Assembly (NCBI GenBank): GCA_027620495.1
Contig: JAQCEA010000002.1
Span: 124,001-188,000, forward strand
Reading direction: 5' to 3'
Source: Pseudomonadota bacterium
GTDB taxonomy: Bacteria > Pseudomonadota > Alphaproteobacteria > Puniceispirillales > Puniceispirillaceae
Length of the DNA stretch: 64,000 nt
Numbering within the stretch: the stretch's first letter is position 1; each line of letters starts with the position of its first letter. The notes beneath the pieces were generated by a model. It did not search any database. It had not been told where the DNA came from and worked only from the letters and a program-made list of their open reading frames with translations. Below, piece by piece: positions 1 to 64,000 of this stretch. A program made the translations under genes and the position numbers.

Positions 1-1253
1 CCGTGGCTGAGCACAATATCACTGGTGATTGACAAGCCTAAACCGGCTCCGCCAGTGCGTCGGTTGCGCGATTCTTCCAGCCTGATAAATGGCCGGATTG
101 CATCTTGGCGCCGTTCTTCAGGGATCCCGGCACCATTATCATCAAAGCTGAAAATCACTTCGTCATTATGAACCCGCAATGACACAATGGTTTTTGTTGA
201 ATAGCGAATGGCATTTGAAATGATATTTGAAAAGGCACGCTGGATTGCGTTTTTCCGAACAGGAAATGCAGGAAGCGGGGCAGTGGGTGGTGTAAAGCTG
301 ATGTCAAATTTATGTGTTTTTTGCGCCTGTTCCACAAGCCGCTCAAGCAAGGCCGCCACATCTGTTTCTTGCGGCTGTTCTTCGCCTTCGCCAGCGGCAA
401 AGGCAAGATAGGCATCGATCATCTCTTCCATTTCATCAATGTCATTGCCAATGGCCTTGGCATCAGGGTGCGTATCCATCAACGCCAGTTGCAAACGCAT
501 GCGTGTCAGCGGGGTGCGCAAATCATGGCTGACGCCAGCTAGCATTTCAGTCCGTTCATTTAGCTGGCGCATAATGCGATGGCGCATGGCCTGAAAGGCA
601 CGGCCTGCCAGCCGCACTTCGCGTGCGCCCTCAAGCCGGTAATCTTGCGCAGGTCGGCCAAGCCCCAACTGTCTGGCGGCGTTGGCAAGGCGGTGTATCG
701 GTCGGACTTGCCCACGCAAAAACACCAAGGCCAAGCCAAACATTAAAATCGAACTGCCAATGGTCCAGCCAAGAAACGTCCAGCTTGTTGAGCTGAAAAT
801 ACGTTTGCGGCTGGCATAAATTCGAAGCAAACCCGTATCGAATTGAATATCAATGAAAATCAGATTTGGATCAGTATCAACATCAACCTGCCAAGCTTGT
901 GAAATGCGCTTGTTCAGTTCGCGCTGCAGCATTTCTTCAGGATATGTTTTTGGCCGCGCTTTGTTCGTTTGATTCAAGCTGGCGGCGGGTTCAAAACTGA
1001 CTGGAAAATTGAAAAACTGCCAGCCTTTAACGATGATGGGGTCAATCTGTTTGGTATCTGGTGCCGTGCCAAGCCCGTCAATTAAAAAGGCAATTTCCGA
1101 TGCCAGATTCGCCGCCATATGACGGGTGACAGTGTCCCAGTGGCGTTCATAGAAAATAAATACTGTGATCACTTGCACAATGATCATTGGCACCAGAATG
1201 ATTGACAGCATCCGGCCAAAAAGTGTTTTGGGAAGAAATTCGCGCAACTGCAT
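1..1253 (-). CDS. EnvZ-type sensor histidine kinase (runs off left edge)
   Basis: Inner-membrane sensor kinase that would phosphorylate the response regulator encoded just upstream. About 417 residues are visible. There is an N-terminal membrane segment (roughly residues 13-35), a periplasmic stretch, a second membrane segment near residue 160-180 and a HAMP-like linker. The H-box (SHDLRTPLT) has its phospho-acceptor His at about residue 243, the N-box (NAIRYS) has Asn near 347, and the G-box (GGAGLGLS) lies close to the window edge. The last residues are outside the window. The ATG lies 6 bp after the regulator's stop codon, so the two are almost certainly co-transcribed. The stimulus is unknown. 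Confidence 0.9.
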   Translation of the reverse strand, partial: MQLREFLPKTLFGRMLSIILVPMIIVQVITVFIFYERHWDTVTRHMAANLASEIAFLIDGLGTAPDTKQIDPIIVKGWQFFNFPVSFEPAASLNQTNKARPKTYPEEMLQRELNKRISQAWQVDVDTDPNLIFIDIQFDTGLLRIYASRKRIFSSTSWTFLGWTIGSSILMFGLALVFLRGQVRPIHRLANAARQLGLGRPAQDYRLEGAREVRLAGRAFQAMRHRIMRQLNERTEMLAGVSHDLRTPLTRMRLQLALMDTHPDAKAIGNDIDEMEEMIDAYLAFAAGEGEEQPQETDVAALLERLVEQAQKTHKFDISFTPPTAPLPAFPVRKNAIQRAFSNIISNAIRYSTKTIVSLRVHNDEVIFSFDDNGAGIPEERRQDAIRPFIRLEESRNRRTGGAGLGLSITSDIVLSH

Positions 1254-1259
1254 TTTCGG

Positions 1260-1967
1260 TTATGCCTGCTGGGGTGGATGCACGATATCTGTGCGCAGCG
1301 TCCAGCCGCGGTTTCGAACCGTTTGCAAATATACCGGGTGGCGCGGATTTGGCTCTAATTTCCGGCGTAGCCTTGCCACCGCAACGTCGATTGACCGGCC
1401 TTCCATACGGCCATCCATGATGTTTGACAGATCGTCACGCGACAACACCGCATTGGGGGCTTCGGCGAAACTTGAAAGCAATTGCTGTTCGGCGGTGGTG
1501 ATGTGCAAGCGCTTACCAGCTTTGGTAAGCAAGCCAGATGTCGTATCAAAATGAAACGGGCCGAAACTGACCCCATCAGTTGCTGTCTGGCTTTCCTTTT
1601 GTACGTTGCGTTGCAAAATACGTTTGATGCGCAGCACCAGTTCGCGGGGTTCGAATGGCTTTGACATATAGTCGTCAGCGCCAGCTTCCAAACCTTCAAT
1701 GCGGCTTTCAGTTTCAGATCTAGCTGTCAAAAACAACGCGGGAACCGGGTCTTCTTTTCGTAAATCTGCCAAAAATTCAATGCCGGTTTCACCCGGCATC
1801 ATCACATCAACCACCAGTATATCAAACGCCATGCCCTGTAAAATTTGCCGTGCTTCATTTGCGCTTGCCGCATCGGTTACGCGGAAACCGCTTTCTTCGA
1901 GAAAGCGCCGCAACAAAATACGAAGCCGTTCATCGTCATCAATCACCAAAATGTGATGTTCGGTCAT
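1260..1967 (-). CDS. OmpR/PhoB-family response regulator (PetR-like)
   Basis: DNA-binding two-component regulator of 235 residues, the usual length. The receiver domain covers about 1-120, with an acidic cluster D10-D12, a likely phospho-acceptor D54 (LVVDVMMPGE), T81 and K103. A winged-helix DNA-binding domain follows from about 140 to 230. It sits between a MarR gene 25 bp upstream and the sensor kinase 6 bp downstream. The MarR plus OmpR pairing resembles petP-petR, which lies beside the cytochrome bc1 genes in Rhodobacter. Here no bc1 genes are nearby, so the regulated genes are not inferred. Confidence 0.93.
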   Translation of the reverse strand: MTEHHILVIDDDERLRILLRRFLEESGFRVTDAASANEARQILQGMAFDILVVDVMMPGETGIEFLADLRKEDPVPALFLTARSETESRIEGLEAGADDYMSKPFEPRELVLRIKRILQRNVQKESQTATDGVSFGPFHFDTTSGLLTKAGKRLHITTAEQQLLSSFAEAPNAVLSRDDLSNIMDGRMEGRSIDVAVARLRRKLEPNPRHPVYLQTVRNRGWTLRTDIVHPPQQA

Positions 1968-1992
1968 GGGCGCCTTTCACAAAAAAGGGTCG

Positions 1993-2496
1993 TCAGGCGT
2001 CGGCGGTTGGTGGCACCTGTTGTTTCATCTGGTCCAGCGTATCTTGGTCCATCAAACCCCGCAATACCCGCTGAAACCCGTCAACGGCTTCAGCACCAGC
2101 CTCACGGTATGCGGCGGCAAAGCGGCGGCCCTGAAGTGCGGTCAACCGCGCTTCAAGCTCGACGCCGGTTTCGGTCAGGTATAATAGCCGCTGGCGGCGG
2201 TCGGTGGCGCCAGTTTTTTGCAGCACAAACCCGTCTTTCATCAGTCCTGAAAGGACCCTCGACAAGCTTTGTTTGGTAATATTTAAAATGCCCAAAAGAT
2301 CGCTGACGGTGATGCCGGGGTGGCGGCCAATAAAATAAATGGCACGATGATGCGCCCGTCCCATATCCTGTTCCGCCAAAATTGTGTCGGCTTCGCTGGT
2401 AAAATCACGATAAGAGAAAAACATCATCTCGATGCCGCGGCGCAATTCTTCTTCACGAAGAAAAAGGGCCTTGCCAATTGGTTTTATGTCAGCCAT
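1993..2496 (-). CDS. MarR-family transcriptional regulator (PetP-like)
   Basis: Winged-helix repressor or activator of 167 residues. The helix-turn-helix lies in the middle (VSDLLGILNITKQSLSRVL, then a DRRQRLLYLT wing), which is typical of MarR. I chose the ATG that begins MADIKPIG. A longer reading from 2571 would add 25 residues that do not look like the family's N-terminus. It is the first gene of a probable three-gene unit with the OmpR-type regulator and sensor kinase, and it is divergent from the branched-chain aminotransferase. The ligand is unknown. Confidence 0.88.
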   Translation of the reverse strand: MADIKPIGKALFLREEELRRGIEMMFFSYRDFTSEADTILAEQDMGRAHHRAIYFIGRHPGITVSDLLGILNITKQSLSRVLSGLMKDGFVLQKTGATDRRQRLLYLTETGVELEARLTALQGRRFAAAYREAGAEAVDGFQRVLRGLMDQDTLDQMKQQVPPTADA

Positions 2497-2622
2497 GTTG
2501 ACCAATAATAATGAGAAGTGATATAGAAAATCAAGCGAGACCATAACATAAAATGGCCGAAATGGAACCATTTATTTGTGCTATGATCCGTTGATAAACA
2601 TAAATTCTTTAAGGGGGGTAGC

Positions 2623-3501
2623 ATGGCACTCATTCCGTTTGATGATCGCGATGGCAGCATTTGGTTAGACGGTGAAATGGTGCCATGGCGCGATGCAAAG
2701 ACGCATAGTCTTAGCCACGGGTTGCATTATGCCTCTTTGGTGTTTGAAGGTGAGCGTGTCTATTCAGGCCATGTCTTTAAGGGCAGCGAACATACCGCCA
2801 GATTGCGCGCTTCGGCCAAAATTCTTGATTTTGATGTACCTGTTTCTGACGACGCGTTGGAAGCGGCAAAGCATGAGGTGATCAAGGCCAATAATATTGT
2901 TGACGGCTATGTGCGGGCGTTTTGCTGGCGCGGGTCAGAAATGATGGCGATTTCCGCACAGCAAACCACCGCGCATCTGGCGATTGCGGCATGGGAGTGG
3001 CCAAGCTATTTTGACCCTGAAACCAAAATGAAAGGCATCACGCTGGATATTTCCAAATGGCGGCGTCCGGCACCTGAATCAGCCCCGGTTCATGCCAAAG
3101 CGGCCGGTCTTTATATGATCTGCACCTTGTCAAAACATGAAGCTGAAAAAAAAGGCTTTCAAGATGCGTTGATGCTTGATTATCGCGGCTATGTGGCCGA
3201 AGCGACCGGTGCCAACGTATTTTTCATTGACGCAGATGGTGTCATCCACACGCCAATTGCCGATTGTTTTTTAAATGGCATCACCCGGCAAACAGTCATT
3301 GGCATGGCACAGTCGATGCAGATGAAGGTCATTGAACGCCATATCATGCCGGAAGAGTTGGCCAATATGCAGGAATGTTTTTTGACCGGCACCGCCGCTG
3401 AGGTGACGCCGGTATCTCGGATCGGCGATTATCATTTCACCCCATCCGATATCAGCCGTTCGCTTGTTGATGGTTATGAAAAGTTGGTACGCCAAGGCTA
3501 G
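2623..3501 (+). CDS. ilvE: branched-chain amino acid aminotransferase
   Basis: Fold-type IV PLP enzyme of 292 residues that transfers amino groups between glutamate and the 2-oxo acids of leucine, isoleucine and valine in the cytosol. The Schiff-base lysine is K159 (HAKAAGLY). Class-IV sequences VAEATGANVFF and FLTGTAAEV, which help bind PLP, are present. A strong purine-rich ribosome site (AAGGGGGG) lies just before the ATG. It is divergent from the MarR/OmpR/EnvZ set, so shared control from the 126-bp gap is possible. A D-amino-acid aminotransferase is a weaker alternative. Confidence 0.93.
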   Translation: MALIPFDDRDGSIWLDGEMVPWRDAKTHSLSHGLHYASLVFEGERVYSGHVFKGSEHTARLRASAKILDFDVPVSDDALEAAKHEVIKANNIVDGYVRAFCWRGSEMMAISAQQTTAHLAIAAWEWPSYFDPETKMKGITLDISKWRRPAPESAPVHAKAAGLYMICTLSKHEAEKKGFQDALMLDYRGYVAEATGANVFFIDADGVIHTPIADCFLNGITRQTVIGMAQSMQMKVIERHIMPEELANMQECFLTGTAAEVTPVSRIGDYHFTPSDISRSLVDGYEKLVRQG

Positions 3502-3533
3502 AGCGATAAGGCCTGACAAGGTACGGGCCGTGC

Positions 3534-3785
3534 TTATCCCCCGGTAACAGGCGGGAAAAAAGCCACTTCATCATTATTGGTCACCGGTGTGGCGAGGTCG
3601 CCATAAACGCGGTTGACGGCAACGCGCACCGCGTCAAGGTTTGCCAGTGCCGCGCCGTGACCGGGTGATTGTTTGGTAATATGCGGAATTAACGCACCGA
3701 CCGTGTCGACGCCGTCTGGAAGCTGTAATTCTTCGGATGCTTGTCCGGTATGCTCTTTCAGCCAAGCAAAATACAGAATTTTCAT
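3534..3785 (-). CDS. moaD: molybdopterin synthase sulfur carrier subunit MoaD
   Basis: Small ubiquitin-fold sulfur carrier of 83 residues. Its C-terminus ends in the required Gly-Gly (PPVTGG), which is adenylated and thiocarboxylated before sulfur is passed to the molybdenum cofactor precursor. It is the last gene of the minus-strand run uvrC-pgsA-moaD, an order frequent in Alphaproteobacteria where moaE often follows. Here moaE is absent and the convergent ilvE begins instead. The MsrP molybdoenzyme at 10.7 kb is one possible user of the cofactor in this window. Confidence 0.9.
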   Translation of the reverse strand: MKILYFAWLKEHTGQASEELQLPDGVDTVGALIPHITKQSPGHGAALANLDAVRVAVNRVYGDLATPVTNNDEVAFFPPVTGG

Positions 3786-3817
3786 AAGCTAAATCCCATT
3801 TAAACCAGTAAATAATC

Positions 3818-3839
3818 GGGGCGGCAAATCACCCGCCCC
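3818..3839 (-). other. GC-rich hairpin between pgsA and moaD
   Basis: A perfect 7-bp inverted repeat (GGGGCGG / CCGCCCC) with an 8-nt loop lies in the 112-bp gap between pgsA and moaD. On the minus strand it is followed by an AT-rich but not T-only stretch. It could be a weak terminator or attenuator, or an RNA-stability hairpin. The sequence shows only the inverted repeat. Confidence 0.35.
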
Positions 3840-3897
3840 CATCTTCGGATAACAGCCGGTGTCAATCAACCTTTAAAACCCGTTTCTATCACGCTGG

Positions 3898-4491
3898 TTA
3901 CGGTCGTGTGCGTTTGGCAGTTTGGCCCGGACCAGTCACATGCTTTACAGCATTGATTAGATAACCAGATCCTGTTTGCACGGTTAATATGGCGGCCAGC
4001 CACAACAATGTGATGCCAATTTCATGGGCAAAGGGAAAGCCGGGAAAGCCGGGCGCGCCCATTAAAAACCCAAGGGACAGAATTTGTGCCGTGGTTTTCC
4101 ATTTTGCCAGACGTGTTACTGGGGCGGACACATTTTGTTTGGCTAAAAATTCGCGCAGACCGGAAATCATGAATTCACGGATCAGGATGATCAGCGCGGG
4201 AACCAAAAATACCCAGCCGCTTGTGGTGACGCTGGCAAGGGCAAGCAAAACGGCGGCCACAAGAAGTTTGTCGGCAATCGGGTCGAGCATCTCGCCAAGC
4301 GGCGATACCACTTTCAGCCGGCGCGCCATATATCCATCAACATAATCGGTCACGCTGGCAATGGTGTAGAGGCCCAAGGCCAGCTGATAGCCATAGGCCG
4401 GTTCATCAATCCATATCAAAACGGCGATCAACGGCGTGATCGCAATACGCATGATTGTCATCCAATTAGGCAGGGCATTCAGCGTAAACAT
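3898..4491 (-). CDS. pgsA: CDP-diacylglycerol--glycerol-3-phosphate 3-phosphatidyltransferase
   Basis: Integral inner-membrane enzyme (197 residues) that joins CDP-diacylglycerol and glycerol-3-phosphate, the committed step to phosphatidylglycerol and cardiolipin. The CDP-alcohol phosphotransferase signature D-x2-DG-x2-AR-x8-G-x3-D-x3-D lies at about residues 49-74 (DYVDGYMARR, then GEMLDPIADK). Several hydrophobic helices flank it. It sits between uvrC and moaD on the same strand, as in many alphaproteobacteria. Confidence 0.93.
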   Translation of the reverse strand: MFTLNALPNWMTIMRIAITPLIAVLIWIDEPAYGYQLALGLYTIASVTDYVDGYMARRLKVVSPLGEMLDPIADKLLVAAVLLALASVTTSGWVFLVPALIILIREFMISGLREFLAKQNVSAPVTRLAKWKTTAQILSLGFLMGAPGFPGFPFAHEIGITLLWLAAILTVQTGSGYLINAVKHVTGPGQTAKRTRP

Positions 4492-4571
4492 GAAAGACGT
4501 ATCGTTCCTTGGCGTTAAAATCTCGGTTTGGCTCTTTTGGGCCAGACCACTATAGCTTTAGCATAAGCTTT

Positions 4572-6452
4572 CTATTGTCCGCCACTATAGAACCAATCAT
4601 AAATTTGTTGTGCAAATTTTTTTGAAATACCGTCAACTGCTTGCAAATCTGTCAAGCCAGCTGCGGCAACAGCCCGCGCCGAGCCAAAATGCGCCAATAG
4701 TGCTTTTTTGCGTTTCGGGCCAATGCCGGGCACGGCATCAAGCGGGTTGGTAAATTCGGCCTTTGCGCGCTTGTTGCGATGGGTGCCAATCGCATAGCGA
4801 TGCGCTTCATCACGTAGTCGTTGCAAGAAATGCATAGCGGCGCTATCAGGCGGCAGGGTAAAGCTGGGGCGGCCACGTATGTGAAATTGTTCCCGCCCGG
4901 CATGGCGGTCCGGACCCTTGGATATGGCGACAACTTGAAGATCGGGCACCGAAAGTTCGTCAAGAACGTCATGCACTGATGATAACTGGCCAAGTCCCCC
5001 ATCAATCAATAATAAATCCGGCCAATTGCCAGATATCCGGTCGGGGTCTTCTTTTAAGGCGCGTGAAAACCGCCGGTGCATCACTTGCCGCATCATGGCA
5101 AAATCATCACCTTTTTGGGTGGCAAATTTTCCTTCATCTTTGATGTTGAAACGCCGGTAGGCGGCCTTTTGAAATCCTTCTGGCCCGGCCACCACCATGC
5201 CCCCTACCGCATGTTTGCCCTGAATATGTGAATTGTCATAGATTTCTATTCGTTCTGGCGGGTGCGGCAATCCAAGTGCCGCGGCGAGTTCACCAAGCAG
5301 ACGCTTTTGTGATGAGGCATTTGCAAGATGGCGGGCCAATGCCTCTTCCGCATTTTTAACCGCCATCGCGGTCACTTTGCGGCGGGCGCCGCGTTCCGGG
5401 CATTGCAACCGCAAACGGCGACCAGCGGTGCGGGACAGGGCTTCGGTCAACAGGTCTGTATCTTGGGGCAAATCGCTGAGGAAAATATCGGCTGGTGGTT
5501 CTTTGTCTTCATAAAATTGACCAATAAAGGCACTGATAATTTCATCGGCTGGGGTGTCGGCAAGATGTGTCAAAAAATATGATCGATTGCCATAGTTTGA
5601 TCCGCCGCGAATGAAAAAGATTTGAATACAACTGCGCTCGCCGCTACGGGCAATGGCGATGATATCGGCATCTAGGACATTTGGAATGTTAATGTCCTGA
5701 TTGGCCTGAATGCCAGTGAGTGCGCGAATACGGTTACGCCAGATGGCGGCTGTTTCAAAATCTAAAATATCAGCCGCCGCGTGCATGCGTTGTGCATATT
5801 CCCGCTGAATATCAGCTGAATCACCGTTTAAAAACCGCCGTGCCTGTGACATTTGCTTGGCATAGTCAGCTTGGCTAACAAGCCCGACACAGGGGCCAGA
5901 ACAACGTTTAATCTGATATTGCAGGCACGGGCGGGTACGGCTGCTGAAAATCGAGTCTGAACAGGTGCGTAACATAAACGCACGGGCCAGATCAGTGACT
6001 GTTCGATTTACCGACCCAGCCGATGCAAATGGCCCAAAATAATCACCTTTGCGGGTTTTGCGGCCCCGATGTTTGGTTAACTGGCCAAATGCATGATCAG
6101 CGGTGAGTAAAATTTGTGGCAAGCTTTTGTCGTCACGAAGCAAAATATTATAGCGCGGTTGCATTTTCTTAATCAGATTGGATTCGAGCAACAACGCTTC
6201 GATTTCAGATTTGGTGACGATCACCTCGAGCTTTTCTGTCTCGCTGACCATACGCAAAATTCGATTCGATAGGCGGTTGGGTTGTGTGTAATTGGTAACG
6301 CGCCGGACCAGATTGCGCGCTTTGCCAACATATAAAACAGCGCCCTTGTCATTCAGCATCCGGTAAACGCCGGGCTGATTAGGCAGGGTTTTTAATTCAT
6401 TTTTCAGATACGCAATGCCGCGTTCCAAATTTGGGGGCAAGTTTTGTGACAT
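4572..6452 (-). CDS. uvrC: excinuclease ABC subunit C
   Basis: Nucleotide-excision-repair endonuclease of 626 residues that cuts on both sides of a lesion in the UvrB-DNA complex. Domains in order are the GIY-YIG nuclease (GVYRMLNDKG and LYVGKARN near residues 28-48), a Cys-rich stretch (CLQYQIKRCSGPC), a UVR UvrB-binding motif, the RNase-H-like 3'-side nuclease domain (IEIYDNSHIQG, LLIDGGLGQL) and C-terminal helix-hairpin-helices (AVPGIGPKRKKALL). It is full length. It heads the uvrC-pgsA-moaD run, with a long AT-rich gap upstream. Confidence 0.97.
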   Translation of the reverse strand: MSQNLPPNLERGIAYLKNELKTLPNQPGVYRMLNDKGAVLYVGKARNLVRRVTNYTQPNRLSNRILRMVSETEKLEVIVTKSEIEALLLESNLIKKMQPRYNILLRDDKSLPQILLTADHAFGQLTKHRGRKTRKGDYFGPFASAGSVNRTVTDLARAFMLRTCSDSIFSSRTRPCLQYQIKRCSGPCVGLVSQADYAKQMSQARRFLNGDSADIQREYAQRMHAAADILDFETAAIWRNRIRALTGIQANQDINIPNVLDADIIAIARSGERSCIQIFFIRGGSNYGNRSYFLTHLADTPADEIISAFIGQFYEDKEPPADIFLSDLPQDTDLLTEALSRTAGRRLRLQCPERGARRKVTAMAVKNAEEALARHLANASSQKRLLGELAAALGLPHPPERIEIYDNSHIQGKHAVGGMVVAGPEGFQKAAYRRFNIKDEGKFATQKGDDFAMMRQVMHRRFSRALKEDPDRISGNWPDLLLIDGGLGQLSSVHDVLDELSVPDLQVVAISKGPDRHAGREQFHIRGRPSFTLPPDSAAMHFLQRLRDEAHRYAIGTHRNKRAKAEFTNPLDAVPGIGPKRKKALLAHFGSARAVAAAGLTDLQAVDGISKKFAQQIYDWFYSGGQ

Positions 6453-6622
6453 GTGATCCTGTCTGGCCTTTATGCTGCCAACATAATCTATGCCTATTGT
6501 GCCAAAATGTCATGAGACAAGCTGTCAATAGGGATGAGGAAACAAAGGTGACGGAAACCATTTATCCATTTTTTAAGGCACATTGACGTTGGGATATAAC
6601 CCTAGGGAAATCATTTGTGAAC

Positions 6623-6674
6623 ATCGCTTTTAAATATTGCTTTTAAACATTGCTTTTAAACATTGCTTTTTCAT
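6623..6674. repeat. four tandem copies of a 13-bp AT-rich unit
   Basis: The unit ATTGCTTTTAAAC occurs perfectly at 6636-6648 and 6649-6661. Degenerate copies lie on both sides at 6623-6635 and 6662-6674. The 13-bp period, AT richness and closeness to DnaA-box-like sites recall the unwinding-element 13-mers of replication origins, though the sequence is not the E. coli one. Simple replication slippage would also explain it. Confidence 0.8.
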
Positions 6675-6764
6675 ATTGCCGGGGGTTTTGGTACGCTTTT
6701 GGTGTTTGGCGAATCAAACCCACGATTCGGGGTGAAATTGAGCGAAAAATTTGTCCCCGAAGCC

Positions 6765-6785
6765 TGTGGATAAATTTGTGGACAA
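6765..6785 (-). promoter_or_regulatory. pair of DnaA-box-like sites
   Basis: On the minus strand 6765-6773 reads TTATCCACA, the perfect DnaA-box consensus, and 6777-6785 reads TTGTCCACA, one mismatch from it. Both have the same orientation and are offset by 12 bp. The match is seen directly; DnaA binding is inferred. Confidence 0.6.
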
Positions 6786-6835
6786 TCTTAAAAAAAATAG
6801 CATGCCCTACTGATTTCCAACGATAAATATCAGTT

Positions 6836-6852
6836 TGCCTAAAAAATAGGCA
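6836..6852. repeat. inverted repeat TGCCTA-N5-TAGGCA
   Basis: Perfect 6-bp arms are separated by five adenines within the AT-rich part of the uvrC-uvrB gap. A related inverted repeat (GCCTA-AAA-TAGGC core) occurs between pal and cpoB at 59872-59886. It could be an operator for a dimeric regulator or a small hairpin. Confidence 0.45.
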
Positions 6853-7064
6853 TAAATATAAAAACAAATAAAAACAATGAGTTGTTTTAATTCAAGATCA
6901 AAAATTTAGAAAAATGACAAGTTTATTGAAATTGATAAGTCAAATTCTGTGATTTTTGCTCTCTTGTGCAAAACCAGCACCGATTCGCCAGTTTATACCG
7001 TGGTTTGGGACGGGGGCGCGGCATGGCCAAAAGGCCATGATTTTCATCACAAAATGCGGTGTAT

Positions 7065-9212
7065 TTAACGGCGGCGGCGCTTTTTCACCGGCGCACCGGG
7101 GGTGCCAGCTGGGAATTGTCCGTAACGATTGGCAAGTGATGAGGGCACCCCGGGGGCGGTAAGGCCAAGTTCGGCAGCTTCCATCCGGCGGATTTCATCG
7201 CGCAATCTTGCCGCTTCTTCAAATTCAAGATTGGCCGCGGCCTCTTTCATATTGGCTTCAAGGTCGCTGATCACTTTTTGGAAATTATTCCCCACCAAAT
7301 CACCCGCTTTGGCACCAGCCACAGGGGTCAGATGGTCGCCGCGTTCATAGACAGTCTCCAACACATCGGCAATATCTTTGCGGACTGATTCGGGGGTGAT
7401 GCCGTGTTGTTCGTTATATGCCTGCTGACGGGCGCGGCGACGGTTGGTTTCGTCAAGGGCATATTGCATCGAGTCGGTGACACGGTCTCCATAGAGGATC
7501 ACCCGGCCATCAATATTGCGCGCGGCCCGGCCAATGGTCTGAACCAGCGATGTTTTTGACCGTAAAAACCCTTCCTTATCAGCGTCAAGAATGCCAACCA
7601 ACGCACATTCTGGAATATCCAACCCTTCGCGAAGCAGGTTAATACCGATCAAGACGTCAAATACGCCAAGTCGCAAATCACGCATAATTTCAATACGTTC
7701 CAGCGTATCGATATCAGAATGCAAATAGCGTACTTTTAAGCCAGCTTCATACATATACTCGCTCAAGGCTTCGGCCATTTTTTTGGTCAAGGTTGTAATC
7801 AGAGCGCGCTGGCCCTTGGCGGCGACCTCGCGGCATTCGGCAATAATATCGTCAACCTGACTGATGGTGGGGCGCACAATACATTCCGGATCAATCAACC
7901 CGGTTGGGCGTACCACCTGTTCGCTGAATACCCCGCCAGTGCGTTGCATTTCCCACGGGCCGGGGGTGGCTGATACATAAATTGTCTGCGGCCGAAACCC
8001 CTCCCATTCTTCAAATTTTAGCGGCCGGTTATCAAGACAAGACGGCAACCGGAACCCATGTTCAGACAAGGTGGATTTACGCGCAAAATCGCCTTTATAC
8101 ATGGCACCTAATTGCGGCACTGTGACATGGCTTTCGTCGATAATTAACAGCGCATTGTCTGGCAAATATTCAAATAAGGTGGGCGGTGGTTCGCCGGGGC
8201 CGCGCCCCGACAAATAGCGGGAATAGTTCTCGATACCCGCACACACACCGGTGGCCTCGATCATTTCTACATCAAACTGGGTGCGTTGTTCGATACGTTG
8301 TGCCTCGAGCAATTTTTGCGCCGCGGTAAATTCTGCAATACGTGTTTTGAGTTCCTGTTTAATTTGTTTGCAGGCTTGCTGCAACGTGGGGCGCGGGGTG
8401 ACGTAATGCGAATTTGCGAAAATTGTGATGCTGTCCAGCGTTGCGGTTTTTGAACCAGTCAACGGATCAAATTCGAAAATGGCCTCTATCTCATCGCCAA
8501 AAAGCGAAATTCGCCACGCTCGGTCTTCAAGGTGGGCTGGAAAGATTTCAACCGAGTCACCGCGCACCCGAAACGCACCGCGGACAAAATTTGTATCGTT
8601 GCGGCGATATTGAAGTTCGGTAAATGTCCGCAATAAGTCTTGACGCGGTGCGGTGTCACCAGCGGTTAGTTTCTGCGTCATGGTCGAATAGGTTTCAACC
8701 GAACCAATGCCGTAAATACATGATACCGAGGCGACAATAATCACATCATCGCGTTCAAGCAGGGCGCGGGTGGCGGCATGGCGCATGCGATCGATCTGTT
8801 CATTGACCGATGATTCTTTTTCAATATAGGTGTCCGAACGCGGGACATAGGCTTCGGGCTGATAATAATCATAATAAGATACGAAATATTCAACAGCATT
8901 GTTTGGAAATAACGACCGCATCTCGCCATAAAGCTGGGCCGCCAATGTTTTGTTCGGGGCGAGAATCAAGGTTGGGCGTTGTGCCGCTTGGATCACATGC
9001 GCCGCGGTAAAGGTTTTGCCGGACCCGGTGACCCCTAAAAGCACCTGATCGCGCTCACCCTGTTTGATGCCGTCAATCAATTCTTTGATGGCGGTTGGTT
9101 GATCACCTGCCGGGGCAAATTCTGATTGTAAATCAAAATTGGCTGGGCCGCGTGGACGGCTGATGATCAGATTATCGGCTGCTTGTGTATCCATGCGGTA
9201 CAAGATAGGCAT
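7065..9212 (-). CDS. uvrB: excinuclease ABC subunit B
   Basis: Damage-verifying helicase-like subunit of nucleotide excision repair, 715 residues. Visible elements are Walker A (GVTGSGKT, residues 60-67), the beta-hairpin region [12 protein letters not shown] used for strand insertion, the DEAD-like [10 protein letters not shown], the helicase C domain ([26 protein letters not shown]) and a C-terminal UVR motif that binds UvrC (about 635-670). The C-terminus is basic (KKRRRR). A start at the internal Met7 is also possible. It is on the same strand as uvrC but 612 bp away. Confidence 0.97.
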
Positions 9213-9320
9213 TGTCAGCCCCAGAGGAAAGGGCCGGAATCACAAATCCCTTGCTCTGAGGGGGGAAGCATCGCATAAACAGGCCGTTCATGATGCGATA
9301 GCATAACGGGGTGTTTCGGC

Positions 9321-10520
9321 ATGGGGCTTATATCTGATCGCCTGGCGCGGCTGGCGCCATCACCAACAGTTGCCATTACCGATATGGCAATGAATATGCG
9401 CCGTGCGGGCCGAGATGTCATTGGTCTTGGCGCTGGCGAACCAGATTTTGATACCCCAGACCATATTAAACAGGCCGCAATCGCCGCTATGCGTGATGGG
9501 AAAACCAAATATACGCAAGTTGATGGCATCCCGGAATTGAAAGAGGCAATTTGCCGAAAATTCGCCCGTGAAAATAATATTCAGTCCACACCGGACATGA
9601 TCAGCGTTGGCACAGGCGGCAAACAGGTATTGTTTAACGCGCTGATGGCAAGTTTGAACCCGGGTGATGAAGTGGTGATCCCGGTGCCCTATTGGGTGTC
9701 ATTTGCTGGCATTGTTCAGCTGGCAGAAGCGGTGCCAGTGTTTTTGCGCCCAGCCAGTAAAACATTAAAATTCACCCCAGATGAACTGGCGGCATGCATT
9801 ACTGACAAGACCAAATGGCTGATTTTAAACAGCCCATCAAATCCGGGTGGTGTTGGCTATATGGCGGCTGATTTAATGGCCATTGCCAAGGTGCTGCGCC
9901 AACATCCGCAGGTGTATGTCATCTGTGATGATATTTACGAACATTTGACCTATGGTGATTTTACCTTTGCCACATTGGCTGCTGTCGCCCCTGATTTGCA
10001 GGGCCGGGTGGTGACATTAAATGGCGTGTCGAAATCTTATTGTATGACGGGGTGGCGTATTGGTTATTGCGCGGCACCGCCGGATCTGGTCAAAGCGATG
10101 GCGAAAGTGCAGTCACAATCAACATCCAGCCCGAACAGCATCGCGCAATGGGCCGCGCTTGCCGCGCTTGATGGCCCGATTGATTTTATCGCCGATCATT
10201 GCCGCGCTTTTGCCGTGCGGCGCCGACTTGTGTGTGACGCGCTGAACGCGATGCCCGGCATCAGTTGTGCGGAACCTGATGGGGCGTTTTACGTCTATCC
10301 GTCCATCAGTGGCCTGATAGGTAAAACTCGGCCTGATGGACAGGTGATTGAAACAGATGCTGATTTTGTGCGGTACCTGCTGGAGGCTGGCGAAGTGGCG
10401 GTGGTACCCGGCATTGCCTTTGGCTTGTCACCCTATTTCAGGATTTCATATGCCGCATCAGATGCGGTTTTGAAAGAGGCCATGTCGCGTATTGGCCGCA
10501 TTGTTGATAACCTGACCTGA
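9321..10520 (+). CDS. aatA: aspartate aminotransferase (class I)
   Basis: Fold-type I PLP enzyme of 399 residues that interconverts aspartate/2-oxoglutarate and oxaloacetate/glutamate. K238 in NGVSKSYCMTGWRIGY forms the internal aldimine. Other family motifs are GLGAGEPDFDTP near the N-terminus, NSPSNPGG and the late FRISYA arginine motif. Length and motifs fit the I-gamma subgroup common in alphaproteobacteria, some of which also act on prephenate. It is divergent from uvrB and followed by a short 14-bp duplication. Confidence 0.92.
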   Translation: MGLISDRLARLAPSPTVAITDMAMNMRRAGRDVIGLGAGEPDFDTPDHIKQAAIAAMRDGKTKYTQVDGIPELKEAICRKFARENNIQSTPDMISVGTGGKQVLFNALMASLNPGDEVVIPVPYWVSFAGIVQLAEAVPVFLRPASKTLKFTPDELAACITDKTKWLILNSPSNPGGVGYMAADLMAIAKVLRQHPQVYVICDDIYEHLTYGDFTFATLAAVAPDLQGRVVTLNGVSKSYCMTGWRIGYCAAPPDLVKAMAKVQSQSTSSPNSIAQWAALAALDGPIDFIADHCRAFAVRRRLVCDALNAMPGISCAEPDGAFYVYPSISGLIGKTRPDGQVIETDADFVRYLLEAGEVAVVPGIAFGLSPYFRISYAASDAVLKEAMSRIGRIVDNLT

Positions 10521-10548
10521 CCCGTCATCACTGGCCCGTCATCACTGG
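10521..10548. repeat. two tandem copies of a 14-bp unit after aatA
   Basis: CCCGTCATCACTGG is perfectly duplicated directly after the aatA stop codon. It may be a slippage product. There is no hairpin or T-tract, so a terminator role is not supported. Confidence 0.75.
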
Positions 10549-10713
10549 CCCAATATACCTAACCAGCGATAGCTGTACCGACATTTAGGGGCTTGCCCTA
10601 TAAATGCCATATTGGCACGCTAGGCTTTGAAATAGGTTGGATAAGACCAGTAAGGCACAGAAATGTCGGTGGCCAGAACAGGGTCACCCCCCACAAGATG
10701 GAGGCTTGCGATT

Positions 10714-11700
10714 ATGCCAATTAAATTGCAACAAAATTGGGCCTTGCCTGAAACGGCCGTCACCCCAGAAAATATTTATATGAACCGTCGTCAATGGTTG
10801 CAGGCGGCTGGCTTTGCCGGGGCCGGGTTTGCTGGGGTTGGACTTGCCGCTATGTTTGCCGGTGGTATGATCAATCCAGCGCGCGCCGCAATCGGGCCAT
10901 ATCCGGCCCCGCGTAACGAGGCTTATGTTGGCGGGCGCGCCTTAACCCCAGAAGATGAAGCCACAACCTATACAAATTTTTATGAATTCGGGTCGTCAAA
11001 AAATATTTGGCGCCGGGCACAAAAATTAACAACTGACCCATGGTCAGTAATTATTGATGGGCTTGTTGAAACGCCGGTGACACTTGATGCCGAAGATTTA
11101 CTGCGACAGCTTGGTGGGTTGGAAGAACGTATTTACCGGCATCGCTGTGTTGAAGCATGGGCAATGACGGTGCCGTGGACCGGCGTTGCGCTGGCGCGGC
11201 TTGTTGCGTTTGCAAGACCGACAGCTTCGGCGAAATATTTGCGGATGGAGACATTTTTAGACCCATCGGTGGCACCGGGACAAAAGCAGGATTGGTATCC
11301 ATGGCCCTATGTTGAGGGGCTAACACTTGCCGAGGCCACCAACGAGCTAGCGTTTTTGGCAACCGGCATTTATGGCAAGCCAATGCCAGCGCAAAATGGC
11401 GCCCCATTGCGGCTTGTGGTGCCGTGGAAATATGGATTTAAATCAATCAAATCAATCGCAAGATTTACCTTTACCGACCAACGACCGGTATCGTTTTGGG
11501 AACAGCTGAATGCCAAAGAATATGGGTTTTGGGCCAATGTGAACCCCGATGTGTCGCATCCCCGCTGGTCACAAGCAAGCGAGCGGTTGCTTGGTTCAGG
11601 CGATCGTGTCCCCACACAAATCTATAACGGTTATGGCGCTGAAGTGGCGGGCCTCTATGCGGGCATGTTTCCAAATGATAAGCGGGCGCTATTCCATTAA
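10714..11700 (+). CDS. msrP: protein-methionine-sulfoxide reductase catalytic subunit MsrP (YedY type)
   Basis: Periplasmic molybdopterin enzyme of 328 residues that reduces oxidised methionines in envelope proteins. A twin-arginine signal (NRRQWLQAAG, Arg25-Arg26) and hydrophobic stretch ending near AARA direct folded export. C145 (IYRHRCVEAWAM) is the expected molybdenum ligand of the sulfite-oxidase fold. I chose the ATG at MPIKLQQNW because GGAGG sits 9 nt before it; an upstream frame extension lacks that. The membrane haem partner MsrQ, usually adjacent, is not here. Confidence 0.92.
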   Translation: MPIKLQQNWALPETAVTPENIYMNRRQWLQAAGFAGAGFAGVGLAAMFAGGMINPARAAIGPYPAPRNEAYVGGRALTPEDEATTYTNFYEFGSSKNIWRRAQKLTTDPWSVIIDGLVETPVTLDAEDLLRQLGGLEERIYRHRCVEAWAMTVPWTGVALARLVAFARPTASAKYLRMETFLDPSVAPGQKQDWYPWPYVEGLTLAEATNELAFLATGIYGKPMPAQNGAPLRLVVPWKYGFKSIKSIARFTFTDQRPVSFWEQLNAKEYGFWANVNPDVSHPRWSQASERLLGSGDRVPTQIYNGYGAEVAGLYAGMFPNDKRALFH

Positions 11701-11715
11701 ACAGCGGCTGGCTGG

Positions 11716-12705
11716 TTAGCGCATAAGGCGGGCGCTGATTTGCTGTCTGACCATGGTGCTTTCATCCAACGGCACAAATGGCCCATCTGGTAAAAGCGGG
11801 GTCAGTGGCGCGGTATGGTTGCTGTCTTGCATGGTTTGATGAAATTTGGCAATGCGTCCGGTTTCGGCCCGCCAATAAGCAATCAGCACGGGTTTGCCGG
11901 TGCTGGCCGCCTCGCTGGCCATATTGACCGAGTCAGATGTTACGATCACGGCGTCAGCCATCGCCAAAATACCGGGGTATGGGTTTGGCTGGTCATTGGT
12001 GGCAATCACGCAATGATCTGGGGGAAGTGCGGTTTGTAAATGTCTAAGAACAATATCTGGACAGCGCCGCGACGGCACTAAAAACAAATTGGCATCATTG
12101 GCGGTGGCAAATGCGGCAAGCTGCTGGGCCATGTGGGTTGCCATGTCATGGGAAATTTTATAGCGGCGGTTGTCGCCGCCAATTATCACCGCCACGCGCG
12201 GCGATGCGGCCGTTTGCCATTGTTGCGGTACGGTATTGGCACTGGCGGCAATATGCGATTTATTCATCCGGTTCAGCGCCGCTTTTGTTACAATCACATT
12301 ATCGCCGCGTACCCGATCATGCTGCGGCACAATCAACATATCAAAATATGCTGGGTCCAGGCGCGGGTCTTGAAGATGAATGGTTTTCATATCCGCGCCA
12401 GCCCGATTGGCGCGCGCTTTTAGCGTAATCGAGATGCCAGCCATCCGCCGGCCACATGTCACCATAATATTTGGGTAATCGCTGATGGTGGTGAGGGGGC
12501 CGTTTTGATCTTTGACCAGGGGTAAATCCGGTACCCAACGGCCAAGGCGCGGCAGATGCCGCAACAGCGGGTGCGGTGCCACCACGATATCACGAAATGC
12601 GGCAGACTGGTCCCATTTCATGATCGCGGCAAGCGCCAGCGTCTGATAGCGCATACCAGTCGTGCCATCAGTTACGCACCAAACAGATGTTGCCGCCTTA
12701 CGCAG
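11716..12705 (-). CDS. ELM1/DUF1022-family protein, probable CTG start
   Basis: Member of the family named after plant mitochondrial fission factor ELM1, which in bacteria resembles GT-B glycosyltransferases of envelope polysaccharide synthesis. It is 329 residues long from the proposed start. Family-like stretches are CVTDGTTGMRYQ at the N-terminus, VAPHPLLR, VIIGGDNRRYK and VIVTSDSVNMASEAAST. The first in-frame ATG (12654) would cut off the conserved VTDG segment. Seventeen codons upstream a CTG lies 5 nt after AAAAGGAGG, a very strong ribosome site, so I take 12705 as the start. The substrate is unknown. Confidence 0.8.
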   Translation of the reverse strand: MRKAATSVWCVTDGTTGMRYQTLALAAIMKWDQSAAFRDIVVAPHPLLRHLPRLGRWVPDLPLVKDQNGPLTTISDYPNIMVTCGRRMAGISITLKARANRAGADMKTIHLQDPRLDPAYFDMLIVPQHDRVRGDNVIVTKAALNRMNKSHIAASANTVPQQWQTAASPRVAVIIGGDNRRYKISHDMATHMAQQLAAFATANDANLFLVPSRRCPDIVLRHLQTALPPDHCVIATNDQPNPYPGILAMADAVIVTSDSVNMASEAASTGKPVLIAYWRAETGRIAKFHQTMQDSNHTAPLTPLLPDGPFVPLDESTMVRQQISARLMR

Positions 12706-12939
12706 ACGCGCCTCCTTTTGTTGATGCCGGGTTTCTGTCCGGCCAATGGGTGGCCTGCACCCATAACATGTGGCACATGGCTACGCCAGATAGATGCAAA
12801 AGTCGATAATAATTGGAATTAATTGGTCTGGTTTACGCAATTAACTTGCCTCGCCTGCGGCGGGCAGGTAACTATATAAGCATGCAAAAGCCGCGCATTG
12901 GTGGCGGTTGGTTCGTTTCATCACAAGCAACAGGTATAT

Positions 12940-13431
12940 ATGGCTGGCAAGCTCAAATTAGATGATGTTGACCGTCAAATTTTGCGTGATTTGCAAGATG
13001 ATGGGCGGATGACCAATGTCGAACTGGCCAAACGTGCGGGTATTTCTGCACCGCCCTGTCTGCGCCGGGTGCGGGTGCTTGAAGAGGCTGGTGTGGTACG
13101 GGGGTATCATGCCGATTTGGACGCCGAGGCGCTTGGCTATAATGTGCATGTATTTGCCTTTGTCGGACTGACCAGCCAAGCCGAGGTTGATTTGCAGGCA
13201 TTTGAAGCAATGGTGGCTAAGTGGCCGCAGGTTCGTGAATGCCACATGCTGATGGGCGAAACTGATTTTCTGCTGAAAATCGTCGCGCATGACTGGGATG
13301 ATTTTCAAAAATTTCTGACCAGTAAACTGACCCCGGCGAAAAATGTCAGCCATGTAAAAACGGCATTATCGATCCGTTCGGCCAAAAACCTCGCCGGCGT
13401 GCCAGTCGATGCAGAGCCGACTAGCGATTGA
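12940..13431 (+). CDS. lrp: Lrp/AsnC-family transcriptional regulator
   Basis: Leucine-responsive-type regulator of 163 residues. The N-terminal helix-turn-helix (DDVDRQILRDLQDDGRMTNV, then ISAPPCLRRV) is followed by an AsnC/RAM ligand-binding domain ending in ALSIRSAKN. I chose the ATG of MAGKLKLDD; the upstream extension has no family likeness. It stands divergent from the ELM1-like gene. Its 3' end overlaps the convergent greA by 11 bp. It may act globally on amino acid genes, but no specific target can be read here. Confidence 0.92.
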   Translation: MAGKLKLDDVDRQILRDLQDDGRMTNVELAKRAGISAPPCLRRVRVLEEAGVVRGYHADLDAEALGYNVHVFAFVGLTSQAEVDLQAFEAMVAKWPQVRECHMLMGETDFLLKIVAHDWDDFQKFLTSKLTPAKNVSHVKTALSIRSAKNLAGVPVDAEPTSD

Positions 13432-13915
13432 CCTTTTCCATATCAAAAAGATCGATAGAAATAATTTCGAAAGATTTGACCCCGCCCGGGCTTTGCACCT
13501 CGGCTGAGTCACCCACGGCTTTGCCGATAACGGCACGTGCAATGGGTGATGAGGTTGAAATCATGCCTTTGGAAATATCCGCCTCATACGGGCCGACGAT
13601 ATGATAGGTGGTTTCTTCGTCGGTTTCTTCATCGGCAAGACCAACGCTGGTGCCAAATGTCACCTTGTCACCGCTAAGCTGGCTGGCATCGATCACTTCG
13701 GCGCGGCTTGTCACATCTTCAAGTTCGGAAATCCGGCCTTCGATGAATGATTGTTTTTCACGTGCGGCATGATATTCCGCATTTTCTGACAGGTCGCCAT
13801 GTTCACGCGCCGCGGCAATGGCGTTAATCACAGCCTGTCTTTCGGTGCCTTTGAGATGCGCCAATTCGTTCTTAATGACCTCAAGGCCAGCCGCGGTGAA
13901 TGGGATTTTTTCCAT
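13421..13915 (-). CDS. greA: transcription elongation factor GreA
   Basis: Transcript-cleavage factor of 164 residues that rescues backtracked RNA polymerase. The N-terminal coiled coil carries the acidic tip (GDLSENAEYHAAREKQ, about residues 40-55), whose Asp/Glu reach the polymerase active site. The C-terminal FKBP-like domain includes SPIARAVIGKAVGD. It lies after carB on the same strand order (carA-carB-greA), separated by about 70 bp. Its end overlaps the convergent lrp. Confidence 0.97.
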   Translation of the reverse strand: MEKIPFTAAGLEVIKNELAHLKGTERQAVINAIAAAREHGDLSENAEYHAAREKQSFIEGRISELEDVTSRAEVIDASQLSGDKVTFGTSVGLADEETDEETTYHIVGPYEADISKGMISTSSPIARAVIGKAVGDSAEVQSPGGVKSFEIISIDLFDMEKVNR

Positions 13916-13985
13916 AGCAATTCTTCGTCCGTTCGGGATTCGTCTACAATCATGGCATGATTAACAGATGTGAAGCTAGCGTCTG

Positions 13986-16900
13986 TCAACTAATATCTGC
14001 AAGATAATCCTGCAGCGTGCGAACACCAAGCTGGCCTGCACGCAAGGCACGAATGGCTTCGGCGGCGGCGCGGCTGCCTGCCACGGTGGTGTAATAAGGC
14101 ACTTTGTTGGTCAGGGCCGTATGGCGCAGTGAAAAGGAATCCTTGATCGCACCAGCGCCTTTGGCGGTGTTGAACACAAGCTGAATGTCGCCAGAAAGCA
14201 TCGCGTCGACGGCATGCGGTCGCCCTTCCATCACTTTGTTGATGCGCGTGGCTGGTACACCGGCGGCTTGCAACGCGGCGGTGGTACCGCCAGTGGCAAG
14301 GATTGAAAACCCATCCTCGACAAGGCTTTGGCAAATTTCAATAAAGGCTGGTTTATCTTCATCTTTGATTGAAATAAACACCGTGCCGGACAGCGGAAGA
14401 TCGGTGCCTGCCCCAAGCTGACTTTTGGCGAATGCCCGGCCAAAATCAGTATCAATGCCCATCACTTCGCCAGTTGATTTCATCTCTGGCCCCAAAAACA
14501 CATCAACCCCGGGGAAGCGGGCAAAAGGAAACACCGCTTCTTTTACCGCCACATGCGGCAAATGGCGTTCGGTCAGGTTAAAGCTTGCCAGCTTTTCACC
14601 AGCCAAAATACGCGAGGCTATTTTAGCCAAAGGCACGCCGGTGGTTTTTGCCACAAACGGAACGGTGCGGCTGCCGCGTGGGTTCACTTCCAGCAAATAG
14701 ATTTTATTTTCGCGAATGGCGAACTGAATGTTCATCAGCCCAACAACTTTAAGGGCAAAGGCCAAATCTCTGGTCTGCTGTTTCAGGGCGGCCAAAATTT
14801 CGTCAGACAAATGCTGCGGCGGTAATGAACAGGCAGAATCGCCAGAATGAATGCCCGCTTCTTCGATATGTTCCATGATGCCGCCAATATAGACATCAGA
14901 GCCGTCACATAAGGCATCGACATCTACTTCGACAGCATTGTTCAAAAACCGGTCAATCAACACCGGGTTTTTGCCAGACACAACAACCGCGTCACGCATA
15001 TAGCGTTCTAAATCATCCATCTGATGGACAACTTCCATCGCGCGCCCACCCAGCACATAAGACGGGCGAATAACGACTGGTAGGCCAATTCTCTGGGCAA
15101 TTTCGCGCGCTTCTTCAGCCGAATGGGCAATGCCATTTTCAGGTTGCAGCAGATCAAGCTTTTTCAACAAAAGCTGGAAACGTTCACGGTCTTCGGCAAG
15201 ATCAATCGCATCCGGGCTGGTGCCAAGGATGGGAATGCCTTCGGCCTCGAGTGCGGCGGCAATTTTCAGCGGGGTTTGCCCACCAAGCTGAACAATAACG
15301 CCGCGCAAATCACCATTTTCAGCTTCGCGTTTGATGATCGAAATGACATCTTCATCGGTCAATGGTTCAAAATACAGCCGGTCAGATGTGTCATAATCAG
15401 TCGATACCGTTTCCGGGTTACAATTGATCATAATTGTTTCATAGCCGGCGTCCGACAACGCATAGCAGGCATGAACACAGCAATAGTCAAATTCAATGCC
15501 CTGACCAATCCGGTTTGGGCCGCCACCAAGAATAACAATTTTTTTTCGGTCACTGGGGTCGGCTTCGCATTCGGCATCCGCGGCGATTTCATAGGTCGAA
15601 TACATATAGGCGGTTTCCGAACTAAACTCTGCCGCGCATGTGTCGATGCGTTTATAGACAGGCAGTACGCCAGCTTTGCTTCGGCGTGACCGCACCTCTG
15701 TGGCGTCTAGCTGGGCAAGTTCAGCCAACCGCGCATCCGAAAACCCCATTGATTTTAAGAATCGTAAAACCGTTGCATCATCTGGCAGGCCATGGGCGGC
15801 CACTTTATTTTCGGCATCAATGATCGCCTGAATGCGTTCAAGAAACCAGCGGTCCCAGCCGGTAACTGCATGCACTTCATCGATTGAAATGCCGTGCCGG
15901 AGCGCGCTTGCAATACGCAAGACCCGGTTTGGCACCAATTCACCAAGCCAGCCCCGAAGCTGGTCTAGACCTGACGTGGCGTCAGCAACAGGCGGTGCCA
16001 CCGGGTTCAGCCCGGTCAGCCCGATTTCCATAGACCGTAGGGCTTTTTGCAGGCTTTCTTCAAACGACCTGCCGACCGCCATGGCCTCGCCGACTGATTT
16101 CATTGATGTAGATAAAATGGCATCTGCACCGGAAAATTTTTCAAACGTAAATCGCGGTATTTTTGTAACCACATAGTCAATCGTTGGTTCAAAGCTTGCC
16201 GGGGTGACGCCGGTGATATCATTCACCAATTCGTCCAAGCGATAGCCGACAGCCAATTGGGCGGCGATTTTGGCAATGGGAAAGCCGGTGGCCTTGGACG
16301 CTAGGGCCGATGATCGGCTGACGCGTGGGTTCATTTCAATAACCAGAATACGACCGGTTTTTGGACAGACTGCAAACTGCACGTTCGAACCGCCCGTATC
16401 AACGCCGATTTCCCGGAGCACCGCCAGCGACGCATCGCGCAACGCTTGATATTCCTTGTCAGTCAGGGTGAGCGCCGGGGCCACAGTCATCGAGTCGCCC
16501 GTATGCACACCCATCGGGTCTACATTTTCAATGGAACACACAATAATGCAGTTGTCAGCAGTGTCACGGACAACTTCCATTTCAAATTCTTTCCAGCCAA
16601 GAACTGATTCTTCGATCAGCACTTCAGACACGGGCGACAAGCGCAATCCATTGGCGACAATGGTTTCAAATTCGGCTTTGTTATAAGCAATGCCGCCACC
16701 TTCACCACCAAGAGTAAATGAGGGACGAATAATCGCTGGTAGCCCGACAAAATCGAGGGCTTGCAGCGCATCGTCAAAATTACCAACTGTGCGGGCGCGG
16801 GCGCATTCAAGGCCAATCCGATCCATGGCTTTACGGAATAATTCCCGGTCTTCGGCCATTTCAATTGACTCGGTGCGGGCGCCGATCATTTCAACGCCAT

Positions 16901-17231
16901 AGGTTTCCAAGGTGCCATCTTTATAAAGCGACAGCGCGGTATTGAGCGCGGTTTGCCCCCCCATCGTTGGCAACAGCGCATCTGGACGTTCGGCGGCAAT
17001 GATTTTTGCAACGGTGGCCGGGGTGATCGGTTCGATATAGGTGGCATCAGCCATTTCCGGGTCGGTCATGATGGTGGCTGGATTTGAATTCACCAGAATA
17101 ACCCGGTAGCCATCCGCTTTGAGGGCTTTACATGCCTGTGCGCCTGAATAATCAAATTCACATGCCTGACCGATAATAATAGGGCCAGCACCGATGATCA
17201 GAATGGATTTTATATCATCACGGCGTGGCAT
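13986..17231 (-). CDS. carB: carbamoyl-phosphate synthase large subunit
   Basis: Enzyme of 1081 residues that makes carbamoyl phosphate from bicarbonate, two ATP and ammonia channelled from CarA, feeding pyrimidines and arginine. Two homologous ATP-grasp halves are visible, starting at [19 protein letters not shown] and [20 protein letters not shown] (about residues 12 and 568). An oligomerisation region lies between them, and a C-terminal MGS-like regulatory domain (about 940-1081) includes [12 protein letters not shown]. It follows carA with 1 bp between them, so the two are translationally linked. Confidence 0.98.
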
Positions 17232-17232
17232 A

Positions 17233-18426
17233 TCAGGATCTCGTTGTTTCCATCAGGTGGGTGAAGCGTTCAAAAAGATATCGTGAATCATGTGGCCCGG
17301 GAGATGATTCGGGGTGGTATTGGACGCAAAAAGCTGGCTTTGTCTTGTGCCGCAGACCCTCAATTGACTGGTCAAAAAGCGAAATATGCGTCACCTCAAG
17401 ATCGGCAGGCAGGCTATCGGGATCAACGGCAAACCCATGATTTTGGCTGGTGATTTCGATTTTTCCGGTCTGCAAATCTCTGACAGGATGATTGGCACCG
17501 CGATGGCCACGCGCCATTTTATGGGTCTTTGCACCAAGCGCCAACGCCATCAGTTGATGCCCAATGCAAATGCCAAAAACCGGCATATCTGCGGCAATTA
17601 ATTTGGCGATTTCAGCACCGGCATAGCTGGCGGTGGCGGCTGGGTCACCCGGGCCATTGGACAAGAACACGCCATCTGGTTGCAGCGCCATAATCGCATC
17701 CGCCGAGGTGTCAGCTGGCACCACAGTGACCGCGCAACCAGCATCTTGTAGGCACCGTAAAATGTTGTGTTTGCATCCAAAATCCATGGCAACAACATTG
17801 AATTTCGCCGGTGTTACCTGATGGGCTTGGCTGTCATAGTTCCAGCTTCCTTCATCCCATGGCGTGGTATCTGGCAAGGTTACTGATTTGGCCAAATCCA
17901 TGTTTTTAAGACCGGGCCAGCTTTTTGCTAACTCATGCAAAGCGCCGGTATCAATATTGCCATCAGGGGCGTGGGACAAGGCACCACGCGGGGCGCCAAG
18001 GTCGCGAATGCGCCGGGTCAAAGCGCGGGTATCAATGCCGCTGATGCCGGGCAAATTATGAGCCACTAGCCAATCGTCAAGGCTTGAATCAGAGCGCCAG
18101 CTTGCTGGATTGGTCACTGGTTGGCGCACAATCATGCCAAGCGCGGCCGGTGTTATGGTTTCAAGATCTTTGCTGTTCGTGCCAACATTGCCAATATGAG
18201 GAAAGGTAAAGGTGATGATCTGCCCAGCATATGAGGGATCGGTCATGATCTCTTGATAGCCAGTCATTGAGGTATTGAAGCAGACTTCGCCAACATTGGT
18301 GGTGGCGGCACCGAATCCAAATCCGGTATATATGGTTCCATCTTCAAGAACGAGAGCAGCGGTCGGATTATCCCGATTAGCGCGTAGCGCATCAAAATTG
18401 TGGCCAGAGATATTTTTCTGCCCCAT
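17233..18426 (-). CDS. carA: carbamoyl-phosphate synthase small subunit
   Basis: Glutaminase subunit of 397 residues that supplies ammonia to CarB. The N-terminal CPSase small-chain domain ([12 protein letters not shown]) precedes a class-I glutamine amidotransferase domain with nucleophile C287 (VFGICIGHQ), FLSNGPGDP as oxyanion region, and the late [10 protein letters not shown] containing His and Glu of the triad. It is the first gene of the carAB unit and divergent from yqeY. I see no obvious attenuator or PyrR-like leader. Confidence 0.98.
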
Positions 18427-18617
18427 TTCAACCCATATCCTGTTATAAGAGAAGCGCCGCCGCGCAAGGCCGCCGAACGGCTGTTTACATAGCCGACCAC
18501 TTTCAAATGGTCAAGCGTTCCAAGCCAAGGCTTGCAGGATTGCCAAGAGTAGCGTACAAGGCGCGGCCAAATTGCACATATCAATGTGCATGCCATTTTA
18601 AAAAGGTGTGTCTTAAG

Positions 18618-19076
18618 ATGCGCGAAAATATAGCGAATGCGCTGAAAGAAGCGTTAAAGGCCAAAGACCAAGCAGCGTTGTCGACGATGCGTTTGATTGC
18701 CGCGGCGTTAAAAGACCGTGATATCGCGGCGCGTGGTAATGACAATCCTGATGGCATCTCTGACGAGGAAATCCTCGGCATGTTGCAAACCATGATCAAA
18801 CAGCGGACCGAATCGGCGAAAATGTACCGCGATGGTGATCGCCCAGAATTGGCCGCGAGAGAAGAAGCTGAAATTGAAATCATCAAAAATTTTCTGCCAG
18901 CACAATTAAGCGCGGATGAAATGAAGCAAGCGATTACCACAGCCATTGCCGAAACTGGCGCGGGGTCAATCAAAGATATGGGGCAGGTAATGGGATATCT
19001 AAAAGCCCATTATGCCGGACAGATGGATTTTTCATCTGCCAGTCAGGATGTAAAAGCCGCGTTGATGGCAAAATAG
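18618..19076 (+). CDS. GatB/YqeY domain-containing protein
   Basis: Cytosolic helical protein of 152 residues matching the YqeY family, related to the tail domain of the amidotransferase GatB. Its biochemical role is not settled. Characteristic stretches are the N-terminal LKEALKAKDQAALSTMRLI, a central DEEILGMLQTMIKQR and the C-terminal GAGSIKDMGQVMGYLKAHY. The ATG at MRENIANAL follows AAAAAGGTG. It precedes dnaG and rpoD, the usual alphaproteobacterial version of the macromolecular-synthesis cluster. Confidence 0.93.
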   Translation: MRENIANALKEALKAKDQAALSTMRLIAAALKDRDIAARGNDNPDGISDEEILGMLQTMIKQRTESAKMYRDGDRPELAAREEAEIEIIKNFLPAQLSADEMKQAITTAIAETGAGSIKDMGQVMGYLKAHYAGQMDFSSASQDVKAALMAK

Positions 19077-19209
19077 CCCTGGCAATAGGCATCTATGGGC
19101 GCGGTTGGTACTAACTGGTTCCGCAGATCATCGCAATTATGCTAGGGTAATCGCGGCGTGCCCGGCGGTGCCGGATGCCAAATATAGCAACCCGACCGGA
19201 GTTTTGGCC

Positions 19210-20892
19210 ATGGCGGTGCCGCCAGAATTTATCGAAGATTTGCGCCAGCGCGTGCCGCTTTCAGATATCATCGGGCGGCGTGTAAAGCTGATACGCAAAG
19301 GCCGCCGCTTCAGCGGCTTATGCCCCTTTCATTCAGAAAAAACGCCATCATTTTCAGTTGTTGATGATGATGGTTTTTACCATTGTTTTGGATGCGGTGC
19401 GCATGGTGATGCCATTTCATTTTTGCGTGAAATCGATGGTCTTGATTTTATGGAAGCGGTTGAGCGTTTGGCTGATATGGCCGGGCTGGTGATGCCAAAA
19501 TCAACACAGATTGATCCGGCGGTGACCAGGCAACGCAAAGCCGCGTTTGATATTTTAGAAGAAACCACAAGGTTTTTTGAAGACAGATTGCGCGCTGATG
19601 AAGGCCGCGATGCCGCCCAATATATCAAACAGCGTGGATTGGACGCGGCGACAGTCAAAAATTTTCGACTTGGCTATGCGCCAAGGTCGGGCTTGCAGGC
19701 GGTACTGGCTGGCAAAGGATTTTCAGATGATGATATGATTTTGGCCGGGGTGCTGGGCAAATCTGATCGTGATGGTCGTTTGTATGACTATTTTCGTGAC
19801 CGGGTGTTGTTTCCCATTGAAAACAGACAGGGCAAGGTCATTGCCTTTGGTGCGCGCGCGCTTGGTGATGCCCAACCAAAATATTTAAATTCAGCAGACA
19901 GCTCGACCTTTTCCAAAAAGGCCGTGCTTTATGGGTGGGTACAAGCACGCGAAGCGGTGCGGCGCAAATTACCGCTGGTCGTTGTCGAAGGGTATATGGA
20001 TGTGATCGCTGTCCAGCGTAGCGGTATTGCCGCGGCTGTGGCACCGCTTGGCACGGCACTAACCCCCGAACAAATCGCCTTGTTATGGAAATTACATGAC
20101 GAACCGATTTTGTGTTTCGATGGGGACGCGGCCGGGCAACGGGCGCAGTTGCGCGCACTGGAACGTATTTTGCCATTGCTTGAACCCGGCCGGTCGGCGC
20201 GGTTAGCGATGCTGCCAGCTGGCAAAGATCCAGATGATGTACTAGGCGAATCTGGGCCGGAGGGGTTGCGTAAAATTCTAGTCAATGCGCAAGCCTTGGT
20301 TGATGTTGTGTGGTCGACAACCGCCGCGCAATTTGACACCCAACAACCAGAGACAAGGGCGCAGTTCTGGCAAGCCGTGCGCGGCCTTGTGCGCAGTATT
20401 GGCAATAATCAGGTGCGCGGGGCCTATGGTGATGAAATTGAGAGCCGAATCGCGGCAATGCGATCGCAAACGCGGGGCCAAACCAACATATTTATGGCGC
20501 GGCGGACAATCCGGCCTGCCACCGGCTTGATGCACCGACATCGGGCCATTCTGGCGCTGATTTTAGCCCATCCAGCCTTGGTTCCCGCCAATTTTGAGGC
20601 GTTGTCCATGCTGGAAATTGCCAATCAAAAGCTAGATCATGTGAAAAAAGCGGTGATTGATGCCGTTATACGTGATCCAGATCTTGACGTAGCGGCGTTA
20701 AACTATCATTTACAGGGTCTGGATCTTGGCAGTGTAATAGAGGATTTGACGGGGGATGAAATGAAATCCAGATTGCCATTTGATCCCTACGCGTTGGCGC
20801 CAGAACGGGCGGGCGCGCATTTAGAGGAACTTTTGGGGCTTGTTGACGGGAAATCTGGCCTGTTTTCAAAAACCCATACACCAAGAATTTAA
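19210..20892 (+). CDS. dnaG: DNA primase
   Basis: Replicative primase of 560 residues. The N-terminal zinc-binding domain has ligands C38, H41, C59 and C62 (LCPFH, HCFGCG). The Toprim catalytic core includes VVVEGYMDVIA and CFDGDAAGQRA, and a helicase-interacting tail follows. I took the ATG at MAVPPEFIED with CGGAG upstream. The longer reading from 19105 lacks family sequence. It sits between yqeY and rpoD. Confidence 0.96.
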   Translation: MAVPPEFIEDLRQRVPLSDIIGRRVKLIRKGRRFSGLCPFHSEKTPSFSVVDDDGFYHCFGCGAHGDAISFLREIDGLDFMEAVERLADMAGLVMPKSTQIDPAVTRQRKAAFDILEETTRFFEDRLRADEGRDAAQYIKQRGLDAATVKNFRLGYAPRSGLQAVLAGKGFSDDDMILAGVLGKSDRDGRLYDYFRDRVLFPIENRQGKVIAFGARALGDAQPKYLNSADSSTFSKKAVLYGWVQAREAVRRKLPLVVVEGYMDVIAVQRSGIAAAVAPLGTALTPEQIALLWKLHDEPILCFDGDAAGQRAQLRALERILPLLEPGRSARLAMLPAGKDPDDVLGESGPEGLRKILVNAQALVDVVWSTTAAQFDTQQPETRAQFWQAVRGLVRSIGNNQVRGAYGDEIESRIAAMRSQTRGQTNIFMARRTIRPATGLMHRHRAILALILAHPALVPANFEALSMLEIANQKLDHVKKAVIDAVIRDPDLDVAALNYHLQGLDLGSVIEDLTGDEMKSRLPFDPYALAPERAGAHLEELLGLVDGKSGLFSKTHTPRI

Positions 20893-21062
20893 CGAACAGG
20901 TGCGCATGCCAGCCACAAATAGGGGCCGTGCCACACCGAATGATTTTGATGTTGCGATAACACATCAAAGAAAAAATTTAATCAGCGCCACGGCGGCTGA
21001 TGCCACCAGACAAAGTGGCAATGCGATGTCGGGTGAAGATGAACAGGGGTAGAATCGAGCAG

Positions 21063-23087
21063 ATGGCAACCAAAGTAAAAAAACAGGCTGATACCGATCA
21101 AACCACACAGGATGCAAGCGAGGCCGCCAGCCTTGATGCGGCCCAGCAAACGATCAAAGCGCTGTTAAAACTGGGCAAGGATCGCGGGTTTGTCACACAT
21201 GATGAACTGAACGCCGCCTTGCCAGCCGAAGAATATACATCCGAACAAATCGACGATGTGATGTCGACGCTGAACGAAATGGGCGTATCGGTTGTTGATA
21301 GCGCCGAAAGCGACGACGATACCGACGAGGCCGAAGAGGGCAGTGAAGATGGCCGCGCCTCTGGCAATTTATCTGATAGCGATGTGTCCGGCACGGATGA
21401 TCCGGTGCGGATGTATTTGCGCGAGATGGGCAGTGTCGAGCTGTTGTCGCGTGAAGGCGAAATTTCTATTGCAAAACGCATCGAAGCTGGCCGTGAAATG
21501 ATGATTGGCGGGATTTGTGAATCGCCGCTGACCATTCGTGCGCTGATGCATTGGCGCGACCAAATCGCCGATGGTGTTGTGCCGCTTCGTGATATCATTG
21601 ACCTAGAGGCCACCTTTGCCAAGCTAAAGGGCAACCCTCTGATTGATCATAATAATCTGGATGGGATGGATGATGAAATCCCGGATGATGATCTAGAAGA
21701 TGATGAAGAAGAGGAAGAAGAAGAGGGTGAAGACGAGGACGAGGAGTATGATGAAAGTGGCGATAGCGACACCGATACCTCGACCCGTGATGCGCATAAT
21801 GACAATGACGAAAATGATGATCTGAACTTGTCTCTTGCGGCGCTGGAAGATGCCGTTCGTGACGAGATGATGGCGTTGTTTGATGAAATTGGCACGGTGT
21901 TTGGTGACTATGTAAAATTACAAGACCGCCGCCTAGCGCGCATGGCCAAAGACCAGCCGCTGGTTGCCAAAAGCGAACTGACGCACCGCGAAACCAAAAT
22001 CAAGCTATGCAGATTGATGGAAGGGGTGATTTTTAACACTAACCGCATCGAAGCGCTGAGCGAACAATTATTCACCCTCAATCGCCATGTGACCGGCATT
22101 GAAGGGCGGTTGATGCGGGTTGCGACCTCTAGCGGCATTCCGCGGGCGCAAATTCTCGAGGCATGGACCGGCCGCGAGGTGAATGAAGATTGGCCGGGCA
22201 GTGGGTTCAAATCCAAAGCATGGCAAAAGCTGGATAGCGCGCATGGCGAAGAAGTGGCCGAATTGCGCGACAAGATCAAGCTGGTGGTTGATGATGTTGG
22301 GCTATCAGTGCCGGAATTCCGCGAGGTGATCCAAACCATTCAGCGCGGTCAACGCGAAGCTGCACGGGCCAAAAAAGAAATGGTTGAGGCCAATTTGCGG
22401 CTGGTGATTTCGATTGCCAAGAAATACACCAATCGCGGGTTGCAGTTTTTGGACCTGATCCAAGAAGGCAATATTGGGCTGATGAAAGCGGTTGATAAAT
22501 TTGAATATCGGCGCGGCTATAAATTTTCCACCTATGCCACTTGGTGGATCCGTCAGGCCATTACCAGATCGATTGCCGATCAGGCGCGCACCATCCGTAT
22601 TCCGGTTCATATGATCGAAACGATCAATAAATTGGTGCGGACATCGCGCCAGATGCTGCATGAAATTGGCCGTGAACCGACCCCGGAAGAACTGGCCGAA
22701 AAGCTAAGCATGCCGAGCGACAAAGTGCGCAAAGTATTGAAAATCGCGAAAGAGCCAATCAGCCTTGAGACGCCTATCGGTGACGAGGAAGATAGCCATC
22801 TTGGTGATTTCATCGAGGATAAAAATGCGGTCCAGCCGCTGGATGCGGCGATCCATGCCAATCTGCGTGAAACCACAACACGTGTTCTGGCCAGCCTGAC
22901 CGCGCGGGAAGAGCGGGTGTTGCGCATGCGATTTGGCATTGGTATGAATACTGACCATACGCTGGAAGAGGTAGGCCAGCAATTTAGCGTGACCCGCGAA
23001 CGTATTCGGCAGATCGAAGCCAAAGCGTTGCGCAAGCTGAAACATCCGTCACGGTCGCGTAAATTGCGTAGCTTCCTCGAAAATTGA
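21063..23087 (+). CDS. rpoD: RNA polymerase sigma factor RpoD (sigma-70)
   Basis: Primary sigma factor of 674 residues. Region 1.1 is at the N-terminus and region 1.2 ([11 protein letters not shown]) near residue 110. Regions 2.3-2.4 ([15 protein letters not shown]) recognise the -10 element, then come regions 3 and 4.2 ([17 protein letters not shown]). A strongly acidic insertion (about residues 204-250, long Asp/Glu runs) lies in the non-conserved region. The start gives [10 protein letters not shown]; an ATG 27 bp upstream is possible. A tRNA-Met gene follows 72 bp downstream. Confidence 0.97.
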
Positions 23088-23159
23088 GTTTTGCCGCATT
23101 ATCAGCGCGCCCCGCACCGCCCAAAAGGCGCAATGGGAGGCTGGCAATGTGGGTAATGG

Positions 23160-23236
23160 GGGCCTGTAGTTCAATTGGTTAGAACCCACGGCTCATAACC
23201 GTGTTGTTGCAGGTTCGAGTCCTGCCGGGCCCACCA
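23160..23236 (+). tRNA. tRNA-Met (anticodon CAT)
   Basis: A complete 77-nt cloverleaf folds by eye. The acceptor stem is GGGCCTG/CGGGCCC with one T-G pair, the D stem GTTC/GAAC, the anticodon stem CACGG/CCGTG with loop CTCATAA, and the T stem GCAGG/CCTGC with loop TTCGAGT. The CCA end is encoded. The G1-C72 pair and T11-A24 pair argue against initiator tRNA. Elongator Met is most likely; a CAT-anticodon tRNA-Ile modified to lysidine cannot be excluded without identity-element comparison. Confidence 0.93.
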
Positions 23237-23299
23237 TTTCTCCTTCACCTTATTTGACGATAAAAACCATGCACCACCCAGCAATGATGGGGCGGGCTT

Positions 23300-23947
23300 T
23301 TATGGACAGAGGCTGAGGTCATTGATGCATTGACGGGTGAGCCGCTGAACTTCGGCGATTTGTTCCGGGGTCAGGTGTTTTTGTACCCTGTTTCTGTTGT
23401 ACAGCGCATTTTGATCGCCAGCCGTTGCGGCAATATTAAACCACATATAGGCCACAGCGCCATCCATTGGCACGCCGTGTCCTCCGTCATACATCACCCC
23501 AAGATTGTTCTGCGCGTCTGCTTGTCCTTGTTCGGCGGCCATGCGGTACCATCGTGCCGCCTCAGTATAATCCATTGGCACGCCCTCGCCTTTGTCATAC
23601 ATAAAACCGAGATTGTTCTGCGCGCTTGCGTTTCCTTGTTCGGCCGCCATACGGTACCATCGGGCCGCCTGAGTATAATCCTGCGGCACGCCCCAGCCTT
23701 TGTCATACATCAGCCCAAGACTGTATTGCGCGAAGGCGTCTCCTTGTTCGGCAAGTGGGCGCCATTCTGCAAGGGCGGCGGCATAATCACCGCGGTTATA
23801 GGCGGTCATCCCTTTATCAAAATCACCCGCCATGGCAGGTGGCGAAACAGCCGCCATCATCAACAGCGCCGCCACAATCAGCAACGATCTAATTTTTAAT
23901 GGAAATGTGAGATGGGCGAGGGTGTTGTGTTTGGTCATTGTGGACAT
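23300..23947 (-). CDS. Sel1-repeat (TPR-like) secreted protein
   Basis: Exported repeat protein of 215 residues. A signal peptide ends near AMA (about residue 40). One TPR-like unit (YNRGDYAAALAEW) follows, then three 36-residue Sel1 repeats built on AQxxLGxMYDxGxGVPxDxxxAxxWYxxAA. The repeats are nearly identical at the DNA level, suggesting recent duplication. Sel1 proteins act as adaptors in envelope or signalling complexes; no partner is evident here. The ATG was chosen because GGGGGA lies 5-6 nt upstream. It converges with the tRNA-Met gene. Confidence 0.88.
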   Translation of the reverse strand: MSTMTKHNTLAHLTFPLKIRSLLIVAALLMMAAVSPPAMAGDFDKGMTAYNRGDYAAALAEWRPLAEQGDAFAQYSLGLMYDKGWGVPQDYTQAARWYRMAAEQGNASAQNNLGFMYDKGEGVPMDYTEAARWYRMAAEQGQADAQNNLGVMYDGGHGVPMDGAVAYMWFNIAATAGDQNALYNRNRVQKHLTPEQIAEVQRLTRQCINDLSLCP

Positions 23948-24208
23948 CGGTTCCCCCAGCAAGGCAGTTTTGGGCGCGGCTGAAAACGAAACGGAACACA
24001 ATGACGGGCTATGACAGCCACAATTTTTTTTAAAATCCTACCAGCCGGGTCGGCGCAATGCAAATCTGCGGCATCTATAACCGATAAGAGCGGTCACAAA
24101 ATTGCCGTAAAAATTTATGGTAAGCGCCATGCATGACCCAGATTGATTTGGTCAAAAATATTAATCTAATTAAACTGTTTCTAATCTAATCAGAGAGGCG
24201 CATTTCCT

Positions 24209-24766
24209 ATGCAGATATGGCGACCCCACAGACTGGCGGCAGGCGGCATGCGTTGCGCGCTTTGTGTCTTGTCAATGATCGGCCTGTCTTTGATCGGCCA
24301 GTCTTTTTTGGCGGGCCCGGCCTTTGCCAAAACCGTATTTCTGGTCTGCGATGGCGAGTTTATGACAAGCTCTAGCATGCAGGGGCCAACCAAAACCGAC
24401 CAATTTGACGGGGCATTATATCTGTCGGTAGAGGCTGATGATTTTGCCGTGCGGCGGGTCAAATTACTGCCATTTGAACGCAGCACCCGCTTGGCCGCCA
24501 TTGATTTGATGCCGCACCCACGATCAAGTGATGATGGCCGGGTGACGGTGTTTACCTCTACCGAAGATGAACTGGTGATCGAACAAACCGAATCGCGAGG
24601 CAAAATGGTGAATGCGTTGGTTGGCGATGACCCATTGGCGCTCACCCCAGAATCACTGCATGTGATGAATTTGCGGCTGAATCGATTTTCCGGCTTTATC
24701 ACCATTCCATGGCATGATCATCAGGTGCGTGAGGTCAAGCCAGAGGGCGCTTTACGAAGCATCTAA
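24209..24766 (+). CDS. unrecognised exported protein
   Basis: I do not recognise this 185-residue protein. It has a clear signal peptide: basic start, hydrophobic core LCVLSMIGLSLIG, and an AFA cleavage site near residue 40. The mature part begins KTVFLVCDGEF and is a soluble domain of about 145 residues with a single Cys (C47). A mostly beta-strand pattern seems likely, but that is a guess. The ATG follows GAGAGGCG. It stands alone between the divergent Sel1 gene and the convergent HyuA-like gene. Confidence 0.75.
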   Translation: MQIWRPHRLAAGGMRCALCVLSMIGLSLIGQSFLAGPAFAKTVFLVCDGEFMTSSSMQGPTKTDQFDGALYLSVEADDFAVRRVKLLPFERSTRLAAIDLMPHPRSSDDGRVTVFTSTEDELVIEQTESRGKMVNALVGDDPLALTPESLHVMNLRLNRFSGFITIPWHDHQVREVKPEGALRSI

Positions 24767-24849
24767 AAGCGCTATAGCCATTCAAAAACCTTTGCCGCCG
24801 ATTGCAACACCATGAAACAGCGCATTTTTTAGCTGATGCGCCGCCAAAA

Positions 24850-26850
24850 TTATTGCGGGGTGCCGGTGGCCGCCGCCTGAATGGTGGCTTCGATAAACAT
24901 ATCTTTATTTGATGCCAGTGGCACCAGCTTGATCTGTTCGGTCATCTCGACCTCGACCGCGGTGGCACCAGCGCTTAACGCGCGGGATTTGGCCAGCTGT
25001 TTGGCCGCTTCGCGGGCTTTGTCCAATGCCTCGTCCATGATACCGAAATCGGCTGGGCCTTGCGGCAGATGCACGCGGAATTTGCCTTCGGTTGGCTGGG
25101 TAACGGTAATCATCACCCGCTGGCTTACAGACCCAACCGCGGCACCAACGGCACCTGCGACTTCGGCATGGGTCGGCACCGCCAGATCAATATCAAGCAA
25201 AGCCGCGACATGCGGGTAATGCGTGGCGGCAGACGCGCCAAGTGCCGCCAGCTTGGTGCCAAGCCGCATAGAGATTGTAACAAGGCTGTCATCATCAGCC
25301 TTTTTGACAAAGCTATTGATCAGCAACGGGTTCTGGCTGACCATATTTTCCCCGGCGCCTTGATGGGCCAGGGCCGCATCCATCAGCGCGATTGCCGATC
25401 GGCGGTGCAGTTCAGCAAGGGTCATGCGGGCCACCGTTTCTGCGTCAACTGCTGTTGGGTTGCCGAGCCCGTTTCGTTGCCGTGCCATCAGCTTGGCACC
25501 AAGCCACGCCGTATCACTGTCAAATTCGGTAAAATCCCCGGTCACATGGGTGGCATCTGTGGGGGTAAAGGCGGCAAGGCCCAACAGGCCGCGGCTGATC
25601 AATCGATCCACCGCACCAAGTGCCAGCTGGGTCGCCGCCAGATCGGGAATGGCCGATGGCCCGCTTTCTAAGGCTCTTTCGGCCAGTCTGGCTTCGGACC
25701 GGGTCAGCCAATTTGGCACGCCATCTGGCATGATCGGAAAGACAAATCGTCCATCGGTGATGGTCGGCACCGGCAAATCTAACTGCGCCTGCATCTGTTG
25801 TTTGATCTGTGGGTGGGTCAGCGCCATAAGCGACAGCGGCACGGCCCGGCGCGGCCCTAAATTCAGCCCGCTTATGCGCCCGCGTGCAACATGTGTGACT
25901 TCGCTATCGCCGCCAAGCCCGCATGTTCTGATTTCTGCCGCCTCAACCATGGTTTGCCAGCCACCGACATAAGCACCTTCAGCTTTCAACCGCGGGGCGC
26001 CATTTTGCAAAAAGGCAATATCTGTTGTTGTGCCGCCAATATCAGCCACCAAAGCGCTATCGGAACCAGCCAAAAACGCCGCACCGGAAAGGCTCGCCGC
26101 CGGGCCTGATAAAACCGTTTCAACCGGGCGGGTACGGGCAAAGCTGGCTTCAAGTAGCGACCCATCGCCTTTGACCACCATCAATGGGCAGGCAAGCCCC
26201 TGCTGTTTCATAATGGTTTCGGTCGAGGCAATCAGCCGTTCCAAAAGATTGACAAGCCGGGCATTCAAGACCGCGGTCAAGGCGCGGCGTGGGCCACCAA
26301 GTGCCGATGATAATTCATGGCTACAGGTCACAGGCAGCCCTGTTGTATCGCGCAAAATATCACGTGCGGCAATTTCATGGGCTGGATTGCGTGTGGCAAA
26401 ATGCGCGGCAACGGCAAATGCCGAAACATCAGCCGCCATTGCGGCGGCGGCGTTGGTCAGGGCGGCGCTGTCAAACGGGTCTTGCTGGCCGCCATCAGCA
26501 CGATGTCCGCCGGTGATAAATTTTACTGGGTCTTGGCCAATTGCCCGGGCCAAATCGGCACGTTCCAACGCCTTGCCATCAAAGCCAATCATAAACAGGC
26601 CAACGCGGCCACCAACCCCCTCAACAACCGCATTTGTTGCCAAGGTTGTCGATAATGACACCATGCCAATATCCGAAGCCGGGCCATCATAGGCTTGCAG
26701 AATTTTGGCAATGGCCCCACCAAGACCGATGGATAAATCATCTCGAGTGGTCAGGGATTTGCCTGTTGCCAGAACGCGCCCACTAGCCGCATCCAGAAGC
26801 GCCGCATCCGTATAGGTGCCACCAGTATCCAAGCCGATAACAAGTGTCAT
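24850..26850 (-). CDS. hydantoinase/oxoprolinase family protein (HyuA-like)
   Basis: ATP-dependent ring-opening hydrolase of the HyuA/OPLAH type, 666 residues. The N-terminal phosphate-binding motif is GLDTGGTYTDA (residues 6-16) and a second actin-fold motif VADIGGTTTDIAF lies near residue 270. The family hydrolyses 5-oxoproline, hydantoins or acetone-type substrates. The usual HyuB partner is not beside it, so the substrate is not inferable. It lies 44 bp after a glutamine amidotransferase gene, probably in one operon with the RHH regulator and the RNA methyltransferase. Confidence 0.87.
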   Translation of the reverse strand: MTLVIGLDTGGTYTDAALLDAASGRVLATGKSLTTRDDLSIGLGGAIAKILQAYDGPASDIGMVSLSTTLATNAVVEGVGGRVGLFMIGFDGKALERADLARAIGQDPVKFITGGHRADGGQQDPFDSAALTNAAAAMAADVSAFAVAAHFATRNPAHEIAARDILRDTTGLPVTCSHELSSALGGPRRALTAVLNARLVNLLERLIASTETIMKQQGLACPLMVVKGDGSLLEASFARTRPVETVLSGPAASLSGAAFLAGSDSALVADIGGTTTDIAFLQNGAPRLKAEGAYVGGWQTMVEAAEIRTCGLGGDSEVTHVARGRISGLNLGPRRAVPLSLMALTHPQIKQQMQAQLDLPVPTITDGRFVFPIMPDGVPNWLTRSEARLAERALESGPSAIPDLAATQLALGAVDRLISRGLLGLAAFTPTDATHVTGDFTEFDSDTAWLGAKLMARQRNGLGNPTAVDAETVARMTLAELHRRSAIALMDAALAHQGAGENMVSQNPLLINSFVKKADDDSLVTISMRLGTKLAALGASAATHYPHVAALLDIDLAVPTHAEVAGAVGAAVGSVSQRVMITVTQPTEGKFRVHLPQGPADFGIMDEALDKAREAAKQLAKSRALSAGATAVEVEMTEQIKLVPLASNKDMFIEATIQAAATGTPQ

Positions 26851-26894
26851 GCTGTTTTATCCATCTTTACTGACAGCAGAATCTGCAAACTGGT

Positions 26895-27617
26895 TTAAGC
26901 GGCCGCGTCATGGGCGGCAAAAAAATTAAGTATCCAGCCCCCAACTTGGTGGCCATCATGCGGCTTTTGCAGTGAAATACGGGCAGTTGCGGCGCGCTCT
27001 TTGCCTATTTTATCTTCGCGGATGTCAATAATCGCGTTGGTGTAGGCGGGGGTGAATTCTGGATGCCCCTGTATCGCAAACACCTGCTTGCCAATGGCAA
27101 AGGCAGCATTTTGGCAAAAATCTGACTGGGCAAGCCGGACAGCTTCTGGCGGTAATGTGATCACCTGATCCTGATGCACATGGATCAGATCAAGGTTTTG
27201 AACAGCGGCGGGGATCCAGTCAGCTTTGCCAACCATCTTAATCGGCATGGTGCCAATGCCCCAGCCGCCATCAAATTTTGCCGCATGCCCACCCAGCGCA
27301 TGCGCGACAATCTGATGGCCAAAACAAATCCCGACAAGTGGTTTGCCAGCGGCGTAAATATCGCGGATAAACGCCATCAATTTTGGAATAAAAGGGGCGT
27401 CATCATAAACCCCATAGGCCGATCCAGTGACCAGATAGCCATCATAATCATCCACCGCCTGCGGAAACACATCATCAATTACCGGAACGACTGGAAACCG
27501 GAAATCAGCGCTGTTTGGTTGATCTGCAAACAGCTTCTCAAACATATCTGGGTAATGATGAAATTCTGCTGGCATGTTCGGATTGGTGCGTCCAGCTTCC
27601 AAAATGGCGATATGCAT
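26895..27617 (-). CDS. class-I glutamine amidotransferase-like protein
   Basis: Stand-alone GATase1 protein of 240 residues. The nucleophile elbow GICFGHQ contains C98, and the late IQGHPEF supplies the His and Glu of the triad. Such proteins include GMP-synthase-like amidotransferases and gamma-glutamyl hydrolases; the exact substrate is unknown. It lies between the RHH regulator (43 bp) and the HyuA-like gene (44 bp). That context hints at gamma-glutamyl or cyclic-imide turnover, which is inference only. Confidence 0.87.
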   Translation of the reverse strand: MHIAILEAGRTNPNMPAEFHHYPDMFEKLFADQPNSADFRFPVVPVIDDVFPQAVDDYDGYLVTGSAYGVYDDAPFIPKLMAFIRDIYAAGKPLVGICFGHQIVAHALGGHAAKFDGGWGIGTMPIKMVGKADWIPAAVQNLDLIHVHQDQVITLPPEAVRLAQSDFCQNAAFAIGKQVFAIQGHPEFTPAYTNAIIDIREDKIGKERAATARISLQKPHDGHQVGGWILNFFAAHDAAA

Positions 27618-27660
27618 AATCTGTTCCTTGAATTACCCTTAGAATTAATCCTGTTCCTAT

Positions 27661-27900
27661 TTAAAAGATCTGCCGGGTCTTGATTGTTGTGCTGGCGGCA
27701 AGCTGATGTCGTAATTCGGCCAGTATAAACACACGGATTGCTGATGACAGGCCGCCAACGCGGTCTTTATCAATCATTTGCACAAGGCTGGCCACTGATT
27801 GTTGGCGGGCTTTGGCAATGTCATTTAACGCCAACCAAAATGGTTCTTCCAGCGAAATGCTGGTGCGGTGTCCATGTATTGTCAGCGATCTTTTCTGCAT
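27661..27900 (-). CDS. ribbon-helix-helix domain protein (RHH_4 type)
   Basis: Small protein of 79 residues typical of alphaproteobacterial ribbon-helix-helix proteins. The segment KRSLTIHGHRTSISLEEPFW would form the DNA-binding strand, followed by helices (ALNDIAKARQQSVASLV and LSSAIRVFILAEL). The family is presumed to bind DNA as a dimer. It lies 30 bp after the RNA methyltransferase gene and 43 bp before the amidotransferase gene and may regulate this unit. Confidence 0.88.
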   Translation of the reverse strand: MQKRSLTIHGHRTSISLEEPFWLALNDIAKARQQSVASLVQMIDKDRVGGLSSAIRVFILAELRHQLAASTTIKTRQIF

Positions 27901-27930
27901 GACAGCCTACCTTGTTTTATCGTCTTTGGC

Positions 27931-29316
27931 CTAGCGGGAAAAAGCCCCCACCAGTTCAAGATGATTACTATAGCTGAATTGATCAACCGGCTGAACCCAG
28001 TCCAGCGCAAAGCCCGCGGCGGTCAAACAAGCGGCATCTCTGGCAAAGCTGGCCGGATTGCAAGACACCATGGCAATGGTGGCGATATCTGCATGGCCAA
28101 GCTGTTGGCATTGGGCAAGGGCACCACTTCGCGGTGGGTCTAATATAACGCCGGTTGTTTTGGCTAATTCTTCGGGCAGTAACGGTACATCAAAAAGATT
28201 GCGGTCTTGCGTTATCAATCGGCTGCCATGGCCAGATGCGTCAACGCCAGCTTTTAACGCCGCCAATGCCGCGATGTCTGATTCAACCGCCAGCAGGCCT
28301 GAAAGCTGGTCGATCAGCGGCAGGCTGAGGGTGCCGCACCCGGCAAATAAATCAGCAATATAGCGATGACCAGCCAGTATTTCGGCAACTGCTTGTTGCA
28401 GGCTGTGTTCGCCATGCTCGGTGGCCTGCAAAAATGCACCGGGTGGTGGGGTCACGTCAATCGTACCAAATTTTATCCGTGGTTGGGTCGGTGCATAGAG
28501 GGTCAAGGGGCTGCCATGGTCATCAATTGATAATCTGGCAAGCTGTTGGGTGGGCGCCCACGCACATAATGCGCGCTGTAGTTCTGCGGTCCATAGTGGC
28601 TGTGCGGCCTTATTCTGCAAATACAGACAAAGGCCAGTATGGGGCGCGCCGTCTTCTTTTGCCAGCAGATTTGCCTGTGCCTCAAGCGTGGTGCCAATTG
28701 GCAGATGCGCCATAGCAAATTCGGCTAAAGCTGTTTTTATACTGGCAAGACGTGGGTCGATAATGGTGCATCCATCTGGGTCTATGATATGTGTCCCCAT
28801 GCGCTCGTGGAACCCTACGACAGCTGTGTCGGCAAGCCGTTTGATATGAAAGCTAGCACGGCGGCGGCTTTTTGCTGGCGATGTCAGGGGCGGGCGGATG
28901 GAAGCGGCCTTTACATGAACGCGTTCAAGATGGGTGATAAGGAGCTGATATTTCCAAGCTTCAATTTCTGCCGGTGTCCAATGTTGAAAGCTGCAACCGC
29001 CACAGGCTGGAAATGCATTGCATTGCGGGGTTTGGCGTGATGGCGCGGTATTGTTTAGTTCAAGAATGCGTGCCTTTATACCTTGTTTGCTGATGGATAG
29101 CGGTTGGGCGATGATGTTTTCACCGGGCAGGGCGGCCGGCACAAAAACACTATGTTCCGCCTCTTGGTAATTATGCGTATAGCGCACCGTGCCAACACCG
29201 TCACCGCGCCCGCCAATATGTGTGATCGTGACAGCAATCGGTGCGGCATTGCGGGGCAAACGGCCCTCATTTCGGGGGGATCTTTTTTGAGACGATCGAC
29301 GAGAACGCGCGGCCAT
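27931..29316 (-). CDS. 23S rRNA/tRNA uracil-5-methyltransferase (RlmD/TrmA family)
   Basis: SAM-dependent RNA m5U methyltransferase of 461 residues. A TRAM-like start (VTITHIGGRGDGVG) is followed by an iron-sulfur cysteine set C99, C105 and C108 (QCNAFPACGGCSF). The C-terminal Rossmann domain has DLFAGCGTLSLPL, the DPPRSG motif, and the catalytic Cys in VSCNPASFARD. The cluster and catalytic loop are as in RlmC/RlmD, but the precise RNA target cannot be read. It is first of four closely spaced minus-strand genes. Confidence 0.9.
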   Translation of the reverse strand: MAARSRRSSQKRSPRNEGRLPRNAAPIAVTITHIGGRGDGVGTVRYTHNYQEAEHSVFVPAALPGENIIAQPLSISKQGIKARILELNNTAPSRQTPQCNAFPACGGCSFQHWTPAEIEAWKYQLLITHLERVHVKAASIRPPLTSPAKSRRRASFHIKRLADTAVVGFHERMGTHIIDPDGCTIIDPRLASIKTALAEFAMAHLPIGTTLEAQANLLAKEDGAPHTGLCLYLQNKAAQPLWTAELQRALCAWAPTQQLARLSIDDHGSPLTLYAPTQPRIKFGTIDVTPPPGAFLQATEHGEHSLQQAVAEILAGHRYIADLFAGCGTLSLPLIDQLSGLLAVESDIAALAALKAGVDASGHGSRLITQDRNLFDVPLLPEELAKTTGVILDPPRSGALAQCQQLGHADIATIAMVSCNPASFARDAACLTAAGFALDWVQPVDQFSYSNHLELVGAFSR

Positions 29317-29367
29317 AATCTTTCCTTTATCTATGCGATGATCTGTTCATCTGCTGGGTGAATTCAA

Positions 29368-29673
29368 TTGCCGCGCCATGATTTCATGTTACATAGTGCG
29401 GGCAAACCATACCACGCGGCCAATAATATGCGGCTGGCACGGCAGATTTGCCACCGCCTATATGCCGATTTTTCCAGCTTTGGTCCAGACCGGCAGGCGG
29501 CGTTGCTATCAATGGCGTTTAATTTAGGCGCGCCGCGTCTGGCAAAATTTCACAAAATGCGTGCGGCGATTTCGGCGGATGATTGGCAGGCGGCGGCTGA
29601 GGCACTGGCAAGCAAATGGGCAGGCCAAGTGCCGCGGCGGGCGGCGGAAATTGCGCGGTTATTGCGCGGCTAG
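29368..29673 (+). CDS. truncated phage-type lysozyme (GH24) C-terminal lobe
   Basis: A 101-residue product resembling the C-terminal lobe of T4-type lysozymes. The stretches RQAALLSMAFNLG, LAKFHKMRAAI and SKWAGQVPRRAAEIA parallel the T4 helix order. The N-terminal part with the catalytic Glu and Asp is absent, and only 51 bp separate it from the divergent methyltransferase gene. It is therefore probably an inactive remnant or a repurposed binding domain. The start is a TTG; an ATG 18 bp later is an alternative. Its stop codon overlaps the convergent ispB stop. Confidence 0.62.
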   Translation: MPRHDFMLHSAGKPYHAANNMRLARQICHRLYADFSSFGPDRQAALLSMAFNLGAPRLAKFHKMRAAISADDWQAAAEALASKWAGQVPRRAAEIARLLRG

Positions 29674-30692
29674 ATCTGGCGATGCGCAGCAAATTTTGCC
29701 GCTTCGGACAGGGCGTCAAGAAGCGCCGGGTTGGCGCTGTTCTGGTCGGCAATACGCGCGAGCGCGGTTTCGGCTGCATCTGCGTAATGCACCGCTTTGG
29801 CGACACTGCGATCAATCGCGTCATAGCGCTGTAAAATAGCGCAAGCGGTTTCAAAATCACCATCGGCAAATGCCCCGTCCCCCACGGTTCTTTGCCAGAA
29901 TTGGCGTTCGGTATCGGTGCCATCGCCATAGGCGATAATCAATGGCAGGGTAATTTTTTGGTCAAGAAAATCATCACCGCTATTTTTGCCCATATCGTCA
30001 GATGACAGGCTGTAATCCATCGCGTCATCCATAATCTGAAATGCCATACCAAGTTGCAGCCCATACGCATGTGCCGCCTCTATGATGGGGCGGCTGGCCT
30101 TGGCGACTTCGGCACCAGAAGCGGCGGCGGCGGCAAATAAAATGGCGGTTTTATTGCGGATCACATCTAGATAATCTTCAGCTGGCGTATCTGGCACACC
30201 GGCAATCGTCATTTGTTTAATCTCGCCTTCGGTGATCTGGGCAGAGGCTCGGCTTAACTGCCCTAACACCGACAGATTGCCAGTTTCGACCATCAGTTCA
30301 AACGCCCGCGCAAATAAAAAATCTCCCACCAATACAGACGCATCATTGCCCCATAGGGCGTTGGCCGTATCACGGCCCCGGCGCAATTTAGATTCGTCAA
30401 TCACATCATCATGCAACAAGGTGGCCGAATGGATAAATTCGACCGCTGTAGCCAGACCAATGGCATGCGGGCTGCCGCCAGCCAAACCGGCCCCGGCCAG
30501 CGTTAATAACGGCCGCAATCTTTTGCCGCCAGCCGCAATCAAATGACCCGCCAATTCCGGTACCAGCGGCACATCGCTGGCCATCCGCGCGATAATCCGC
30601 GCGTTCACCTGTTCCATATCTGTGGCCAACAACGCCACCAACGGCGCCAGCGATGGCGCGGCCTGTGGGGTGTCTGTCGATGTGGCGTTCAT
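29670..30692 (-). CDS. ispB: polyprenyl diphosphate synthase (octaprenyl/decaprenyl type)
   Basis: Trans-isoprenyl diphosphate synthase of 340 residues that makes the ubiquinone side chain. The first Asp-rich motif DDVID is at 95-99 (LLHDDVIDESKLRRG) and the second, DDAMD, at 222-226. GGKRLRP near residue 55-61 binds the allylic/IPP substrate. I took the ATG of MNATSTDTPQ; the frame extends further upstream through a repeat-rich stretch with no family likeness. Chain length (8-10 units) is not readable from sequence alone. Confidence 0.92.
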   Translation of the reverse strand: MNATSTDTPQAAPSLAPLVALLATDMEQVNARIIARMASDVPLVPELAGHLIAAGGKRLRPLLTLAGAGLAGGSPHAIGLATAVEFIHSATLLHDDVIDESKLRRGRDTANALWGNDASVLVGDFLFARAFELMVETGNLSVLGQLSRASAQITEGEIKQMTIAGVPDTPAEDYLDVIRNKTAILFAAAAASGAEVAKASRPIIEAAHAYGLQLGMAFQIMDDAMDYSLSSDDMGKNSGDDFLDQKITLPLIIAYGDGTDTERQFWQRTVGDGAFADGDFETACAILQRYDAIDRSVAKAVHYADAAETALARIADQNSANPALLDALSEAAKFAAHRQI

Positions 30693-30729
30693 CAAATTCT
30701 GTCTCTTGCTATGCGTTATGATGCTCCGA

Positions 30730-30774
30730 CCCATGATCCATGATCCATGACCCATGACATGACCCATGACATGA
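30730..30774. repeat. CCATGA-based short tandem repeats upstream of ispB
   Basis: Three 7-bp copies of CCATGA(T/C) at about 30731-30751 run into two perfect 12-bp copies of CCCATGACATGA (30751-30762 and 30763-30774). They lie in the gap between divergent ispB and the DUF2007 gene. They create many ATG triplets upstream of ispB on the opposite strand frames. They look slippage-prone and could alter promoter spacing. Confidence 0.75.
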
Positions 30775-30905
30775 TTACGTGACGAGACATACCGCTCAGC
30801 GGCAGATCCAGCAAGCAAAAATCGGCATTTTGGCCCTGCGGTATTTTGGCAATAGGCACGATAAACGCTTGGTGAATGATCCCGTCTGCGGCATAATTTT
30901 ACCCT

Positions 30906-31121
30906 ATGGTGACTGTATTACGAACCACAAATCTTGTGCGCTTGTCATTTGTGCAGGCGCTATTGCGCGATTCAGGGATTGAGGCCCAGGTGTTTGACAG
31001 CAATATTTCAGCCTTAGAGGCGGGGATCGGCGCGTTTCCACGCCGCTTGATGGTGGATCAGGGGCGTCTGCTGGCGGCAAAAACCATTTTGGCCAATGCT
31101 GGTGAATTATATGATGATTGA
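30906..31121 (+). CDS. DUF2007-family small protein
   Basis: Small cytosolic protein of 71 residues with the pattern of DUF2007: LRTTNLVRLSFVQALLRDSG then IEAQVFD and a C-terminal RLMVDQGRLLAAKTIL. Members are described only as putative signal-transducing or metal-binding proteins. In alphaproteobacteria it often precedes a methyltransferase gene, and here it overlaps one by 11 bp, implying translational coupling. The exact function is unknown. Confidence 0.85.
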   Translation: MVTVLRTTNLVRLSFVQALLRDSGIEAQVFDSNISALEAGIGAFPRRLMVDQGRLLAAKTILANAGELYDD

Positions 31122-31905
31122 CCCGCCCTGGCCGGTTTTGCCTGATCTTCCTGATGGGGTGGCGGTGACGCATGATCATTTGCTTGCTGAACAGGTGCAA
31201 ATCACCCAGCCAAAAACCGGCTATCGGGTGGGAAGCGATGCGGTGCTGGCGGCGGCCAGTTTGACAGCCGGGCGGGGCCGGGTACTGGATCTTGGCGCTG
31301 GTGTTGGCGGCATCAGCCTGTGTATCGCCAAGCGGCTTGGCGGGGTGCAGATCACCGCTGTCGAGATTGATCCGGTGGCCGCTTTATTGGCCCGCTATAA
31401 TGTCGCGGTCAATGGCATGGACCAGCAGTTGCGGGTAGTTGACGCCGATATCACCGCCATGCCAGCGGTGATGGCGGACAGTTTTGACCATGTGATCAGC
31501 AACCCGCCCTATCATCACAAAGCTGGCACCCGTCCGCGTCATGCCGCGCGGGCGATGGCGCATATGGGCGCTGATACAGATTTGCATGATTGGGTCAAAG
31601 CCGCGGTATGGGCCGCCAAACCGCGCGGCCGAATCAGCTTTATTTGCCGGGCTGACCGGGCGGCGGAATTAATCGGGCTGTTTGATCGGGCCGGGGCTGG
31701 CGAAACTTTGCTGTTTCCGTTGTGGTCGCGGCCGATGAGCCCGGCCAGCCGGGTGATTATACAGGTGCGCAAAGCGGTGCGCGGGCCGGGGGCTATTTTG
31801 CCCGGGCTGATTGTGCATAATGATGATGGTAGCTTTACCGAAGCGGCCCAGCATATTATGCAGGGAGGCGGGCTATATATGGTGCATCCGGCGCGTGCAA
31901 AGTGA
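31111..31905 (+). CDS. tRNA1(Val) (adenine-N6)-methyltransferase-like protein
   Basis: SAM-dependent N6-adenine methyltransferase of about 264 residues. The motif-I loop is LDLGAGVGGISLCIAKRLGG, and the catalytic NPPY lies in VISNPPYHHKAG near residue 130. The N-terminal QPKTGYRVGSDAVLAAA matches TrmN6/YfiC, which modifies A37 of tRNA-Val. The start is uncertain among three ATGs (31096, 31111, 31114) that all overlap the DUF2007 stop. An S49 peptidase gene follows 37 bp later. Confidence 0.88.
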   Translation: MMIDPPWPVLPDLPDGVAVTHDHLLAEQVQITQPKTGYRVGSDAVLAAASLTAGRGRVLDLGAGVGGISLCIAKRLGGVQITAVEIDPVAALLARYNVAVNGMDQQLRVVDADITAMPAVMADSFDHVISNPPYHHKAGTRPRHAARAMAHMGADTDLHDWVKAAVWAAKPRGRISFICRADRAAELIGLFDRAGAGETLLFPLWSRPMSPASRVIIQVRKAVRGPGAILPGLIVHNDDGSFTEAAQHIMQGGGLYMVHPARAK

Positions 31906-31942
31906 TGCCGCATCAGCCGAGTCATACAGGGAAAGGTGAATA

Positions 31943-32785
31943 ATGGGCCTTATGTCGTCTTTATTATTTTGGCGTCGCAAATCCCCCATCGTGCCAGTGG
32001 TGCGGTTAAGCGGGGTGATCGCCGCACGCCAATCGCTGGGGCGGCGCGGCCTGTCGCTTGAAGCGGTCGAACTGCAATTAAAACGGGCCTTTTCTGTCAA
32101 ACAGGCAAAAGCGGTGGTGTTGTTGATCAATTCACCGGGCGGGTCGCCAGTGCAATCGGCGCAGATTGGCAATCGTATCCGCCAGCTCGCGGCACAAAGT
32201 GACATACCGGTGATTGCCTTTTGCGAGGATGTCGCGGCAAGTGGCGGCTATTGGTTGGCGGCGGCGGCCGATGAAATCTTTGCTAATCCGGCATCTGTTG
32301 TGGGATCAATTGGCGTTTTATGGGCTGGATTTGGCTTTGACAAATTGCTTGACCGGGTCGGGGTTGACCGGCGGGTTTATACCGCAGGTGACGCCAAATT
32401 AACGCTGGATCCGTTTCAGCCCGAACGCGATGAAGATGTGGCACGGCTCAAATCGCTGCAGACTGATATTCATGACCAGTTTATTGCCCATATTGAATCG
32501 CGCCGTGGGTCGCGGCTGAAAGGCGATCGAAAAGATTTGTTCAGTGGCGCATTTTGGACCGGGCAACGTGCGCTTGATCTTGGGCTGGTGGATGGGCTTG
32601 GCGATTATCGTCAGGTCATTGCCGGGCGGTTCGGTGAAAAAACCGAATTTCTGATGATTGAACCAAAGCGTAAATTGCTATCGCTTGGTGGCGGGGGGGT
32701 ATCCGCCCATCTTGCCAGTTCGGTGCTTGGCGATGTTGCCGCACATGCTGTCGAGCGTGCATATTTTGCACGATATGGCCTATGA
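31943..32785 (+). CDS. S49-family signal-peptide-peptidase-like protease (SppA/SohB)
   Basis: Serine protease of 280 residues related to bacterial SppA. The nucleophile is S100 (VAASGGYWLA) and the general base K152 (AGDAKLTLDPF). The 52-residue spacing equals that of single-domain SppA enzymes such as the Bacillus one. The NSPGGS turn near residue 63-68 is also present. There is no long N-terminal membrane anchor, only a weakly hydrophobic start. It overlaps the next small gene by 4 bp (ATGA). Confidence 0.92.
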   Translation: MGLMSSLLFWRRKSPIVPVVRLSGVIAARQSLGRRGLSLEAVELQLKRAFSVKQAKAVVLLINSPGGSPVQSAQIGNRIRQLAAQSDIPVIAFCEDVAASGGYWLAAAADEIFANPASVVGSIGVLWAGFGFDKLLDRVGVDRRVYTAGDAKLTLDPFQPERDEDVARLKSLQTDIHDQFIAHIESRRGSRLKGDRKDLFSGAFWTGQRALDLGLVDGLGDYRQVIAGRFGEKTEFLMIEPKRKLLSLGGGGVSAHLASSVLGDVAAHAVERAYFARYGL

Positions 32786-33045
32786 TCCCGTCACTTCCAA
32801 AATTGCTTGGGTTGATCGCCATTATCTGGGTGGTGTGGACAGTTTTTCGCATTTACGAAACGCGGCAGGCGGCGATCCGTGCGCAACAGGCCAAAGATGT
32901 GGACGGGTCAGGCGATGATGCACCGCATGGCGCGGCTGGACGTGACCGGTCTGACGCGGATCATTCGGTTGACTTGCGCGAATGTAAAATCTGTGGGGCG
33001 TGGGTCAGCGGCGAGAATTGCGGGCGCGAAAACTGCCCCTATTAA
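32782..33045 (+). CDS. small membrane-anchored protein with Cys-rich zinc-ribbon-like tail
   Basis: An 87-residue protein. One transmembrane helix (LLGLIAIIWVVWTVFRIY, about 8-25) is followed by a charged linker of about 35 residues and a tail with four cysteines (CKIC, then CGRENC), which could bind zinc. It overlaps the S49 protease stop by ATGA, so the two are made together. I cannot assign a function. A role as a membrane adaptor for the protease is conceivable but unproven. Confidence 0.8.
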   Translation: MIPSLPKLLGLIAIIWVVWTVFRIYETRQAAIRAQQAKDVDGSGDDAPHGAAGRDRSDADHSVDLRECKICGAWVSGENCGRENCPY

Positions 33046-33155
33046 GGCGGGTTCGACTTGCTTTTCACTGGCATTTGCGGCTAGGTTGCGGCGATGGTTT
33101 TGAATCCTAGTTTCCCAAGATAAGGTGACGGGCTGCCGCCACCGGTCAGGCCAAG

Positions 33156-34049
33156 ATGACACGTACTTATTTTCAATCTATCATCCTGAATTTACAGAAT
33201 TATTGGGCCCAGCAGGGGGCTGTGATCCTGCAGCCCTATGATATGGAGGTGGGTGCCGGTACCTTTCATCCGGCAACGACATTGCGCGCACTAGGGCCGG
33301 ATGCGGTATGGCGCGCCGCCTATGTACAGCCATCACGCCGCCCAGCAGATGGGCGCTATGGTGATAATCCAAACCGGTTGCAGCATTATTATCAGTTTCA
33401 AGTGATATTCAAACCCTCGCCAGCAGATTCTCAGGCCCTCTATCTTGGGTCGCTAAAGGCGATTGGTTTGGACCCGGATGCGCATGATATTCGGTTTGTC
33501 GAGGATGATTGGGAATCGCCAACGCTTGGTGCATGGGGGCTTGGCTGGGAAGTGTGGTGCGACGGCATGGAAGTGTCGCAATTTACTTATTTTCAGCAAG
33601 TTGGCGGCATTGAATGCCAGCCGGTGCCACTTGAATTGACCTATGGCTTGGAACGGCTAGCGATGTTTATTCAGGGCGTGGATAATGTCTATGACCTAGA
33701 TTGGGACGGCGTGCCAGCAAGCGAAGGCGGCAAAGTCTATGGCGATATTTTTAAACGCGCCGAGGTTGAATTTTCCGGTTGGAATTTTGAACATGCCGAC
33801 ACGGATATGCTGTTGCAGCATTTCCGGGATGCCGAAGCCGAATGTGGTCGCTTGTTGAACTTGGATAAACCATTGGCGTTGCCCGCCTATGACCAATGTA
33901 TGAAAGCCAGCCATTATTTTAATGTGCTTGATGCGCGCGGGGTGATTTCTGTTACCGAACGCGCCGCTTATATCGGGCGGGTGCGGGCGCTGGCACGTGG
34001 GTGTTGTGAAGCCTGGATTGGGGCAGATGAGGCGGTATCGCATGGCTGA
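33156..34049 (+). CDS. glyQ: glycyl-tRNA synthetase alpha subunit
   Basis: Catalytic subunit of the bacterial alpha2-beta2 glycyl-tRNA synthetase, 297 residues. Typical stretches are the N-terminal [35 protein letters not shown] and the C-terminal [19 protein letters not shown]. It overlaps glyS by 8 bp. The 110-bp gap upstream separates it from the small Zn-ribbon gene; I see no T-box or other leader structure. Confidence 0.98.
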
Positions 34050-36111
34050 TTTGCTGATTGAACTTGTCGGCGAGGAGATCCCGGCAAGAATGCAAACCAT
34101 GGCGGCGCAGCATTTCGCCAGTGCCGTACAAACTGCGCTTAATGATTTGGGTGTATGGACAAATGAGGCCAGCATAGATGGGCTGTGTGGGCCGCGCCAT
34201 TTGGCGGTTTATGCGCGTGGAATTTCTGTATCCCAGCCCGATCGTGTGATTGAGAAACGTGGCCCGCGTGTTGACGCGCCAGAAGCGGCAATTGCCGGAT
34301 TTGTGGCATCTGCCGGGATGCCGCGTGAGGCGTTGAGCGAAGAGGACACGCCAAAGGGGCGGTTTTTCTTTGCCCGTAATCATGTGACTGGTGCCGATAC
34401 AAAATCTCTGCTTGGCGATGTTGTCACCTCTATTTTGACAGAATTTCCATGGCCGAAAAGCCAGAGATGGGGGCGCAGCAGTTTCCGTTGGGTGCGCCCA
34501 TTGCACCGCATTAATATCCTGTTTGATGGCAATCCATTGGCTGGCAGTTTTGATCTTGGTGGCGGCGATGTGCTGACATTTGGTGCGACAAGTTGCGGAC
34601 ATTATTTTGAATCGCCCGGTGATATCCCTCTTAAAGCTATTGCCTCGGTTGATGAATTCAAACAGCGCCTTGCGCTAGCGCATGTGATTATTGATCAATC
34701 AGATCGGCGCGCCGCGATTATTGATGGGGCCAAATCACTTGCCAAAAGCGTTGATTGTTCGGTGAATGAAGCCCAGCTTGGCAGCTATATTCAGGATATT
34801 GCCGGGCTTGTTGAATCCCCAACAGCCCTGCTTGGTCAAATTGAAGACCGGTTTATGAAATTGCCGCCAGAGTTATTACAGGCGACCATCGCGACCCACC
34901 AGAAATATATCACATTGCAGGATCAATCCGGCAATTTCTCGCCCTATTTTATTGTGGTGTCTAACCGCCAATCTGATCCCAAGCGGGATCAGGTGATTAT
35001 GGCAGGCAACCAGCGTGTGTTGCGGGCGCGGCTTGCCGATGCTGAATTTTTCTGGCAGCAGGATCAAAAGCAGCGGCTAGAGTCCTATGTGGCAGAGTTA
35101 CAGGCGGTCACTTTTTACGAAGGTTTAGGTGATCTTCATGCCAAGGCACTGCGCCTTGAAAAGCTTGCCACTGTTTTGGCACCCTATATTGCGGGATGTG
35201 ATGCCCAACATGCCGGGCGCGCCGGGCTTCTTGCCAAGGCTGATCTGGTAACAGGCATGGTGGGTGAATTTCCAGAACTTCAGGGTATTATTGGTGGCTA
35301 TTACGCCGGTCACGATGGCGAAGCAGACAGCGTTGCCAGCGCCATTGCCACCCATTACCGCCCGCAAGGCCCAACAGATGATGTGCCGGAAACGCCAACG
35401 GCCAAGGCGGTGGCACTGGCCGATAAGATTGATACGCTTGTTGGATTCTTTGGCATTGGTGCAAAACCAACCGGGTCTAAAGACCCCTTTGCATTACGCC
35501 GCGCCGCGCTTGGGGTGATCCGCATTATCCTCGATGCTGAGCTGTCATTGCCGCTGGCAACACTCTTGCAAAAGGCCGCAGAAAATTACCAGTTTGACGC
35601 AGTGGATGAAGATATCTTGCCATTTATCCGCGATCGTCTGCGGGTGTATTTACGTGACCAGAATATGCGACATGATGTGGTGGCGGCGGCCCTTGCCGAT
35701 TCATCTGGCGATGATTTATGCCGCATGGCAGATGAAGCCCGATCGCTGGCTGGCTTTTTGGCAGATGGTGACGGGGCTGGCCTGATGGCCGGGTGGCGGC
35801 GTGTGAGCAGTATGCTGTCAGCCGAAGAAAAAAAGGCGAAAAAGGCGTTTTCGGCAACCACTGATCCGTCGCTATTTAACGATATTGAACAGCGCCTGCA
35901 CAAGGCCTTGGTCGCGGTGCCAGACAGCAATGTCGATTTTGCTTCGCAATTAACGGCGCTTGGTCAATTACGGTTGCCAATTGATGCGTTTTTTGATGGC
36001 ATTGTGGTGAATGATGATGACGCCGCCATTCGACTCAATCGTCTTGGCTTGTTGGCGGTGATCCGTGAAAAAATGTTAATGGTGGCGGATTTTTCAAAAA
36101 TAGAAGGCTAG
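34042..36111 (+). CDS. glyS: glycyl-tRNA synthetase beta subunit
   Basis: tRNA-binding subunit of glycyl-tRNA synthetase, 689 residues. It starts [17 protein letters not shown] and contains the [10 protein letters not shown]-type region (here [10 protein letters not shown]), [14 protein letters not shown] with [13 protein letters not shown], and a C-terminal anticodon-binding-like domain. The ATG overlaps the glyQ stop by 8 bp; an in-frame upstream start (33997) is inside glyQ and less likely. It ends 7 bp before ppdK. Confidence 0.97.
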
Positions 36112-36118
36112 AAGTGAC

Positions 36119-38785
36119 ATGACAAAATGGGTGTATAATTTCGGCAAGTTAGGCACCGATGGTGATTCGTCTATGCGCAACCTGTTGGGCGGCAAGGGCG
36201 CTAATTTAGCTGAAATGAGTGGCATTGGCCTGCCGGTGCCGCCTGGCTTTACCATCAGCACTGACGTATGCACCTATTTTTATGATCATAATCATACCTA
36301 TCCCGATACGCTTGACGCCGAAGTCCGCGCCGCCATTGTCAAAATAGAGGCGGAAACCGGCAGCGCGTTTGCCGATCCAAAAAATCCATTGCTGGTGTCT
36401 GTGCGGTCTGGGGCGCGGGCATCTATGCCCGGCATGATGGATACCGTTTTGAATTTGGGCTTGAATGACGAGACCGCGGCTGGCTTGGCGAAACATGCAA
36501 ATGACAGCCGGTTTGCCTATGACAGCTATCGCCGCTTTATTCAGATGTATGGTGATGTTGTGATGGATGTTGATCATGGGCTGTTTGAAGATGCGCTTGA
36601 AGATATGAAGCGTGAGCGCGGCTTGATCAATGACACAGATTTGACTGGCGATGATATGATGGCGCTTGTCGCGATCTATAAAGACATTGTGATGGAAGAA
36701 ATGGACACGCCATTTCCGCAAGACCCATGGGAACAATTATGGGGCGCGATAGGGGCCGTATTCACCAGCTGGACCAACACAAGGGCGGCGACCTATCGGC
36801 GGCTGAATAATATTCCGGCCGCGTGGGGCACCGCGGTAAATGTACAGGCCATGGTGTTTGGCAATATGGGTGATGATTGTGCGACCGGTGTTGCCTTTAC
36901 CCGTGACCCGTCAACGGGCGAAAATAGCTTTTACGGCGAATTTCTGATCAACGCGCAGGGGGAAGATGTCGTGGCAGGCATTCGAACACCCTTGCCGTTG
37001 ACCGCAAAAGAACGCGAAAAATCAGGCAGCAGTGCCGCGTCATTGCAAGAAGCCATGCCAGAGGTGTTTGCGCAGTTAGATGATGTCAGATCGCGGCTTG
37101 AAGCGCATTACCGCGATATGCAGGATTTGGAATTCACCGTTCAGCAAGGCACGCTATATATGCTGCAGACGCGCAGTGGGAAACGCACCGCCGAGGCGGC
37201 CTTGCGGATGGCTGTTGAGATGGCTGAAGAAAATCTGATCAGCCGGGATGAAGCGCTGTGCCGGATTGATGCGAATGCACTTGACCAGTTACTCCACCCA
37301 ACGCTTGATCCAAAAGCTGAAAAAATCTGTTTAACGCGCGGTCTACCCGCCTCGCCTGGGGCGGCTTGTGGCAAGATTGTGTTAAGCGCTGACCGCGCCG
37401 AAGAAATGGCGGCGGCCGGCGAAACGGTCATTCTGGTGCGGCTTGAAACAAGTCCGGAAGATATCCATGGCATGCATGCTGCCGCTGGCATTCTGACCGC
37501 ACGCGGCGGTATGACGAGCCATGCCGCGGTGGTGGCACGTGGTATGGGCCGGGCGTGTGTCTGCGGTGCGGGCGATGTGCGATTTGATCAAGTAAGCGGC
37601 AAGATTTTCATTCAGGATCAGGTGCTGAGCGAGGGTGATTTGATCACCATTGACGGCGCCAATGGTGATGTCTATGCCGGTGCTGTTGATACCATTCAGC
37701 CAAAAATGTCAGGGGCATTTGGCACCATTATGAAATGGGCAGATGAACGGCGACGACTTGGCGTACGCGCCAACGCTGAAACCACAACAGATGCGCAAGT
37801 GGCACTCGATTTTGGGGCAGAGGGTATTGGTCTTTGCCGCACCGAACATATGTTTTTCGATGCGGATCGAATCATTGCCATGCGGCAGATGATCATGGCC
37901 AATAACACCGAAGGCCGTGAAGCGGCGTTGGCAAAATTATTGCCGATGCAGCGTAAAGATTTTGAATCATTATTTACCATCATGGCAGGACGGCCCGTCA
38001 CCATACGCTTGCTTGATCCACCTTTGCATGAATTTTTGCCGCATTCGGCGGATGAACTGGCGGAAGTGGCAGAGGTATCTGGGGTAACGGTCGAAACCGC
38101 GCGCCAGCGGGCTGTTAAATTATCCGAGTCGAATCCAATGCTTGGGCATAGGGGGTGCCGATTGGCCATTACCTATCCAGAAATTTGCCGGATGCAGGCA
38201 CGGGCCATTTTTGAGGCGGCTTGTGCGGTTGCGCAAACAACAGGAGACGTGCCATCGCCAGAAATTATGGTGCCATTGGCCGCAACAGCCCGTGAAATCA
38301 GCCTGTGCAAACAGGAAATAGATGCGGCGGCAGCGGCGGTGACGGCAGAAACAGGTGTATCTGTATCTTATCTTGTTGGCACCATGGTTGAATTGCCACG
38401 CTCGTCCATTTGTGCCGCAGAGCTGGCTGAAGAAGCGGAATTTTTCTCATTTGGCACCAATGATCTGACGCAGACAGCTTTGGGAATAAGCCGCGATGAT
38501 GCCGGATCATTTTTGCATCATTATGCGGATGCCGATATTTACCCGGTCGACCCCTTTGTCTCGATTGACCGTGAGGGCGTTGGGTTTCTCGTCGATATGG
38601 GGGTAAAGCGGGGCCGAACAACCCGGCCAGACATAAAATTAGGGATTTGCGGCGAGCATGGTGGTGACGCCGATTCGATTTGTTTCTTCGAAGAAGTTGG
38701 GCTTGATTATGTGTCTTGTTCGCCATTCCGGGTACCAGCGGCGCGGTTGGCGGCGGCGCAAGCAGCGATCAAAAATTCAGCCTAA
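36119..38785 (+). CDS. ppdK: pyruvate, phosphate dikinase
   Basis: Enzyme of 888 residues converting pyruvate, ATP and phosphate to phosphoenolpyruvate, AMP and pyrophosphate, reversibly. Domains in order are an N-terminal ATP-grasp (GGKGANLAEMSGIGLPVPPG), a central phospho-histidine domain (GGMTSHAAVVARGMG, about residue 460), and a C-terminal PEP/pyruvate TIM barrel (GTNDLTQTALG, GICGEHGGD). It lies 7 bp after glyS on the same strand, an adjacency common in alphaproteobacteria. It links glycolysis and gluconeogenesis. Confidence 0.97.
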   Translation: MTKWVYNFGKLGTDGDSSMRNLLGGKGANLAEMSGIGLPVPPGFTISTDVCTYFYDHNHTYPDTLDAEVRAAIVKIEAETGSAFADPKNPLLVSVRSGARASMPGMMDTVLNLGLNDETAAGLAKHANDSRFAYDSYRRFIQMYGDVVMDVDHGLFEDALEDMKRERGLINDTDLTGDDMMALVAIYKDIVMEEMDTPFPQDPWEQLWGAIGAVFTSWTNTRAATYRRLNNIPAAWGTAVNVQAMVFGNMGDDCATGVAFTRDPSTGENSFYGEFLINAQGEDVVAGIRTPLPLTAKEREKSGSSAASLQEAMPEVFAQLDDVRSRLEAHYRDMQDLEFTVQQGTLYMLQTRSGKRTAEAALRMAVEMAEENLISRDEALCRIDANALDQLLHPTLDPKAEKICLTRGLPASPGAACGKIVLSADRAEEMAAAGETVILVRLETSPEDIHGMHAAAGILTARGGMTSHAAVVARGMGRACVCGAGDVRFDQVSGKIFIQDQVLSEGDLITIDGANGDVYAGAVDTIQPKMSGAFGTIMKWADERRRLGVRANAETTTDAQVALDFGAEGIGLCRTEHMFFDADRIIAMRQMIMANNTEGREAALAKLLPMQRKDFESLFTIMAGRPVTIRLLDPPLHEFLPHSADELAEVAEVSGVTVETARQRAVKLSESNPMLGHRGCRLAITYPEICRMQARAIFEAACAVAQTTGDVPSPEIMVPLAATAREISLCKQEIDAAAAAVTAETGVSVSYLVGTMVELPRSSICAAELAEEAEFFSFGTNDLTQTALGISRDDAGSFLHHYADADIYPVDPFVSIDREGVGFLVDMGVKRGRTTRPDIKLGICGEHGGDADSICFFEEVGLDYVSCSPFRVPAARLAAAQAAIKNSA

Positions 38786-38832
38786 TGCCGGATGATGAAA
38801 CAGACGTGCTGATTTAAAATGACACAATAAAT

Positions 38833-38865
38833 ACCAAATAAAAAAGCCGGCGAAATGCCGGCTTT
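38833..38865 (-). terminator. rho-independent terminator between rpmE and ppdK
   Basis: A 9-bp perfect stem (AAAGCCGGC/GCCGGCTTT, 38843-38865) with a 5-nt loop is followed on the minus strand by a T-rich run (TTTTTTATTT). It fits rpmE termination best. On the plus strand the tail is TTTGTCATT, so it may also stop ppdK transcription weakly. Confidence 0.85.
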
Positions 38866-38892
38866 GTCATTGCGTGTATTTGTAGCTGGGCG

Positions 38893-39114
38893 TTATTTCA
38901 CGCCAAGACCAGCAAAACGTTTGTTAAAGCGTGCGACCTGACCGCCTGAATCGACAATACGGTGCTGGCCTGTCCACGCTGGATGTGTTTTTGGGTCGAT
39001 ATCGAGCTTCAGCACGTCACCGGGCTTGCCCCATGTAGACCGTGTTTTGCGCTCGCTACCATCGGTCATCACAACTGTGATTTCATGATAATCTGGGTGC
39101 GTATCTTTTTTCAT
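38893..39114 (-). CDS. rpmE: 50S ribosomal protein L31 (cysteine-free type)
   Basis: Ribosomal large-subunit protein of 73 residues. [20 protein letters not shown] and [13 protein letters not shown] match the alphaproteobacterial L31. The zinc-binding CxxC pairs of type-A L31 are absent, so it should not need zinc. It is divergent from the ABC exporter gene, with a strong terminator immediately downstream. Confidence 0.96.
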
Positions 39115-39305
39115 GCCCGTCTCCGAATTTGGCCTGCTTCTGCGTTACGGCCATGCGTGATGTCATCTTAAGCGCTGTGCGGCGGAAATCGGTCTCGCCA
39201 TACAACAGCGCTGGTGGTATATCCTCTCTAGCGATGATTAGCAAGCCCCCAGTCAGGAAAATATACCAGCGTCATCCGGCGCGGTTTTGAGGTAAAAGAC
39301 ATCTG

Positions 39306-41114
39306 ATGCGCGATTACCACCAACAGCCAAACGCCATGACGCCCGATAAGATGCCTGCAAGGGATTATTCCAGCGGTGATTTGTTGCGGGCATTTTGGCC
39401 CTATTTGCGCCCGCATAAAGGCCGAATTTTGGCGGCTGTTCTGGCGCTGATCTTGGTGGCTGCGGCGCTTTTATGTATGGGGCGGGGCCTCGCCTATCTT
39501 GTTGATGAAGGTCTTGGCAAGGGGGACCCGGCCTTGCTTGATCGCGCGGTGCTGGCAACAGCGCTGATTGCGGTGGCACTTGCCTTTGGCAGCTTTTTGC
39601 GCACCACAATGGTCAATGAAATTGGTGAATTGGTGCTGGCTGATATCCGCCGTGCGGTGTTTGGCCATGTGATGAGCCTGTCAGCAAACTGGTTTGAAAA
39701 CAATCGGATAGGTGATGTGCTGGCTCGCATAACGACCGATACAACCGTTGTGCAATCGGTGATGACATCAACGCTATCGATGGCGGCGCGCAATCTATTG
39801 CTGTTGATTGGCGGGGTGGTGATGGTGGTGCTATCAAGCCCTAAAATGTCACTGGTGGTGCTGGTGGTGGTGCCGCTGGTGGTGTTGCCGCTGATCATTT
39901 TGGGTCGGCGTTTGCGCGCTACCTCGCGTCTGGCACAAGACCGGCTTGCCGATGTGGCGGTTGAGGCTGAAGAGACAGTTAACGCAATCCATACAGTTCA
40001 GGCTTTTGGGCGCGAACGGCATATGCGGGATAAATTTGACCATGCGGTGCAGGACAGTCTTGATGCCGGTCTGGCGCGGGTCAAGCTTCGCGGGGTGTTA
40101 AGCGGTATATTGATCTTTCTGGTATTCAGCGGGATCAGCGTCATTCTATGGATTGGCGGTCAGGATTTGATGGCAGGCCGGATCAGCCCGGGCGATTTGT
40201 CTTCTTTTATTTTTTATGCCTTTTTGGTGGCAAGCTCGACGGGCTTTCTATCGGAACTTGCTGGCGATCTGCAACGTGCGGCTGGCGCGGCGGAACGTAT
40301 TGCCCATCTTCTAGATACACAGGCGGTGATGCCGCAACCAGCGACGCCGCAACCGCTTGATCTTTCCAGCCCGGTGGCCTGCCGGTTTGATCATGTTGAT
40401 TTTGCCTATCCATCCGCACAGGGCAGACCGGCTGTTGCTGATCTGGATTTTACCATTGCGGCTGGCGAGCGTGTGGCGATTGTTGGGCCAAGTGGTGCAG
40501 GGAAATCAACATTATTTCATCTTTTGCTTCGGTTTCATGATCCGGTGGCTGGCCGCATATCGGTGGCTGGTGTTGATATACGCGATGTGGCGCTTGCTGA
40601 ACTGCGCGGGCATATTGGTCTGGTGCCACAAGACGCGGCTTTGTTTTCATCAACGGTGCGCGAGAATATTGCCTTTGGCCGTCCTGACGCCAGCCATGAC
40701 ATGATTGTCGATGCGGCACGAAAGGCCCAAGCTGACGAATTCATTTCCGCCCTTGATGGGGGGTATGATGCCTTGGTTGGTGAAAAAGGGGTCCGTCTTT
40801 CTGGTGGTCAGCGTCAGCGCATTGCAATTGCCCGGGCGATTTTACGTAACCCCCGCTTGTTACTGCTTGATGAGGCGACAAGCGCGCTAGATGCGCAATC
40901 TGAAGCCGCGGTGCAGAATGCCCTTGAAAATCTGATGAAAAACCGCACCAGTCTGGTCATTGCGCATCGTTTGGCAACGGTCGTTCAGGCCGATCGCATT
41001 TTGCTGATGGACCGAGGGTGCATGCAGGCGAGTGGCACGCATGAAACGCTGATGGTCGAATCGGCATTATATCGAACCTTAGCTGAATTGCAGTTTTCCC
41101 TGCCGAAAAGCTGA
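39306..41114 (+). CDS. ABC exporter, fused permease and ATPase
   Basis: Inner-membrane half-transporter of 602 residues that would act as a dimer. The N-terminal transmembrane domain (six helices, about 30-325) is followed by the nucleotide-binding domain: Walker A GPSGAGKST near 394, signature LSGGQRQR near 498, and Walker B LLLLDEATSALD near 520. Architecture is MsbA/BmrA-like, but the substrate cannot be read. It is placed divergently from rpmE, as often in this class. Confidence 0.93.
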   Translation: MRDYHQQPNAMTPDKMPARDYSSGDLLRAFWPYLRPHKGRILAAVLALILVAAALLCMGRGLAYLVDEGLGKGDPALLDRAVLATALIAVALAFGSFLRTTMVNEIGELVLADIRRAVFGHVMSLSANWFENNRIGDVLARITTDTTVVQSVMTSTLSMAARNLLLLIGGVVMVVLSSPKMSLVVLVVVPLVVLPLIILGRRLRATSRLAQDRLADVAVEAEETVNAIHTVQAFGRERHMRDKFDHAVQDSLDAGLARVKLRGVLSGILIFLVFSGISVILWIGGQDLMAGRISPGDLSSFIFYAFLVASSTGFLSELAGDLQRAAGAAERIAHLLDTQAVMPQPATPQPLDLSSPVACRFDHVDFAYPSAQGRPAVADLDFTIAAGERVAIVGPSGAGKSTLFHLLLRFHDPVAGRISVAGVDIRDVALAELRGHIGLVPQDAALFSSTVRENIAFGRPDASHDMIVDAARKAQADEFISALDGGYDALVGEKGVRLSGGQRQRIAIARAILRNPRLLLLDEATSALDAQSEAAVQNALENLMKNRTSLVIAHRLATVVQADRILLMDRGCMQASGTHETLMVESALYRTLAELQFSLPKS

Positions 41115-41159
41115 TTGGTTATTTGGGATAGAAATGGCCGGTAAGCGCACTGTCCTGGT

Positions 41160-41528
41160 TTACGTCAGCCGCCCAAAGGCACCAATTGCCGCCGGTGCCG
41201 AGATTGTATCAACTGTACCAATGACCACCGCGTTCCAGATGCGCTGTTGGGTGTTATCAATGCTGAAAACAAGCCGGGCGTTTGGGTCTGAAAAACTGTT
41301 TTTTGACATTTTTTCAAGGTCGAAATCGAGCTGGCCAATGAACTGGTGATCTAGATTGCTGCGAAGTGCCATCGCGCGGATATGCGCTTCATTGGCATCA
41401 AAATCAAACTGCAGCAACCCGTCACCTTGATAGGGTATTGGCGCACAATCTGTGCCGCAAAAATAATTCAGTTGAATGGCAACCGGTTGTATAAATGATC
41501 CAATGTCCATCCAGAAAAGCGAGTCCAT
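41160..41528 (-). CDS. C-terminal part of a broken lipoprotein gene
   Basis: An open frame of 122 residues starting MDSLFWMDIGSF. It overlaps the preceding lipoprotein frame (41468-41938) by 61 bp in a different frame. The overlap is too long for a normal gene junction, and the text continues plausibly if the frames are joined around FSGW/MDIGSF. I read it as the second half of one gene separated by a one-base indel. No family is recognised. It converges with the ABC exporter 45 bp away. Confidence 0.5.
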   Translation of the reverse strand: MDSLFWMDIGSFIQPVAIQLNYFCGTDCAPIPYQGDGLLQFDFDANEAHIRAMALRSNLDHQFIGQLDFDLEKMSKNSFSDPNARLVFSIDNTQQRIWNAVVIGTVDTISAPAAIGAFGRLT

Positions 41529-41938
41529 GGGGCTATGATTGTGACCAGCTTATCACCAGCAAACACATGTCTTTTCAACCGCAGGTCAGCATCATAGCCA
41601 CTATTGTCTGATGGTCGCTGTTCAACCGTTCTATACGGCAAAGAAGATTGCCAGATTGTGAATGTATAATCGGCAAGCATTTCGATTTCCATGCTGGTCA
41701 GCATATCACTTTTGTTTGGCTCATTTCGCTGATTGGTGTCGCTGGATAAATCGCGATCAGCCAGATTTGCAACGGCGGCGGGATCTGGTACCATATATGG
41801 ATGGTCGAGAGATAATGGCTGGTTTTGTACCCCGACAATCAGCGATCTGTATCCAGCTTGCAACACGCCATAGCGGTAATCAACGGTTTCATGAAGCGGA
41901 ACACAGGCCGCCAGCATCAATGATGCCGCCACCAACAC
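41468..41938 (-). CDS. lipoprotein of unknown function, probably frameshifted
   Basis: A frame of 156 residues. A lipoprotein signal is visible: hydrophobic LVAASLMLAAC with a lipobox Cys, so the product would be acylated in the envelope. No ATG precedes the signal peptide in frame. The nearest in-frame ATG (41996-41998) is followed two codons later by TAA, so translation would need the GTG at 41938 or a TTG. With the downstream frameshift this suggests a decaying gene. The remaining sequence matches no family I know. Confidence 0.5.
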   Translation of the reverse strand: MLVAASLMLAACVPLHETVDYRYGVLQAGYRSLIVGVQNQPLSLDHPYMVPDPAAVANLADRDLSSDTNQRNEPNKSDMLTSMEIEMLADYTFTIWQSSLPYRTVEQRPSDNSGYDADLRLKRHVFAGDKLVTIIAPWTRFSGWTLDHLYNRLPFN

Positions 41939-42094
41939 CCCGTTGAGAAGTAGCTTTAAGACACGCCACCCAAATGACGTGACAGCCTGTTACCTCATGC
42001 GATTGATATACAACCACGCATAATTTTATGACGAAGCCATAAACCATGCAACCGGTCGCCGACGGTTGTCATAAGGCAGGATGATTTGGCCGGT

Positions 42095-43264
42095 TTATTT
42101 GGCCGCAACGCGCTGGGTGATTTTCAATTCAATACGGCGATTGAGGCGCCGGTCAGCGGCGGTGTCACCACTGGCCAAAGGCTGAAATTCACCATATCCA
42201 GTCGCGGCCAATCGTTGGGCTGGCACGCCCTGCATCACCAGAAATCTTACCACGGATAACGCACGTTCGGTCGATAAATCCCAGTTATCCGTATAGCGCC
42301 CGGCGCGTACAGGCAGATTATCTGTGTGGCCGTCAACTTGCAGCACCCAGTTGATATCATCCGGGATTTTGGCGGCGATATCTGCCAGTGCCACGGCAAG
42401 CTGGGCAAGTTGGTCTTGCCCGGTGGGACCAATATCAGCCTGGCCGGGGGCAAACAGAACTTCTGACTGAAAGACAAACCGATCCCCAACAATCTGGACA
42501 TCGTCCCGGCCTTTTAGAACATCGCGCAACCTTCCAAAAAATTCTGACCGGAATTGCTGCAATTCCTGAACACGGCTGGCCAGCGCGTTATTTAACGATT
42601 TGCCGAGACTGGCAATGGCCACTTTATCTTCTTCGGCTTGCCGGTCTTTTTCTGCCAATAACGATGTTAATTCTTCAATCCGCTGGCGTAGCCCGGCCAA
42701 TACCAAGGTCATTTGCGTGACTTCAGCCTTTGATGCGGTGGTTTCCGCCTCGAGATCGCGCATTGTTTGTTGCTGTGTGCGATTGCGCGCTTCGGTGAGG
42801 GCGAGTTGCCCTTCGACCATTTGCAAGGCCCGCAAACGTTCATCAAGGGCGTCTCTGGCGGCTTTCAGGGCGGCTTCGGTCTCGGCTTGCTTGGCACTAA
42901 GGGCGGTTAATTCACTGTTTCTGGTGCCAAGTGTTGCCTGAACCGCCGCGAGCTGTGCGGCAAGGGTGCTTCTGTCGGTTTTGCTGGTTTCGAGCTGGAT
43001 TTGCAATTGCGCGAGATCCGCCGCTAGGTCTGCACTGGCGCGCCGTTCGATATTCAGTAATTCGCTCAAGGATGCTAATTGCTGGCGCATTTCACCAAGT
43101 GTGGCGTCCTGACCAGATACGCGGTACGCCAAATTAGCCTGAATAAGCACAAACACCATCAACACAAAGATGATGACCATAAGCAAGGTTGCCAGCGCAT
43201 CGACAAAGCCGGGCCAGGTAAAATTTTCACTGCGGCGGGTGTTGCCAAGCCGTGAAAGTGCCAT
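42095..43264 (-). CDS. MotB/OmpA-type peptidoglycan-binding membrane protein
   Basis: Inner-membrane protein of 389 residues. One N-terminal membrane helix (about 19-44, LATLLMVIIFVLMVFVLI) is followed by a long coiled coil (about 65-235) and an OmpA-like peptidoglycan-binding domain (about 265-380; VDGHTDNLP, and the ERALSVVRFL and RRLNRRIELKI motifs). It starts 2 bp after the MotA/TolQ-like gene, which is its likely stator partner. There are no flagellar genes here. It could drive an envelope process by proton flow. Confidence 0.9.
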   Translation of the reverse strand: MALSRLGNTRRSENFTWPGFVDALATLLMVIIFVLMVFVLIQANLAYRVSGQDATLGEMRQQLASLSELLNIERRASADLAADLAQLQIQLETSKTDRSTLAAQLAAVQATLGTRNSELTALSAKQAETEAALKAARDALDERLRALQMVEGQLALTEARNRTQQQTMRDLEAETTASKAEVTQMTLVLAGLRQRIEELTSLLAEKDRQAEEDKVAIASLGKSLNNALASRVQELQQFRSEFFGRLRDVLKGRDDVQIVGDRFVFQSEVLFAPGQADIGPTGQDQLAQLAVALADIAAKIPDDINWVLQVDGHTDNLPVRAGRYTDNWDLSTERALSVVRFLVMQGVPAQRLAATGYGEFQPLASGDTAADRRLNRRIELKITQRVAAK

Positions 43265-43266
43265 GC

Positions 43267-44319
43267 TTATTTGCCCCGTTTGGCGATTGAAGATGTGCCA
43301 ATCAAAGCGGCGATTGATTGCGACAGCCCCTTTAATTCAGCGGTCAGAATTTCCGTCTGATGCGCGCGGTCGGTGCGCATGTCATCAGCAAGCTGTTGCA
43401 AATTGGCGTTGAGTTCTGCCAGCTGTTCGCGGATCCGGCGATCATCAGCGCTGGCCTCGTTCAGCGTGGCCATTGTGCGGTTTAGTTTGGACATTTGTTC
43501 AACAACTTTTGTCCGGTTGGTTTCCCCTTCGGCAATAGATTGCGACAATGACAATAATGCCCGTGCGGCTTCTTCGCTCATGCCATGGGCGAGGGCCCCA
43601 TGCGCACCGCCAGCTGTATTGCTGTCATTAAATCTAGCAAAGGCGGATAGCCAGTCTTCCAATTCGTTAAAGAACCGGCCCATAGCTTGGCCTAGCTGCA
43701 GATCAAGAAACCCCAAGATAAGAGACCCGGCAAGACCAAAAAGTGATGAGGAGAATGCCGTCGCCATGCCGGAAAGCGGGGCGTCTAAACCAGATCGTAA
43801 TTGCGACATCATCGCCTGAAAATTGGCGCTATCGGCATCAAGCGAGTTGATCACCAGACTGACAGCACCAATCGTTTGTAACAGCCCCCAAAAGGTGCCA
43901 AGAAGCCCCAAAAACACCAACAGCCCGATCATATAACGCGAAATTTCGCGCCCTTCATCGAGCCTGGCGGCAACACCATCAAGGACCGATCGCAATGACA
44001 ATGCCGATAATTGCGCATCATGACGGGAATCGGCCAGCATGGCGTAAACAGTGGCCAGCAAAACCGGCCGTTTTTCAGGCGTGTCCAGCGAGCCAGTCTT
44101 CTGGATCGACAGCAACCAATTCCGTTCAGGGGTTAAGCGCAGGATTTGCCGGATCACATAAAGAATGCCCAGCCCAAGCGTTGCCAAAATCACACTATTT
44201 AATGCCGGGTTGCCCATAAACGCGCTTTTCAATGGGGCAAATAGCAGGGCGCAAATCGTACCAACAAACGCTAAAAATAACATCATACGGAATAAAAAAC
44301 GTTTGGGGTCAGTGCGCAT
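43267..44319 (-). CDS. MotA/TolQ/ExbB-like proton channel protein
   Basis: Polytopic membrane protein of 350 residues. Two N-terminal helices (FLFRMMLFLAFVGTICALL; LNSVILATLGLGILYVI) and two central ones carry the MotA/TolQ channel features (LLVFLGLLGTFWGLLQTIGA, about 140-160; GMATAFSSSLFGLAGSL, about 200-215). A C-terminal coiled tail follows. I took the ATG of MRTDPKRF with GGAGAG 6 nt upstream. It is coupled by a 2-bp gap to the OmpA/MotB-like gene. Substrate process unknown. Confidence 0.88.
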   Translation of the reverse strand: MRTDPKRFLFRMMLFLAFVGTICALLFAPLKSAFMGNPALNSVILATLGLGILYVIRQILRLTPERNWLLSIQKTGSLDTPEKRPVLLATVYAMLADSRHDAQLSALSLRSVLDGVAARLDEGREISRYMIGLLVFLGLLGTFWGLLQTIGAVSLVINSLDADSANFQAMMSQLRSGLDAPLSGMATAFSSSLFGLAGSLILGFLDLQLGQAMGRFFNELEDWLSAFARFNDSNTAGGAHGALAHGMSEEAARALLSLSQSIAEGETNRTKVVEQMSKLNRTMATLNEASADDRRIREQLAELNANLQQLADDMRTDRAHQTEILTAELKGLSQSIAALIGTSSIAKRGK

Positions 44320-44517
44320 GATCGGCTCTCCAAAATCTTTGCTAACCAAAATTTCTGCCAAATCACGGGGACATAATGAACAGATTGTCTGCCGCGTCTC
44401 TATGGCTGGTTTAAGGTCTAGCGCTAAAGCATGGCAGGATTATGAAGATTGGCAAGCCCTTGCGGGGCCTATTTTTTCGCATTTGCAATGATCGAGGATG
44501 CAAAAACCGGCTGGGAT

Positions 44518-45336
44518 TTAGGCCTTATCAGCGCTGGTCGCATTTAAGCATTTCAGCAATTCTGCGTGGATAGACGGATTGGCGGCAACAACATCGCCGC
44601 TATCAAGTGCCCGGTCACGCGAGGCAAAATCAGACACAAAACCGCCAGCTTCGCGCACCAGCAAGATACCTGCGGCAATATCCCATGAATTGAGACCACG
44701 TTCCCAAAACCCATCATAGCGGCCAGCGGCAACATAGGCCAAATCAAGCGCGGCTGATCCAAACCGCCGGACACCAGCGCTGACAGCCATGATTTTTTGC
44801 AGTTCTTTGCCAAATTGGGCGTGTCCGGCGGCATCGCCGTGACCCAGAAAGGGAATGCCAGTGGCAAATAATGAATCCGCCATATGGCGCCGTCCAGAAA
44901 CCCGCAACCGCCGATCATTGACAAAGGCACCCTGACCCGCCTCGGCAAAGAAATATTCATGACGCACCGGATCAAACACCAGGGCCGCGGTGATTTTGCC
45001 TTTGTCTTTTACCGCGATTGAAATGGCAAAATGTGGGATTCCGTGCAGAAAATTTGTGGTGCCGTCAAGCGGGTCAACAATCCAAACTGGCGCGTCTGGG
45101 TCGGCGCCATCAACATGGCCGCTTTCCTCCATGACGAACCCCCAATCTGGCCGGGCTTTTTGTAATTCTGATTTGATCACACGTTCGGCATTGGTATCGG
45201 CGCGCGAGACAAAATCTGCTGGGCCTTTGCGGCTGACTTGCAGATTTTCAACCTCGCCAAAATCGCGCAACATACCACGGCTGGCGGCTGTGGCTGCTTT
45301 ATGCATCACATTGATTAGGGCTGAACGGGTGGCCAT
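44518..45336 (-). CDS. suhB: inositol-1-monophosphatase family protein
   Basis: Magnesium-dependent phosphatase of 272 residues in the SuhB/IMPase family. Metal ligands are visible: E70-E71 (FVMEESG), the D88-P-L-D-G-T93 motif (WIVDPLDGTTNFLHG), and the late WDIAAGILLVREAGG with its Asp. SuhB also moonlights in rRNA antitermination in E. coli. It sits 30 bp after efp. Confidence 0.93.
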   Translation of the reverse strand: MATRSALINVMHKAATAASRGMLRDFGEVENLQVSRKGPADFVSRADTNAERVIKSELQKARPDWGFVMEESGHVDGADPDAPVWIVDPLDGTTNFLHGIPHFAISIAVKDKGKITAALVFDPVRHEYFFAEAGQGAFVNDRRLRVSGRRHMADSLFATGIPFLGHGDAAGHAQFGKELQKIMAVSAGVRRFGSAALDLAYVAAGRYDGFWERGLNSWDIAAGILLVREAGGFVSDFASRDRALDSGDVVAANPSIHAELLKCLNATSADKA

Positions 45337-45366
45337 GCGGAGCTATCCTAAAGGGTTGGGATCAGA

Positions 45367-45933
45367 TTAGTTTTTTGCACGCTCGACATAGCTGGCGTCT
45401 TCTGGCCGCACAACAATTCTCGTACCTGTTTCAATATGTGGCGGCACCAACACACGGACACCATTTTCCAAAATAGCTGGCTTGTAGGATGACGATGCTG
45501 TCTGGCCTTTGACAACTGCATCAGCCTCAACAACTTTCATGACCACTGTATCAGGCAAATCAATTGAAATAGGATCACCTTCATAGCTTGACATGGTGAT
45601 CACCATACCATCTTGCAAAAATGCGGCGCGGTCACCAACCATGTCAGCAGTAATGCTAATTTGTTCAAATGTTTCGGCATGCATAAAGACCAACTGGTCA
45701 CCATCCGCATATAAAAATGTACATTCATTTTCATCGAGAATGACTCGCTCGACCGTTTCAGATGACCGAAATCGTTCATTCAATTTTGTGCCATCGCGGA
45801 CATCACGAAGCTCAATCTGGGCAAACGCCCCACCCTTGCCGGGTTTCACATGAGATACTTTTACCGCTGTCCATAACCGCCCGTTATGTTCAATCACATT
45901 GCCGGGTTTGACAGCATTACCATTGAGTTTCAT
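45367..45933 (-). CDS. efp: elongation factor P
   Basis: Ribosome factor of 188 residues that relieves stalling at polyproline stretches. Three beta-barrel domains are expected; the tip loop PGKGGAF near residue 31-37 holds the lysine often modified in EF-P. The C-terminal IETGTRIVVRPED matches the OB fold. The ATG is MKLNGNAVKPGN; a longer reading from 45969 adds 12 unsupported residues. Proline-rich TolA, encoded elsewhere in this window, is a plausible client. Confidence 0.95.
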   Translation of the reverse strand: MKLNGNAVKPGNVIEHNGRLWTAVKVSHVKPGKGGAFAQIELRDVRDGTKLNERFRSSETVERVILDENECTFLYADGDQLVFMHAETFEQISITADMVGDRAAFLQDGMVITMSSYEGDPISIDLPDTVVMKVVEADAVVKGQTASSSYKPAILENGVRVLVPPHIETGTRIVVRPEDASYVERAKN

Positions 45934-45995
45934 TTGACCATTCCTTGTATGACTAACCAACCGCGGCACTTCATACCGCTAATCGCTACATAGTG

Positions 45996-47003
45996 CTATA
46001 GATAGTTGCGCATCGCTGCGGCGGTATCTAGCATGCGGCACGAAAAGCCCCATTCATTATCATACCATGACAGCACCCGGACAAACCGATTGTTGGCAAC
46101 ATTGGTTTGCGTCAAATCGACAACCGAAGAATGCGGATCATGGTTAAAATCAATCGAAACTAGCGGGCGTTCATTGATTCCCAATACGCCCTTTAACGCC
46201 CCATTTGCGGCGTCGCAGAATGCCTGATTGATCTCATCAAGGCTGGTATCTCGGCTGGTTGTCACCACAAGGTCAACAACCGACACATTTGCCGTTGGTA
46301 CCCGTATGGCCGATCCATTCATTTTGCCGACAAGCGCTGGCAACACTTCGCCAACCGCAGATGTCGCACCAGTTGATGTCGGTATCATCGACATTGCCGC
46401 GGCGCGCGCCCGGCGCATGTCTTTATGGCTTGAATCAAGGGTTGGCTGATCGCCGGTATAGGCATGGATTGTGGTCATGTAGCCAGCCTCAATGCCAACT
46501 GTATCAGCCAGCACCTTGGCCACCGGGGCCAGACAATTTGTCGTACAAGATGCGTTTGAAACGACATCGGCTTTGGCATGTAAATCATTGTGGTTTACGC
46601 CGTACACAACGGTCATATCGGCCTGTTTACAAGGTGCCGACACCAGCACTTTTTTCGCGCCCGCGGCAAGATGCCCCGCCGATCCAGCGCGGCTGTTAAA
46701 TTTGCCTGAACATTCAAGAACAATATCAACATTATGCGCGGCATGCGGAATTTGCGATGGGTCGCGCTCGTGGGTGATCGGAATTTTGCCATAGCCAATA
46801 TCAATCCAGTCTTCGCCGCTTGTTACCGGGCTGGTTGCGCGGCCATGAATGGAGTCGAATTCATAAAGATGCGCGGCGATGTCGGCAGACCCGGGCGTGT
46901 TGATCAGAACAATTTCCATATCATCACGCTTCATTTCCTGTAATGCCCGCATGGTCAGGCGTCCAATCCGGCCAAATCCGCTAATTGCCAATCTTAAAGT
47001 CAC
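45996..47003 (-). CDS. gap: glyceraldehyde-3-phosphate dehydrogenase (type I; Epd-like features)
   Basis: NAD(P)-dependent dehydrogenase of 335 residues. The catalytic Cys is C153 (SNASCTTNCLAP), with a Rossmann start ISGFGRIGR and the late SWYDNEWGF. Two points are odd. The residue after beta-strand 2 is Thr (LINTPGS) where NAD-specific enzymes have Asp, so NADP use is possible. TVVYGVNHNDL and DFNHDPHSSVVDLTQT recall erythrose-4-phosphate dehydrogenase. It follows tkt by 51 bp, which fits either activity. Confidence 0.9.
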   Translation of the reverse strand: MTLRLAISGFGRIGRLTMRALQEMKRDDMEIVLINTPGSADIAAHLYEFDSIHGRATSPVTSGEDWIDIGYGKIPITHERDPSQIPHAAHNVDIVLECSGKFNSRAGSAGHLAAGAKKVLVSAPCKQADMTVVYGVNHNDLHAKADVVSNASCTTNCLAPVAKVLADTVGIEAGYMTTIHAYTGDQPTLDSSHKDMRRARAAAMSMIPTSTGATSAVGEVLPALVGKMNGSAIRVPTANVSVVDLVVTTSRDTSLDEINQAFCDAANGALKGVLGINERPLVSIDFNHDPHSSVVDLTQTNVANNRFVRVLSWYDNEWGFSCRMLDTAAAMRNYL

Positions 47004-47054
47004 CAGTATTGCTCCTGTTTGTTACTTTTTATCTAGATATTCGCGTCTGGCTGT

Positions 47055-49031
47055 CTAGCCCAGCCGCTGGCGTGCCGCCGCCACAACTGCGTCTTTGGTG
47101 ATGCCAAAATGCGCATAAAGATCATTGATCGGGGCAGAGGCGCCAAAGCCATTCATGCCAATAAAGCCATCTGTTGGGCCAAGCATCCAGTCCCATGATT
47201 GCTGCATGGCGGCTTCAATGACGATCCGCGGTGCAGACCCCAAAATACCGTTTTGATACGCGGTATCTTGTGACCGGAATAATTCCATACAAGGCATTGA
47301 TACCACGGTCGCGGCAATGCCATCTTTTACCAAGCTGTCACGTGCGGCCAGCGCAATGCCAACCTCTGACCCAGAGGCAATGAACGTCACCCGTCTATCG
47401 GCGGCATCCCCAGCAACGATATATCCGCCAAGCGCGGTTTTGTTTTCTGACATATCGCCATGTCTGAACTGGGCCATGCCTTGCCGGCTGAGCGCCAGAA
47501 TAGACGGCGTGTTAGCGGCCTCTATGGCACATTGCCAAGCCTCGGCTGTTTCCACCGCATCGCCCGGCCGGAACACCAATAAATTTGGGATCACCCGTAA
47601 AGCTGCCAGATGTTCGACAGGCTGGTGCGTGGGGCCGTCTTCACCCAAGCCGATTGAATCGTGCGTCATCAAATAGATCGCACGCTGCCCCATCAGCGCA
47701 GACAGGCGGATAGATGGCCGACAATAATCGGTAAACACCATAAATGTGCCACCATAAGGGATCGCCCCACCATGCAGCGCAATGCCGTTCATCGCGGCCG
47801 CCATACCATGTTCGCGCACACCATAATGGATATAGGTGCCGCCATAATTATTGCGGTCAAAAATGCTATGGCCGCCAACCTTTGTATTGTTGGAACCGGT
47901 CAGATCAGCCGATCCACCAAACAAGGTCGGGCAGGCCGGTAAAATTGCATCAAGTGTTTTCTGGCTGGCAACGCGGGTGGCAAGGCTTTGTGGATCAGTC
48001 GCCAGTGTGGTTTTCCAATCAAGGATCGCCGGTGCCAATTGATCCGGCACATCGCCGCGCATTGCCGCATCAAACAATGCCGCCTTTGGATGCGTGTCAT
48101 GCTGTGTTTGCCACACTGTGCGGGTGCTATCGCCTTTTGCGCCGACCGCGCGCCATTGGGCCAAAATATCGGCTGGAATTTCAAATGCCGCATGTGGCCA
48201 ATCGAGCGCCGCACGTGCCGCTTCAATTTCTGCATCGCCAAGCGGGGCGCCATGAACGCCAGATGTGCCTTGTTTGGCTGGCGAACCAAATCCAATCACT
48301 GTTTTACAGCGAATCAAGCTTGGCCGGTTATCGGCCTTGGCGGCGGTGATGGCCGCAGATACCGCATCCATATCATGCCCATCACAGGCCAATACCTGCC
48401 ATCCATATGATTCAAACCGCCCGGTGATATTGTCAGACACTGTTAAATCGGTGCTGCCATCAATTGAGATGCCGTTATCGTCAAACAACACAATCAGGCG
48501 TGACAGTTGCATATGACCAGCCATTGATGCCGCTTCATGGCTGATGCCTTCCATTAAACAGCCGTCACCAGCGATCACATAGGTGTGGTGGTCAACAAGA
48601 TCATCGCCAAATCTAGCGGCCAGATGGCGTTCTGCCATGGCCATCCCAACGGCGTTGGCGATGCCTTGGCCAAGCGGGCCAGTTGTGGTCTCAATGCCGC
48701 TTGCATGTCCAAATTCAGGATGCCCAGCAGTGCGTGCGCCAAGCTGTCTAAAATTACGAATTTCATCAATCGTCATATCGGCATAGCCGGTCAGATACAG
48801 CAACGCATACAGCAACATCGACCCATGTCCGGCAGACAACACAAACCGGTCACGGTCTGCCCAGTTTGGCGCGCTGGCGGAAAATTTCAGATGGTCGCAA
48901 AACAATGCGGTGGTGGCGTCAGCCATGCCCATGGGCATCCCTGGATGTCCGGAATTTGCAGCTTGCACCGCGTCCATTGTCAGCGCCCGAATGGCGTTGG
49001 ACATGCGTTGTTTGTCATGTGGATTTGGCAT
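47055..49031 (-). CDS. tkt: transketolase
   Basis: Thiamine-diphosphate enzyme of 658 residues that moves two-carbon units between sugar phosphates in the pentose phosphate pathway. The ThDP motif runs from GDGCLMEGISHEAA to LFDDN (about 152-185). The central pyrimidine-binding domain (GVREHGMAAAMNGIALHGG) and C-terminal domain are complete. The chosen ATG is MPNPHDKQRM; the frame opens 24 bp earlier. It heads the minus-strand series tkt-gap-efp-suhB. Confidence 0.97.
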   Translation of the reverse strand: MPNPHDKQRMSNAIRALTMDAVQAANSGHPGMPMGMADATTALFCDHLKFSASAPNWADRDRFVLSAGHGSMLLYALLYLTGYADMTIDEIRNFRQLGARTAGHPEFGHASGIETTTGPLGQGIANAVGMAMAERHLAARFGDDLVDHHTYVIAGDGCLMEGISHEAASMAGHMQLSRLIVLFDDNGISIDGSTDLTVSDNITGRFESYGWQVLACDGHDMDAVSAAITAAKADNRPSLIRCKTVIGFGSPAKQGTSGVHGAPLGDAEIEAARAALDWPHAAFEIPADILAQWRAVGAKGDSTRTVWQTQHDTHPKAALFDAAMRGDVPDQLAPAILDWKTTLATDPQSLATRVASQKTLDAILPACPTLFGGSADLTGSNNTKVGGHSIFDRNNYGGTYIHYGVREHGMAAAMNGIALHGGAIPYGGTFMVFTDYCRPSIRLSALMGQRAIYLMTHDSIGLGEDGPTHQPVEHLAALRVIPNLLVFRPGDAVETAEAWQCAIEAANTPSILALSRQGMAQFRHGDMSENKTALGGYIVAGDAADRRVTFIASGSEVGIALAARDSLVKDGIAATVVSMPCMELFRSQDTAYQNGILGSAPRIVIEAAMQQSWDWMLGPTDGFIGMNGFGASAPINDLYAHFGITKDAVVAAARQRLG

Positions 49032-49339
49032 GCGGGTCTCCGGCGGGCGCGGCACGCTCAGTTGCGCCTTAACAATCTTGGGATGTGGTGTGTCGCAATT
49101 TGCCTAGTTTCGACTGTTTCGTCAATGCACCATAGCCGGGTGTTACAATGTGTTTTCATGGCCGGTCACCTAGATCAATTTTTTTTTAGGGTTTATTTCG
49201 ATTCTGATTTGAGGCAAGCTTTGCTATGTAACGCTTTATGATCAAGAGAAAAAATTGCGTCCAACGGTCTTGCATTTGATGGTAAGATGTTTGTTACAGC
49301 GCGGGTTTTAGTCGCCATTAAAAGTGGAATAAACATAGA
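49032..49339. other. 308-bp gap between divergent tkt and the zapA-side gene
   Basis: The gap must hold the tkt promoter and that of the small coiled-coil gene. I see a run of nine T near 49175 and generally AT-rich sequence, but no clear promoter, operator, RNA fold or open frame. Confidence 0.5.
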
Positions 49340-49597
49340 ATGAACCGGTTGCAAAATGCGCAGAAACAGCTCGCCGAGTCGCTGGCAGCATTGGAATCGG
49401 CGGTTGAGCAGGCGCAAAATTCTGCCGCCCATGCCGATGGGTCTGTTGCGCCAGCTCATTCGGCACCGGCCATTGATATAGACCAGTTATCACAAGACCT
49501 CACGGCGATTGAGGCCGATTTGGAAACAGCCATGAAGATGATCGCCGATTTAACGACGGCTGGTCTGTCTTCAGGGAACAATAAAGACAGCCTGTAG
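49340..49597 (+). CDS. small coiled-coil protein upstream of zapA (DUF4164-like)
   Basis: Acidic helical protein of 85 residues made of two heptad-rich stretches (LQNAQKQLAESLAALESAVE and LSQDLTAIEADLETAMKM) separated by an Ala/Pro linker. Small coiled-coil proteins in this position before zapA are frequent in alphaproteobacteria. A link to cell division is inferred from the neighbour only. The ATG follows GTGGAATAAACATAG without a strong ribosome site. Confidence 0.75.
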   Translation: MNRLQNAQKQLAESLAALESAVEQAQNSAAHADGSVAPAHSAPAIDIDQLSQDLTAIEADLETAMKMIADLTTAGLSSGNNKDSL

Positions 49598-49615
49598 ACC
49601 CGCATAGTGAACCGG

Positions 49616-49639
49616 GCACAAGACTAGGCACAAGACTAG
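49616..49639. repeat. two tandem copies of a 12-bp unit before zapA
   Basis: GCACAAGACTAG is repeated perfectly and followed by a degenerate GCATAAGGCCGAG and further GCCGAG(G/A)GTAG-like copies up to about 49675. The whole 105-bp gap before zapA is built from decaying short repeats. Confidence 0.75.
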
Positions 49640-49702
49640 GCATAAGGCCGAGGGTAGGGCCGAGAGTAGCGCCGGGGATCGGACCGGATAAGGAGACACC
49701 GC

Positions 49703-50032
49703 ATGAGCCATTCTGTTGTAACCATCAGATTAAATGGTAACCCCTATCAGATTGGATGCGGTGCCGGTGAAGAGGCGCATGTCAGTAAGCTTGGCGAGGA
49801 AGTTGAGTCAATTATGCAATCGCTGGTCGCGTCGGTCGGGCAGATTGGCGAGGCACGATTGCTGGCAATGGTTGCGCTTATTCTGGCTGATCGGGCCGCC
49901 AGCCACACAACCGACGCACCAAAAGACAGCGATATCGCCGCCACAGTCGCAGATCAAGACGCCGCAGCCGAGGCGCTTGAAATGGCCGCGGCGCGCATTA
50001 CAACACTTGCAACCCGCCTGACAAACCCTTAA
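49703..50032 (+). CDS. zapA: cell division protein ZapA
   Basis: FtsZ-ring stabilising protein of 109 residues. The N-terminal beta-strand domain (VVTIRLNGNPYQIGC) is followed by EEAHVSKLGEEVESIM and a C-terminal helix. AAGGAG lies 8 nt before the ATG. It precedes the 6S-RNA candidate and fau, the classical zapA-ssrS-fau order. Confidence 0.92.
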   Translation: MSHSVVTIRLNGNPYQIGCGAGEEAHVSKLGEEVESIMQSLVASVGQIGEARLLAMVALILADRAASHTTDAPKDSDIAATVADQDAAAEALEMAAARITTLATRLTNP

Positions 50033-50067
50033 ATTAAGCACTAGGCGACGACTGGGTTTTCGCGTTT

Positions 50068-50250
50068 GGTTTTTTAATCCCTGGGGCCATAATTTTTCTC
50101 TCGGGAGCTGCCTCTGGCTGGGCCGTGGTCTGGTTATTGCGGCGCCCACCTGCAAAGCAGGTCACAGAGGATATCTATACCGACGGTTTACATGGTCGTC
50201 GCCGTCCATTTTGCATTGCCGGGCCCTATGTTCTGGCTGTCTGCTTTGAT
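50068..50250 (+). ncRNA. ssrS: candidate 6S RNA between zapA and fau
   Basis: The call rests mainly on position: 6S RNA is encoded between zapA and the 5-formyl-THF cyclo-ligase gene in many proteobacteria, and this 235-bp gap has no credible frame of its own. Local folds are visible: a perfect hairpin ACCTGC-AAA-GCAGGT (50148-50162), enclosed by CCTCTG/CAGAGG (50111-50116 with 50165-50170), and GACGG/CCGTC (50182-50206). I could not show the full closing stem and open bubble, so ends are approximate. Confidence 0.42.
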
Positions 50251-50267
50251 CGAACAGGTTGTATTGA

Positions 50268-50879
50268 GTGTCCGACATATCCGTCCCCCCGCCACATGCC
50301 GACGACCCAGCCGGCGCCAAGGCGCAAATGCGCAAACAAGCCGCTAAAATACGCCAGCAAGAAGCCGACAATCATCCAGATGCGGCGGAAAGGTTGGCGG
50401 GGTACTGCCATTTGCTGTTAGACAGCTTTGGCCGCGGGGTTTATGCGGCTTATTTGCCGATCCGAAGCGAAATTTCGCCATTGCCATTGATTGCGGCCTT
50501 GCATGATGCTGGTCAACCGACAGCCATGCCGGTGACGCCAGCAGAAGGGCAGCCCCTAAGTTTCCGGCTATGGGCGGTTGGGGATGTGCTTGAAGATGGG
50601 CCTTATGGCACGCGCCAGCCACCAGTTGGCGGCACAACAGTTCTGCCAGATGTGATCTTAGCGCCACTTTTGGCGTTTGATTTAGGTGGCTGGCGTCTTG
50701 GTTATGGTGGCGGGTTTTATGATCGTACCATCGCCGATTTTACCGCCCGCGGCCATCAGGCCAGTGTGGTTGGGCTGGCCTATGACGGGCAAAAACTGGA
50801 CAAGGTTCCTGTTGGCCCCTATGACATGCCTTTGGACGCGGTGCTCAGCCCGTCAGGCCTGCACCGTCCACAGCGTTGA
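50268..50879 (+). CDS. fau: 5-formyltetrahydrofolate cyclo-ligase
   Basis: ATP-dependent enzyme of 203 residues that turns 5-formyl-THF into 5,10-methenyl-THF. The basic N-terminal helix (MRKQAAKIRQQ) and the signature LGYGGGFYDRTIA near residue 145-157 are present, as is DVILAPLLAFD. The start appears to be GTG; a downstream ATG (50328) would shorten it. It follows the 6S-RNA candidate. Confidence 0.92.
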   Translation: MSDISVPPPHADDPAGAKAQMRKQAAKIRQQEADNHPDAAERLAGYCHLLLDSFGRGVYAAYLPIRSEISPLPLIAALHDAGQPTAMPVTPAEGQPLSFRLWAVGDVLEDGPYGTRQPPVGGTTVLPDVILAPLLAFDLGGWRLGYGGGFYDRTIADFTARGHQASVVGLAYDGQKLDKVPVGPYDMPLDAVLSPSGLHRPQR

Positions 50880-50914
50880 ATGTTTGGGGCTGATCCCGCC
50901 CCGAGGAGCCAGTG

Positions 50915-51715
50915 ATGATCCGTGTTTTGTTTCTAGGTGATATTGTTGGCCGCACGGCCCGTCACGAGGTGATCGATCAAGTGCCTGCCTTGCGCGAAGA
51001 ATACAAGCTTGATTTTCTTGTGGTGAATTGTGAAAACGCGGCTGGTGGATTTGGCGTCACCCCGAAAATTTGCGAGGCATTGTTTGACGCCGGGGTTGAT
51101 GTGCTGACGACTGGCAATCATGTCTGGGACAAGCCGGAAATCATCCCGTACATCGAAACCCAACCGCGCCTGCTTCGGCCATTAAATATGCCTGAGGCAA
51201 CGCCCGGCAATGGCGTGGTGACGCATACCAATCAAGCTGGCAAACGTCTGACCGTAATTAATGTGATGACCAATTTGTTTATGGCGCCGAATGACCCAGT
51301 TTTCGCGGCACTCCACGGTGCGTTGGTGCGCCATAAACTAGGCCGCGATGCCGATTTTATTCTGGTTGATGCCCATGGCGAGGCGACATCGGAAAAAATG
51401 GCACTTGGGCATATGGTTGATGGGCGTGCCTCGATGCTGGTGGGGACGCATACGCATGTGCCAACGGCTGATCATCGTATTCTGCCCGGCGGCACCGCCT
51501 ACCAGACTGATTCTGGCATGTGTGGCGATTATGATAGCGTGATTGGCATGAATAAAGAGGCGGCCACCGACAGGTTCACTGGCCGCAGCAACAGCCGCTT
51601 ATCGGTGGCGCTTGGCGCGGTGACAATATGTGGGTTGTTGGTCGAATCTAATGATACGGGCATGGCACAAACGGTACGTCCATTGCGCCGTGGCGGCGAA
51701 CTGGCCCCCGCCTGA
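50915..51715 (+). CDS. YmdB-type metallophosphoesterase (TIGR00282 family)
   Basis: Metal-dependent phosphodiesterase-like protein of 266 residues. Metal-binding motifs are in order: FLGDIVGR (D10 region), NCENAAGGFG, TTGNHVWD, then DAHGEATSEK and GTHTHVPTAD. Bacillus YmdB cleaves 2',3'-cyclic nucleotides; activity here is inferred. The ATG has GAGGAG 6 nt upstream. It lies 35 bp after fau. Confidence 0.92.
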   Translation: MIRVLFLGDIVGRTARHEVIDQVPALREEYKLDFLVVNCENAAGGFGVTPKICEALFDAGVDVLTTGNHVWDKPEIIPYIETQPRLLRPLNMPEATPGNGVVTHTNQAGKRLTVINVMTNLFMAPNDPVFAALHGALVRHKLGRDADFILVDAHGEATSEKMALGHMVDGRASMLVGTHTHVPTADHRILPGGTAYQTDSGMCGDYDSVIGMNKEAATDRFTGRSNSRLSVALGAVTICGLLVESNDTGMAQTVRPLRRGGELAPA

Positions 51716-51721
51716 ACATGC

Positions 51722-51803
51722 TAGCGGAAAATCCGCTTGCTTAGGCTGGCATAAGCCTAGGGCATCTGATATAGATTTGTGAGTATGGCACGGGAAGGTG
51801 CCA
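51722..51803. other. three consecutive short hairpins between ymdB-like gene and yebC
   Basis: Perfect 6-bp stems lie at 51723-51737 (AGCGGA/TCCGCT), 51742-51759 (TAGGCT/AGCCTA) and 51786-51803 (TGGCAC/GTGCCA). None is followed by a plus-strand T-tract, so a classical terminator is not supported. They may act as RNA-processing or stability elements before yebC. Confidence 0.45.
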
Positions 51804-51852
51804 AAATTATTCGGGAAAACCTAGCAACCAAACCAGCGAAATCCAAAAGATC

Positions 51853-52593
51853 ATGGCAGGCCATTCCAAATTTAAAAATATCATGCACCGCAAAGGTGCG
51901 CAGGACAAAAAACGCGCCAAAATATTTGGTCGATTGATCAAAGAATTAACAGTGGCGGCGCGCGCCAGCGCTGATCCAGATTCGAATCCGCGCTTGCGGA
52001 CGGCGCTGGCGGCGGCGCGGGCTGCGAATATGCCAAAAGACAATATCGAGCGTGTGCTAAAACGCGCCGAGGGCGGTGAAGGTGAGACCTATGACGAAAT
52101 CCGTTATGAAGGATATGGCCCCGGCGGCACCGCACTGATTGTCGATGCGATGACCGACAACCGCAACCGCACCGCATCAGAGGTGCGGGCCGCCTTTAAC
52201 AAATATGGTGGATCGCTTGGCGAAACGGGATCGGTCAGCTTCATGTTTGATAAGGTGGGGCAGATTGTCTATGCGCTGGATGTAGCGGATGCGGACACTA
52301 TGTTTGAAGCGGTGCTAGAGGCTGGTGCAGATAATGTCGAGACTGATGATAATGGTCACGAAATCACCTGTGCGCCGGAAAATTTTAACAATGTACGCGA
52401 AGAGTTAGAGGGCCGGTTTGGCACGCCTGAAGAATCTGGGTTGACATGGAAACCGCAAAATCTGATCGCTGTTGATGAAGCACAAGCGTCAACACTGCTC
52501 AAACTTTTAGATGTGCTTGATGACAATGATGATGTACAGAATGTGTCATCAAATTTTGACATTTCTGATGACATCATCGCCAAGCTCACCTGA
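51853..52593 (+). CDS. yebC: YebC/PmpR (TACO1) family protein
   Basis: Protein of 246 residues with the family start [40 protein letters not shown] and [13 protein letters not shown]. Members are reported as transcription regulators and, more recently, as translation factors relieving polyproline stalling. It stands directly before ruvC, the widespread yebC-ruvCAB order. Confidence 0.95.
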
Positions 52594-52605
52594 GTGAGGG
52601 GCGGG

Positions 52606-53181
52606 GTGCGCGTTCTTGGCATTGACCCCGGATTGCGCAGCACCGGTTGGGGTGTTGTATCGATCAGTCAAGGCCGCTTGCAGCATATCGCGAATGGAAC
52701 AATCCGCCCCAACCCCCGCCATAATGATGCCGATCGTTTGACCATGATTTATCAGGGCTTGGTATCAGTGATTGCCGACACGCAACCTGATAGTGCCGCA
52801 ATTGAAGACATATTTGTGGCAAAATCGGCGCGCTCTGCCTTGCGTCTAGGGATGGCGCGCGGGGTTGGTATTCTGGCTTGCGGTGCGGCGCAAATTGAGG
52901 TCAGCGAGATTGCTGCACGCGCGGTGAAAAAGGCTGTTGTTGGCACCGGCACAGCCAGTAAAGAGCAAATACAAGACATGGTCGCACGATTGTTACAGGT
53001 GCGCGCGCTTAATGCGGACGCGGCAGATGCGCTGGCCATTGCGATTGCTGCCAGCAATGATGCTGGAAAACCGGCGGGCATCGCGCTAAGGTCGGCGCAG
53101 TCCGCGCCTGACGACCCGCTGTCAAAAGCCATCAGTCTGGCGTTGGCCCGCGATGATGCCAAGCATAGGGGCAAAACATGA
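52606..53181 (+). CDS. ruvC: Holliday-junction resolvase RuvC
   Basis: Endonuclease of 191 residues that cuts four-way junctions. The RNase-H fold begins VRVLGIDPGLRSTGWGVV with the first catalytic Asp, then AIEDIFVAKS (Glu) and DAADALAIAI (Asp). The start is GTG at 52606 after GAGGGG; another GTG at 52594, directly after the yebC stop, is possible. It overlaps ruvA by ATGA. Confidence 0.95.
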   Translation: MRVLGIDPGLRSTGWGVVSISQGRLQHIANGTIRPNPRHNDADRLTMIYQGLVSVIADTQPDSAAIEDIFVAKSARSALRLGMARGVGILACGAAQIEVSEIAARAVKKAVVGTGTASKEQIQDMVARLLQVRALNADAADALAIAIAASNDAGKPAGIALRSAQSAPDDPLSKAISLALARDDAKHRGKT

Positions 53182-53798
53182 TAGCGCAATTGCGTGGAAC
53201 GATTGTTCACACCGACACCCAGCTAATCATTATCGACGTTCAGGGTGTCGGCTATGCGGTGCATGTATCGGGCCGCACCCAGGGCCAGCTGTCTGCTTTG
53301 GCGGGTGATATCACGCTCTTGACCGAAATGCAGGTGCGTGAAGACAGCATGACCTTATTCGGGTTTATCGATGCGGCAGAGCGTGACGCCTTTCGGTTAT
53401 TGATCACAGTGCAGGGTGTCGGTGCCAAAGCCGCGATGGCCATTTTATCGGTGCTTGACCCGAATGCGCTGACCGAGGCGATTGTGGCAGGGGACAAGGC
53501 CATGGTGGCGCGGGCAGATGGTGTTGGCCCAAAAATCGCCCAGCGCGTTGTTAATGAATTATCTGAAAAAATTGGAAAAATACCCAGCCTCGGTGGGCTG
53601 GCTATGGGCGCTAATCTTGCGGGTGCCGCGCCTGATTCTGCCGATGCGGCCATACAGCAAGATGCGCTTTCGGCATTGGTTAATCTTGGCTATGGCCGGT
53701 CAGAGGCGCATAGCGCCGTGATACGCGCCCAACGTGCCGGTGCAGATGCGAGCGTATCATCACTGATTGCGGCGGCCTTGCGGGAGATGGGTACGTGA
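53178..53798 (+). CDS. ruvA: Holliday-junction branch migration protein RuvA
   Basis: Junction-binding subunit of 206 residues that loads the RuvB motor. The N-terminal OB fold ([22 protein letters not shown]) is followed by two helix-hairpin-helix motifs ([32 protein letters not shown]) and a C-terminal RuvB-contact domain ([12 protein letters not shown]). It overlaps ruvC and ruvB by 4 bp each. Confidence 0.97.
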
Positions 53799-54880
53799 CG
53801 ATGCATGATGACGATCGTCTGGTGGCTGGTACCAGTCAGGAACGCGGCGACAACGCATTGCGCCCCACATTGTTGGCTGAATTTATTGGTCAGGGAAATG
53901 GGCGGCGTAATCTTGAAACATTTATTCATGCGGCGCGTGATCGCGCAGATGCGATGGATCACTCCCTGCTGCATGGCCCGCCTGGGTTGGGGAAAACGAC
54001 ACTTGCCCAGATTATCGCGGCGGAACTTGGTGTCGGGTTTCGGGCTACATCCGGGCCGGTGGTGGCACGGGCTGGTGATTTGGCGGCGCTTCTTACCAAT
54101 TTGCAACCACGTGATGTTTTATTCATTGATGAAATTCACCGTCTTGCACCAGCGGTCGAAGAAGTGCTGTATCCAGCGATGGAGGATTTTCAGCTTGATC
54201 TGATGATTGGCGAAGGGCCGTCGGCACGTTCGGTGCGGATTGATCTGCCGCCATTTACGCTGGTTGGGGCAACAACAAGATCGGGTCTGTTGACCACGCC
54301 TTTGCGTGATCGTTTTGGCATCCAGATGCGGATGCAATTTTATGATGCGGATGAATTGGCCCATATTTTGCGCCGTCAAGCTGACAAGCTTGGGCTAAAT
54401 CTTGCGGCGGATGGTGCTATGGAAATTGCGAGCCGGGCACGCGGGACACCGCGGGTGGCCGGTCGTTTGCTGCGGCGGGTTCGTGATATCGCCGCGGTTG
54501 AAGGGGCAGATACCGTCACCGCGGCGGTTGCTGATGCGGCATTGGTCCGGCTGGAAGTCGATGCAAAGGGGCTTGACGCGATGGATCGCCGGTATTTGTC
54601 TTGTATGGCAGATTCCTATTCTGGCGGGCCGGTTGGGGTGGAAACGCTGGCGGCGGTGCTATCTGAACAGCGTGATGTTCTGGAAGAAGTGATCGAACCT
54701 TATTTGATGCAAACCGGATTATTGATGCGCACCCCGCGCGGGCGCTGTCTGTCTGCGGCGGGGTGGGGGTATCTGGGGTTGACGCCGCCAGCCGCCGCGA
54801 TGCGTCAGCTCGATTTGCTCTCGGCGATCGATGATCAGGCCGGGCCAGACCAGCCCGATCAAAACAAAGGTGATGCGTGA
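53795..54880 (+). CDS. ruvB: Holliday-junction branch migration helicase RuvB
   Basis: AAA+ motor of 361 residues. Walker [12 protein letters not shown] is near residue 63, Walker [10 protein letters not shown] near 110, sensor 1 LVGATTRSG near 155, and the C-terminal winged helix ends [13 protein letters not shown]. The start is GTG overlapping the ruvA stop; an ATG two codons later is possible. It overlaps ybgC by GTGA. Confidence 0.97.
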
Positions 54881-55347
54881 CCGGACCAACGCAAAAAAAC
54901 CAAATCAATTCTCAGCTTGATGGTGTGCTTGACGACGGCAAACATGATTATCATCTGCGCGTGCAATATGAAGACACGGATGCTGGCGGCATCGTCTATC
55001 ATGCGCAATATTTGGCGTTTGCTGAGCGTGCGCGTTCTGCCTGGTTGCGCTGTTTGGATATTGATCAGCCAGGGTTGTTGTCGCAAGAAAAATTGGCTTT
55101 TGTTGTCCGGCATATCGACATTGATTTTCTTCAGGCGGCGTCACTTGGCGATGTGCTTGGCGTGACCAGCGAGGTTGTGAAAATCGGCGGCGCCCGGGTC
55201 ACATTGCGGCAAACCATCACAAATATGCAATTTTGCCATATTGTTGCCCGACTTGTCGTTGACATAGGGTTCGTAAACTTGCAAAGGGCGGGTGCGGCGC
55301 GTGCAAGTCGTCTGCCGCTAGATATCCGCAAGAAGCTTGCTGGTTAG
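54877..55347 (+). CDS. ybgC: YbgC-type acyl-CoA thioesterase
   Basis: Hot-dog-fold thioesterase of 156 residues associated with the Tol-Pal cluster. The catalytic Asp motif is in [20 protein letters not shown] (about residues 28-47). It starts with GTG overlapping ruvB and precedes tolQ by 88 bp. It may act on acyl-CoA or acyl-carrier protein in phospholipid turnover; this is known for homologues. Confidence 0.93.
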
Positions 55348-55435
55348 CGGGTAGGGGTTAAATTTGAAGTAAATCTGCGCGGCGTGTTTCGTCGTTATGA
55401 CATGACTGTTTGGGTGAGAACAGAAGGACGAGTAA

Positions 55436-56161
55436 ATGAATTCATTAGAAATGACGGTTACACATACCAGTTCAGATTTGACGATCTGGGGACTTTTTTT
55501 GGCGGCAGACCCATTTGTCAAATTAGTGATGCTGTTGCTGGTTTTGGCGTCTATTTGGTGTTGGGCGATTGTGGTTGAAAAAGTCACCTTAATCCGGCGC
55601 GAACGCAAGCTTGCGCAACAGTTTGAAGATGCTTTTTGGTCGGGTGGTTCGCTTGACAAACTTTATGATGATACCGGTGCCGATCCGAAAGATGCGCTGT
55701 CGGTGGTGTTTGTGGCGGCGATGCGGGAATGGCGCCGGGCCAATTCACGCGGACTTGCCGATACTGAACGTGCGGATCTACGGGCCTCGCTTGTCAGCCG
55801 TATTGACCGTTCAATGACATTTACCATCACGCGCGAGATGGAACGGATGGAGCGGGGTATGAATTTTCTGGCCTCAATCGGATCAGTTTCGCCGTTTGTC
55901 GGACTGCTTGGCACGGTCTGGGGTATTATGAGTTCGTTTCAGTCAATTGCCGAATCAAAAAATACCAGCCTTGCGGTGGTTGCGCCGGGCATTGCCGAGG
56001 CGCTTTTTGCCACAGCCTTGGGGCTGGCGGCGGCGATTCCGGCGGTTGTTGCCTATAATAAATTTGCTGGCGATCTGGAACGATTCGGTGCCCAGCTTGA
56101 AACATTTGCACAAGAATTCAGCACATTACTGGCACGTCAGCTTGACGAAGGCGGCCAGTGA
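55436..56161 (+). CDS. tolQ: Tol-Pal proton channel subunit TolQ
   Basis: Inner-membrane protein of 241 residues with three membrane helices (about 25-47, 140-165 and 180-205). Key stretches are ASIGSVSPFVGLLGTVWGIM and APGIAEALFATALGLAAAIP, the proton-path region. With TolR it energises TolA to keep the outer membrane attached at division. It overlaps tolR by 1 bp (TGATG). Confidence 0.96.
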   Translation: MNSLEMTVTHTSSDLTIWGLFLAADPFVKLVMLLLVLASIWCWAIVVEKVTLIRRERKLAQQFEDAFWSGGSLDKLYDDTGADPKDALSVVFVAAMREWRRANSRGLADTERADLRASLVSRIDRSMTFTITREMERMERGMNFLASIGSVSPFVGLLGTVWGIMSSFQSIAESKNTSLAVVAPGIAEALFATALGLAAAIPAVVAYNKFAGDLERFGAQLETFAQEFSTLLARQLDEGGQ

Positions 56162-56589
56162 TGGGAGTCAATGTTAACCGCCCGGTGCGCGGTGCACGGC
56201 ATCGCCCCATGGGGGAGATCAATGTCACGCCGTTTGTCGATGTGATGTTGGTTTTGCTGATCGTATTCATGGTCACCGCGCCATTATTGACGGTGGGTGT
56301 CGAGGTGGATTTGCCAAAAACCGAGGCAGGCCAAATTAACGCAGATGCCGCTCCGCTTGTGGTCTCGATCAAGGCTGATGGGGCGCTCTATTTGCAAGAG
56401 GCTGAAATTGATAGCGAGGCGTTGATCCCGCGGTTGCAGGCGGTTTCCAATGCAAATCCCGACATCCGCATTTTTGTGCGCGGTGATGCATCTGTTTCTT
56501 ATGGCGATGTATTGGAAGTCATGGGACGGATACAAGCGGCTGGCTTTAGCAAAGTGGCGCTGGTGGCAAAACTTCCCGAGATGCAATAG
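56161..56589 (+). CDS. tolR: Tol-Pal stator subunit TolR
   Basis: Protein of 142 residues with one N-terminal helix (VDVMLVLLIVFMVTAPLLTV) containing the functional Asp preceded by EINVTPFVD, and a periplasmic domain (ADAAPLVVSIKADGALYLQ, RGDASVSYGDVLEVM). The start is the ATG at TGATG; a GTG one codon earlier is possible. It lies between tolQ and tolA. Confidence 0.95.
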   Translation: MGVNVNRPVRGARHRPMGEINVTPFVDVMLVLLIVFMVTAPLLTVGVEVDLPKTEAGQINADAAPLVVSIKADGALYLQEAEIDSEALIPRLQAVSNANPDIRIFVRGDASVSYGDVLEVMGRIQAAGFSKVALVAKLPEMQ

Positions 56590-56616
56590 ATCAAAACATG
56601 CGAATGGCATAAGTCG

Positions 56617-57579
56617 ATGAACCCACGTTCATTTTACATTTCAATCGGGCTGCATCTTGGCGTCGTTTTGTTGGCGATTGTCGGATTGCCGTCTTTGAAC
56701 CGGCCACTTCCAGAAGACCAGCCGCTGGTGACTCTGGAAATGGTGCAAACGGTGCCGACAACCAATGTAGATGAAGGCGGCGAGGTCAACACCGCAAAAG
56801 AAGAACAACAAGCAGCCAAGCGGAAACAGCCGGCCCCACCGCCGCCACCGCCAAAACCAGCACCATCAGCACCCGATACACCGGCCAAACCAACGCCGCG
56901 GGCGCCCGATCCGACTGCTGAAATCATTCCGGAAAAACCACAAAAGAAACCAAAGCTTGCCGAGGCCCAGCCACCCGCGCCGCCAAAATCAAAACCACAG
57001 CAGTCAGCGGCTGAAAAAATGCCGACTATGATGCCAAAAGCGCCGCCAAAACGTGCCAATAAAATGGCCCAGCAAAATGAATTGGCTAAAAAACGGACTG
57101 ACGCGCTGACCGGGGTCATGCAGAATTTGGCCAAGGCCAAGGCGGTGAATGAAGATGCAGAAAAAAAACAGCGTGAACAAGAACGTAAAATGGCAGCAGA
57201 TAAGCTGAACGACAGCTTGAGCGCCGTTGCTGGCGATGTTCTAAAGGCTCCGGAAAAACCTGTTATTGGGCCGCTTGGGCTTTCAGATATCGATCGGTTA
57301 CGGGCGCATTTGTCCAAATGTTGGGACCCGCCGATTGGCGCGGCTGGCAGTGACACCCTCATTGTTGACATAATTGTGTCGTTAGATCGCGATGGGCGCG
57401 TGTTAAGCGCTAAGGTTGATAACAAACTTCGGTTTAACACCGATCGTATTTTTAAGGTTGCGGCCGAAGAGGCCATTCGGGCAACACGGGAATGTTCTCC
57501 TTTGCCATTGCCGCCAGAAAAATACGAACAGTGGAAAAGCTTTGTGTTTGTGTTTGACCCCCGGTTTTTGTCGCGGTGA
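56617..57579 (+). CDS. tolA: Tol-Pal energy-transducing protein TolA
   Basis: Envelope-spanning protein of 320 residues. It has an N-terminal helix (YISIGLHLGVVLLAIVGL), a Pro/Lys-rich periplasmic linker (about 65-140, with PPPPPPKPAPSAP), a helical stretch and a C-terminal TolA/TonB-like domain (about 225-320, with CWDPP and TRECSPLPLPPE). The linker replaces the long helical region of the enteric protein. Polyproline runs suggest dependence on EF-P. Confidence 0.92.
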   Translation: MNPRSFYISIGLHLGVVLLAIVGLPSLNRPLPEDQPLVTLEMVQTVPTTNVDEGGEVNTAKEEQQAAKRKQPAPPPPPPKPAPSAPDTPAKPTPRAPDPTAEIIPEKPQKKPKLAEAQPPAPPKSKPQQSAAEKMPTMMPKAPPKRANKMAQQNELAKKRTDALTGVMQNLAKAKAVNEDAEKKQREQERKMAADKLNDSLSAVAGDVLKAPEKPVIGPLGLSDIDRLRAHLSKCWDPPIGAAGSDTLIVDIIVSLDRDGRVLSAKVDNKLRFNTDRIFKVAAEEAIRATRECSPLPLPPEKYEQWKSFVFVFDPRFLSR

Positions 57580-57654
57580 CAAATCATTTTTTGGGTGGCA
57601 AGATCAACAGACAAGGTAATGACGCAAAAATAGGATGCAGATAGAAGGTAAGTG

Positions 57655-59016
57655 ATGAAAATGCCAACAGTTTTACAGCCAATTTTTTCCCGGTGCCTTG
57701 TTATTGTTATGTTTTTGGTGGCTGGCTTGGCCCTCACGAATGCGGATGATGCCGCCGCACAATTGCGCATTGAAATCACCGAAGGTCAAGTCGCGCCAAC
57801 CCCGATTGCCATCGCTGAATTTACCGGCCCAGATGGCAATGTAACCGAGGTTGGCCGCCAATTAACGCAAATTATTTCTGACGATTTGGAAAGTTCGGGC
57901 CTGTTTCGGCCGGTGGACAGCGCGGCCTTTATCGACCCGCCCAAAGCCCCCTCAATAAAGCCTAATTTCGCCAATTGGTCGCCGCTTGGGGTCAAGGGGT
58001 TGTTGGTTGGTTCGGCCTATATTGATGATGCTGGTATGTTGCAGGTTGAATTTGTGCTGTGGGATGTGGTGATCCAGCGCAACATCACCGCTGGTGGCGG
58101 CAATGCTGATCAATCCGGGTTGCGGCGTTTGGCCCACCAAATTGCCGATTTTGTTTATGAGGAATTTACCGGCGATAGCGGTTATTTTGATACGCAAGTT
58201 GTCTATGTTGCCGAATCGGGCACCCAAAGTCGGCGTTTAAAACGGCTGGCCATTATGGACCAAGATGGACACAATCACCGTTATCTAACCTCTGGCCTTG
58301 ATTTGGTTTTAACGCCGCGCTTTTCTCCGACCGCCAATGAAATCGCTTATTTAAATTATTTTAATGATGAACCGAATGTGTATCTTTTCGAAGTTGCCAC
58401 CGGCCGAACCGAACGGCTTGGGTCATTCCCCGGCATGACATTTGCGCCGCGGTTTGGGCCAGATGGGGACAAGTTAATTATGAGTCTTGCGCAAGATGGC
58501 TTGACCGATATTTACGAAATGGACATGCGCACCCAATCGATAAACCAGCTGACAAAATCGGCATCGATTGATACCTCGCCGTCTTATTCCCCAGATGGCA
58601 AGCGCATTGTGTTTAATTCAGATCGCGGCGGTGCCCAACAGCTTTATGTGATGGATGCCGATGGCGGCAATGTCCGCCGCATCAGCTATGGTGATGGTCG
58701 TTATGCAACGCCGGTCTGGTCGCCACGTGGTGACATTATTGCCTTTACAAAAATGGTAAATGGACGGTTTTATATTGGCGTGATGAATGTTGATGGCAGT
58801 GGCGAACGATTGCTGGCAGACGGGTTTCTTGTCGAAGGGCCAACCTGGGCGCCGAATGGCCGGGTATTGATGTATTTTAAACAGGAACCATTTGACGCCA
58901 ATGGATCGGGCGGTGACACTCATGTGTACCGGATTGATATCACCGGGTTTAATGAGCGGCGTATCGTAACCCCGTCAGACGCGTCTGATCCAGCTTGGTC
59001 CCCCTTGCTGCGCTAG
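57655..59016 (+). CDS. tolB: Tol-Pal periplasmic beta-propeller TolB
   Basis: Periplasmic protein of 453 residues. A signal peptide (hydrophobic [13 protein letters not shown]) is followed by an N-terminal domain ([13 protein letters not shown]) and a six-bladed WD40-like propeller with [20 protein letters not shown] and [13 protein letters not shown]. It binds Pal. A GTG one codon before the chosen ATG is possible. It lies 75 bp after tolA. Confidence 0.96.
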
Positions 59017-59301
59017 TTTTTTACAGGGTTCGGCATGCGCTGATCATGGCTTGAAATGGCGATAAATAGGTAAATTGGTAAAAAAAGCTAGAAAATCGTT
59101 GTTTTTCATAAAAATTGTATATTTTTTGGTTTCAAAAATGTAAGTTTTGCTATATTTGTCGGTCTGTCGGATGATCGCATGATTGATCACCAATGAATTC
59201 GCGCGGAAATTAAGCTGTTTCGCTATGGGTTTGGTAAGTAAACTCTCGAGCTTTATTTCAGCAAAACAGAACCAAGGGTCACTTTTAAAACTAGGAGCAT
59301 C
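59017..59301. other. 285-bp AT-rich gap between tolB and pal
   Basis: Unusually long for a Tol-Pal cluster and very AT-rich. No frame with supported features is seen. It may hold a separate pal promoter; a weak TATATT-like box lies near 59150, but its spacing to a -35-like TTGGTT is too long to rely on. Confidence 0.45.
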
Positions 59302-59814
59302 ATGATGTTTCAACGCATACTCGCGATCGTCGCCGCAACTTTTTTACTCGCCGCTTGTGAAACGGCATCACAGGTCAGTGGTGATAGCGCTTCGACAAGT
59401 GCGTCGAATACAGCTTCGTCTTCTGCCGCTTCGTCTTCTTCTTCATCTGCGGCAGCAGAAAAAACACCAGCTGAAAAGCTTGCACAGGTTGGTGATACAG
59501 TAAATTTTGACTTTGACAGTGCAGAATTAACTGTGAGCGCGAGATCAACGCTCAACCGTCAAGCCGCATTTTTGAGCGTGAACCCAGATCTGATGATTGT
59601 GATTGAGGGCCATGCCGATGAGCGCGGAACCCGTGAATATAACTTGGCTTTGGGTGAGCGCCGGGCAACTGCCGTTAGAGATTATCTGGTGGCCAAAGGC
59701 ATTAATTCAGCCCGTGTTCGCACCGTATCTTACGGCAAAGAGCGCCCAGCTGTATCAGGTTCAAACGAAGCGGCATGGGCAAAGAACCGGCGCGCTGCTA
59801 CAGTGCTGAACTAA
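59302..59814 (+). CDS. pal: peptidoglycan-associated lipoprotein Pal
   Basis: Outer-membrane lipoprotein of 170 residues. The lipobox LLAAC places the acylated Cys at residue 19. A Ser/Ala-rich linker follows, then an OmpA-like peptidoglycan-binding domain (VNFDFDSAELTVSA, EGHADERGTREYNLALGERR). AGGAG precedes the ATG pair; starting at 59305 gives better spacing. The 285-bp AT-rich gap upstream suggests its own promoter. A strong terminator follows. Confidence 0.96.
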   Translation: MMFQRILAIVAATFLLAACETASQVSGDSASTSASNTASSSAASSSSSSAAAEKTPAEKLAQVGDTVNFDFDSAELTVSARSTLNRQAAFLSVNPDLMIVIEGHADERGTREYNLALGERRATAVRDYLVAKGINSARVRTVSYGKERPAVSGSNEAAWAKNRRAATVLN

Positions 59815-59831
59815 ATTATTAAAGAATCTAG

Positions 59832-59861
59832 AAAGAGGAGCGGAAGGCTCCTCTTTTTTTT
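59832..59861 (+). terminator. rho-independent terminator after pal
   Basis: A 10-bp perfect stem (AAAGAGGAGC/GCTCCTCTTT) with a 5-nt loop runs into a string of eight T. It lies 18 bp after the pal stop and should end the tol-pal transcript before cpoB. Confidence 0.92.
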
Positions 59862-59871
59862 GCCTAATTTA

Positions 59872-59886
59872 TGCCTAAAATAGGCG
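59872..59886. repeat. inverted repeat GCCTA-AAA-TAGGC upstream of cpoB
   Basis: 5-bp perfect arms around a 3-bp centre, just after the pal terminator and about 45 bp before cpoB. A similar palindrome lies in the uvrC-uvrB gap (6836-6852). A possible operator, not established. Confidence 0.45.
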
Positions 59887-59930
59887 TTATAAGAAACAAA
59901 CTGCCGTGTCATTTTTAGGATGTTGAGATT

Positions 59931-61046
59931 ATGCATAAATTTGTCGCTATTGCTTTGGCCTTGATTGTCGCACTTCCCGGAGTGGTACAGGCCCAAACAT
60001 CTGGCAGTGATAACGCCGTGCTTGAAAATGCAAGCGCGCTTTTGACCCGGCAACAACAACGCATGGATATTCTTGAAGCTGGCTTAAAGGAAGTGCGCGG
60101 TATTTTGGAAAATGACCTGCGTGAAATCAAAATGAAGGTCGAACAGATGCAGAGCAGCAGTTCCGAGGCAGGTAGCTCGCAGACGGCAGACCTCAACGCG
60201 TTGCGCGACCAGATGGAAAAGCTAAGTGATATGCTGGCGATGACAAATCGTCGGATGGAACGAACCTTGGAGATTGCCTCAGATACTGAATTTCGTCTGC
60301 TTCGCCTTGAAAAGCGTATGCAAACATTGCTTGCACTTGGTGGAGAGGATGCGGCGGCGGCGCTGGTACAGCAAGATACCATAGGTGCTGGCGCGGCGGC
60401 GGCGGTTCAGATGTCACGCGATGCCGATACCGGTATTTCCAGCTGGTCTGTTGAAGAGGGCGCGTTGAATGATGCCCTAGCCGTTGTTGAATCTGATAAT
60501 GCAACAAAAGATGCATCAAACCCTGTTGATAAAAATATGGCATCTACGGGGCTGGCGGGTGAACAGAATAGTGCGGCTAGTAACGCCGCGGCACCGGCGT
60601 CAGCAAACACAGTTGAAGCACCAGATGTGCCAGCACAACCAGAAGTTTTGCCAGCGGTGAGCCCAGAAGAACAATATCGTTTTGCCCTGGGGCGGGCGCT
60701 GCAAAATGATCTGGAGACGGCACAATTGGCATTTAGTGAATTTCGCAAATTCAACAAAGGCCATGAGCGCGAGGCTGATTCCATATTCTGGCTTGGTCGG
60801 GTGTATTTCATGCGCGGCGAATATGAAAAGGCGGCAATGACCTTCTCTGAATTCAATAGCGCGTTTCCGGGGGATGCCCGTCTAGTGGATACGACGATGT
60901 GGATTGCTGAATCAGTGTCGCATTTTGCCCCACCGGCACAAGCTTGTGAAATATATGCATCCTTGCCCCAGCTCATTGACACACCGCCAGACACATTTCT
61001 GGCACAATTGTCTAAATTGAGCGATGACGCAAATTGCCCCAACTAG
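59931..61046 (+). CDS. cpoB: CpoB/YbgF, Tol-Pal-associated TPR protein
   Basis: Periplasmic protein of 371 residues. A signal peptide (MHKFVAIALALIVALPGVVQA) is followed by an N-terminal coiled coil (about 30-125), an Ala-rich linker and a C-terminal TPR domain (about 245-371; YRFALGRALQNDLETAQLAF, FWLGRVYFMRGEYEKAAM). CpoB links peptidoglycan synthesis with outer-membrane constriction. It overlaps tilS by 23 bp. Confidence 0.93.
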   Translation: MHKFVAIALALIVALPGVVQAQTSGSDNAVLENASALLTRQQQRMDILEAGLKEVRGILENDLREIKMKVEQMQSSSSEAGSSQTADLNALRDQMEKLSDMLAMTNRRMERTLEIASDTEFRLLRLEKRMQTLLALGGEDAAAALVQQDTIGAGAAAAVQMSRDADTGISSWSVEEGALNDALAVVESDNATKDASNPVDKNMASTGLAGEQNSAASNAAAPASANTVEAPDVPAQPEVLPAVSPEEQYRFALGRALQNDLETAQLAFSEFRKFNKGHEREADSIFWLGRVYFMRGEYEKAAMTFSEFNSAFPGDARLVDTTMWIAESVSHFAPPAQACEIYASLPQLIDTPPDTFLAQLSKLSDDANCPN

Positions 61047-62331
61047 CCAGTTAGCCGCTTATGAGGCGGCCTTTGCCTCTAGCATGCGGGCGCTTCATCT
61101 TGAAAGCGCGACCCGGTTCATAACGGCCCTATCTGGCGGGCCTGACAGCACAGCGCTTACCTGTCTTGCCGATCTTTATGCCCGATCACATGGCAAAGAC
61201 CATCAAGCTGTTATCGTTAATCACAATATTCGTCCAAACGCCACCAGCGAGGCTGTTCGTGTCAGCCAGCGTATGAAAAACCGCGACATTGCCAGTCAAA
61301 TTCTGACCATAGAGGGTAAAGCCCCAGAAACAGCCGTCCAGGAATGGGCGCGGCATCAGCGGTATGCTGCATTGACCAAACTGGCACGACAACAAGGCGC
61401 GGTATTGCTGGTTGCCCATCATCAGGCAGATCAGGCGGAAACAGTGTTGATGCGTCTTGCCCATGGGTCTGGTGTTGTCGGGCTTGCTGGCATGCGCGGC
61501 TTGACTAGGCGTGACGCGGTGCTGGTGGCACGGCCATTGCTGGATTGGCACGCCGACAGTCTGGTTGATGTGTTAGGCTTGCTTGATTGTGCCTATGAAG
61601 ATGACCCTAGCAATCAGAACAGCCAATTTGAACGGGTGCAAATGCGTAAATTTTTGCGTGACGCGGCGGCATCTGGGGCTTTGCTGAATGATCATGCATT
61701 GCGGTTGGGCCGTGCCATGCAAGCCCTGTCCGATTATATGGATAGAGCCAGTTTAACAACATGGCAGGCGGCAATGTCCCGGTTTTCGACGGGCCATGCC
61801 GTGATCGATGTGGATAAATTGTCTGATCTGCCCCGGTTCGCGTGGTTGTATCGTATGCGCCTGTTAATTCGCCAGATTGGTGGGCGTGCTTACGGTGTAT
61901 CGGATGTGGCGTTGACCGGGCTACATGAACGGTTGCTGGCTGGCCAGAATAGCACCCTTGGCGGATGCCAGTTTGTAAAATCCGTGCGCCGCGGCAAAGC
62001 GGCCAGTTTTTATGTTGTGCGCGAATTAGGCCGTACGCCAGAGTCCGTGAATGTGGCGGCTGATGATGATGTTATTTTTGCTGGCTGCTGGCGGGTGCGG
62101 ACAAAGCAAGCTGGAAAGCTGGTGCATGCGGGGGCGCTTGCTAATTCAGACGATGGGACGGCATCAACAGTATGGCCAGCAGATATTGCCAGCTTGCCTT
62201 ATGTTGTCAGGCGTGCAATTCCTGTCATCATCACCCTTGACGGCAGGGTTTTTTATCCCCAATTAATAGGGGTAAATCCAGCGGTCACGTCCATGGACAC
62301 AGCTTTGTCGGCGCAGTTTTTGGGGCGGTAA
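61024..62331 (+). CDS. tilS: tRNA(Ile)-lysidine synthetase
   Basis: Cytosolic enzyme of 435 residues that converts C34 of tRNA-Ile(CAT) to lysidine so that it reads AUA. The PP-loop SGGPDS is at residues 37-42, with HHQADQAETVLMRLAHGSG and a late PLL/DWH stretch. A C-terminal tRNA-recognition domain follows. The start overlaps the cpoB end. It is next to ftsH, as in many bacteria. Confidence 0.94.
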   Translation: MTQIAPTSQLAAYEAAFASSMRALHLESATRFITALSGGPDSTALTCLADLYARSHGKDHQAVIVNHNIRPNATSEAVRVSQRMKNRDIASQILTIEGKAPETAVQEWARHQRYAALTKLARQQGAVLLVAHHQADQAETVLMRLAHGSGVVGLAGMRGLTRRDAVLVARPLLDWHADSLVDVLGLLDCAYEDDPSNQNSQFERVQMRKFLRDAAASGALLNDHALRLGRAMQALSDYMDRASLTTWQAAMSRFSTGHAVIDVDKLSDLPRFAWLYRMRLLIRQIGGRAYGVSDVALTGLHERLLAGQNSTLGGCQFVKSVRRGKAASFYVVRELGRTPESVNVAADDDVIFAGCWRVRTKQAGKLVHAGALANSDDGTASTVWPADIASLPYVVRRAIPVIITLDGRVFYPQLIGVNPAVTSMDTALSAQFLGR

Positions 62332-62373
62332 ATTGTTTTTACGACAAATTGGATAAATTGACAGGACAGTGAT

Positions 62374-64000
62374 GTGAATAATCTGGCACGCAACGTAATT
62401 ATCTGGCTCATTTTTGGCGCTGCGCTTATTGGGCTGTTTAACCTTTTCCAAAGCCCGTCTTCCGGCCAACCAGCGAATGAGCTTGCTTATTCTGATTTCG
62501 TTGCCGAAGTCGAAGCCCAGCAGATTGACGAAGTGTTGATCGATGGCCGGACATTGCGCGGCGAGAGCAAAAATGGCCGTGTGATCACCAGCGTGATGCC
62601 GGAAGGTACCGATATTGTTGCCGTATTGGACAAAAACGATGTGCGCATTGTCGCCAGCCCCGATAATAGCGGCATGCCTAGCTTCTTTTCGATCCTGTTA
62701 TCATGGTTCCCGATGTTGCTGTTTATCGGCATTTGGATTTTCTTTATGCGTCAGATGCAGGGCGGATCGCGCGGTGCCATGGGGTTTGGCAAATCGCGGG
62801 CAAAATTATTAACCGAACATCAAGGCCGGGTTACATTTGAAGATGTTGCGGGTATTGATGAAGCAAAAACCGAACTTGAAGAAGTTGTCGAATTTCTAAA
62901 AGACCCTGGAAAATTCCAGCGCCTTGGTGGTAAAATTCCAAAAGGCGTCTTGCTTGTTGGCCCGCCGGGAACCGGTAAAACATTGTTGGCCCGCGCCATT
63001 GCGGGCGAGGCCAATGTCCCATTTTTCACCATTTCGGGGTCTGATTTTGTCGAGATGTTCGTTGGTGTGGGTGCCAGCCGTGTTCGTGATATGTTTGAAC
63101 AGGGCAAGAAAAACGCCCCTTGCATCATTTTCATTGACGAAATTGACGCGGTCGGACGGCATCGTGGTGCCGGTCTAGGCGGCGGTAATGACGAACGCGA
63201 ACAAACCTTGAACCAGATGCTTGTTGAAATGGACGGGTTTGAGGCAAATGAAGGGGTGATTTTGATCGCCGCCACCAACCGCCCTGATGTATTGGACCCA
63301 GCGTTGTTACGCCCCGGCCGGTTTGACCGACAGGTTGTTGTGCCAAATCCGGATGTAATGGGCCGTGAAAAAATCTTAAAAGTGCATATGCGCAAAACCC
63401 CGCTTGCCGATGGTGTCGAACCGCGCGTCATTGCACGCGGTACCCCCGGCTTTTCCGGTGCTGATTTGGCCAATCTGGTGAATGAAGCGGCGTTGCTTGC
63501 CGCGCGCAAGGGGCGGCGGACAGTGTCTATGGCGGAATTTGAAGAAGCCAAAGATAAAGTGATGCTGGGGTCAGAACGGCGGTCTATGGTGATGACTGAC
63601 GAGGAAAAGCGCTTAACCGCCTATCACGAGGCTGGTCATGCTGTTGTTGCCTTGCATTGCCCAGCATCAGACCCGATTCACAAAGCAACGATCATTCCGC
63701 GTGGCCGTGCGCTTGGTATGGTGATGCGATTGCCAGAGGGTGATCGCATTTCGCTTGCACGTGATAAAATTTATGCCGATTTGCGGGTGGCCTGTGGTGG
63801 TCGTATTGCCGAAGAATTGATCTTTGGGGATGATAAGGTCACCACTGGGGCGTCGTCTGATATTCGGATGGCGACTGATATGGCGCGCCGCATGGTGACC
63901 GAATGGGGCATGTCCGAAAAACTGGGGTTTTTGGCCTATAGCGCCGATGAACAGGAAGTGTTTTTGGGCCGGTCGGTGTCGCAGCAAAAAAATATGGCTG
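62374..64000 (+). CDS. ftsH: ATP-dependent zinc metalloprotease FtsH (runs off right edge)
   Basis: Membrane-anchored AAA+ protease, about 542 codons visible. Two membrane helices flank a periplasmic domain (about 5-24 and 107-125). Walker [12 protein letters not shown] is near residue 195, Walker [12 protein letters not shown] near 252, and the zinc motif HEAGH near 417-421. The start is GTG. An overlapping ATGTGA lies two bases ahead, so the only ATG nearby is a start-stop. The C-terminal end is outside the window. Confidence 0.96.

Follow-up and report, generated by a model that had tools for sequence, protein, structure and literature searches.

What is held in the 612-bp gap between uvrB and uvrC, two genes that both lie on the minus strand? 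We addressed this question in a 64-kb stretch of DNA (hereafter the window; C38:124001-188000 of its genome, G000) from a genome most closely related, among named records, to Candidatus Puniceispirillum and others of SAR116. A sequence-only reading of this stretch had noted two DnaA boxes in the same orientation, 12 bp apart, followed by roughly 170 bp of very AT-rich DNA, and had compared the set to a bacterial origin or a DnaA-controlled promoter. We found that the gap carries a three-box architecture accompanied by a Fis-type palindrome at a fixed distance, and that the arrangement is conserved upstream of uvrC. Escherichia coli recharges ADP-DnaA at two sites, DARS1 and DARS2, and we consider it likely that the gap holds an alphaproteobacterial element of the DARS type that would likewise recharge ADP-DnaA.

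DnaA boxes in the uvrB-uvrC gap

Both parts of the earlier description held: the two boxes (one perfect, one with a single mismatch) lie 12 bp apart from start to start, and the DNA beyond them is the most AT-rich of the whole 64 kb, as none of the 6,383 scanned 170-bp segments exceeded its AT content (Table 1). A third, degenerate box in the opposed orientation had been overlooked, as had the palindrome at 6836-6852.

Table 1. Features of the uvrB-uvrC locus (positions within the window).
Feature	Position	Strand	Basis and remarks
uvrC	4572..6452	-	ORF list and NCBIfam name; gene linked to the element in most element-bearing Alphaproteobacteria
uvrB-uvrC intergenic gap	6453..7064	no strand	ORF list and NCBIfam names of both flanks; contains the element
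DnaA box I, TTGTCCCCG	6751..6759	+	Head-to-head with box II; degenerate, 3 mismatches to TTATNCACA
Spacer between boxes I and II, 5 bp	6760..6764	no strand	DARS spacing; peak of the free-spacer search (77/129 places)
DnaA box II, TTATCCACA	6765..6773	-	Perfect, 0 mismatches to the DnaA consensus
Spacer between boxes II and III, 3 bp	6774..6776	no strand	DARS spacing
DnaA box III, TTGTCCACA	6777..6785	-	One mismatch to the DnaA consensus
AT-rich stretch	6786..6955	no strand	76.5% AT; covers the Fis-type and IHF-like sites
Fis-type 15-mer, GCCTAAAAAATAGGC	6837..6851	no strand	Inside palindrome TGCCTA-N5-TAGGCA (6836-6852); centre 93 bp from first base of box I; exact fit to GnnYAnnnnnTRnnC
IHF-like motif, AAACAATGAGTTG	6872..6884	+	One mismatch to WATCAANNNNTTR; weak evidence
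uvrB	7065..9212	-	ORF list and NCBIfam name; adjoins the element in this genus and part of the relatives only

Together the three boxes form a 35-bp core (6751-6785) with the layout 9-5-9-3-9, in which box I is opposed to the tandem boxes II and III. The same layout was found in E. coli MG1655 in the bioD-uvrB gap, a site that we take to be DARS1 (its layout fits a review), and in the stretch beside mutH, where the site between rppH and mutH (core at L118 636-670) is presumably DARS2, a location that also fits the review. Orientation and the 5- and 3-bp spacing are identical between the core in the window and both E. coli cores. Passages of PMC5742627 describe the DARS1 and DARS2 cores as having the same spacing, with box I opposed to boxes II and III, and the head-to-head arrangement is presented as characteristic and functionally essential in passages of PMC5742627 and PMC10380432. 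What goes beyond chance here is the arrangement of the boxes and not their number: the whole window holds 39 DnaA-box matches with at most one mismatch, while 49.6 would be expected.

To look at the spacing independently of the complete pattern, we searched 289 genomes for TATCCMC and TGTGGATAA separated by anything from 0 to 20 bases. The matches listed comprised 150 places, with two in the reversed control, and 129 places once self-complementary duplicates had been collapsed. The spacer distribution peaked at exactly 5 bp, and 77 of the 129 places had the DARS spacing; the next commonest spacing accounted for 9. The last base of box I was G, C or T in 70 of the 77 DARS-spaced places (the E. 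coli cores have T and C), and A was the commonest last base at the other spacings (27 of 52).

Box I varies in its closeness to TTATNCACA, with one to four mismatches in 30 SAR116 elements and one in each E. coli core. Outside SAR116, alphaproteobacterial elements mostly have two (at least two in 51 of 59 distinct elements). The degeneracy of this predicted box is the weak part of the DARS reading and counts against it. All 30 aligned SAR116 elements share one fixed layout, with box I running opposite to boxes II and III. This bears on the idea that the gap is a datA-like site, i.e., a sink for DnaA or a place of ATP hydrolysis (DDAH), which DnaA boxes with an IHF-type motif nearby would fit; given that the essential boxes of datA all point in one direction according to a passage of PMC5742627, we regard such a site as very improbable.

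Two matches to RNA families in the gap fell far under the gathering scores of those families, and no plasmid relatives of the gap sequence were found. Between the element and uvrC, at 6620-6670, lie tandem 13-bp repeats (AACATTGCTTTTA, 3.9 copies), which we treated as local because a scan of 31 relatives did not find the 11-base core of the repeat.

Position relative to the replication origin

If the gap were a chromosomal or secondary origin of replication, the way its DnaA boxes lead into the window's most AT-rich 170 bp would be in keeping with that role, and DnaA boxes beside AT-rich DNA are indeed what it shares with the alphaproteobacterial oriC of the hemE/PPPase type. We followed the two checks that had been proposed, cumulative GC skew over a full chromosome and the density of DnaA boxes, in a complete congener (G003; 2,592,803 bp), with skew taken from forty 20-kb stretches. 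With one exception in each group, the stretches sampled between 0.26 and 1.5 Mb had negative skew and the remaining ones positive skew. Cumulative skew reached its minimum in the stretch from 1.48 to 1.50 Mb (at about 1.49 Mb), with the element at 0.730 Mb. At the minimum, parB is found at 1.482 Mb, and the genes mnmG, rho, hemJ and hemE lead to an intergenic stretch with five boxes (at most one mismatch each), across which the 1-kb skew changes sign and on whose far side lies a kinase-PPPase gene. The typical origin neighbourhood (hemE or parAB/gidA), already remarked upon as absent from the window, and a cluster of more than three boxes occur elsewhere in the genome under study.

The genome under study gave the same picture. 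On another contig, C37, hemE and the PPPase gene flank a cluster of five boxes that spans about 140 bp, and the skew has a local minimum there. Cumulative skew, followed over C38:104001-188000, increases across the gap. The gap lacks the neighbours, the box number (a cluster of more than three; it has only three) and the skew change of an alphaproteobacterial oriC, and a site of that type sits on C37. We rejected the gap as the main origin on the strength of skew and the location of oriC at hemE/PPPase, and an origin of any kind at this place is, in our view, extremely improbable. As for the five-box stretch itself, C37:48068-48210 (L209 12068-12210) is the probable chromosomal origin of this genome.

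We also placed the element on the replichore, with hemE as the origin marker, in the 12 near-complete genomes of a set of 16 (four genomes in pieces were left out). It was located at 0.04-0.90 of the replichore, with a mean of 0.41 and 10 of the 12 within 0.15-0.70, a distribution that is not clearly non-random (KS p 0.09). With the E. coli oriC where we take it to be, DARS1 and DARS2 would lie at 0.66 and 0.41, respectively. These positions are compatible with a DARS, though not decisive.

A separate pair of perfect DnaA boxes in tandem was also seen, 66 bp apart in G000 (L211 9922-9996, on contig C34) and 67 bp apart in G003 (L096 10290-10365, i.e., 2,200,290-2,200,365), G008 and G010. The ORFs on its two sides in G003 matched no family, and a fliL-like gene is nearby; the pair is possibly another DnaA-controlled site.

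Conservation, linkage to uvrC and accessory sites

The sequence-only reading had named a gap not conserved in close relatives as grounds for refuting it. The 35-bp triple of boxes recurs at the same place: in aligned upstream regions the element was present at the uvrC loci of 29 of 31 relatives with upstream DNA, in addition to the window (L046, L061 and L064, which have no upstream DNA, were left out). It was absent from L060 and L062, whose UvrC proteins are 53% and 40% relatives. A search with the 35-base pattern, allowing up to two mismatches, found it in 147 of 385 alphaproteobacterial genomes and never in the reversed control; no match within two mismatches was found in the other 238, which speaks against the DARS reading. 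In a sample of the phylum the pattern occurred in 183 of 299 genomes, and, as a positive control, some of the matches listed there are nearly identical to the cores of E. coli DARS1 and DARS2. Some non-alphaproteobacterial genomes hold up to nine matches, so the pattern alone is no proof of DARS function. We regard the element as ancient; it occurs in many Alphaproteobacteria. The part of the earlier reading that saw sites for DnaA in the gap is strongly supported by this deep conservation, which argues for binding by DnaA.

The element has a usual address. Linkage was checked in part of the matched genomes listed (30 judged from loci, and 80 others). In 62 of the 80 the element lies 52-500 bp upstream of uvrC (measured to the start of the family match) and in the orientation seen in the window; in the other 18 it is elsewhere or uvrC was not found. 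One match on the opposite strand near uvrC, in G073, overlaps a match in the usual orientation. Among the loci listed, uvrC adjoins the element in 20 of 30 loci of the class, and in all 13 of a further alphaproteobacterial set (L149-L161, window included) the element is at uvrC. Neither uvrB nor uvrC was found near the core in any of the 16 loci from other classes (L162-L177), within the 1.5 kb examined.

We then reversed the comparison by taking uvrC loci regardless of the element (the best-scoring 30 among 44 genomes with uvrC) and scanning them with a matrix built solely from 29 SAR116 loci, at a cut-off of 15 that had been set after an earlier scan of these loci. Upstream of uvrC, 21 of the 30 loci scored at least 15, always in the same orientation (the window is one of the 21), and no score of at least 15 was obtained elsewhere in the same 30 loci. 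Nine loci were under the cut-off, a result that counts against the DARS reading. One locus below it, L201 (score 10.8), has the palindrome at the expected place, making a 22nd case. The link is to uvrC and not to uvrB, because five loci (L053, L054, L056, L057 and L059) keep the element where no uvrB was found within 4 kb upstream; a link to uvrB was rejected on the same grounds.

The second conserved component is a palindrome of the type TTGCCTA-N5-TAGGCA, whose centre is in most cases 93 bp away from the base at which box I starts and whose arms change symmetrically among elements (symmetry was scored with centres at 90-95). It contains a 15-mer that fits the Fis consensus, GnnYAnnnnnTRnnC as given in a passage of PMC4245941. 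An exact 15-mer of this kind, centred at +91 to +94, was found in 69 of 89 distinct alphaproteobacterial elements (duplicates from genomes G111, G088 and G103 collapsed), while 39 further four-base windows, placed between +40 and +199, gave 0 or 1 of the 89 each. In the loci from other classes it stands at that place in 2 of 16, and both E. coli cores lack it. Evidence for an IHF site is weak in SAR116. Outside SAR116, 15 of 59 distinct elements carry an exact reverse-strand IHF motif at +107 to +110, with only 2 further exact matches between -200 and +260.

These results allowed us to weigh the other half of the sequence-only reading, in which the boxes would be an operator or promoter of uvrC, with bound DnaA activating or repressing the gene and so tying excision repair to the replication cycle. 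The fixed orientation of the element 52-500 bp upstream of uvrC in most matched genomes is what such a site would predict. However, the distance to uvrC varies about tenfold while the inner spacing and the distance to the palindrome stay fixed, and some copies of the element are found away from uvrC. The cleanest case is G098, in which the element lies on contig C38 (L148), near an infC-like gene named by eye, and uvrC lies on contig C61 (L190) without an element. In addition, 6 of the 10 copies without uvrC found beside them keep the Fis-type 15-mer at the right place (L119, L128, L129, L132, L147 and L148), although L132 extends for only 466 bases in the direction in which uvrC would be expected; by symmetry alone, the palindrome was detected in 6 of the 10 copies away from uvrC against 0-4 of 10 in control windows, a weak difference. 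Given the DARS spacing retained by the triple and the copies found away from uvrC, a promoter explains less than a DARS-type element does, and we consider it an unlikely account of the gap.

At L146, a copy without an adjoining uvrC lies near a pgsA-like gene (also named by eye), and in the window a pgsA-like ORF (3898-4491) follows uvrC; at L146 the address may have outlived the gene.

Comparison with known DARS sites and a proposed recharging function

The element resembles each of the two E. coli sites in part. With DARS1 it shares the order of box I, 5 bp, box II, 3 bp and box III with box I opposed, a box I that is off consensus at its last base, and an adjoining excision-repair gene. It differs in how it is turned towards that gene: uvrC is faced by the box I end here, and uvrB by the box III end in E. 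coli. Box I is also more degenerate in the window, and the E. coli core has no Fis-type 15-mer at +91 to +94. With DARS2 it shares the core spacing. Beside the DARS2 core, passages of PMC4245941 describe IHF and Fis consensus sites, and we note an IHF-like motif with one mismatch at +109 there; the window has the Fis-type 15-mer and a one-mismatch IHF-like motif. The order of these accessory sites is reversed, i.e., palindrome and then IHF motif here, but IHF and then Fis in DARS2 (same passage of PMC4245941). The gene neighbours differ as well, and no Fis-sized frame was seen in eight genomes searched. The reversed order, the lack of a visible Fis-sized frame and the weak IHF motif of SAR116 count against the DARS reading. 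For Vibrio cholerae, also a gammaproteobacterium, a passage of PMC6090056 names uvrB and mutH as the places of DARS-like sequences, localised as in E. coli, and the likeness to these is by description only.

Passages in the literature describe the DARS2 core as conserved in gammaproteobacteria related to E. coli (PMC4245941), extend DARS conservation to betaproteobacteria (PMC5742627) and, citing earlier work, state that many proteobacterial species have conserved sequences like DARS1 and DARS2 (PMC10380432). None of these passages names a site in Alphaproteobacteria. Among the papers listed, judged by title and abstract opening, no published description of a DARS-type element in Alphaproteobacteria was found; the 2009 founding paper possibly mentions one. 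This founding paper (Fujimitsu et al. 2009) is presumably the earlier work cited in PMC10380432. The element may be an unrecognised DnaA-recharging site of the Alphaproteobacteria, to which Caulobacter, Sinorhizobium, Brucella and the marine SAR116 belong. Being widespread and usually placed upstream of uvrC, it would offer alphaproteobacterial models a specific locus.

From the analogy with E. coli we infer a function in DnaA recharging, for which the following steps can be proposed. ADP-DnaA molecules would bind boxes I and II head-to-head, with a further one at box III beside box II. The AAA+ domains of the bound molecules would meet and ADP would be released, with box III stabilising the complex; apo-DnaA would then leave and take up ATP, regenerating initiation-competent DnaA. 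Proteins at the palindrome and the IHF-like site would bend the DNA and time the activity of the element. Through the linkage to uvrC, bound DnaA may also influence transcription of that gene.

We compared five SAR116 DnaA proteins with that of E. coli (L070, read in the wrong frame, was left out). In favour of the DARS reading, the E. coli residues K178, R227, D230, D269, R281, R285, R334, R399 and H434 are identical in all five proteins. The same proteins have Met in place of L290, Ala in place of S268 and Tyr in place of L422. L290 is the AID-2 residue on which E. coli DnaA oligomers at DARS2 depend, and the change to Met counts against the DARS reading.

The occurrence of such elements in both classes suggests that DARS predates the split between alpha- and gammaproteobacteria. 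More tentatively, and with rather less confidence than in the DARS-type element itself, we propose that DARS is an ancestral proteobacterial device of which Alphaproteobacteria keep one beside uvrC, its Fis-type site being read by another protein. A search for HTH_8 in eight genomes found no match in an open frame shorter than 176 aa and hence no Fis-sized protein, although stop-to-stop frames could hide such a protein. Given that the Fis-type site is conserved and Fis apparently absent, an ancestral device would have to be read by some other protein, and a Fis-type site that is conserved where no Fis is visible offers a clear lead to a regulator of DnaA. One HTH_8 match in G003 is a response regulator of the ActR/PrrA/RegA type, with a solved relative (1umq). 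This protein may bind the palindrome and is only a candidate, put forward because its DNA-binding end matched the Fis-type HTH_8 and the congener encodes it. If it does read the palindrome, redox state would be coupled to DnaA recharging.

Beyond the Alphaproteobacteria, a forward IHF-type motif was seen at +117 to +120 in 9 of 16 cores (five exact, four with one mismatch; L162, L163, L168, L169, L173, L174, L175, L176 and L177). Other exact IHF matches in these 16 loci were scattered, except for a reverse one at -30 in three loci. The fixed position of the forward motif in the nine copies suggests a DARS2-type layout there too.
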